Positions 1 to 31,404 of a stretch of DNA of 31,404 nt are shown here, piece by piece. Source of the stretch: a virus. The stretch is from IMG/VR virus record IMGVR_UViG_3300017971_000621, positions 1 to 31,404 of that record; one strand, given 5' to 3'. Numbering within the stretch: position 1 is the first letter of the stretch; every line of letters starts with the position of its first letter. The notes under the pieces are model-generated. The model was not told the DNA's origin. It saw only the letters and a program-made list of their open reading frames with translations, and searched no databases. The translations under genes were made by a program, and so were the position numbers.

Positions 1-122
1 CGTGTTTAAATTTCTGCGTTTTTTATATATGTTTAAGTCTTATTTCTTTTGATGATAATCCAACATACATAGGGGTTTGTCGTATTATATTCGGGAATTA
101 AGGTTTTACACCCCTAATTTCC
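1..122. repeat. Left copy of terminal sequence and one 82-bp repeat unit
   Basis: Bases 1-103 are identical to 31174-31276, and bases 46-122 are identical to 31301-31377, so this end is a hybrid of the first and second repeat units found at the other end. The unit carries two inverted repeats: TAGGGGT/ACCCCTA, and TTCGGGAATTA against TAATTTCCCGAA with one bulged T. At base 123 the sequence leaves the repeat. This is what a circular or terminally redundant genome gives when an assembler collapses a tandem repeat; a true direct terminal repeat is the alternative. Confidence 0.9.
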
Positions 123-129
123 ATTTCTA

Positions 130-279
130 CTATTCATCATAAAGATCATCTATTTCAACCTTTGATCCTATAACTCTTGTATGTCCGCACTCACACCTTG
201 CAGGTTCGCACTCATAGTAAGAGCTAACATCTAAGAAGCAATAGGGACATGTTGCTTTAGTCGGTTCTAACACCTTCAT
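130..279 (-). CDS. Small zinc-ribbon protein, 49 aa
   Basis: A 49-residue frame starts with ATG immediately after the TAA of the annealing-protein gene (TAA then ATG, no gap) and ends with two adjacent stop codons. It holds a CPYC pair at residues 11-14 and CECGH at 29-33, the spacing of a small zinc ribbon, followed by an acidic C-terminus. It is the last gene of the leftward recombination operon and runs toward the terminal repeats. Zinc ribbons of this size in phage operons often bind nucleic acid or a protein partner, but no specific function can be assigned. The back-to-back junction and conserved Cys pattern are the main reasons to believe it. Confidence 0.7.
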   Translation of the reverse strand: MKVLEPTKATCPYCFLDVSSYYECEPARCECGHTRVIGSKVEIDDLYDE

Positions 280-1152
280 TTATATATCACCGTCTCTTAG
301 TTTCATGCTCTTCAATCGTTTTCCAAGAGTCGTTAGCCCCTCTATATGTTTATCATTATATTCGTCGAGGTCCTGGATACAATCAACCTGCGTAATGACA
401 CATATATCTTCATCATCACCACCAAGGTCATGGATAGCATCTACTATCTTTGTAATCCTGGTGATGGCTTCCTCTGGCTCATGAATGATTGCCACTTGAT
501 CGACATTACCGCCCATCGATGCTGTTATCTCATCGGCCTTTGAGGCGTAGGCCTTTGATAAAGGTGTCTCCTCTTTGACAACTCGCATACCAGGTCCTTT
601 CTGGTTTTCATTCCACATTTCATACTCAGAATATGTCCCGTTGAACTGTTTAGGGAATGCCATTCTAAGAGCTTGAGCCTCAGCAACCTTTTTAATCATG
701 GTCTCAGGCTTATCTGCCCAAACACCATGTTTTTGAATGTACTCTTCAATATTTACCGAAACATAAACAGGTACCGATGTAGATTTTTTATAGACCGTAC
801 ATATAGCCCCTATAAGATCACCTCTATTTTTTAGAGCGTATTCATGGGTGACTGCCCCATTAGAAACCTTGAGAGTATCATTTGAATATATAGAGCTTAC
901 CGTGTGACCATCGTAGTCTTTATTTTTCACTGCAAATATTCTATACCCGTCTCTACCTATGAAAATCTGCGCAGCAGCGGTCCCGTATTTTACTGCCCAT
1001 ATTTCTTTTAGGAACGGGTTCAATCCACTTGCCTTTCCTATCTCAAGAAACGTGTTCCATTCTGAATCATTAAGGCTTTTCCCATATATTTCTTTGACAC
1101 ATTTAAGGTTTGATTTATCTTCCCAAAAGGTAATTTCATTACTCATTTTCAT
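280..1152 (-). CDS. bet: Single-strand annealing protein, Red-beta/RecT (phage Bet) family
   Basis: This 290-aa protein matches the Bet branch of the RecT/Red-beta superfamily: an N-terminal helical segment with LNPFLKEIWAVKY, then FIGRDGYR (the family's G-R-D-G core strand region), and KPETMIKKVAEAQALRMAFP near residue 150. Such proteins coat single-stranded DNA left by a partner exonuclease and anneal complementary strands. The partner exonuclease is two genes upstream in the same operon. The acidic C-terminal third (after about residue 190) is variable in the family. The start overlaps the upstream small gene by 14 bases, implying translational coupling; a second in-frame ATG two codons later (MSNEI) is possible. 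Family assignment is strong; the mechanism is from family knowledge. Confidence 0.93.
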   Translation of the reverse strand: MKMSNEITFWEDKSNLKCVKEIYGKSLNDSEWNTFLEIGKASGLNPFLKEIWAVKYGTAAAQIFIGRDGYRIFAVKNKDYDGHTVSSIYSNDTLKVSNGAVTHEYALKNRGDLIGAICTVYKKSTSVPVYVSVNIEEYIQKHGVWADKPETMIKKVAEAQALRMAFPKQFNGTYSEYEMWNENQKGPGMRVVKEETPLSKAYASKADEITASMGGNVDQVAIIHEPEEAITRITKIVDAIHDLGGDDEDICVITQVDCIQDLDEYNDKHIEGLTTLGKRLKSMKLRDGDI

Positions 1153-1324
1153 ATTCCTTTAAAATCTTTTTAGCTTCTTTTTTATATTTCTTAACATTGA
1201 GGCTTAGAACTCTTCCGCAATCGATGTTAAAGACATTTTTCTTAATAACTTCACTATCAAACATGAAGGGTGTCAGTCCATGCTTTGATGCACAATCGTA
1301 TATGTTTTTAATATCTCTATTCAT
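1139..1324 (-). CDS. Small basic protein of unknown function, 61 aa
   Basis: The frame sits between the exonuclease and annealing-protein genes and is coupled to both: its ATG overlaps the exonuclease stop (TAATG) and its end overlaps the annealing gene by 14 bases. The product is lysine-rich, especially the C-terminal helix (KKYKKEAKKILKEYENE), and has two cysteines. I do not recognise a domain. Its place between two partner enzymes suggests an accessory role in recombination, which is only inference. The perfect packing between real genes supports that it is translated. Confidence 0.7.
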   Translation of the reverse strand: MNRDIKNIYDCASKHGLTPFMFDSEVIKKNVFNIDCGRVLSLNVKKYKKEAKKILKEYENE

Positions 1325-2280
1325 TATAGGAACCTCATTGGTCGTGTTTGTGATTGCATTACATATTGTTGGTATAGTTCTGGCTTATCGTTCTTGAAGC
1401 TTTTTGTGTCGAACCTATTAGAAGTCTGTGGCTTCCATGTTACGAGGCGCTCACCTTCCATATTAACAAGAGTTGTCTTCTCATTTAGGCTTTGGGCGAT
1501 CTGAGCTTTAACCATTTCGTCTTGATCCTTTAAAGCTTTGATCTCTTTGTTGATTGTCTTGTGTTGCTCATAGAGATCAATTGTTGTTTCATCGGCAATG
1601 ACGGCTTCATCAATGATCTCTTCAACTGAAATGTTATTCTCTTTTATGTTAGTGGCAGCGGGTGGAATGTCTTTTTCAACGTGCTCTAGCCAGAACTCTT
1701 TTTCTTTTTGAATAATCAAAGATTCTAGTTTGGGATTTCGTTTATAGAAAAATTCCTTAAGTTGTGGTCCACCAAATCCTTGGATCAAAACAACGCATGG
1801 GAACGTTTCGTATTCTATGCCAAAGAATGACTCAGCAATAATACAGTTGTGGGCACATTGTAAGAGATATTCAGTCGGCATTTCGTCCGTTCCTTCATCA
1901 CCCCAACCCTTTGCGTTTGATGTGTATTTGATTTCTCCGACGATGCTTCTATACTTTGACATGAAGTCCAAGTTGCAGCGCATCCATGGGTAATCTTTAT
2001 GAACCATCTCAAGATCAGAAGCGGGTTTCTCTAGTGTGAGACCTTTTTGATCTGCGTACATTTCTCTGATGAAGTCCTCTAGGTAATCACCAAGGGCAGT
2101 ATTCATATTGCCGTTAAACGGTTCTGAATAACCTTTCTTATCTTGGTATATATCAAGAGGTGTTTTGTAGCGTGATTGTCCAAGAACGGCTGCGGCATCG
2201 CTTCCACCAATTCCTTTGTTTCTATTTTCTTTCTGTTCTGGCGTTAGGGCCGTGAACTTTTTGAAATCTTTAATTTCCAT
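1324..2280 (-). CDS. YqaJ-type viral recombinase / lambda-exonuclease-like alkaline nuclease
   Basis: This 318-aa protein has the PD-(D/E)xK nuclease layout of the YqaJ/lambda exonuclease family: GIGGSDAAAVLG at residues 23-34, a helix with E68, D105 in CNLDF, the E116-I-K118 catalytic strand in GEIKYT, and a Q141 helix (YLLQCAHN). These enzymes degrade one strand of duplex DNA from ends and hand the remaining strand to a RecT/Bet-type annealing protein, which is encoded just downstream. The last third (about 230-318) is a helical extension with a predicted coiled coil, ending in an Arg/Pro tail. Start and stop both overlap neighbouring small genes. Confidence in the nuclease family is high. 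Confidence 0.92.
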   Translation of the reverse strand: MEIKDFKKFTALTPEQKENRNKGIGGSDAAAVLGQSRYKTPLDIYQDKKGYSEPFNGNMNTALGDYLEDFIREMYADQKGLTLEKPASDLEMVHKDYPWMRCNLDFMSKYRSIVGEIKYTSNAKGWGDEGTDEMPTEYLLQCAHNCIIAESFFGIEYETFPCVVLIQGFGGPQLKEFFYKRNPKLESLIIQKEKEFWLEHVEKDIPPAATNIKENNISVEEIIDEAVIADETTIDLYEQHKTINKEIKALKDQDEMVKAQIAQSLNEKTTLVNMEGERLVTWKPQTSNRFDTKSFKNDKPELYQQYVMQSQTRPMRFL

Positions 2281-2392
2281 TTTTAGTCTCCCTGTTAAGC
2301 ATCTCTAGCATGATGTTTTTTTGCTTAAGGGAACTAATTGTATCTTTTAGATTCGTTATCTCTGAAAGAAGGTCTAAAACGTATTTTTCCAT
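2270..2392 (-). CDS. 40-aa coiled-coil peptide upstream of exonuclease
   Basis: A 40-codon frame starts at an ATG preceded by AGG at a suitable distance and ends 11 bases inside the exonuclease gene, the same overlapped arrangement as the rest of the operon. The peptide has a heptad-like run of L/I/V residues (DLLSEITNLKDTISSLKQKN), so it is probably one short coiled coil that could dimerise or bind a partner. No homolog is recognised. Short length leaves some doubt, but its start, stop overlap and lack of any gap between neighbours argue for it. Confidence 0.55.
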   Translation of the reverse strand: MEKYVLDLLSEITNLKDTISSLKQKNIMLEMLNRETKNGN

Positions 2393-2404
2393 AATCTTTA
2401 CCTG

Positions 2405-2506
2405 TTATTCTTCGTCAAATATTAAACATTCGCCATTGCATTCATCATTGAAATAGATGCTATTGGCGCACTTACAATCATTTGAGTAATCGTTAAAGCG
2501 GTCCAT
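2405..2506 (-). CDS. 33-aa acidic cysteine peptide
   Basis: A 33-codon frame begins at ATG after AGGAT and overlaps the upstream gene's end by 14 bases, then stops 12 bases before the next small ORF. It has CKC at residues 11-13 and CNGEC at 28-32, four cysteines that could hold one zinc, within an acidic peptide (pI clearly low). No family recognised. Evidence is the coupling on both sides and the paired cysteines; it is too short for codon statistics. Confidence 0.5.
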   Translation of the reverse strand: MDRFNDYSNDCKCANSIYFNDECNGECLIFDEE

Positions 2507-2723
2507 ATCCTGTAACTCCCTGTTGAGTATCTTTTACTATACTATACAAATTATTAATTGTATCGCTGATACACTCAGTGAGTATTGTTCTTAAGTGACT
2601 GTTGTAAGCTCTGTTATCTTCTCTCTCAGAAGATTCTTTAAACTTTTCTATGTCGTAACAGAGGTTATTGATTTCTTTTTGGAGTGAACGGATTTCGTCC
2701 GTGGTGAGTCTTCTATGTGTCAT
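2493..2723 (-). CDS. Small helical protein, first gene of leftward recombination operon, 76 aa
   Basis: This frame is the promoter-proximal gene of the leftward operon, with ATG 33 bases from the divergent control region and an AGGAAAAT ribosome site. The product is polar and helical, with a predicted coiled coil around residues 8-35 (EIRSLQKEINNLCYDIEKFK) and a short Gly-rich end. No known family recognised. Being first in an early operon it would be among the earliest proteins made, but no function can be stated. Confidence 0.7.
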   Translation of the reverse strand: MTHRRLTTDEIRSLQKEINNLCYDIEKFKESSEREDNRAYNSHLRTILTECISDTINNLYSIVKDTQQGVTGYGPL

Positions 2724-2752
2724 TTTATTTTCCTATATGTTTGCTATTGCAA

Positions 2753-2781
2753 TTCACCTCTGCATGAGGTACTTATATATA
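2753..2781 (+). promoter_or_regulatory. Candidate rightward early promoter
   Basis: TTCACC (2753-2758) and TATATA (2776-2781) are 17 bases apart, each matching four of six consensus positions. Transcription would start near 2788, ahead of the Cro-like gene. The spacer and the end of the -35 box contain the dyad at 2756-2770, a classic repressor arrangement. Confidence 0.45.
2756..2770. promoter_or_regulatory. Operator-like dyad between divergent operons
   Basis: ACCTC-TGCAT-GAGGT is a perfect 5-bp inverted repeat around a TGCA centre, placed between the leftward recombination operon and the rightward Cro-like gene. The half-site TGAGGTAC (2765-2772) recurs at 3261-3268. Binding by the adjacent Cro/YdaS-like protein is the natural hypothesis; binding itself is not shown by the sequence. 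Confidence 0.5.
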
Positions 2782-2808
2782 CATAGCAGTGCATAAAAAG
2801 GAAAGCAA
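2780..2808 (-). promoter_or_regulatory. Candidate leftward early promoter
   Basis: On the minus strand TTGCTT (2808-2803) is followed after 17 bases by TATGTA (2785-2780), inside a TATATA-rich stretch, and about 57 bases before the first ATG of the leftward operon. The -10 match is weak, so the exact boxes are uncertain although a promoter must lie in this short gap. Confidence 0.4.
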
Positions 2809-2815
2809 CATAAAA

Positions 2816-3046
2816 ATGAAAAAAATATCAGACGAACAAAAAAAAGAAATTGCGATGGCGCTTAAAATATGGATTCTCAGCAGGTCCACTATTGTTTCGT
2901 TTTGTGAAGATAATGAAATTAATATCAATACACTGAACTCCTGGTTTAAACTAGAGAGGTCAATATCACTACAGAACGCTATTAAGTTAGAGAAAATAAC
3001 AAAGGGTGACTTAAAGAAAGAGTTTCTTTGTCCAAAACATTTTTAA
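2816..3046 (+). CDS. Cro/YdaS-like helix-turn-helix regulator, 76 aa
   Basis: The protein is a single small helix-turn-helix unit: IVSFCEDNEININTLNSWF resembles the helix-turn-helix of Cro/YdaS proteins, followed by ISLQNAIKLEKITKGDLKKEFLCP, which matches the family ending in which an Ile-Glu-x-x-Thr-x-Gly stretch precedes an L-x-P segment. Such proteins set early gene expression in phages. I chose ATG at 2816; an upstream in-frame GTG at 2789 would add nine residues but coincides with the predicted transcription start. It is the first rightward gene and lies beside an operator-like dyad. No CI-type repressor partner was found in the window. Confidence 0.7.
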   Translation: MKKISDEQKKEIAMALKIWILSRSTIVSFCEDNEININTLNSWFKLERSISLQNAIKLEKITKGDLKKEFLCPKHF

Positions 3047-3047
3047 C

Positions 3048-3072
3048 AAAAAAAAGACCGGATAAACCGGCC
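3048..3072 (-). terminator. Leftward intrinsic terminator with eight-U tail
   Basis: Read leftward, GGCCGG (3072-3067), loop TTTAT, CCGGTC (3061-3056) and then eight T (3055-3048). The stem needs one G-U pair in this direction and would have an A-C mismatch in the other, and only this direction has a T run. There is no leftward gene upstream of it, so it points to a non-coding transcript. Confidence 0.7.
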
Positions 3073-3289
3073 TTGAAAACACCCATATAGGTAAGTGTTT
3101 TAGATTCCTGGGCATGCAGACCATTCGAGAAATAAGGTACAGGGATGTCCCAAAACTCGAAACGATTTATTCAATCGTGGAATGATTTTGTTTTATTACC
3201 TATGAGGAAAAATGTAAAGGGAAAAGTTACCCCGAACGACTCAGGGGATCGAACGGGGCGTGAGGTACATCCCCCGAAGACTTAGGGAA
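3048..3289 (-). ncRNA. Candidate ~240-nt leftward regulatory RNA, antisense to the early leader
   Basis: A promoter-like pair at 3324-3296 and an intrinsic terminator at 3072-3048 enclose about 240 bases with no convincing reading frame. The interval has several possible stems: ACGATT/AATCGT (3162-3167/3173-3178, perfect), GGGGAT/ATCCCC (3244-3249/3269-3274) and CCCCG/CGGGG (3230-3234/3254-3258). The RNA would be antisense to the rightward transcript running from the Cro-like gene toward the replication gene, comparable in layout to lambda OOP RNA or plasmid copy-control antisense RNAs. Expression is inferred only from the signals. Confidence 0.45.
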
Positions 3290-3295
3290 TTATTA

Positions 3296-3324
3296 ATTGT
3301 CTAATGATTTTTTGACTAAGTCAA
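3296..3324 (-). promoter_or_regulatory. Candidate promoter of the leftward RNA, with palindromic -35
   Basis: On the minus strand TTGACT (3324-3319, five of six) is followed after 17 bases by GACAAT (3301-3296, four of six). The -35 lies in a perfect dyad TTGACT-A-AGTCAA (3312-3324), which could also be an operator. Confidence 0.45.
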
Positions 3325-3446
3325 CAAAGGGCGGTGTTGTTAAGAGTACATTCAAGGAATAATGAGGACACCGCGCCCAAGTGTGAATAAAAATGGAGCA
3401 TCTCAATGATGCAATTAAAGAGTAACGTATTATAGGAATAATACAA
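3325..3446 (+). other. Non-coding leader segment with stem-loops
   Basis: Together with the RNA candidate this completes a 400-base stretch without a gene. It holds GGGCGGTGT (3329-3337) facing ACACCG-CG-CCC (3368-3378), a long stem with a two-base bulge, and a small GCATC/GATGC hairpin (3398-3412). The last element, GTATTAT-AGGA-ATAATAC (3427-3444), is a perfect 7-bp stem whose loop is the ribosome-binding AGGA of the next gene. Confidence 0.5.
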
Positions 3447-3743
3447 ATGGATAAAATGGAAGAAAAGCTAGAAGCATTTAACAACATGTTGTTATCAAAT
3501 AAGGAAATTAGGACAAGTCATAAATTTATTTTATATCTTATGATCCATATAGAGGGAGAGGATGACTCTATAGTTTACATTCCTGACATTCTTGAGAGAG
3601 TTAAAGAGAAGAATTATTATGTTACAAAATGTATTTCAGAGATGATTGATTTTGGATACGTAAAAAGGTGTCGTGCTGGAGAAAAAAGGCAATTCTACGG
3701 ATATAAATCTAACTTGATTAAGATTGATAATAGTAATAAATAA
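3447..3743 (+). CDS. Small winged-helix-like protein, 98 aa
   Basis: The product looks like one winged-helix domain: helices around residues 5-36, then IPDILERVKEKNYYVTKCISEMIDFGYVKR with the recognition-helix pattern of MarR/replication-type winged helices, then a basic wing (CRAGEKRQFYGYKSN). It probably binds DNA, as a regulator or a replication accessory, but I cannot name a family. The start is the ATG nine bases after AGGA, which sits in the loop of an 18-base inverted repeat. A leftward terminator-like hairpin follows directly after the stop codon. Confidence 0.65.
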   Translation: MDKMEEKLEAFNNMLLSNKEIRTSHKFILYLMIHIEGEDDSIVYIPDILERVKEKNYYVTKCISEMIDFGYVKRCRAGEKRQFYGYKSNLIKIDNSNK

Positions 3744-3773
3744 TAAAAAGAAAGCCGAGGCGCTAACCCCGGC
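3742..3773 (-). terminator. Second leftward terminator-like hairpin
   Basis: Leftward, GCCGGGG (3773-3767), loop TTAGCG, CCTCGGC (3760-3754), one G-U pair, then TTTCTTTTTATT (3753-3742). In the rightward direction the stem has an A-C mismatch and no T run. No leftward gene lies to its right until 28911, so it may end an antisense transcript or block read-through. Confidence 0.5.
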
Positions 3774-3810
3774 ATTGTAACTTAACCCAATCATCACAAA
3801 GGAAAAAGTA

Positions 3811-3984
3811 ATGAACCCACAACCAAAAAAACCAACAGAGGCAATCAAGCCAACAAAGGCGTTTTCAATTGAACCAAAAGGCGGACTATATGTATCAACC
3901 AATCAGACTCCCACTCAAGGGAAAGGTTCTAACACCAATCATTACCCAATCAAGGGAAACAACAGGAGTTATCTAAATGATTAG
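3811..3984 (+). CDS. 57-aa Pro/Asn/Thr-rich leader protein of unknown function
   Basis: A frame starts at ATG with a good AAAGGAAAAAGTA ribosome site and ends overlapping the start of the next small ORF by eight bases. The peptide is low in complexity, rich in Pro, Asn, Thr and Lys, with no hydrophobic segment, and looks disordered. No homolog recognised. Support comes from the strong ribosome site and the chain of overlapping starts and stops leading to the replication gene. Confidence 0.55.
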   Translation: MNPQPKKPTEAIKPTKAFSIEPKGGLYVSTNQTPTQGKGSNTNHYPIKGNNRSYLND

Positions 3985-4123
3985 ACAATCTGTCATCATT
4001 AATCAAGATAAAAAATCATTAATCATTGATTATTTTCACACAACGCGTGACTCTGTAAGCACAGAGAGGCTTCGCACCGCGTTGTCATACGCAATTCTAA
4101 CAACAGGAAACATATCTTTATGA
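3977..4123 (+). CDS. 48-aa leader ORF coupled to the replication gene
   Basis: The ATG overlaps the end of the preceding small ORF and the TGA overlaps the initiator start as ATGA (4120-4123), a typical translational coupling junction. The peptide is short and unremarkable (MIRQSVIINQDKKSLIIDYF at the start). Its coding DNA contains the AT-rich direct repeats and the strong stem-loop at 4040-4085, so either it is a leader peptide whose translation opens that structure to control the initiator, or the frame is incidental to a functional RNA/DNA element. Confidence 0.5.
   Translation: MIRQSVIINQDKKSLIIDYFHTTRDSVSTERLRTALSYAILTTGNISL
3997..4085. promoter_or_regulatory. AT-rich direct repeats plus strong stem-loop before the initiator gene
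   Basis: CATTAATCA occurs at 3997-4005 and 4017-4025, exactly 20 bases apart, the second running into the dyad AATCA-T-TGATT (4021-4031). Then ACAACGCG (4040-4047) pairs perfectly with CGCGTTGT (4078-4085), enclosing a perfect CTCTGT-AAGC-ACAGAG hairpin (4051-4066). This could be an initiator binding region or an RNA switch for the initiator gene 35 bases downstream. Confidence 0.5.
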
Positions 4124-5322
4124 GTAATTTTAAAAATGAAACATCATTCTATAGAGAAGAAAAAAATAGTGATAATCCCTATGCAATGATTAGTAAAATG
4201 TGCCTTCAAGATACTCGACTCTCATGGAAGGCAAGGGGATTACTAACCTACCTTTTATCTCTTAAAGATGATTGGAAAATCGTTAAATCTAACCTTGTAA
4301 AGCAGGCACCTGATGGCATGGATTCTTTAGTGTCTGGATGCAAGGAATTAGAGAAATTCGGTTACATGGAATCCACACAACTTCGTAACAAACTAGGTCA
4401 AATTCTTGGTTATAAAACGGTTGTTCGCGAGAAACCTATCTTAAAAGAAGATTCCTCTCAAACCGTTGATAATAAAGGGATTGACCCAGAACGGGAAAAT
4501 CCGGTTATGGATAATCATAATATCGACAGTTCCAACGAACAAGAAAACCGTCAAACCGTTGATATCAAACGATCCTACCCAGAACGGGAAAACCCTGAAC
4601 CGGATAATCCCGTGCTAATAAATAATAATTTTAATAATAATTCTTCTTCTTCTTTTGATAATAAAGAGAGCACCCATTCGGAAACGTCCGCTCGTTCCTC
4701 GCTGCCGGAAGAAGGAAATTTAAAAGATAATTTTAAGGATGAAGATCGTACCTCTCAGGATAAAATTACGAGCAAGGTATCTGATGAGAGATCGAAAACG
4801 GTTATGTCTTACGATCATAAGCCGAAAACTGGTAAGTTTCTAACTTTGGATAGGGTTCCTAGTTCTTGGCTTGAGTCAGCACAGAAGCGATTTAGGATTA
4901 AGCCAGATAAGGTTAAGGCCGTTGAGGGCGCTTTCTTGGAGTATTATATCAGGAACCACACCCCAAGATCGTTAACGACATGGGAAAAGCTTTGGTCTGA
5001 ATATGTTGGGCGTAGAACCTCTATGGTTCCAACAGACTTTGAGCCTCCAAAAAAGATCAAGGAATCAGATACCCATCAGTATAAAAAACGTACAGGTATT
5101 GATGCTAAAATTTGTGATATCATTAAGGAAAAGATAGGCCCAGCTAACTTCTATTCTTATATCGAGCATGGGAGTTTTGAAGAGGTTGATCCTAAAAAGT
5201 TGAAGTTTTTTGTAGCTACAAGCATGGCTTATGAATGGTTTGAGGATAATGTTTCAAGCATTCTTAATAGTTTTGACTATAAGGTAATTGCTCATGAAAT
5301 AACAGGAATGAAATCCTCATAG
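4120..5322 (+). CDS. Phage replication initiator: N-terminal helix-turn-helix, C-terminal DnaA domain-I-like
   Basis: Residues about 1-100 match the helix-turn-helix of phage replication (lambda O/DnaD-type) proteins: SWKARGLLTYLLSLKDDWKI, then a recognition helix and CKELEKFGYM. A polar linker follows (about 105-225) containing a 31-residue in-frame duplication (QTVDNKG...PEREN and QTVDIKR...PEREN) and an Asn/Ser run. A middle segment (about 240-310) is helical and basic. Residues about 325-395 resemble DnaA domain I (IIKEKIGPANFYSYIE, then LKFFVATSMAYEWFEDNV), the part of DnaA that contacts helicase and other partners. I infer that it binds an origin and recruits host DnaB. The DNA of the linker holds iteron-like repeats. 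The start overlaps the upstream ORF (ATGA). Confidence 0.75.
   Translation: MSNFKNETSFYREEKNSDNPYAMISKMCLQDTRLSWKARGLLTYLLSLKDDWKIVKSNLVKQAPDGMDSLVSGCKELEKFGYMESTQLRNKLGQILGYKTVVREKPILKEDSSQTVDNKGIDPERENPVMDNHNIDSSNEQENRQTVDIKRSYPERENPEPDNPVLINNNFNNNSSSSFDNKESTHSETSARSSLPEEGNLKDNFKDEDRTSQDKITSKVSDERSKTVMSYDHKPKTGKFLTLDRVPSSWLESAQKRFRIKPDKVKAVEGAFLEYYIRNHTPRSLTTWEKLWSEYVGRRTSMVPTDFEPPKKIKESDTHQYKKRTGIDAKICDIIKEKIGPANFYSYIEHGSFEEVDPKKLKFFVATSMAYEWFEDNVSSILNSFDYKVIAHEITGMKSS
4458..4672. repeat. Iteron-like direct repeats and AT-rich tract inside the initiator gene
   Basis: Two blocks repeat with an exact 93-base offset: TCAAACCGTTGAT (4458-4470 and 4551-4563), CCCAGAACGGGAAAA (4485-4499 and 4578-4592) and GGATAATC (4509-4516 and 4602-4609). 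They are followed at about 4616-4672 by a run composed almost only of A and T (AATAATAATTTTAATAATAA). Iterons then an AT-rich tract within the initiator gene is the layout of the lambda origin. The offset is 31 codons, so a coding duplication alone could also explain it. Confidence 0.55.
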
Positions 5323-5420
5323 AATCGATCTGAGAGCCACCACAGGGGTTAAATAGGAAAAAATGCTTCATGATACCTAAATAAGTAAACAAGGTGTCTG
5401 AGCGTTAAAATAGGAAGAAT

Positions 5421-5882
5421 ATGATAGAGAAGGAATTGCCATACCCTCCGAGCATAAACCACTACTATGCCAGGCAGAAAAACGGAGCCGTGTATATAAA
5501 CCAACAGGGGAAGGGCTACAGAGCAGCTGTGATGTATAATTTCAGACATTCAAAGCCCATAGAAGGAAAGCTTAAGTTACACATAGATGTTTTCCCGCCG
5601 GATAAAAGAAAAAGGGACCTCGATAATATCAATAAATGTCTCCTGGATTCGCTGCAAAGTGCCGGGTTAATTAAGGATGATTACGATATTGACCACTTGT
5701 CAATGAAGAGATGTGACGTTGTAGAAGGTGGTAAAATTATTATCAAATTAGAACCAATAAAAGTTGATAACTCTATTGATAATAGTATAGAATCACATAG
5801 CATAGTAGAAGAAATTAAAGCGCTAGACTTAAAGCGCGAGAAACTAAAGAAAAAATTGAAAGAAATGGGAAGCGATGACTGA
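5421..5882 (+). CDS. rusA: RusA-family Holliday junction resolvase
   Basis: Residues 1-110 follow the RusA family: the N-terminal PYPPSINHYY, the strand with DVFPPDKRKRDLDN carrying D66 and D68, then LLDSLQSAGLIKDD with D86/D87, the three acidic positions expected for metal-dependent cleavage. RusA homodimers cut four-way junctions symmetrically to let branched phage DNA be packaged. The C-terminal tail (about 115-153) is an added charged helix, not part of the usual ~120-residue enzyme. The start follows AGGAAGAAT; the end overlaps the small terminase gene by eight bases, tying junction processing to packaging genes. Confidence 0.9.
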   Translation: MIEKELPYPPSINHYYARQKNGAVYINQQGKGYRAAVMYNFRHSKPIEGKLKLHIDVFPPDKRKRDLDNINKCLLDSLQSAGLIKDDYDIDHLSMKRCDVVEGGKIIIKLEPIKVDNSIDNSIESHSIVEEIKALDLKREKLKKKLKEMGSDD

Positions 5883-6399
5883 GACAAAGCAAAGAAAGAA
5901 GCCAGGTCCTAAGCCAAAGAAAAAACCAATTCAAAGAAGAAGAATCAACGAAATAATAAATGAAAGCGGTGCTCAAGTCGTTATTGAGCCACCTAAGACT
6001 CCCCCAATGAAACATCCAGGTGGAAGACCAACTAAGCTAACGCCTGAAATGCAAGACAGAGCTAGGCTTGTTGTAGATAATATTATGTCCCAAGGAGGGT
6101 CAGCTTTAGAGGTTGCCTATGAGCTCGGAATCAGTAGAGAAACCCTTTATGACTGGAAGAAGAATAACCAAGAGTTTTCTGACACTATTACTAAAGGAAT
6201 GATGTCTAGAGAGATTTGGTTTGAGAAACAAGCAAGAAATAACGTAAACAATAAAGAATACAATACGGGATTATTTGGTCTATACGCAATGAACTCCGTT
6301 GGGTGGTCCAGAAGGGACAAAGTCACTAACGAAGTTACCGTCTCAACAACGGTCCAAGAGGCCGCTAACAAGAGATTGAAGAAGGTAGAAGATGAGTGA
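5875..6399 (+). CDS. terS: Terminase small subunit
   Basis: The 174-aa protein starts with a very basic AT-hook-like tail (KKPGPKPKKKP), has GGRPTKLTPEM at about residues 48-58, then a helix-turn-helix (ALEVAYELGISRETLYDWKK) of the kind used by small terminases to recognise phage DNA, and ends with LFGLYAMNSVGWSRRDKVT, a segment commonly seen in phage small terminases. It would form a ring that selects packaging sites and regulates the large subunit. The large terminase lies 1.9 kb downstream, not adjacent, which is unusual. It overlaps RusA upstream and a small ORF downstream. Confidence 0.8.
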   Translation: MTETKQRKKPGPKPKKKPIQRRRINEIINESGAQVVIEPPKTPPMKHPGGRPTKLTPEMQDRARLVVDNIMSQGGSALEVAYELGISRETLYDWKKNNQEFSDTITKGMMSREIWFEKQARNNVNNKEYNTGLFGLYAMNSVGWSRRDKVTNEVTVSTTVQEAANKRLKKVEDE

Positions 6400-6610
6400 T
6401 AAAGAATACGATGTTTTAAATTCCATAGCTTGTAGGTTAAGTGAAACTAATACTGATTGTGATGTAAGTGTTAGGTTTGTTGATGGTGAACTAAAGGTAT
6501 CCATTGCTCCTAAAGGAGAATTTAAAGGAACTGAGTTCATAGAGAGTCCTAAGAAGAAGTACAAGAATAGTAAGCGGAAGTTCAGCAAAGCCCAACAGGG
6601 TAAAATATGA
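6392..6610 (+). CDS. Hypothetical protein, 72 aa, basic C-terminus
   Basis: The ATG overlaps the end of the small terminase gene by eight bases and the TGA overlaps the next start as ATGA. The N-terminal 45 residues look like a small alpha/beta unit (DVSVRFVDGELKVSIA), followed by a Lys/Ser-rich tail (KKKYKNSKRKFSK) that could bind nucleic acid. I do not recognise the family. First of five genes inserted between the two terminase subunits. Confidence 0.65.
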   Translation: MSDKEYDVLNSIACRLSETNTDCDVSVRFVDGELKVSIAPKGEFKGTEFIESPKKKYKNSKRKFSKAQQGKI

Positions 6611-6810
6611 AGGATATAACTATGGATAATCCAGTCGAACAATATGGAAGTGATATAAGTGCTGTTTCTGGTAAGTTTTTAGTTGAGTTTTTAAATTCTA
6701 ATCAGGATTTTCAAGATATGATTATTTATTACAAGAAGGTTTCTAAGACTCTTTCGGATGACGATGTAAGTTTTACGGCAAATTTTATTAGGACGATTGC
6801 AAATGGATGA
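6607..6810 (+). CDS. Hypothetical acidic protein, 67 aa
   Basis: Coupled at both ends: ATGA with the upstream ORF and an eight-base overlap with the next gene's ATG. The product is acidic and mostly helical, with no cysteines, no hydrophobic segment and no recognised motif. Its role is unknown. Confidence 0.6.
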   Translation: MKDITMDNPVEQYGSDISAVSGKFLVEFLNSNQDFQDMIIYYKKVSKTLSDDDVSFTANFIRTIANG

Positions 6811-7804
6811 ATGCGATTGCTACGAGTGTAAGCCTTGTGAATGCCAGTACTGCCTAAAGGCAACTATAAGTGAGCTAGAGGCTGATCTAAAAAGAGAAAT
6901 GCACAGACAAAGAGCTGACAGACAAATAGGCGAAGCCATTGCATCTATGTGTGCAGAAGATCAGGTTGAGTTGTTAAGCGCAACATGCGAAGCGCAAACA
7001 AAGTTAATCACTAGGATCATCATGGATAAGATGGAAGACGGTGTTGATCTGTCCCCATACCTTGATAGTGTTAGAGCTAAATATAACTCGGAAGAAAGAG
7101 ACCTAGAGCTAAGACTATCCAAAGAGACAGCTATACACAAGAAAAAGGCTGCCGATGCAATCAACGAGAATGCTTTATTGAAGGCTGATGTCAGGCGACT
7201 TGAGAAACTCTGTAAGAGGCTTGCAGAAGAAAACATGAGGCTAACACTTCCTTTGAAAGAATGCCTCGATGAAGGAATCATCCCCCTTATTCCTAAACCT
7301 CCGTTGGGTCCCTTGCCTAAGCTAAAGCCCAGTCCTGAGCCTGGTAGCATCTTAAGCTTTAAGAGACCAGAAACAAAATACGTAGGAAAAACTATTTGTT
7401 TCGAAGGTAAGCAATACGTTGTTCATCCTGATTATCCTCTTCGTGAGTTAAACGAAGATGGCTCTCTGACAGAAGTTGAAATATCCTTAGAAGAAATGGT
7501 AGACAAGGAAATGAGACAGGAAGGTTCGGAGCTACAAAGAAAAGTATCTCCTGTAGAGGTGCCCGACCCATGGTTAGAATTGTTAAAGGGATTAAATTAC
7601 TATGACCCTCTAGACTTCTCATCTGTTATTGAAGCATTAGATATGGATGATGGACATGCTGTTGAATTTAGAAGAGGTTATGACTATCTAAGGATCAAGT
7701 TCATTGATAAATACGGTAACTATATGGCTACGTGGTCAAATACTATTAAAGATATGGATATGCTCAAGGGCTTCTATACAAGCTTTAAGGAGTTGTATAG
7801 TTGA
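6803..7804 (+). CDS. Cysteine-cluster coiled-coil protein of unknown function, 333 aa
   Basis: I place the start at ATG 6803, nine bases after AGGA; an upstream TTG at 6797 would add two residues. The N-terminus packs six cysteines into residues 4-17 (CDCYECKPCECQYC), a likely metal-binding knot. Residues about 20-150 are helical with a predicted coiled coil near 95-150 (LLKADVRRLEKLCKRLAEEN). A proline-rich hinge follows (PKPPLGPLPKLKPSPEP, about 164-180), then a C-terminal alpha/beta region (about 190-333). I know no family with this order. It is the largest gene of the insert between small and large terminase. A link to packaging is suggested only by position. Confidence 0.75.
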   Translation: MDECDCYECKPCECQYCLKATISELEADLKREMHRQRADRQIGEAIASMCAEDQVELLSATCEAQTKLITRIIMDKMEDGVDLSPYLDSVRAKYNSEERDLELRLSKETAIHKKKAADAINENALLKADVRRLEKLCKRLAEENMRLTLPLKECLDEGIIPLIPKPPLGPLPKLKPSPEPGSILSFKRPETKYVGKTICFEGKQYVVHPDYPLRELNEDGSLTEVEISLEEMVDKEMRQEGSELQRKVSPVEVPDPWLELLKGLNYYDPLDFSSVIEALDMDDGHAVEFRRGYDYLRIKFIDKYGNYMATWSNTIKDMDMLKGFYTSFKELYS

Positions 7805-7830
7805 CGCTTAGATGGCCTCAAGGTAAGTAC

Positions 7831-8043
7831 ATGTACAAAAAGGACTTTCTTAAGGATTTTAAGGATATCAATAGGATAAAGTCCATGGATGAAGAGGCCT
7901 TCTTAGATGCCATCACAATAGAGAAGAGAGTTGTTTACCTTGATACAACAAAACGTCTTGGACATATAGAGAAACACAGCATGATTAAGGATGCGCTTAC
8001 AGCGTTTATGACTTGGTTTGTGAAGATAACAGATAAAAGATAG
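7831..8043 (+). CDS. Hypothetical protein, 70 aa
   Basis: The frame is open from a TTG at 7801 that overlaps the previous stop, but ATG 7831 has AAGG eight bases upstream and is preferred. The product is Lys/Asp-rich and helical, with a more hydrophobic C-terminal helix (LTAFMTWFVKI) too short and amphipathic for a clear membrane anchor. No family recognised. Confidence 0.6.
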   Translation: MYKKDFLKDFKDINRIKSMDEEAFLDAITIEKRVVYLDTTKRLGHIEKHSMIKDALTAFMTWFVKITDKR

Positions 8044-8052
8044 GATAAAGAG

Positions 8053-8295
8053 ATGACATTTATGGGAAATACAAGACGAGATTGGGAGATTGCTTATCTC
8101 CTTTATTGTCACGAGAAGAAAGAAAAACCATTTTCTCTAATGGATTTAAAGGGATATTGGGAAAGCAAGTGTTATGGTACTCCAGAGCAGATATTGAAAC
8201 TTGGATTAGATTTAATTATCGTAATGGATGAAAATAAAGACACTAGTTATGTTCACAATCTTCTAGATAAAACAATTGAAGCAATAAAAAAATAA
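8053..8295 (+). CDS. Hypothetical protein, 80 aa
   Basis: The ATG follows a short nine-base gap and weak GGATAAAGAG ribosome site; a second in-frame ATG three codons later is possible. The protein is helical with charged surfaces and no recognised motif (DWEIAYLLYCHEKKEKPF near the start). It is the last of the unrecognised genes before the large terminase. Confidence 0.6.
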   Translation: MTFMGNTRRDWEIAYLLYCHEKKEKPFSLMDLKGYWESKCYGTPEQILKLGLDLIIVMDENKDTSYVHNLLDKTIEAIKK

Positions 8296-8318
8296 CATAA
8301 CTATTCTTTACAGGGAAT

Positions 8319-10814
8319 ATGATGGCAACAATAGCAGAAGACATCGTTAAGTTCTGGGATGACCCGTATAAGTTCGTCATATACGCTTTCCCATGGGGAG
8401 AGCCAGGAACACCACTAGAGAAGTACGATGGGCCGGACAAATGGCAGAAGGAGCTTCTCAATCTCGTAAGGGATGAGATAAGAGCTGGTAACCCTCAAGC
8501 TATTCAGATGGCCGTCACAAGTGGGCACGGGGTGGGAAAAGCGCAACCTTCAGATACAATTATAGAGACACCAAAAGGTCATAAACGGTTTGGAGACCTC
8601 GTTGTAGGCGATGAAATCTTTGGTTCTGATGGTAAGTCTCAGAAAGTTATAGCTATCCATGAACAGGGCGTAAAGGACGTCTACCGCGTAACATTCAATG
8701 ACAGAAGATCAACCCTTTGTTGCGCAGATCATCTTTGGCAAGTCACTACACAGGTTGATAGGAAAAAACATAGAGGCCATAGGGTGGTTGACACAAAAGA
8801 AATCAGTGAGAATCTCCACCTCTCCTATCACGTTCCTATGTGCAAACCTGTAGAATATGAGTGCAACGAAGAAACCATTCTGAACCCTTATTTTATTGGA
8901 TATTTATTGGGCAATGGAAGTTTCACCACAAACACAATACATGTGTATTCCGCTGAAATTGGGCATCATGATTATATAGAGACTCTCTTACCAGAAGGAT
9001 GTTCCTTCCGTGGTAAAAAAATGAAATACAAGCATATTTCTTCTGGACCTAATGCAAGGCCTGGATCGAATAAGGTTCTTAATGGGCTCAGATCTCTAGG
9101 CCTTATGGGGTCCTCTTGCGATAATAGGTTTGTTCCTAACGTATATAAATACAATAAATCTTCCGTAAGATTAGAAGTATTACGTGGTCTCATGGACAGT
9201 GACGGAACAATAGCACCAAGGACATCTGATGGCCGTAAGGGATATTATGTCACTTTTTCGACAACTTCAAAAAGTATTAGAGATGATATCATCTGGATTG
9301 TTAGGTCTCTTGGCGGAAGGGCGAACTATTCTAAATTAGGACCCATCACTACCAAATTAAAAGATGGCCGCATCATAAAAGGTAAGCTTGACGTTTACGG
9401 TATTAAGATAAATCTGCCAAACAATATAAACCCTTTTAGGCTTAAAAGAAAAAAGGATATGTACAATGATTATGTTGCCACAGTAAAACGAGAGCCACAT
9501 AATCGTATTAAAAGAATTGAGTTCGTAGGCAAAGCGGATTGTCGTTGTGTAACAGTCGAAAACAAAGATGGTCTATACCTAGCCAATGATTTCATCGTCA
9601 CTCACAACTCCTCACTCACCTCATGGATCATCCTTTGGTACATCTCTACCCGTCCTAACCCTCAGATTCTCGTAACAGCCAACACATTAGCACAGCTTAA
9701 CACCAAGACCTGGCGTGAGCTATCTAAGTGGCATCAACTCGCTATCAACCATGATTGGTTTGAGTGGACAGCAACGAAGTTCTACCTTAAAGAAAAGCCT
9801 GAGACATGGTTTGCGGCAGCTCTCCCCTGGTCTGAACATCGGAGTGAAGCCTTTGCTGGTATGCATGAAGAGAACGTTCTTGTTATCTTTGATGAAGCGT
9901 CAGGTATTGCAGATAAGATATGGGAAGTTGTAGAAGGGGCCATGACAACGGAAGGGGCCATGTGGTTTGCTTTTGGTAACCCGACCCAGAACATAGGGCG
10001 CTTTCGTGAATGCTTCCGTAAGTTCAAGCATCGTTGGAAGCAGTTTAGAATTGATAGCCGAACGGCAAAGATGGCTAACCAAGCCCAGATTGAACAGTGG
10101 AAAGAAGACTATGGAGAGGACTCCGACTTCTTTCTTGTGCGTGTTAAGGGAGAGTTCCCAAGCCGTGCAGCCATGCAATTCATCCCGTCACACCTGGTTG
10201 AGGAGGCCATAGAACGCAATGCAGCAGATCAAAAAGATTTCCCTTATATTGTTGGCGTTGATGTGGCTAGGAGTGATGGTGACAACAGCGTTATTTGTGT
10301 TAGGCAAGGTCGGCGTTTGCTCGTACTTAACAAATATACGGGACTTAACGGAGTTCAACTCACTCATAAGATAGCTGAGATAGCGTCTTCCTTCCCAGGC
10401 TGCACCATCTTCATTGATGAAATAGGTGTTGGGGCAAGTGTGGTTGACCACTGTAAGCTACTAAACATTAGGTTCATTGGTGTTAACTCTGGGGCTGCTC
10501 CTGATAACCCAATGCTTAAGAATCACAGGGCGCAAATGTGGTACAATATGCGTGAATGGTTATCAGAAGGGGGAGATATTCCCAATGATCCAGACCTCAT
10601 TAAGGACCTCATAGGACTTCAATATGACTTCGAAGCATCAACTGACAAGCTCATCTTAGAAAGCAAGAAGGATATAAGGTCACGGCAGGGCTCCCCTGAC
10701 TGTGGTGATGCTCTAGCCCTAACGTTCTCTCAGAAGGTATTACCTCCTAAGCTTATGGTTCAAAAGAGAGCACCAATCCAACAACAACAGAAGTGGGACC
10801 CATGGCACGTGTAA
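8319..10814 (+). CDS. terL: Terminase large subunit precursor with in-frame intein
   Basis: The 831-aa precursor holds a complete ATPase-nuclease terminase interrupted by 356 intein residues (75-430); the spliced protein would be 475 aa, normal for the family. The Walker A motif is assembled only after splicing: GHGVGK (to K74) joins S431-S. Walker B is VLVIFD525-E526, followed by the coupling segment FGNPTQNIGRF. The nuclease domain has D648 (GVDVARSDGDNS), D700-E701 (FIDEIG) and D797 (CGDALAL). It would power DNA into the prohead through the portal encoded downstream and cut the concatemer. Two ATGs (8319, 8322) are possible; the AGGG spacing favours 8322. Residue numbers here count from 8319. 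Confidence 0.95.
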   Translation: MMATIAEDIVKFWDDPYKFVIYAFPWGEPGTPLEKYDGPDKWQKELLNLVRDEIRAGNPQAIQMAVTSGHGVGKAQPSDTIIETPKGHKRFGDLVVGDEIFGSDGKSQKVIAIHEQGVKDVYRVTFNDRRSTLCCADHLWQVTTQVDRKKHRGHRVVDTKEISENLHLSYHVPMCKPVEYECNEETILNPYFIGYLLGNGSFTTNTIHVYSAEIGHHDYIETLLPEGCSFRGKKMKYKHISSGPNARPGSNKVLNGLRSLGLMGSSCDNRFVPNVYKYNKSSVRLEVLRGLMDSDGTIAPRTSDGRKGYYVTFSTTSKSIRDDIIWIVRSLGGRANYSKLGPITTKLKDGRIIKGKLDVYGIKINLPNNINPFRLKRKKDMYNDYVATVKREPHNRIKRIEFVGKADCRCVTVENKDGLYLANDFIVTHNSSLTSWIILWYISTRPNPQILVTANTLAQLNTKTWRELSKWHQLAINHDWFEWTATKFYLKEKPETWFAAALPWSEHRSEAFAGMHEENVLVIFDEASGIADKIWEVVEGAMTTEGAMWFAFGNPTQNIGRFRECFRKFKHRWKQFRIDSRTAKMANQAQIEQWKEDYGEDSDFFLVRVKGEFPSRAAMQFIPSHLVEEAIERNAADQKDFPYIVGVDVARSDGDNSVICVRQGRRLLVLNKYTGLNGVQLTHKIAEIASSFPGCTIFIDEIGVGASVVDHCKLLNIRFIGVNSGAAPDNPMLKNHRAQMWYNMREWLSEGGDIPNDPDLIKDLIGLQYDFEASTDKLILESKKDIRSRQGSPDCGDALALTFSQKVLPPKLMVQKRAPIQQQQKWDPWHV
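8541..9608 (+). other. Intein in terminase P-loop, class 3-like, with LAGLIDADG endonuclease domain
   Basis: The element starts at Ala75 (AQPSDTIIETPKG, block A) and ends ANDFIVTHN with Asn430, followed by Ser431. It has no Cys/Ser/Thr as residue 1. Instead it shows the Trp-Cys-Thr set described for class 3 inteins: W140 in ADHLWQVTT (block B), C410 in RCVTVENKDGLYL (block F) and T428 in VTHN (block G). In class 3 inteins the block F Cys starts splicing. Between the splicing halves are two dodecapeptide motifs, FIGYLLGNGSF (about 195-202) and LRGLMDSDGT (about 290-297), of a LAGLIDADG homing endonuclease. The first lacks its usual acidic residue (N199), so cleavage may be lost. Confidence 0.93.
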
Positions 10815-11215
10815 ATGATATTGGACAAAGAGAGTTTTATGTTTGTTTCTTTGGTGGAATGGATAAGCCAAGTGCTTGGGGTTTTTTCTCAGCCCGTGAG
10901 TTTAGACATATTTTGTTACTCACACCAATTTCTGATAATCAAACTTTAGTAATTGATCCTTTGGTTCATGCGATTAATTTAAATGTCAAAAATCATTCTG
11001 TAGATGTTGTTATTCGCAAAGTAAAAGCTATTGCCGGATGTAAAATAGTAAAATACACTAGGCCTATAAGCCGAAAGAAGAAGTGGCGTTTTCGTGGATT
11101 ATATAACTGCGTAACGCTAACGAAGACAGTTTTAAATATATGGTGTTGGTCTATTACACCAAAGCAACTGTTTAAGTATCTTAAAAGGCAGGGTGGTATA
11201 ATTATAAAAGGGTAG
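10802..11215 (+). CDS. Conserved phage protein after terL; possible permuted papain-like fold
   Basis: From ATG 10802 the protein has 137 residues (an earlier GTG at 10793 overlaps terL). Its outline, FRHILLL at 34-40, VIDPL at 50-54, NCVTLTKTVL at 102-111 and ITPKQLFKYLKRQGG near the end, matches an uncharacterised small family that I recall between terL and portal in many podovirus genomes. A His early (H36) and a Cys at the start of a later helix (C103) is the order seen in circularly permuted NlpC/P60 or LRAT-like hydrolases. Enzymatic activity is therefore a guess; gene position and family outline are firmer. Confidence 0.7.
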   Translation: MARVNDIGQREFYVCFFGGMDKPSAWGFFSAREFRHILLLTPISDNQTLVIDPLVHAINLNVKNHSVDVVIRKVKAIAGCKIVKYTRPISRKKKWRFRGLYNCVTLTKTVLNIWCWSITPKQLFKYLKRQGGIIIKG

Positions 11216-11220
11216 AATTA

Positions 11221-11526
11221 ATGGGATTAGAAACGGCTACAATAGGAGCAATAGCGGCCTCTGCAATCGGTGGTGGTGCTGCTGTACATGGAGCAGTTGA
11301 AGCCAGGCGGTCAGCTAAAAAACAAAGGCTTTTACAAGAAAAAGCACTCCATAAACAATCATTACTTCAACGTCAGCAAGAACAAGCAGCACAAGCAGAA
11401 AAAGAAAGACTACAAAGGGAGCAATCCGATGAGTTGAGCCGACGACGTACTCGTGGACGTAGGAGTTTGTTATCTGGTGATGAAACAGGTGTTGGTCTCG
11501 GTGGCGAAAGAGCGACAACAGGGTAA
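11221..11526 (+). CDS. Small virion-associated-type protein with Gly/Ala N-terminus, 101 aa
   Basis: Residues 4-27 form a small-residue hydrophobic segment (TATIGAIAASAIGGGAAVHG), then a long Gln/Lys/Glu helix (about 28-72) and a basic RRRTRGRRSLLSG motif before a Gly-rich end. Short proteins with this layout are common between terL and portal in podoviruses and often travel with the virion, but the function is not known to me. The segment could also be membrane-active; the charged remainder argues against a classic holin. The start lies after AGAATTA. Confidence 0.65.
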   Translation: MGLETATIGAIAASAIGGGAAVHGAVEARRSAKKQRLLQEKALHKQSLLQRQQEQAAQAEKERLQREQSDELSRRRTRGRRSLLSGDETGVGLGGERATTG

Positions 11527-11552
11527 TAAACTCATAAGGATTACAACAGGGT

Positions 11553-13136
11553 ATGGCAAGAGAAAACATTGAGAAACTCATTAAGAGATACGACAAAGCC
11601 GTAGCAACGAAAGACCTATACCGATCTGTTCATGAAGCCGCTTATGAGTACACTATACCAGCTCGTAACTTGTATAGAGACCAGACCCAAGGCTCATCAC
11701 GTATGAACAAGATATTTGACTCCACGGGAATCCGTGCGGCTCAATCATTCGTTACTAACATGCAAGCTTCTATAACACCGCCTTTTAAGAAGTGGGTGAA
11801 TCTTAAACTTGGTCCTGCCTTTAAAGGGTTCAAGGATAATCCAGAAACAAGTGACCAGTATAAGCAATATGCACAGACGCTAGAGATTGCTACGGAGCGT
11901 GGGTTTTCGATTCTAAACTCCAGTAACTTTAACGGGATTGTTCCTGAGTTCTATTCTGACCTTGGAGTCGGAACGGGAATAATGCTTACCCTTCCGAACC
12001 CTTATGATGATCCAGTTCCAATGAGGTTCGTTGTTGCTCCCATTGAGGAAGTCGCTATTGAGAAGGGACCTGCTGGAACCGTTGGCGCTGTCTTTAGGAC
12101 TAACAAAGTTCCCGTTAGAACCATTCAAGAAACTTGGCCAGATGCGAAGATTTCAGACTCAATCAAAAAAATGATAGAGGATGACGGGTCACAAGAAATA
12201 GAACTTATCGAAGCGTCTTACACCGTTAAGGGTGCTACCTATTACGATATCGTTAAGAAGGATTGCAAAGAGCGCCTTGTTGAACGTCAGTATAAATTTA
12301 ACCCTTGGATTGTGACACGTATTAACAAGTCACCAATAGATGTTTATGGGACGGGTCCATTCATCCAGGCAACACCTGATCTAAGAACATTAAACAAAGC
12401 TAAAGAGCTCACAATGCGTAGTGCTCAGCTTTCGGTTTTTGGTATCTATACCGTTGCCGATAACGACATTGTTAACCCCAATAACCTTGTTCTAAACCCT
12501 GGTACTTTCATTCCTGTCTCAAGGAACTCTGGCCCAAATGGTCCATCCATTGCGCCATTGCCAACGGCTGGTAACTTTAATGCACAGAACTTCTTTGTTC
12601 AGGATTTACAAGCCAGTATTAAGGAGATGTTATTTGATGACAAATTACCACCTGATACCGGACCTGTTCGATCAGCAACTGAGATCGTTGAGCGAATTAG
12701 TAATATCCGCAAAACAACAGGTGTGTTCTTTGGACCCATCAACCAAGAATTTATCCAACACCTATGGACTAACATTCTCCACATTCTGGTTGATCGCAAT
12801 GAGATAGCCATCCCTAAGGAACTTATGACAGTCGATAACTTCTTTGTTGAGGTTGAAGTCTTAAGCCCTATAGCTAAAGAGCAAGACATTGAAGATGTAC
12901 AAAGCGTTGTTGAAGCTTGGCAACTCTATAGCCAAATGGCAGGTCCAGAAGCCGCTAACATGATGTTTAAGATGGAAGAAGTAGGTGAGTATATCGCCGA
13001 TAAGATCGGAGCACCTGTTGATCTTGTAAGAAGCAAGGAAGAGCGAGAAATCGTAATGTCAGATATGCAAGCAGCACAAGCAACGCAAATGATGGCAGAA
13101 GGCGAAATAGAGCAACAACAACTACAGGAAGGTTAA
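11553..13136 (+). CDS. Portal protein (T7-type head-tail connector)
   Basis: At 527 aa this is the length of T7 gp8-type connectors. Typical segments include the N-terminal LIKRYDKAVATKDLYRSVHEA, AAQSFVTNMQASITPPFKKW near residue 70, the FYSDLGVGTGIMLT stretch near 130, FNPWIVTRINKSP near 250 and GPVRSATEIVERISNIRKTTG near 370. It forms the dodecameric ring at one capsid vertex through which the terminase packs DNA and to which the tail attaches. The C-terminus is Gln/Glu-rich (MMAEGEIEQQQ). It sits in the standard place between terminase and scaffold. Assignment is strong. Confidence 0.93.
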   Translation: MARENIEKLIKRYDKAVATKDLYRSVHEAAYEYTIPARNLYRDQTQGSSRMNKIFDSTGIRAAQSFVTNMQASITPPFKKWVNLKLGPAFKGFKDNPETSDQYKQYAQTLEIATERGFSILNSSNFNGIVPEFYSDLGVGTGIMLTLPNPYDDPVPMRFVVAPIEEVAIEKGPAGTVGAVFRTNKVPVRTIQETWPDAKISDSIKKMIEDDGSQEIELIEASYTVKGATYYDIVKKDCKERLVERQYKFNPWIVTRINKSPIDVYGTGPFIQATPDLRTLNKAKELTMRSAQLSVFGIYTVADNDIVNPNNLVLNPGTFIPVSRNSGPNGPSIAPLPTAGNFNAQNFFVQDLQASIKEMLFDDKLPPDTGPVRSATEIVERISNIRKTTGVFFGPINQEFIQHLWTNILHILVDRNEIAIPKELMTVDNFFVEVEVLSPIAKEQDIEDVQSVVEAWQLYSQMAGPEAANMMFKMEEVGEYIADKIGAPVDLVRSKEEREIVMSDMQAAQATQMMAEGEIEQQQLQEG

Positions 13137-13139
13137 TGA

Positions 13140-13409
13140 ATGCTACAGAAGGAAGGTTGGGAGTCTTTAGTGACTCCCGAACAACAGGAATCCAAAGAAC
13201 AGCGTAAAGAGAGGCTACAGCTTAATAAAGATTTCGTAGCAACCTTTAGTACTGAACATGGGAAACGCGTTTTAGATTATTTCAAAAGGTTTACTGTTAA
13301 TTCTCCGTCTTGGTTCCCTGGTTACACGGATGGCCACGCCCAATGGCGAGAGGGACAGAATGCAATCATTAGAGAAATAGAAGCGCGTTTAAAGCAAAAA
13401 GAGGAATAA
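13140..13409 (+). CDS. Bbp19-like conserved phage protein, 89 aa
   Basis: Located between portal and scaffold, four bases after the portal stop, with AGGAAGG upstream. The pattern TEHGKRVLDYFKRFT, then DGHAQWREGQNAIIREIEARL, fits the small family I know from Bordetella phage BPP-1 (Bbp19) and related podoviruses. The N-terminal third is charged and coiled. The molecular role is unknown; the position suggests a head-morphogenesis or virion protein. Confidence 0.7.
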   Translation: MLQKEGWESLVTPEQQESKEQRKERLQLNKDFVATFSTEHGKRVLDYFKRFTVNSPSWFPGYTDGHAQWREGQNAIIREIEARLKQKEE

Positions 13410-13415
13410 TTACAC

Positions 13416-14270
13416 ATGGAAGAACAAGCACAGGAAGCACCAGTAGAAACAGGAATGCTAGGCGGAACAACGGAAGCAGATTTTGAAAAGCCAAGTGAAG
13501 AACAGGATGCAAGTGTTGATGTATTTGAGACAAAGACTGAAGAGACACCTAAGCTCCAACGGCCGGAAGATTTACCAGCAGAGTTTTGGGACGAGGAGAA
13601 CGGAACGTTTAAGGCGAATGACCTTTTTGAGGAATATAAGAAAGAAAAAGATAAAGCTTTAGGACTACGTCAGAAGTTATCTAAGGGAGCACCTGCGGCA
13701 CCAGAAAGCCCTGATGCGTATCAGATTGATTCTACAAAGATGGCAGAAGAGACAGGGGTTGAAATTCCAGAGAATGACCCAGGACTCAATATCTTTAAGC
13801 AGGTTGCTTTTGAGAACGGATTAGATCAAGAAAAGTTTGAAAATATCGTTCATGGTTACATGAAAGCATCCATGAATAGCAAAGAGCTTCAAGAGATGTC
13901 TCAGCCACAAGGACCAAGCGAAGAAGACCAAAAGGCTTACCGTGATGAAGAGATGAAAAAGCTTGGTGATAATGCGCAAGGCCAAATCCAAGGTATCAAG
14001 AACTGGAACCAACAATTATTTTATGATGGTGTTCTTAGCAAGGAAGATTTCGAGACAGCGCAAAACATGGGAATGAGTGCTAAAGAGATTCGTGTCATAA
14101 ATGCTTATCGTCAAGCAGCCGGTAACATGACTATTCCTGAAGTGTCCTCCCCTATTGATGGAGCACCTAGTGAGCAAGAAATACAAAAGATTATTGCAAG
14201 CCCTGAGTATGCAAGTGATCCAGTGTTGCAAAAGAAAGTTACTGATTACTATCAACAAAAATACAGTTAA
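13416..14270 (+). CDS. Capsid scaffolding protein
   Basis: A 284-aa, strongly acidic, Glu/Gln-rich protein directly ahead of the capsid gene, with an internal RPEDLPAEFWDEENGTFKAN segment (about 48-67) followed by a Lys/Glu helix (LFEEYKKEKDKALGLRQKL), both typical of scaffolds in T7/BPP-1-like phages. Scaffolds direct coat assembly and leave the prohead before or during packaging. Most of the rest is predicted helix without cysteines. Identification relies on position, composition and the conserved segment, since scaffold sequences diverge quickly. Confidence 0.8.
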   Translation: MEEQAQEAPVETGMLGGTTEADFEKPSEEQDASVDVFETKTEETPKLQRPEDLPAEFWDEENGTFKANDLFEEYKKEKDKALGLRQKLSKGAPAAPESPDAYQIDSTKMAEETGVEIPENDPGLNIFKQVAFENGLDQEKFENIVHGYMKASMNSKELQEMSQPQGPSEEDQKAYRDEEMKKLGDNAQGQIQGIKNWNQQLFYDGVLSKEDFETAQNMGMSAKEIRVINAYRQAAGNMTIPEVSSPIDGAPSEQEIQKIIASPEYASDPVLQKKVTDYYQQKYS

Positions 14271-14303
14271 CATAATAATAGTTGTGTAGTATTCTTTAAA
14301 TAC

Positions 14304-14414
14304 GCGGCCTATCTTCCCTCAAGACCCGCTGACGACTCGGAAAGACGAGTAATGTGCGAGCATATTCTCGTATGTTTCTAACCCGAAAGACATTCGGCCC
14401 ACTGCTTTTAAGCA
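14304..14414 (+). ncRNA. Structured leader upstream of the capsid gene
   Basis: The 213-base gap before the capsid gene has no convincing frame but a dense series of stems: GCGG/CCGC (14304-14307/14326-14329), ACTCG-GAAAGA-CGAGT (14335-14350), a nine-pair stem with G-U pairs (14352-14360/14367-14375, core CGAG/CTCG), CCGAA-AGACA-TTCGG (14383-14397) and TGCTT/AAGCA (14403-14414). It may be a cis-acting RNA that boosts or times capsid synthesis or protects the mRNA end. No T run follows, so it is not a simple terminator. The gene's ribosome site AAGGAGAG lies about 60 bases downstream. Confidence 0.55.
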
Positions 14415-14483
14415 ACCCTTTATATGTCCAAGGCCAATCTGAAGCGATTTAGTTTAGGTTTTAACAAATAAAGGAGAGACAGA

Positions 14484-15332
14484 ATGTCTTCTGGAATCAT
14501 AGCTCCAGCCTTTGTTGCTCAGTTTGACGCAGAAGTTAAGCAAGCATATCAAGGGATGGCAAAACTACAAGGAACTCTACGCACCAAGAATGGTGTTATT
14601 GGTTCAACACATCGTTTTACTAAAATATCAAAAGGTCTAGCTGGACTACATACGCCTCATGCGGATGTGACTCCTATGGGTCTTGACTATTCAACAGCTA
14701 CAGCAACACTTGCTGACTACGTAGCACCTGAATATTCCGATATCTTCCAACAACAAAAGATCAACTTTGACGAACGCCGTGAATTGGTTATGTCCGTTTC
14801 TGGTGCTCTTGGTCGCCGTTGGGATCAATCAGCTATTGATGCAATGAATGCTTCCGGTACAACAAATACTGTTGCCGTTGGTGTTGGTGGATCAAACGCC
14901 TTTAATATGGGCAAGCTACGCCGCATTGGTAAGCAAATGGATGCCCTTGGTGTTCCATCTTCTGACCGTCACTTGGCTTGGTCTGCTACTGCTAAAGAGC
15001 AACTACTTGGAACAACCCAAGCAACATCTTCTGATTACAATAGTGTTATGGCTCTTGTGTCTGGTCAAATCGATACTTTCTACGGTTTCAAGTTCCACTT
15101 GATCGAAGACCGTGCTGAAGGTGGTCTGACTCTAGCAGGCAACAACCGTACACTTCTAGCTTGGCATAAAGAAGCTGTTGGTGTTGCTGTTGGTATCGAT
15201 AGGAAAACTGAAATCAACTATGTTCCTGAGAAGGTTTCTTGGCTGGTTAACGGTAAACTTGCTCTTGGTTCAGTTGCTATTGATGCCGAAGGTATTTCTT
15301 CAATCACAATCGACGAATCAGTCGCAGTTTAA
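14484..15332 (+). CDS. Major capsid protein
   Basis: This 282-aa protein follows the scaffold and a structured leader, with a near-ideal AAGGAGAGACAG ribosome site, as expected for the most abundant virion protein. It fits the podovirus capsid family with HK97 fold: GTLRTKNGVIGSTHRF near residue 33, APEYSDIFQQQKINFDERREL near 85, RRWDQSAIDAM near 110, and a C-terminal VSWLVNGKLALGSVAIDAEGI strand pair. No long N-terminal delta domain is present, consistent with a separate scaffold gene. Family match is from memory of related phages; position makes it nearly certain. Confidence 0.92.
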   Translation: MSSGIIAPAFVAQFDAEVKQAYQGMAKLQGTLRTKNGVIGSTHRFTKISKGLAGLHTPHADVTPMGLDYSTATATLADYVAPEYSDIFQQQKINFDERRELVMSVSGALGRRWDQSAIDAMNASGTTNTVAVGVGGSNAFNMGKLRRIGKQMDALGVPSSDRHLAWSATAKEQLLGTTQATSSDYNSVMALVSGQIDTFYGFKFHLIEDRAEGGLTLAGNNRTLLAWHKEAVGVAVGIDRKTEINYVPEKVSWLVNGKLALGSVAIDAEGISSITIDESVAV

Positions 15333-15349
15333 TAAGGAGATAATTTAGA

Positions 15350-16012
15350 ATGGCTTACAGAAATTCAACATTTTATCCCGTTGGAAACCAATCAGGTCGT
15401 GACCACGCGCCAGCAAAATATATTTACCGTACTGATGATACATTAGCGGCTGTTACAGCTACTGATTATTTTGCTGACATTAAGTCCCGCCTTTCCATGG
15501 GTGACGAAATCGAAGTCCAATTTGTAACTTTTACAAGTGCAACGGATGATACTTATACGGCTCTACAAGGAAAAGCAAAGCTTGTTGTTGCTTATAAAGG
15601 CAATGACTTGATGCATATTATCCGTCTTAAGGATAACGAGTATGCTTTATTTGGTACAATGACAGACGTTTCTACTGCTGGTGGTGCTCTTGGTGCCGCA
15701 GCTACTGCTGGTAACGTTGATATTGTATCAAGTGTTGCTGGTACAGTTACAAGTTATGTAACGGTTCTTGGTGGTGCTATTACCGTTGCTGATGCTGTCC
15801 TTTCCTCTGGAAATAATACGACACCACAAGCATTTACTGGTGGTGCGCTTACTGTTGCTAATGCTGGTTCTGCTAAAGGTGATGTAGATACGTCATCTGC
15901 GGTTACCCTAAACGGTGGTGTTGCTGCTGGTGAAACAGTAAGGCTTATTAGCACAGGTGCTTCTACCGGTGTTCAAGAACTTTATTGCATGATCATTGTT
16001 ACAGAAGCTTAA
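15350..16012 (+). CDS. Putative capsid decoration / head fibre-like protein
   Basis: A 220-aa protein encoded right after the capsid gene with AAGGAGA upstream, and followed by a terminator hairpin. Residues 1-105 form a mixed domain (SRLSMGDEIEVQFV), and residues about 110-220 are Gly/Ala/Thr/Val-rich beta structure with VTVLGGAITVADAVLSSG and GGALTVANAGSAKGD, like exposed beta sandwiches of decoration proteins. It has one late cysteine. The high-expression context supports a structural role on the head; the exact role is not proven. Confidence 0.65.
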   Translation: MAYRNSTFYPVGNQSGRDHAPAKYIYRTDDTLAAVTATDYFADIKSRLSMGDEIEVQFVTFTSATDDTYTALQGKAKLVVAYKGNDLMHIIRLKDNEYALFGTMTDVSTAGGALGAAATAGNVDIVSSVAGTVTSYVTVLGGAITVADAVLSSGNNTTPQAFTGGALTVANAGSAKGDVDTSSAVTLNGGVAAGETVRLISTGASTGVQELYCMIIVTEA

Positions 16013-16014
16013 TT

Positions 16015-16036
16015 AAGGAGGGGTTCGCCCCTCCTT
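16015..16036 (+). terminator. Hairpin terminator after capsid operon segment
   Basis: AAGGAGGGG (16015-16023), loop TTCG, CCCCTCCTT (16028-16036): a perfect nine-pair stem with a stable tetraloop, followed by TAATAAA. The short U tail suggests partial termination or mRNA 3'-end stabilisation, leaving high capsid expression and lower tail gene expression. Confidence 0.75.
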
Positions 16037-16064
16037 TAATAAACACTTTATAGGGAGGCTTTTA

Positions 16065-16673
16065 ATGGCCGTTACAAAATACGAGGTATGTTCTCGTGCA
16101 TTGAACACGATCGGATTCGGTTCCATTAACTCCTTTACTGATGACAACCAAAGAGCCGTAATTTGCGGTGATTTGTGGGATACATTCTCCCGTTATCTTC
16201 TTTCTATTTATCCATGGTATTTCATTCAAAAGAAGGTTCAGCTTGGACGCTTAGTCACTGCGCCTGTTAATGAATACACATATGCTTATCAGCTCCCAGG
16301 TGACCTCTTAAGGCTTAATGCAATTTACGCAAGCGGGTCTGCCGGCGCTATTCCTATTCAAAACTATAACCTCGTAGGTAACCGTGTTCTTGCAGATGAT
16401 TCTTCCCTTTGGGCAGATTATCAAGAGTATGTCATTGCGGAAGGGTGGCCTTATTGGTTTGTCCAATTCGCCATTAAAGCACTTGCTCTTGAGCTAGCAG
16501 AACACATCCCAACGGACGAAACAAAGATTAACAAGTTGCAAGTTAAAGTTTGGGGGAACCCAAATGATAATGGACGCGGTGGTATGTATGGGCAGGCTAT
16601 GAGTGTAGATAGCAAGCAGCGTCCAGCAGAACCCATTAGAGATTTTGAACTCATTAGCACAAGGTTTGTTTAA
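16065..16673 (+). CDS. Tail tubular protein A (T7 gp11-like)
   Basis: The 202-aa product matches tail tubular A proteins: the N-terminal YEVCSRALNTIGFGSINSFTD, the aromatic LSIYPWYFIQKKVQL near residue 50, YQLPGDLLRLNAIY near 82, and the helix WPYWFVQFAIKALALELAEH near 128. It forms the ring between portal and nozzle. The stop codon overlaps the next ATG (TAATG), the usual coupling of A and B. Length matches the family (about 195-205). Confidence 0.9.
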   Translation: MAVTKYEVCSRALNTIGFGSINSFTDDNQRAVICGDLWDTFSRYLLSIYPWYFIQKKVQLGRLVTAPVNEYTYAYQLPGDLLRLNAIYASGSAGAIPIQNYNLVGNRVLADDSSLWADYQEYVIAEGWPYWFVQFAIKALALELAEHIPTDETKINKLQVKVWGNPNDNGRGGMYGQAMSVDSKQRPAEPIRDFELISTRFV

Positions 16674-19033
16674 TGGCGTTAAGGCAAGTACAGTCTAGGT
16701 TTACGGTAGGAGAACTTGATCCCCTTCTTTGGGGTCGCTCAGACACTGATTTCTATTATTCCGGTGCCTCTGATATGACTAACCTTATTTCACTCCCTGA
16801 GGGTGGATTTAAGCGCCGTCCTGGTTTGCTATATATTGATCGTCTTCATAGGCAGCTCACTCGTGATACCACACCTACAATTACGGCACCTAATGGTGGT
16901 ACAGGTGCTAATGCCAATGATGATAATGAGGCAACTTCTCTTTTAACCACGACTAACATAGGTGTTCTAAATCCTTATGTGGTTGTTCATTATGATCTTG
17001 GAGCGTTAAAGGATATTGCTTGCGTTGATGTTGTAAAGGCGACTCTTTCAACTCTTAGTAATGCGACAGAGTTCTTTGTACAAGTGAGTACGGATAATGC
17101 CGCATGGGTCACTGCTGGTGCTGCTATAAGTATGAGCACAACAGATGTTACTAAGCGCGTCCGTGTTCGTGGTAATTATCGATATGTTAGATTTGTTCGT
17201 ATAGGTGCAACTGATCTTGGCACTGATAAGGTTTCATTATCTGAATTCAACGTTTGGATTGAAGGCGCTGCTACTTCCGTTGCAAAGCGTATTGATTTTC
17301 AATTTAACATTGGGCAAACCTATGTGATTTTCCTAACGGATAAGAACATCACAGTTTATCGTAATGGTGTCTTTAAAACAGATGTAAGGGCACTTGCATA
17401 TCTAACGGCGAATATACCAACTGTTTACTCAACGCAATCTGGTGATACAGCAATTCTCTTTCAAGAGAATGTACAACCTCATACCCTAAAGAGATTCGAT
17501 GATACGACCTGGACATTTAATACAACAATATTTAGTAATGTTGGTCGGTATAATTTCGTTCCTGCTGTTACTCAGCCGGCCGTGACACTAACACCAAGTG
17601 CGATTTCCGGAAAGGTAACTCTAACAGCATCAGGTGCAACCTTTGCTGCTGGCTCTGTCGGTCAATATGTTCAAGGCAATGGTGGTCGTGCGCGTATCGT
17701 TACCTATACATCGCCAACAGTTGTTAGTGCTGTGACTGAAATTCCTTTCTACACGACAACAGCAATGGCCGCTGGTACATGGGATTTTGAACAGGGGTGG
17801 GAACCTGTTTGGTCTGCAACGAGAGGTTGGCCAAGATCATCTACTTTCTTCCAACAACGTCTATGGATAGGTGGTAGCCTATCCCGTCCAAGAACACTTT
17901 GGGGAAGTAGAACAGGCGAGTTCTTTGACTTTGACATTGGAGCCTTAAGGGATTCAGATGCCATTGAATATGACTTAGATGAAGACGAGCCAATCGTTAG
18001 CCTTGTTGCCAATAGGTCACTTCAAATATTTACAACAGGTGGAGAGGCGGCAATCATTCAAAGCCGTCTAACACCTATTACGCCGACCAATCCAAGTATT
18101 ATGTCTCAAACTAAAGTTGGTTCAGAGCCTGGATTGAAGCCGATCATTGTTGATGGGGCGACTCTCTTCATGAAAAATGGCGGCCATTCTATTGGTAAGT
18201 TCCTTTTCTCAGATGCAGAACAAGCTTATGACGTTACCAACATTAGCCTTCTTTCATCTCACCTAATCAAGACACCCGTTGATCTTGCCGTACGTAAAGT
18301 AACAAACGATGAAGAAGCATCGTACATGATGGTTGTTAATAGCGATGGGACCTTAACATTTGGATGTCTGCTTGAGGCAGAAAACGTTAAAGGTTTTACG
18401 AAAGCAACAACAGATGGTCTTTTTAAGAATGTTGCAACAGACAACACGGTTATGTATGCCGTTGTTGAGCGTACAGTAAACGGTCAAGCGAACAACTACG
18501 TAGAGAAGTTTGACTTTGATACCTATACAGATTCAGCTTTGAAGTTTACAAATGGACTTCCAACAGCAACCTTTGCTGGTCTTGACCATCTTGAAGGTGA
18601 AACTTGCCGTGTTCGTGCTGATGGTAACGTATTAGCAAATGTGACTGTAGCCGGTGGCTCTGTGACCATTGAGCGTAACGCAACAACCTATGCTGAAATT
18701 GGATTGAACTTTGTCCCAACATTCCAGAGTTTGCCCTATGAGAATCCGGAAACCGTTGGACCTGCTTTAGATAGGCACAAGCAATTGATTGAGGTTACTG
18801 CACGGGTTTATCAAACATCCGGTATGAAAATTAATGGTAACCAAGTTTCTTTCTTTGGATTACAGGAATCTATCAACCCACTTGATGCAACCAACCCATT
18901 GTATTCAGGTGTTGTTAAGGTTGAAGGTATTCAAAACAGCGGACCAGATTATAACGGCTATATAACAATAACCCAGGATGACCCTCTACCGATGACGGTT
19001 CTATCCATTGGATCAAAGGTGACTGTAGAATGA
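16673..19033 (+). CDS. Tail tubular protein B (T7 gp12-like nozzle)
   Basis: At 786 aa and beginning QSRFTVGELDPLLWGRSDTD, with LPEGGFKRRPGLLY, this is the nozzle protein of a podovirus tail. Near residue 390 it has the conserved FQQRLWIGGSLSRPRTLWGSR segment. Residues about 95-190 look like an inserted carbohydrate-binding type beta domain (FFVQVSTDNAAWVT, YRYVRFVRIG). The protein forms the lower tail tube and touches the fibres. Coupled to tail tubular A by TAATG and to the next gene by ATGA. Confidence 0.92.
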   Translation: MALRQVQSRFTVGELDPLLWGRSDTDFYYSGASDMTNLISLPEGGFKRRPGLLYIDRLHRQLTRDTTPTITAPNGGTGANANDDNEATSLLTTTNIGVLNPYVVVHYDLGALKDIACVDVVKATLSTLSNATEFFVQVSTDNAAWVTAGAAISMSTTDVTKRVRVRGNYRYVRFVRIGATDLGTDKVSLSEFNVWIEGAATSVAKRIDFQFNIGQTYVIFLTDKNITVYRNGVFKTDVRALAYLTANIPTVYSTQSGDTAILFQENVQPHTLKRFDDTTWTFNTTIFSNVGRYNFVPAVTQPAVTLTPSAISGKVTLTASGATFAAGSVGQYVQGNGGRARIVTYTSPTVVSAVTEIPFYTTTAMAAGTWDFEQGWEPVWSATRGWPRSSTFFQQRLWIGGSLSRPRTLWGSRTGEFFDFDIGALRDSDAIEYDLDEDEPIVSLVANRSLQIFTTGGEAAIIQSRLTPITPTNPSIMSQTKVGSEPGLKPIIVDGATLFMKNGGHSIGKFLFSDAEQAYDVTNISLLSSHLIKTPVDLAVRKVTNDEEASYMMVVNSDGTLTFGCLLEAENVKGFTKATTDGLFKNVATDNTVMYAVVERTVNGQANNYVEKFDFDTYTDSALKFTNGLPTATFAGLDHLEGETCRVRADGNVLANVTVAGGSVTIERNATTYAEIGLNFVPTFQSLPYENPETVGPALDRHKQLIEVTARVYQTSGMKINGNQVSFFGLQESINPLDATNPLYSGVVKVEGIQNSGPDYNGYITITQDDPLPMTVLSIGSKVTVE

Positions 19034-19548
19034 GCTCAGCAACCCCATCAACTGTGAACACCCAATCTTTCTTTGAAAGAAATGCGGAGTCATTTCAAGC
19101 AGGAGCTTCCTTGTTAAGTACCGGAGCCTCAGCTTACGCATCTTATCAATCTAGCATCATTAAAAGTAATATGATGAAGATGCAAGCAAGACAACAAGAA
19201 CTACAAGCAAGACAAGAGCGCCTAAAGGGAGTTCAGCAAGGGAATATTCTAAGGGAACAACTTCTTAACAATCTTTCAAGTGTCAATGCAGCAATGGCCG
19301 CCGGTGGTGTTGATGTTGGGTCTAGGTCAGCAACAGCACTTGCGGCTAGGAATATCACAACAGCTGGCCGTGATATAGAACTTGCTGAATCAAATGCAGA
19401 AATGAGAGCTGTTGGTGCACAAGCAAAGTCAGACGTTTTAAGAATTGGCGCTGGTGCTGAAAGGTCAGCCGGTCGAACAAGAGTGGTGCAGCAACTATTT
19501 GGTGAAACAAGTTCAAAATCAATTAGTTCACTATTAAGAGGTATATAA
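19030..19548 (+). CDS. Internal virion protein, T7 gp14-like
   Basis: This 172-aa protein follows the nozzle gene by ATGA overlap. It has an Ala/Ser-rich N-terminal hydrophobic helix (FQAGASLLSTGASAYASYQ), a Gln/Arg coiled segment (MMKMQARQQELQARQERLK), then AAMAAGGVDVGSRSATALAAR and an Ala-rich C-terminus. This is the pattern of the smallest ejection protein, which inserts into the outer membrane to begin the DNA-injection channel. It is encoded first of three ejection genes, as in T7. Confidence 0.85.
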   Translation: MSSATPSTVNTQSFFERNAESFQAGASLLSTGASAYASYQSSIIKSNMMKMQARQQELQARQERLKGVQQGNILREQLLNNLSSVNAAMAAGGVDVGSRSATALAARNITTAGRDIELAESNAEMRAVGAQAKSDVLRIGAGAERSAGRTRVVQQLFGETSSKSISSLLRGI

Positions 19549-21206
19549 TGGCAGATTTAGTTTTACAATCACAAAACATTATCTCCGCTGATGTGCCACA
19601 GCTTTCCTTTGATGAATCTATTGCTAATCGACTTGATAACGAGGCAGCAGCACAGGCAAAGATAGCGGAGAATTTTCAGCAAAAGGCGGATAATATATTT
19701 GCTAATAAATTTGAACTTCAAACACGTCAGAACGTTAATGCTATTTATAATGAATCTCCTAATGATCCTGATCTTGTTAAGAAGAAAATAGATCAATATG
19801 CAGATGGTGTTTTTAAGGATATCCCTTTTGAAAGGCGGTCAGACTTTAGAAAACTCTATAACTCTATTTCTACACCTCTTGTTACAAAAGCTTTTGAAAA
19901 CAAAAACAAGATTCTAACCAATGAACTTATTGTTTCGAACTCTCAAAATAGGGATCAAATCCTTATTGATATTCAAATGGGCGCAGAAAACTTATTGATT
20001 GATGACCCCACACTATCACCGGAAGAAAACTATGTCAGAAAGACTCAAGCTCTTAATGCTTTGGAAACAAACTTTCAATCACTCAATGATAATTTAAGCA
20101 CTGTTGGACCAGATGGTCAGCCGCTTTACTCACCAAAAGAACAATTAAAAGTGATTTCCAATGCAAAGGAAGTCATGTTAAGTGAAGCTTCTAAAAAGTG
20201 GTTAGATCAACAGCCTAATAAGATACAAGCTCTAAAGGCTTGGTCTTCTGGTGGGCTTATTTATCCTCTTCATGATGGGGAAAAAATTATAAACGTACCT
20301 GTAAAAGCTGCGTTTAATCCTGCCATTGTCGGGAAGGTTGAAAAAGAACTTATCGCTAGAGCGAGGAACGAGCTTTCTATTACCGATAAGATGGAAAAAC
20401 ATCAAGAGCGAGTCATGAAGGGATTTGCTAAAGAGGTTGCTAATACGCTCTACTCAAGTTCTTACCAAGGGGAACTTGAAGCAAGTGATGTTGATAAATG
20501 GCGTGGTAACTTAGAACCTAAAGACTTTAGGGCTTTGAAGAAAATGTCTATTGCGCAAGAGGTTATTACAGATGGCGTTACCTATAATAAACTTGCTACA
20601 GATGCTTTTAACGGTATCGATGTAACAGATCAGGCAATCACAGCTATGAGCGAAGGAAGATTAAACGCTCAAGATGTTAAAACGCTTCGTGATATAAATG
20701 TGAAAGATCAACGCGGGTTTAAAACGCCTGCCGCAGAAGCGCAAACATTGTTAACGGGCCTTCTCGCAAAAGCGCCAACACGCGACAGAAAAGACGAGCT
20801 TGCCTTAAATGCCCAAGCGTCACGTGAACTCAATGACAAACTTGAAGAGTTCAAAAGTGTAGAAGGGCGTGAGCCTTCAAGGCAAGAGGCAAACGATATA
20901 GCATCTGAAACAGCAGCACCTTATCTTTCAACAAAAGTTAATAAGACGCTTCTAAAGGCACCTTTATATGGTCCAGGACGACGATTCAAGTTTGATAGAA
21001 AAAGTCTGACTGTTGAAAATGTTACTAAATCCCAGGAAGAGACCGTTAAATATTTTAGGGATAAGTGGCCAGGGAATCCGGAGGCTGCAAAACATGATAT
21101 TCAATTTATAGAACAAATGAAAATTCTTAACCAATGGATGGCTCTTGCCGCTGAAAATGAAGAGAAGTTGGCACGTCTTGAAGAATATAAAGCTAGGAGA
21201 CGATAA
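19548..21206 (+). CDS. Internal virion protein, T7 gp15-like
   Basis: A 552-aa, mostly helical, soluble protein rich in Asn, Gln and Lys with no cysteines seen, placed between the gp14-like and the very large gp16-like genes and coupled to both (TAATG at each end). It fits the middle ejection protein that spans the periplasm during injection. Sequence similarity to T7 gp15 is not evident by eye; assignment rests on gene order, size and helical composition. Confidence 0.7.
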   Translation: MADLVLQSQNIISADVPQLSFDESIANRLDNEAAAQAKIAENFQQKADNIFANKFELQTRQNVNAIYNESPNDPDLVKKKIDQYADGVFKDIPFERRSDFRKLYNSISTPLVTKAFENKNKILTNELIVSNSQNRDQILIDIQMGAENLLIDDPTLSPEENYVRKTQALNALETNFQSLNDNLSTVGPDGQPLYSPKEQLKVISNAKEVMLSEASKKWLDQQPNKIQALKAWSSGGLIYPLHDGEKIINVPVKAAFNPAIVGKVEKELIARARNELSITDKMEKHQERVMKGFAKEVANTLYSSSYQGELEASDVDKWRGNLEPKDFRALKKMSIAQEVITDGVTYNKLATDAFNGIDVTDQAITAMSEGRLNAQDVKTLRDINVKDQRGFKTPAAEAQTLLTGLLAKAPTRDRKDELALNAQASRELNDKLEEFKSVEGREPSRQEANDIASETAAPYLSTKVNKTLLKAPLYGPGRRFKFDRKSLTVENVTKSQEETVKYFRDKWPGNPEAAKHDIQFIEQMKILNQWMALAAENEEKLARLEEYKARRR

Positions 21207-24200
21207 TGATTGAGCAAAATACATTTGTAAAAACTGTAGATACACCTGACAGTATCAACCAAGATGTACAAAATTATCGCGACTCTTGGGAATATAATGC
21301 GAACGCAGATATTGGAGATCAATTTGATTCCATAGTCGATGATTTAAAAATCAATGAGAACGTCGCAGAAGAAAATATAGAACTAAAGAAAACGGAGCCT
21401 GATGCTGATCCATCTGTAAGTGAGCAACCAGCCCCTGAGGTCGACCGTACCGATAGCATAACGGCCCCAGTAGATAAAACCATCGATACAGTTAAAGAAA
21501 CGCCAAAGCTTCCCCTTGGTGCTGATATAGCTATAGGACTAATGACAGGCGGTAAATCTGCTTTAAGAGGTGCTATTACTGGTCTAAATGAGTCCATTAC
21601 CATCATAGATAAAGCAGGAACGTATCTTAATGAAGCTATGGGTCTTCCACAAACGGAATCTAAATATTCTATACCAAATGTTGATCCTACCTTTCCCACT
21701 GTAACAGGCGAAATAATAGAAAATCTTGCACAGTTTATGACTGGTTTTGGTCTTGTTGGCAAATTGGCCAAGGGGCTTGGTGCAACAAAAGCAGCTTCAA
21801 AAGCGGGTCAGATAGCAGAGGGAATATTAAAAGGGTCTGCTGCGGAAGTAGCAGCCTTTGATGAACAGCAAGACAGGCTATCAAACGTCATTGAATCATT
21901 CCCGTCTCTATCAAATCCAGTTACTGAATATCTTGCTGCTGATAAGGATGATAGTTTCCTTGAGGGGAAAATGAAGCAGGCAGCCGAAGGAGCCTTTGTT
22001 GGTGCTGGTTTACAAGCTGCTACAGAAGGTTTTGTCCAAGGTGTAAAAGTTTTGAAAAAACTAAGGAAAGCACCGACTCAAGAAATTTTAAGTCCTGAAC
22101 AGATAGTAAAAGCAGAGCAAGAAGCTATCAAAAGGAAAACTGAAATACTTGGTAACATAGATGATGAGCGCTTAGTTTATAAGGTTTCTAAATCCGTTGA
22201 AGACGTTGAAGGTCTTAGCGATAAAGAAATAAAGAAGTTAGCCAAGAAAGGCGGATTGCCCGTACGGGAAGAAAAAGAAATAGTTGTTAATCTTTCTCGC
22301 ATTGAAAACGCTGACGACATTCAAAGCGTCATGAAATCATTTGTTGAAGAAAATAAACTTAGGAATGTAGAGGCAACACGTGGTGTAAGAACGCACGAGC
22401 AAACCCTAAAGTCAGCAGAAGATATCAATGGTTTTAATTCCTTGATGGAAAGAAGAACAGGCCAAGCTTTTAATGCTGAGGAAATCACAGCAGCAAAGCA
22501 ATGGTATTATTATATTACTGATAAGTTGATGGAGGCTTCACGCTCTGCATCTCTTCCTGATGCGTCAAAGATAGACATTTTCAACTTTAGAAAAATCATG
22601 GCTATTCATGATGCAACACAAGCAGAGATAGCAGGTATTCGTGCAGAATCAGGACGCGCTTTGAATGCGTGGAAAATTCCAGCCAATGCAGATGGTGTTG
22701 ATACTAAAGCTCTCAATGAGGTTATAAGTTTATATGGTGGCTCTAAGGATACAGTAGAGCTTGCAAAACAAATATCTAAGCTTGGTAGTGAAATAACAAC
22801 TGAGCAATTGAATTCTCTAACAAAGAAAACCGCCCTTGCTAGAACAGGTAACGCCATTAGGGAAGCCTGGACATTAAGCCTTCTTACAAGTCCGCCAACT
22901 CATATTAGGAATATTCTAAGCTCTGGACTAACGGGACTTGCAGAAATACCAAAGCGTACAATTCAAGCATTTATTCCTGAATCTGGCGTTCAATTAGGAG
23001 AAGTTCCTTATCTTGCGTCAGGAATGGTAAGAGGTTTTAAAGATGCTTTCGGTAATGCTGCAAAGGCTTTTAGGACGGGGCAGACTGGTTTTAGTACCGG
23101 TAAGGTTGAGTTGCCAAGGGTAAGAGCAACGAGCTTGGAAGAGTTAGACCCTAATGCTGTAATGACACCTTTTGCTTATGCCATGGATTATTACGGTAGA
23201 GCGATGGCATACGCTGGAAAGGGTCTAGCCGCTGGTGATGAGTTCGCTAGGACTGTGCTTGCAAGAGGTCACGCTAATTCTCTGGGGGCAAGAGAAGGTA
23301 TTGATAGGGGACTTAAAGGAAAAGAGTTGTCAGATTTTGTTACAGAATTTACAAACAATTTAAATCCTAAAGCATCTGATGCTGTCCGTGATTTTGCTGA
23401 GTATAATATCTTTATTAATTCTCTAGGAGAGACTGGACAACTAGGGCAAAAGTTTCTATCAAAAGTACCTATGCTTAGATTTGCGGTCCCATTCTTTAGA
23501 ACACCTGTAAACATCTTTAAGTATGGTTTTCAGCATACACCGTTAGCTTTTGCGAGTCAGTCTATCCGTTCGGATATAGCTGCTGGTGGATTAAAAAGAG
23601 CGGAAGCTTTATCTAAGATCGGTCTTGGAACAACTATCATGCAAATCTCTACCGATATGACCCTTAGCGGAAGCATAACAGGAAGCGGGCCAACTGATAT
23701 GAATCAAAGGAGACATCTACAATCTATGGGGTGGAAGCCTTATAGCTTAAAGATTGGTGATACATATTATAGTTATGAAGGTTTAGAGCCCATAGCAACC
23801 CTTGTTGGTCTAAGTGCTGATATGGCTGAAATACTCACAAACTATGAATCATATGATATTGATGAACAGGAAAAGGTAGATGAAACAACAACCGCAATTA
23901 TAGCAATGGTAGCAAACCAAGTTATTGGAAAAACATTTCTTAAGGGTGTATCTGACACAATAGAAGCCATCACTGAGCCGGATAGATATGGTGAAAGGTT
24001 CCTAACAAACTATTCATCTAGCCTTATTCCTGCCGGCGTTGGCACAATAGCGCGTGGTCTTGATCCAGAAAGCAAAATGGTCACAAATATGATAGATGGC
24101 CTAAAGGCACGTATACCAGGGATATCAAAAGAAGTTCCTCGCAGGCGTAATATATGGGGGGAGAGTATCCCCTTAAGTGTGCCTACACCAGAAGGTCTTA

Positions 24201-24688
24201 TGGGGGACATCGGCAGTTTTTCAAACATAGCCATTAACCCAATTTATATGAGTAAAGAGCGTGATTCTCCTGCTGATGAATTTATGCTTCAAAATGGTTT
24301 CCCAATTTCAATGCCTGGTAAGAAAATTACTATTGATGGCGTTCCTATTAATTTTAAGGACTTTGATAATCATGCAGAAATGTATTCTAGGTTTGTGCAA
24401 CTTCGTGGGCAAGAAGTAACACTATCTCAATACGAAGGTATGAACATGAAGACTTATATGGACTATCTTGTTTCAGACCTAACGGATTCCGGTTTCTTTG
24501 AAATATATGAAACACATGAGGAACAACAAGCCTACATAAGAAAAGTTGTTAAAGATTATACAGAAGCGGCGAAAGAGCAATTAGTAGAAGAATATGATGT
24601 TTTGCAATACGAGTTGGAACTTGGAAAAGAACAAGAGAAACGTAGGGCTGCCGATCCTATAACTAAGAAATTCATGAGTGGAGGATAA
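21206..24688 (+). CDS. Large internal virion / DNA-ejection protein (gp16-like) with polyvalent-type C-terminal region
   Basis: This 1160-aa protein is the largest in the window and the third ejection gene. The first ~95 residues are acidic and disordered. A Gly/Ala-rich hydrophobic stretch near 100-130 (GADIAIGLMTGGKSALRG) and another near 170-215 could be membrane-active. The C-terminal half has segments that I associate with large polyvalent-protein regions in podovirus ejection proteins: LTSPPTHIRNILSSGLTGLA near 560, FFRTPVNIFKYGFQHTPLA near 770, then TGSGPTDMNQRRHLQSMGWK near 820. No lysozyme-type transglycosylase motif is evident. It probably extends the injection channel through the inner membrane. 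Confidence 0.8.
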   Translation: MIEQNTFVKTVDTPDSINQDVQNYRDSWEYNANADIGDQFDSIVDDLKINENVAEENIELKKTEPDADPSVSEQPAPEVDRTDSITAPVDKTIDTVKETPKLPLGADIAIGLMTGGKSALRGAITGLNESITIIDKAGTYLNEAMGLPQTESKYSIPNVDPTFPTVTGEIIENLAQFMTGFGLVGKLAKGLGATKAASKAGQIAEGILKGSAAEVAAFDEQQDRLSNVIESFPSLSNPVTEYLAADKDDSFLEGKMKQAAEGAFVGAGLQAATEGFVQGVKVLKKLRKAPTQEILSPEQIVKAEQEAIKRKTEILGNIDDERLVYKVSKSVEDVEGLSDKEIKKLAKKGGLPVREEKEIVVNLSRIENADDIQSVMKSFVEENKLRNVEATRGVRTHEQTLKSAEDINGFNSLMERRTGQAFNAEEITAAKQWYYYITDKLMEASRSASLPDASKIDIFNFRKIMAIHDATQAEIAGIRAESGRALNAWKIPANADGVDTKALNEVISLYGGSKDTVELAKQISKLGSEITTEQLNSLTKKTALARTGNAIREAWTLSLLTSPPTHIRNILSSGLTGLAEIPKRTIQAFIPESGVQLGEVPYLASGMVRGFKDAFGNAAKAFRTGQTGFSTGKVELPRVRATSLEELDPNAVMTPFAYAMDYYGRAMAYAGKGLAAGDEFARTVLARGHANSLGAREGIDRGLKGKELSDFVTEFTNNLNPKASDAVRDFAEYNIFINSLGETGQLGQKFLSKVPMLRFAVPFFRTPVNIFKYGFQHTPLAFASQSIRSDIAAGGLKRAEALSKIGLGTTIMQISTDMTLSGSITGSGPTDMNQRRHLQSMGWKPYSLKIGDTYYSYEGLEPIATLVGLSADMAEILTNYESYDIDEQEKVDETTTAIIAMVANQVIGKTFLKGVSDTIEAITEPDRYGERFLTNYSSSLIPAGVGTIARGLDPESKMVTNMIDGLKARIPGISKEVPRRRNIWGESIPLSVPTPEGLMGDIGSFSNIAINPIYMSKERDSPADEFMLQNGFPISMPGKKITIDGVPINFKDFDNHAEMYSRFVQLRGQEVTLSQYEGMNMKTYMDYLVSDLTDSGFFEIYETHEEQQAYIRKVVKDYTEAAKEQLVEEYDVLQYELELGKEQEKRRAADPITKKFMSGG

Positions 24689-24690
24689 TC

Positions 24691-27471
24691 ATGGCAATCA
24701 CAATACCACAGAACGATAGGTTCGTTACATACACGGCGGCAGCGGCACAAACAACCTTTGCCTATGACTTCCCTATTTATGAAACAAGTGACTTAGATGT
24801 TTACAGAATTAGGGCAGGAGCTATTACGCAGCTCACACTGACAACGGATTACACGGTAACGGGTGCTGGTCTTCAAGCCGGTGGTAACGTTGTGTTAGTT
24901 GTTGGTGCAACATTGAACGACCTTATTATCATTGCTGGTGATTTGCCAGAGCTTCGTTCAACAAACTACTCTGGAGCTGGTGACTTTACGAAAGAGTCAG
25001 TGAACACAGCCTTAAACAAACTCGTTCAATTGGACCAACAGCTTAGGCGGGATACGGACCGCTCTATCCATCTTAACCCTGCCGATCCAACAGATGTTAG
25101 CGCCGTTTCTTTTACTCTTCCTCTAACGGATGATCGAAAAGGTAAGTATCTTTATTTTAGTGCAACCGATGGTTCGGTTGCTGTTTCTACGGCAACAGGT
25201 ATTGACGGACCAGCAACATCTGCTGATAAAGAAGTGGTTTTATTTTCTGGAACTGATGGCAAAACGTTAAAACGTCCTGGCACTGAATATATGATTATGC
25301 CACAGGGTACGACCGCGCAACGTGGCGCTCCTGGCAATATCGTTATGCGTGGTAACACTGACGGATCAGAAGATGTTGAGGTTTATGTCAACGGTGGATG
25401 GTCTTCCGTCCTAACTGGCGGGACAGGTGCGCCTATTGGTGCCACATACATCACCCAAACCCCTAACGGAACGCTCACAAGCGAACAAGCAATGAGTACC
25501 CTAGCAAACGGTCTTGTGAAGAACACAACCGGAACAGGTGTACAATCTATTGCCGTTGATGGGACGGATTACATAAGCCCAACACTACAATCTAACGTTG
25601 ATGTTAATGGAAATAGCTTAGTCTCATTAGCCAATGGAGATATCACACTTGCGCCACACGGCACAGGAGATACGGTAATTACATCTCCTATTGTTTTAAC
25701 ATCACAGGCAGACCCAGGCCATGAAGATGGAAAGCTTTATTATGATTCAACAGATCATGCGCTGTCTTTCTACAATGATGAAGCAGATACTAAATTGCAG
25801 ATCGGGCAAGAGAACTGGATACGTGTTTACAACAATTCAGGAGCAACGATTTCAAACGGTAATATCTGTTATGCATCTGGTAAAGAGAATGTAGAAGATA
25901 GGCTAACAATTGCTTTAGCACAAGCTGATGATCCAGCTACATCAAAAGTTATTGGCGCAGCAACACATGATATTGAAAACAACTCATTTGGTTACGTAAC
26001 TCAATTTGGTTATGTGAGTAATGTTGATACATCTGCTTTTGCGGATGGTGCGCCCATGTGGTTATCTTCAACGGCGGCTGGTGGGTATACAGACACAGAG
26101 CCCTTGTCTCCCAATGTAAGTGTGTTTTTAGGTTACGTTGTTGATTCAGCAGTATCTGGAAATGGATTTATTACAACTATTGGTAATACGTCAGGAACCG
26201 GAGCATCTGGTGATGCTACACAGCTTGTTGTTAATGCACGTAAGGGAAGTGCTGGAACTATTAACAAAGGTGACGCTGTTTACATTAGTGGATATAACGT
26301 TGGTAACGATGTTATCAATGTTGAGTTCGCTGACTCTAGTGTGTCCGGAACTATGCCAGCTATCGGTATTGCTAACTCAACTATAGAACCAGGCACAGAA
26401 GGACAAGTGGTTGTCTCTGGTCGTATAGCTGATTTTGATACATCAGCATTTGCAGCCGGTGATGAACTATATGTTTCTGAAACAGGCACGACCGGAAATA
26501 CCCTAACAACGACAAAGCCAACTGGTGTGGCTCTAATACAAAAGGTTGGAATTGTTAATAGGTCTCATGTTTCTTCCGGTGTTATTGATGTTATTGGTGC
26601 AGGTCGATCAAACGATATTCCTAACTTCACCGCAGCAGATAAGTATTGGTATGGCGCAGCGACAGGAACGGCAGCTGAAGGTGATATTACTGCTTTCGGT
26701 AGAAGTCTTATTGATGATGCTGCTGCTGTTAATGCTAGGACAACCCTTGGCCTTGGAACGGGTGACAATGTTTCCTTCTCGAATGGAGACTTTACAGGAA
26801 CAGAAGCTTTAAAAGTTCCTGTTGGGACCACAGCTCAAAGACCGGGCGCGCCTGTTGATGGTGATCTACGTGTTAATACTACAGCTTCTCAAACTGAAAT
26901 ATATAGAAATGCAGCATGGAGAAATCTTGAGTTAGGTGCTGGTGCTGGCAGCTTGGTTCTTCTAAGTGACCAGACACCCGCTGCTGCCGCTAGCGTTGAA
27001 TTCACCGGTGTTATTGATGCTACATATAACAGTTATCTTCTAACTTTTGCTGGTGTCTATGCTGGTACAAATGACTCATACCTTAGATTGCAGTTTTCAA
27101 CAGATGATGGTGTGTCATGGATAACAACAAATACATATAGATATAGAAACGAGAGAAAGAACTTTTATTCACTTACAACAACGGCTGAGGAATCAACCGG
27201 AAATTCATATATCCCAATTACAACAACAGCGGGAACTATACAAATTAGTAATGTTTCTACAGAGGCGGCAGCAGGTAATTTATGGCTGCTTAGTCCAGCG
27301 GGTACGAATAAAACATTTGTCCACGGAGATACTCAAACTGGGATTGTGTCTTCATCTGCGCAAGATGTACGCGGTGAAAATACGACAACAACCGCGGTGA
27401 ATGCCATTAGAATTCTGATGGATTCTGGAACAATAGCCGGCGGAAACTTTAAACTTTATGGAGTTCAATAA
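24691..27471 (+). CDS. Tail fibre protein with T7-type N-terminus and tandem beta repeats
   Basis: Residues 1-140 match the T7 gp17-type tail-attachment domain (RFVTYTAAAAQTTFAYDFPI, LQAGGNVVLVVGATL, LNKLVQLDQQLRRD). Residues about 375-505 and 511-645 are two copies of one beta domain: each has a G-x-I-x-x-G-(N/D) start, a VIG or AIG strand, and VDTSAFADGAPMWLS or FDTSAFAAGDELYVS. The C-terminal ~170 residues form a beta-rich tip ending IRILMDSGTIAGGNFKLYG, a common receptor-binding ending. It would bind the host surface. It follows the ejection genes and precedes lysis genes, as in T7-like genomes. Confidence 0.9.
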   Translation: MAITIPQNDRFVTYTAAAAQTTFAYDFPIYETSDLDVYRIRAGAITQLTLTTDYTVTGAGLQAGGNVVLVVGATLNDLIIIAGDLPELRSTNYSGAGDFTKESVNTALNKLVQLDQQLRRDTDRSIHLNPADPTDVSAVSFTLPLTDDRKGKYLYFSATDGSVAVSTATGIDGPATSADKEVVLFSGTDGKTLKRPGTEYMIMPQGTTAQRGAPGNIVMRGNTDGSEDVEVYVNGGWSSVLTGGTGAPIGATYITQTPNGTLTSEQAMSTLANGLVKNTTGTGVQSIAVDGTDYISPTLQSNVDVNGNSLVSLANGDITLAPHGTGDTVITSPIVLTSQADPGHEDGKLYYDSTDHALSFYNDEADTKLQIGQENWIRVYNNSGATISNGNICYASGKENVEDRLTIALAQADDPATSKVIGAATHDIENNSFGYVTQFGYVSNVDTSAFADGAPMWLSSTAAGGYTDTEPLSPNVSVFLGYVVDSAVSGNGFITTIGNTSGTGASGDATQLVVNARKGSAGTINKGDAVYISGYNVGNDVINVEFADSSVSGTMPAIGIANSTIEPGTEGQVVVSGRIADFDTSAFAAGDELYVSETGTTGNTLTTTKPTGVALIQKVGIVNRSHVSSGVIDVIGAGRSNDIPNFTAADKYWYGAATGTAAEGDITAFGRSLIDDAAAVNARTTLGLGTGDNVSFSNGDFTGTEALKVPVGTTAQRPGAPVDGDLRVNTTASQTEIYRNAAWRNLELGAGAGSLVLLSDQTPAAAASVEFTGVIDATYNSYLLTFAGVYAGTNDSYLRLQFSTDDGVSWITTNTYRYRNERKNFYSLTTTAEESTGNSYIPITTTAGTIQISNVSTEAAAGNLWLLSPAGTNKTFVHGDTQTGIVSSSAQDVRGENTTTTAVNAIRILMDSGTIAGGNFKLYGVQ

Positions 27472-27472
27472 T

Positions 27473-27724
27473 ATGAAAAAGTTGAGAAATGGTAAGGAAG
27501 TTGATCTAAGTCCCGAAGAGATTGAGGAATATAATCAAAGAGAATTAGAGCGCCCAAATAAATATAAAGATTTATATAAAACGCAAAGGCAAAACGAATA
27601 CCCAGCACTAGATGATATGATTGTTGCTCTATGGGAAAGCGTTTTAGAAGGCAATAACGTTCCTAGGGATGATTTACAGGCTGAGCGTTTGGTTATTAAA
27701 TCTAAATATCCAAAGCCTGTATAA
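27473..27724 (+). CDS. Small protein after tail fibre, possible fibre accessory, 83 aa
   Basis: I chose ATG 27473, nine bases after GGAG and directly after the fibre stop; an upstream ATG at 27458 lies inside the fibre gene. The C-terminal half contains RQNEYPALDDMIVALWESVL, like the YPS-x-x-DQLDALW segment seen in small proteins after phage fibre genes. The N-terminus (NGKEVDLSPEEIEEYNQRE) resembles the start of such proteins, which carry a short recognisable prosequence. Some are thought to help fibre assembly; here that is an inference. Confidence 0.65.
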   Translation: MKKLRNGKEVDLSPEEIEEYNQRELERPNKYKDLYKTQRQNEYPALDDMIVALWESVLEGNNVPRDDLQAERLVIKSKYPKPV

Positions 27725-27725
27725 T

Positions 27726-28259
27726 ATGTTTGAAGAAGCTATCTTACACATTCTAAAAAATGAAGGGGGCTATGTGGATCATAAGTCCGATCCAGGAGGT
27801 GCCACAAACTACGGTGTCTCGCTTCGTTTTTTAAAGACACTTGGTTTGTATGGTGACTTTAACAATGACGGACTTATTGATGGTAATGATATTAAGGCCA
27901 TGGACACCGAAGATGCAAAAGGTGTTTATAAAAAGTTCTGGTGGGACAAGCACAAATACGGTCAGATAAAAGATATCAGGATCGCAACAAAGATTTTAGA
28001 TATGTCAATCAACGTAGGTTCTTATCGTGCCCACTGCATTTTACAAAATGCTCTTAATGATTCCGGTAGTGATTTACTCATTGATGGCGTTATTGGATGG
28101 AAGACGATCAAAGAGATCAACCATCACAAAGACAAACATAAGCTCTTGTCACACATCATTGCCAACCTGTCAAAGTATTACTTAGAATTATATGACAACG
28201 ACAAAGAAAATCGTGTAAACTTTATAGTAGGGTGGCTTAAAAGGGCAACTAAAAGATAA
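27726..28259 (+). CDS. Endolysin, GH108 N-acetylmuramidase family
   Basis: From ATG 27726 the enzyme has 177 residues; a longer frame into the upstream gene adds a poor N-terminus. NEGGYVDHKSDPGGATNYGV (12-31) carries the family's catalytic glutamate, E13. A loop DFNNDGLIDGND (44-55) has the spacing of an EF-hand calcium site. Then KFWWDK and a C-terminal region (about 85-175) matching the peptidoglycan-binding half (TKILDMSINVGSYRA, GVIGWKTIKEIN). It cuts the glycan strand at the end of infection. No signal peptide is present, so a holin is needed, but none is obvious nearby. Stop overlaps the spanin start (TAATG). Confidence 0.88.
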   Translation: MFEEAILHILKNEGGYVDHKSDPGGATNYGVSLRFLKTLGLYGDFNNDGLIDGNDIKAMDTEDAKGVYKKFWWDKHKYGQIKDIRIATKILDMSINVGSYRAHCILQNALNDSGSDLLIDGVIGWKTIKEINHHKDKHKLLSHIIANLSKYYLELYDNDKENRVNFIVGWLKRATKR

Positions 28260-28471
28260 TGCAAACTTGGATATTAATAACTGGTTTTGTAGCTATATTA
28301 TCTATCATTGCTTTTGCTTTTAATATGGCAAAGCAAAAAGGAATAGATGAGCAGAAGATGACTCATTATGAAATCGTATTAAAGGATAAAGAGAATGACC
28401 AAGAGATTGCGTCCCGTCCTGATAATGACGCTAGTGATTTGCTTGAGCGGATGCGCACAGAAAACGACTAA
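28259..28471 (+). CDS. Inner-membrane spanin (Rz-like)
   Basis: Seventy residues: one N-terminal membrane helix (about 4-23, WILITGFVAILSIIAFAF) followed by a charged periplasmic helical tail. The outer-membrane spanin gene starts inside it in another frame (28395), the classic Rz/Rz1 overlap. It would pair with that lipoprotein to fuse inner and outer membranes at lysis. It is shorter than lambda Rz (153 aa), but small i-spanins are common. Context rather than sequence identity makes the call. Confidence 0.8.
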   Translation: MQTWILITGFVAILSIIAFAFNMAKQKGIDEQKMTHYEIVLKDKENDQEIASRPDNDASDLLERMRTEND

Positions 28472-28616
28472 GGTAGTTTCAAACCCAAGCTTCCCATTAC
28501 CTAGTGATGACGTGGCCCAGGAGCTGGAAACCTATTGCTATCCTCAAGAAAAGTGTCCGGCACTTTGGGAGTGGCTAGACGATATATATAAACTTAAAGA
28601 TCAATTGGAAAATTAA
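28395..28616 (+). CDS. Outer-membrane spanin lipoprotein (Rz1-like)
   Basis: The 73-aa product has a basic start, a hydrophobic helix and the lipobox LSGC with Cys20, giving a mature ~54-residue lipoprotein with Pro-containing SNPSFPLPSDD. It begins within the inner spanin gene in a different frame and extends 145 bases beyond it. Together they show that the host has an outer membrane. Three further Cys-free residues precede a CYPQEKC pair that may form a disulfide in the periplasm. Confidence 0.88.
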   Translation: MTKRLRPVLIMTLVICLSGCAQKTTKVVSNPSFPLPSDDVAQELETYCYPQEKCPALWEWLDDIYKLKDQLEN

Positions 28617-28864
28617 TGTTAGGAACAAAAGAAGAAATAGAAGCTCACGTTAACCCTCTGTTAAATGAAGGCATCGCTTTCAATTGCCATGAGGTGAAGA
28701 TGCTGCGTCATAAAAGCAATGCAAGACTTAAGGTATTTCGCTTAGAATTTACTTGGGAAAATGACGGAACCGCTTTCAGCTTCTCAAGGCGTGCTAAGGC
28801 TGTAGAAGTTCCTGCTGTCATTGATGGTTACGTTGATGAGGTTAATAGGATTTCAACGCCCTAA
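28616..28864 (+). CDS. Hypothetical protein at end of late operon, 82 aa
   Basis: The ATG overlaps the spanin stop (TAATG), so it is co-translated with the lysis genes. The product is a compact alpha/beta type protein (KVFRLEFTWENDGTAFSFSR) with a single Cys and no membrane segment. I recognise no family. It is the last rightward gene before the convergent hairpin at 28874-28911. Confidence 0.65.
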   Translation: MLGTKEEIEAHVNPLLNEGIAFNCHEVKMLRHKSNARLKVFRLEFTWENDGTAFSFSRRAKAVEVPAVIDGYVDEVNRISTP

Positions 28865-28873
28865 CTTAAGACC

Positions 28874-28911
28874 GAAGACGCTTTGAATGCATGTGGTTTT
28901 GTAGCGTCTTC
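28874..28911. terminator. Hairpin between convergent operons
   Basis: GAAGACGCT (28874-28882) and AGCGTCTTC (28903-28911) form a perfect nine-pair stem with a 20-base loop, exactly in the 46-base gap where the rightward late operon meets the leftward cassette. No clear T run on either side, so it may be a weak bidirectional terminator. Confidence 0.55.
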
Positions 28912-29093
28912 TACCGGTCATCTTCTTGATAAATTTCCTTAAGAGCATCATAACGACTTCCTGCTTTTTCTTTTAGTATAGCTAATAATTCTCTTTCTAG
29001 TATGCGCAATCGCATAGAATGAACATGTTTTTTAAAACAAATATACGCTAAACATATACAGCATAAGAAGTTGAAGATGTGTTGTGCAATCAT
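28911..29093 (-). CDS. Small membrane protein, 60 aa
   Basis: I place the start at ATG 29093, seven bases after AGG and just past the SSB stop; an upstream ATG at 29120 inside SSB is less likely. One membrane helix rich in Cys and Phe (about 3-20, AQHIFNFLCCICLAYICF) is followed by a basic stretch and a charged cytoplasmic helix. It could be a small holin-type or membrane-anchored accessory protein, but no family is recognised, and it lies on the opposite strand to the lysis genes. Confidence 0.6.
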   Translation of the reverse strand: MIAQHIFNFLCCICLAYICFKKHVHSMRLRILERELLAILKEKAGSRYDALKEIYQEDDR

Positions 29094-29094
29094 A

Positions 29095-29505
29095 TCAATA
29101 CCTATCAAAATATTTATCAACGCTGTCTGCGTTATGTTTTGGTTGTTGTGCTCGTTGGTTCTCTAGTTCCTTTGGTCTGTTCATTACTTTAAGGTCACCA
29201 TTTTGCTTACCAATGATGATATCGACATAAGTTTTTTTAACACCTTTTTTATCCTCTGCATCACGGTAGGTGAGTTTTCCTTCTGCATAAACCATCATTC
29301 CTTTTTTTAGGGACTTCAAGGCGTACTTAGCGAGGTGTTCGTTAAACACGATTACACTGTGCCATTGAGTTGTTTGTTTGAGTTCACCGCTTTTATCTTT
29401 AAAATTTTCTGATGTTGCTATGGATAGCTTCGCGTATCCTGCGGGTGTTTCCTTTGGGTCTTGTCCTAAGTGACCAACTACCATTATTTTATTTAAATGT
29501 GCCAT
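29095..29505 (-). CDS. ssb: Single-stranded DNA-binding protein
   Basis: The OB-fold of bacterial SSB is clear: MAHLNKIMVVGHLGQDPKE at the start, LSIATSE, the WHSVIVFNEHLAKYA strand and helix, and LKKGMMVYAEGKLTYRD. Length is 136 aa. The C-terminus ends DKYFDRY instead of the acidic DDDIPF-like tip through which host SSB recruits partners, so it may not contact host repair proteins in the usual way. It would protect single strands made by the phage exonuclease and during replication. Confidence 0.93.
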   Translation of the reverse strand: MAHLNKIMVVGHLGQDPKETPAGYAKLSIATSENFKDKSGELKQTTQWHSVIVFNEHLAKYALKSLKKGMMVYAEGKLTYRDAEDKKGVKKTYVDIIIGKQNGDLKVMNRPKELENQRAQQPKHNADSVDKYFDRY

Positions 29506-29516
29506 TTCTTTACCTT

Positions 29517-29807
29517 CTATGCGCTTCTTAATAACCCGTGTGGGTCATGCTTTTCTTTTATATTGTAGTTTGTTCCTATCCTTTTGTGTGCGCTTTTTCT
29601 CCTTTTAAGAATATCTTTTATCTTATCTTCTACCTCTCTTACATTTTTAAAAGCGAATTTCTTTGTTGTTCCTTTTGTCCCGATGCGTCCATAGATGGTA
29701 GTTAACATCCAATAGTTAAATAGGTCCTTTTCAACATCCAAACGATAGAACCTAAAGTGATTGCGTTCCTCGTTCTTAGCCTCTAGCTCTAATGATATGA
29801 TGCTCAT
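29517..29807 (-). CDS. WGR-domain protein, 96 aa
   Basis: The sequence NHFRFYRLDVEKDLFNYWML, then YGRIGTKGTTKKFAFKN and a lysine-rich helix, is a stand-alone WGR domain (here Y-G-R), the nucleic-acid-binding fold first named in PARP enzymes and common as short bacterial proteins. The C-terminal 20 residues are basic. Its ATG overlaps the recombinase stop (ATGA), so the two are coupled, and SSB follows 12 bases later. A role in binding DNA ends or nicks is inference from the fold. Confidence 0.8.
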   Translation of the reverse strand: MSIISLELEAKNEERNHFRFYRLDVEKDLFNYWMLTTIYGRIGTKGTTKKFAFKNVREVEDKIKDILKRRKSAHKRIGTNYNIKEKHDPHGLLRSA

Positions 29808-30376
29808 TGGTCACCATGCATGGACCTACCGCCTTTGAAGTGGCTGTAAAACGTGGCGACTGATACACCAATATGTTTGCATATATCTTTAACAATCATC
29901 TTGCCATCTTCAAGAAGTGTTGTTGCCACCTGTATCTTTTCCTCTGTCATAACCCTTGGTCTTCCACCGACCCGTCCCCTTAGTCGTGCTGCTTGAAGTC
30001 CGGCGTTAACTCTTTCACGTATAACGTCACGCTCGAACTGAGCTAAGCTTGAAAATATATGGAAGATAAGGTTACCCATTGCGCCACTTGTGTCTATGGC
30101 CTCAGTTAAGGAAACGAAAGTTACGTTTCTCTTATCTAACGATTCGACAGTTTCTATGAGTTGTTTTGTTGACCTTGCCAATCTGTCTAGTTTCCAAACA
30201 ACGAGTTCACCACCATCATTGCAAAGTGAAAGTGCTTCTTTTAATTGTGGTCGATCTCTTTGAGCGCCGCTTGCTTTTTCCAATAGGATTTTTTCGCAGC
30301 CGTATTTTTTAAGAGCATCTATTTGAAGGTCGAGAGATTGTGATTTGAGCGATACACGTGCGTATCCAATTTTCAT
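29804..30376 (-). CDS. Serine recombinase, resolvase/invertase family
   Basis: A full-length small serine recombinase (190 aa): GYARVS with R7 and nucleophile S9, LVVWKLDRLARS with R65 and R68, FVSLTEAIDTSGAMGNLIFH, the long E helix FERDVIRERVNAGLQAAR, then GRVGGRPRV and a C-terminal helix-turn-helix (about 144-180, DICKHIGVSVATFYSHFK). Enzymes of this size resolve multimers or invert segments and do not usually integrate phages. No target site is certain; possible half-sites lie upstream at 30462-30485. First gene of a four-gene leftward cassette. Confidence 0.92.
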   Translation of the reverse strand: MKIGYARVSLKSQSLDLQIDALKKYGCEKILLEKASGAQRDRPQLKEALSLCNDGGELVVWKLDRLARSTKQLIETVESLDKRNVTFVSLTEAIDTSGAMGNLIFHIFSSLAQFERDVIRERVNAGLQAARLRGRVGGRPRVMTEEKIQVATTLLEDGKMIVKDICKHIGVSVATFYSHFKGGRSMHGDQ

Positions 30377-30406
30377 TGTTTTGATCCATTTTTATCCTGT
30401 GGTTAC

Positions 30407-30435
30407 AATAAACACTTTTTGGAAATGAAAGTCAA
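30407..30435 (-). promoter_or_regulatory. Candidate promoter of the leftward recombinase-SSB cassette
   Basis: On the minus strand TTGACT (30435-30430) is followed after 17 bases by TTTATT (30412-30407), about 30 bases before the recombinase ATG. A second TTGACA at 30467-30462 has no good partner. AAACACTT occurs at 30410-30417 and 30466-30473, and TGTC/GACA end a 24-base stretch at 30462-30485, which could be recombinase or regulator sites. Confidence 0.45.
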
Positions 30436-30583
30436 TGTTAAACGATACTTTTTTTACTATCTGTCAAACACTTGTTTTCTGGACACACGAAACAGTCTTC
30501 CCGCGATTGTCCGTTTTTCAATTTCTTTACTAATTATTAACTAAAGCATGAAATACTACAATGATAGTATAAGGACTAGGGCT

Positions 30584-31039
30584 ATGAAATTATTGAAGAA
30601 TTCTATTGTCATCTTTATGATATTAACAACTTCAGTTACTGCGAGTAACATTGAAGAGGATTTAGAATCCGGTAAGAGAGACTCATGCAATCATCGTAAT
30701 CTTGATAAGAACCTCGTAAACATCTATCAGGATGTCGAGGGAACAGAGGACGATTATCTCAGGTGCTCAATCTGTATGTTTAGATGTTGCGGGAACTCGT
30801 CTGTGACATTAAGTAAGCTAGCCATTATAACATCTGGGTTCATGACTGGGCTAATTGCCATACCTGGATTGCTTGACGATACGACTAAGGCAACAATCGG
30901 GACCGTGTCCGCCGTCTTGAGCCTATCAAGTATCGCTCTTCTGTCTTTTAAGAGGTACTCTAAAAAGGCAATAGAAGACCGCGAAGAGCAACTTAAGGAG
31001 GTCCTAAGGGCCCATGGCATAGATGTAGGTGATGAATGA
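30584..31039 (+). CDS. Signal-peptide, Cys-rich two-helix membrane protein of unknown function, 151 aa
   Basis: I start at ATG 30584, eight bases after AAGGA; an earlier ATG at 30548 would spoil the signal peptide. Residues 1-21 are a clear signal sequence (KLLKNSIVIFMILTTSVTA). A charged extracytoplasmic part follows with C35 and CSICMFRCC at 61-69. Two membrane helices (about 79-97 and 104-123) precede a charged C-terminal helix (KKAIEDREEQLKEVLRAHG). It stands alone between two leftward operons, like an accessory (moron) gene, for example one altering the host envelope or excluding other phages. No family recognised, so this is conjecture. Confidence 0.75.
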   Translation: MKLLKNSIVIFMILTTSVTASNIEEDLESGKRDSCNHRNLDKNLVNIYQDVEGTEDDYLRCSICMFRCCGNSSVTLSKLAIITSGFMTGLIAIPGLLDDTTKATIGTVSAVLSLSSIALLSFKRYSKKAIEDREEQLKEVLRAHGIDVGDE

Positions 31040-31051
31040 AAAAACTATTTC

Positions 31052-31092
31052 TGAACAAAGTTACCAACATTTTTTGTTAGTAACCCTGTTCA
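31052..31092. repeat. Long imperfect inverted repeat
   Basis: Left arm TGAACAaaGTTACcAAC (31052-31068) and right arm GTTaGTAACccTGTTCA (31076-31092) pair over 14 of 17 positions around a seven-base A/T centre. It lies 12 bases after the membrane-protein gene. It could be a recombination or protein-binding site, or a transcript end. Confidence 0.7.
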
Positions 31093-31105
31093 TATGTATG
31101 TTTTA

Positions 31106-31123
31106 TCAAGGCGTAAGCCTTGA
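31106..31123 (+). terminator. Hairpin followed by T-rich stretch
   Basis: TCAAGGC-GTAA-GCCTTGA is a perfect seven-pair stem with a four-base loop, followed by GTCTCTTTGTGTTT. It would end transcription of the membrane-protein gene before the terminal repeats. Confidence 0.6.
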
Positions 31124-31158
31124 GTCTCTTTGTGTTTGATCTATATGTTTAAAAAATG

Positions 31159-31179
31159 AACACGTCACGACAACGTGTT
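31159..31179. repeat. Inverted repeat at the start of the terminal duplication
   Basis: AACACG (31159-31164) and CGTGTT (31174-31179) flank nine bases. The sequence shared with the left end begins exactly at the right arm (31174). Confidence 0.6.
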
Positions 31180-31276
31180 TAAATTTCTGCGTTTTTTATA
31201 TATGTTTAAGTCTTATTTCTTTTGATGATAATCCAACATACATAGGGGTTTGTCGTATTATATTCGGGAATTAAGG
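31174..31276. repeat. Right-end copy of the window's first 103 bases
   Basis: Identical over 103 bases to positions 1-103. The first differences are at 31277 and 31281, where this unit has GGATTTGCA instead of GGTTTTACA. A circular molecule or direct terminal redundancy explains it. Confidence 0.92.
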
Positions 31277-31404
31277 ATTTGCACCCCTAATTTCCCGAAA
31301 CTTTTGATGATAATCCAACATACATAGGGGTTTGTCGTATTATATTCGGGAATTAAGGTTTTACACCCCTAATTTCCCGAAACTTTTGATGATAATCCAA
31401 CATA
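31219..31404. repeat. 82-bp tandem repeat, about 2.3 copies
   Basis: Units begin at 31219, 31301 and 31383 with CTTTTGATGATAATCC and have a period of exactly 82. Units one and two differ at two bases only. Each carries TAGGGGT/ACCCCTA and a TTCGGGAA/TTCCCGAA stem. The last copy is cut by the window end. The region (31040 through the join to 129) holds no gene and lies between two converging transcription units. Candidate roles are a secondary replication origin, recombinase target or packaging site. Confidence 0.9.

Follow-up and report, generated by a model that had tools for sequence, protein, structure and literature searches.

A probable class 3 intein with a LAGLIDADG domain at the Walker A motif of an epsilon15-like phage terminase

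The mycobacteriophages Bethlehem and Catera carry characterised class 3 inteins. Inteins of this class are marked by a Trp at B:12, a Cys at F:4 and a Thr at G:5 and do not need a nucleophile at residue 1 (PMC5222942; PMC7664689), and their +1 residue is usually Ser or Thr (PMC5222942). Both P-loop terminase inteins, one of them between Lys and Thr, and class 3 inteins have been described in mycobacteriophages (PMC5050341). Solved examples of the class are the DnaB1 inteins of Mycobacterium chimaera (6rix) and M. smegmatis (6bs8), the latter also lying in a P-loop, that of the helicase (PMC6195587).

We analysed a stretch of 31,404 nucleotides from an IMG/VR virus record (IMGVR_UViG_3300017971_000621), which we call the window. 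It contains an intein that is like the two DnaB1 inteins in its Trp-Cys-Thr triad, His B:10, THN end, Ser at +1 and HINT fold. However, those are mini-inteins without an endonuclease and sit in a helicase, whereas the window's intein has an endonuclease domain and sits in a terminase. The mycobacteriophage intein TerL1-a (PMC5050341) is like it in site, lying in a terminase directly behind the Walker A Lys as annotated. In Acinetobacter phage TaPaz, a terminase annotated as containing an intein is interrupted at the same Walker A position, and the TerL intein of Bacteroides phage BS-TP3 is also annotated after the Walker A Lys. The TaPaz and BS-TP3 inteins, about 31% identical to the window's, have the W, C and T and both LAGLIDADG motifs as it does. 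The extein families of TerL1-a, TaPaz and BS-TP3 differ from the epsilon15-like terminase of the window. Inteins in terminase P-loops and class 3 inteins in phages have both been published before, and the window's intein is an ordinary example, one that leaves what is known of inteins or packaging unchanged.

The intein and its host terminase

The open reading frame at 8319-10814 translates without an internal stop into a precursor of 831 aa (Table 1). The intein translation starts with AQPSDT and ends with FIVTHN, and it is flanked by GHGVGK upstream and SSLTSW downstream, where the first codons are TCC TCA (SS). The cut falls between K74 and S431, inside the Walker A motif GHGVGK-S.

Table 1. 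Features of the interrupted terminase gene, in window positions; residues are numbered along the precursor unless marked as intein residues.
Feature	Position	Strand	Basis
N-extein, terminase residues 1-74, last motif Walker A GHGVGK	8319-8540	+	alignment with L002, a relative whose N-terminus is uninterrupted
Intein assigned to class 3, 356 aa, A75-N430	8541-9608	+	translation, homology, predicted fold
Intein residue 1, Ala, block A:1, no N-terminal nucleophile	8541-8543	+	translation
Block B H138-L-W140, His B:10 and Trp B:12 (Trp codon TGG, 8736-8738)	8730-8738	+	H in 93/93 and W in 89/93 aligned inteins
LAGLIDADG homing endonuclease core, intein residues about 115-242 (limits approximate)	8883-9266	+	profile match and predicted structure
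Intein N125 (AAT) within GYLLGNGS, at the first LAGLIDADG catalytic Asp position	8913-8915	+	alignment
Second LAGLIDADG motif LRGLMDSDG, catalytic Asp (intein D221) intact	9180-9206	+	alignment
Block F C410 (intein C336; TGT), Cys F:4, predicted initiating nucleophile	9546-9548	+	93/93 aligned inteins
Block G T428-H429-N430, Thr G:5 (ACT, 9600-9602), penultimate His, terminal Asn	9600-9608	+	alignment
C-extein S431-V831 and stop codon, Ser+1, remaining ATPase and nuclease domains	9609-10814	+	phrog_5902 and phrog_2 matches

By sequence similarity, the host protein is an epsilon15-like terminase large subunit. The C-extein matches the PHROG terminase large subunit families phrog_5902 (E 6e-60) and phrog_2 (E 2e-41), and the protein has a Walker A motif and sequence similarity to both the ATPase and the nuclease. 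It is 42-43% identical to the terminases of epsilon15 and phiV10, or about 40-44% when related podoviruses are counted.

L002, the closest relative that spans the insertion point, shares 73% identity with the window's C-extein, and its site is uninterrupted, reading VTSGHGVGKSSMTSWIILWY. We compared 82 terminase relatives, those with a readable P-loop, and found the site empty in 80, with Ser, Thr or Gly following the Lys. In the other two an intein occupies it: L058 has one of 320 aa, and in L055 merely its THN and the following S remain, at the contig edge. With 80 empty relatives and two occupied ones, inteins turn up here and there among these terminases but always at this precise position, the pattern that homing would give. 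The insert is not there by chance, because so many relatives read through the site and because the intein has full-length matches among phage inteins. The window adds a clean and very probably class 3 intein in the P-loop of a terminase like that of epsilon15, and together with its relatives, with and without an intein, it documents sporadic presence at a single site. Another intein-free relative, BK063671.1 (L005, 54% identical over the C-extein), is labelled as a Methanomicrobiales virus yet has an annotated endolysin, so its host label may deserve a check.

Class, fold and endonuclease domain

Very probably, the element is a class 3 intein that is mobile and includes a LAGLIDADG endonuclease, and it occupies the common site of phage TerL between the Walker A Lys and the Ser or Thr. 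The residue that starts it is an Ala and not a Cys, Ser or Thr nucleophile. In a search with the intein alone, the best PDB sequence matches were 6rix (3e-8) and 6bs8 (2e-7), and the HxW, Cys and THN were aligned in both. W140 lies two residues past His B:10 and aligns with the Trp of these structures, C410 aligns with their catalytic Cys, T428 is in the THN, S431 supplies the Ser at +1 and the His-Asn end is also present. The Pfam model PF14890 (Intein_splicing) and the NCBIfam C-terminal model stayed below their cut-offs for this intein, which we read as divergence.

We aligned 93 inteins of phage and viral-contig origin, among them the one in the window. Cys F:4 and His B:10 are present in all 93, Trp B:12 in 89 and Thr G:5 in 92, where the frequency of the TH, like that of the second LAGLIDADG motif, is an upper estimate because the retrieval patterns favoured both (one of them included 'TH'). 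The residue at -1 in the extein is Lys in 89 of the 93, mostly from a P-loop GK. Among 11 phage-record inteins found with tblastn, outside the retrieval patterns, the W and C are present in every one and the T in ten, the last having Ser instead. In four of the aligned inteins (L105, L110, L112 and L113), B:12 is Phe instead of Trp, with Cys F:4 and Thr G:5 retained; they are possible relaxed variants of the triad.

The preliminary description had placed 356 residues at 8541-9608 between the K and S of Walker A, beginning with Ala, ending in THN and containing W140, C410 and T428, and had called them a class 3-type intein. We found the placement correct to the base and the residues correct to the codon, and translation with the intein removed gives the 475-aa terminase that it had expected. 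The class is supported at each sequence position that can be checked, with W140, C410 and T428 falling on the triad of the solved 6rix and 6bs8 when aligned.

The AlphaFold2 model of the intein, built with 45 sequences, has a mean pLDDT of 94.3. Foldseek gave PI-SceI, the yeast VMA intein, as its top match over the whole length (4.9e-18). To the splicing domain it matched 6riy, 6rix and 6bs8, all class 3 DnaB inteins, at 2.1-2.8 Å. From the model and these matches, the intein consists of a HINT splicing domain and a LAGLIDADG endonuclease domain. PI-SceI shares this architecture, but it is a class 1 intein in another extein and has both catalytic Asp residues.

The endonuclease domain has the two motifs of a double-domain fold, FIGYLLGNG and LRGLMDSDG (PF14528, 1.5e-5), and its presence explains why the element is there, by homing. 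The preliminary description mentions neither this domain nor the Asp to Asn change in it. Its homology to the LAGLIDADG family is clear and its activity is doubtful, as judged from the motifs: the second retains its Asp, but the first has Asn, N125, at the position that aligns with PI-SceI D218 in a profile alignment. We take D218 to be one of the two catalytic aspartates of PI-SceI, from general knowledge of LAGLIDADG enzymes. Losing one of these residues normally abolishes double-strand cleavage. We found no literature on PI-SceI D218 mutants and have drawn the effect of the Asp to Asn change from the family in general. With N125 in place of a catalytic Asp, this copy is probably unable to make the homing double-strand break and so to home on its own. 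The first-motif position is Asp in 85 of the 93 aligned inteins and Asn in seven, the window's among them, and given these seven, endonuclease decay may be recurrent. The probable loss could be a snapshot of the homing cycle, with splicing kept and mobility fading. N125 is one transition away from Asp, and it is possible that it is an assembly or sequencing error.

Splicing and the alternatives

If the intein follows known class 3 chemistry, as its residues suggest, C410 would attack the K74-A75 bond to form a branched thioester at block F, and the acyl chain would then pass to Ser431. Asn430 would cyclise and so free the intein, after which K74 would be joined to S431 by an acyl shift, restoring GHGVGKS and the 475-aa terminase.

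Any intein in an essential site has to splice. The preliminary description held that the terminase is inactive until the intein splices and that this gives the phage a gate on packaging. From the split between K and S of Walker A, it is reasonable to infer that splicing must come before ATPase activity, and the unspliced precursor is likely to be without it; the gate goes beyond the evidence. Such a lack of ATPase activity in the precursor has been shown for Pyrococcus RadA with its P-loop intein, according to the citation of that work in PMC6195587. Most likely, the window's intein has been maintained as a selfish homing element, for which efficient splicing would be required, packaging being essential.

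A rival reading would make the intein a conditional switch, with redox-responsive splicing via C410 and a terminase active only under suitable conditions. There is a precedent in Msm DnaBi1, a class 3 P-loop intein which H2O2 blocks reversibly via a Cys48-Cys118 disulfide (PMC6195587), and the window's intein has further cysteines near its active-site residues in sequence (intein C60, C61 and C334). However, the window's intein has a Val where the redox partner Cys48 would be, the three further cysteines are variable (60, 46 and 27 of the 93 aligned inteins), and around the gene start and the intein we saw no promoter-like sites beyond chance, so we consider the switch improbable. We also found no evidence in this analysis of slow splicing or of any regulation or timing of it, and we think it very improbable that a homing-deficient (N125) class 3 intein is retained for timing the activation of the packaging ATPase through its rate of splicing or its redox sensitivity.

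The selfish class 3 intein also has to be weighed against a dead insert, either a degenerate intein that does not splice or the product of a chimeric contig. The Asp to Asn change in the endonuclease and the source, a contig of an uncultured virus, fit such an insert, but the reading frame is open, the junctions are exact and all splicing residues are retained. Its codon usage and GC do not stand out (GC 39.5%, with 40.3% over the contig) and an insert in Walker A that could not splice should be lethal, so we give this explanation little credence. Class 2 inteins may also start with Ala, which would allow Ser431 to attack the N-terminal junction directly with the W, C and T incidental; against that, the full signature stands at the class 3 positions and is near-invariant in the aligned relatives, and the nearest solved inteins by sequence are class 3, which makes a class 2-like intein hardly credible.

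Relatives, origin and contig surroundings

Similar inteins occur in at least 771 phage records, and phage inteins match the whole of the window's intein with identities of 30-36% (lowest E 2e-47). Single-sequence patterns in IMG/VR matched no close intein relatives and we used alignment for the relatives instead. Six more phage contigs have related terminases with such inteins (L058, L115, L127, L131, L137 and L164), and the intein of L119 is identical to that of L115. These seven class 3 inteins form one well-supported clade, with the window's intein outside it. They are found only in terminases of the phrog_5902/phrog_2 type, start with Leu, Ala or other residues, and mostly have an intact GDG.

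The L058 contig (IMGVR_UViG_3300004770_001310; intein at L058:868-1827) has a terminase of the same family, with 47% identity over the C-extein, and its intein is at the same site with the W, C and T present. However, that intein is 32% identical to the window's, starts with Leu, has its endonuclease GDG intact and does not group with it in the tree. In the tree of 93 inteins, the window's is on a long branch without a well-supported sister. The intein's GC (0.395, against 0.473 for the extein) is near the contig average and its codon score is no outlier among the other genes of the contig; from GC and codon usage there is no signal of recent transfer.

The contig has a head module of podovirus type with a GH108 endolysin, and to either side of it lie a RecT annealing protein, a YqaJ exonuclease, a RusA resolvase, an SSB and a serine recombinase, at 280-2280 (-), 5421-5882 (+) and 29095-30376 (-). 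A 400-aa protein at 4120-5322, likely a replication protein, has a weak match to a DnaA N-terminal domain (4e-4, below the Pfam cut-off).
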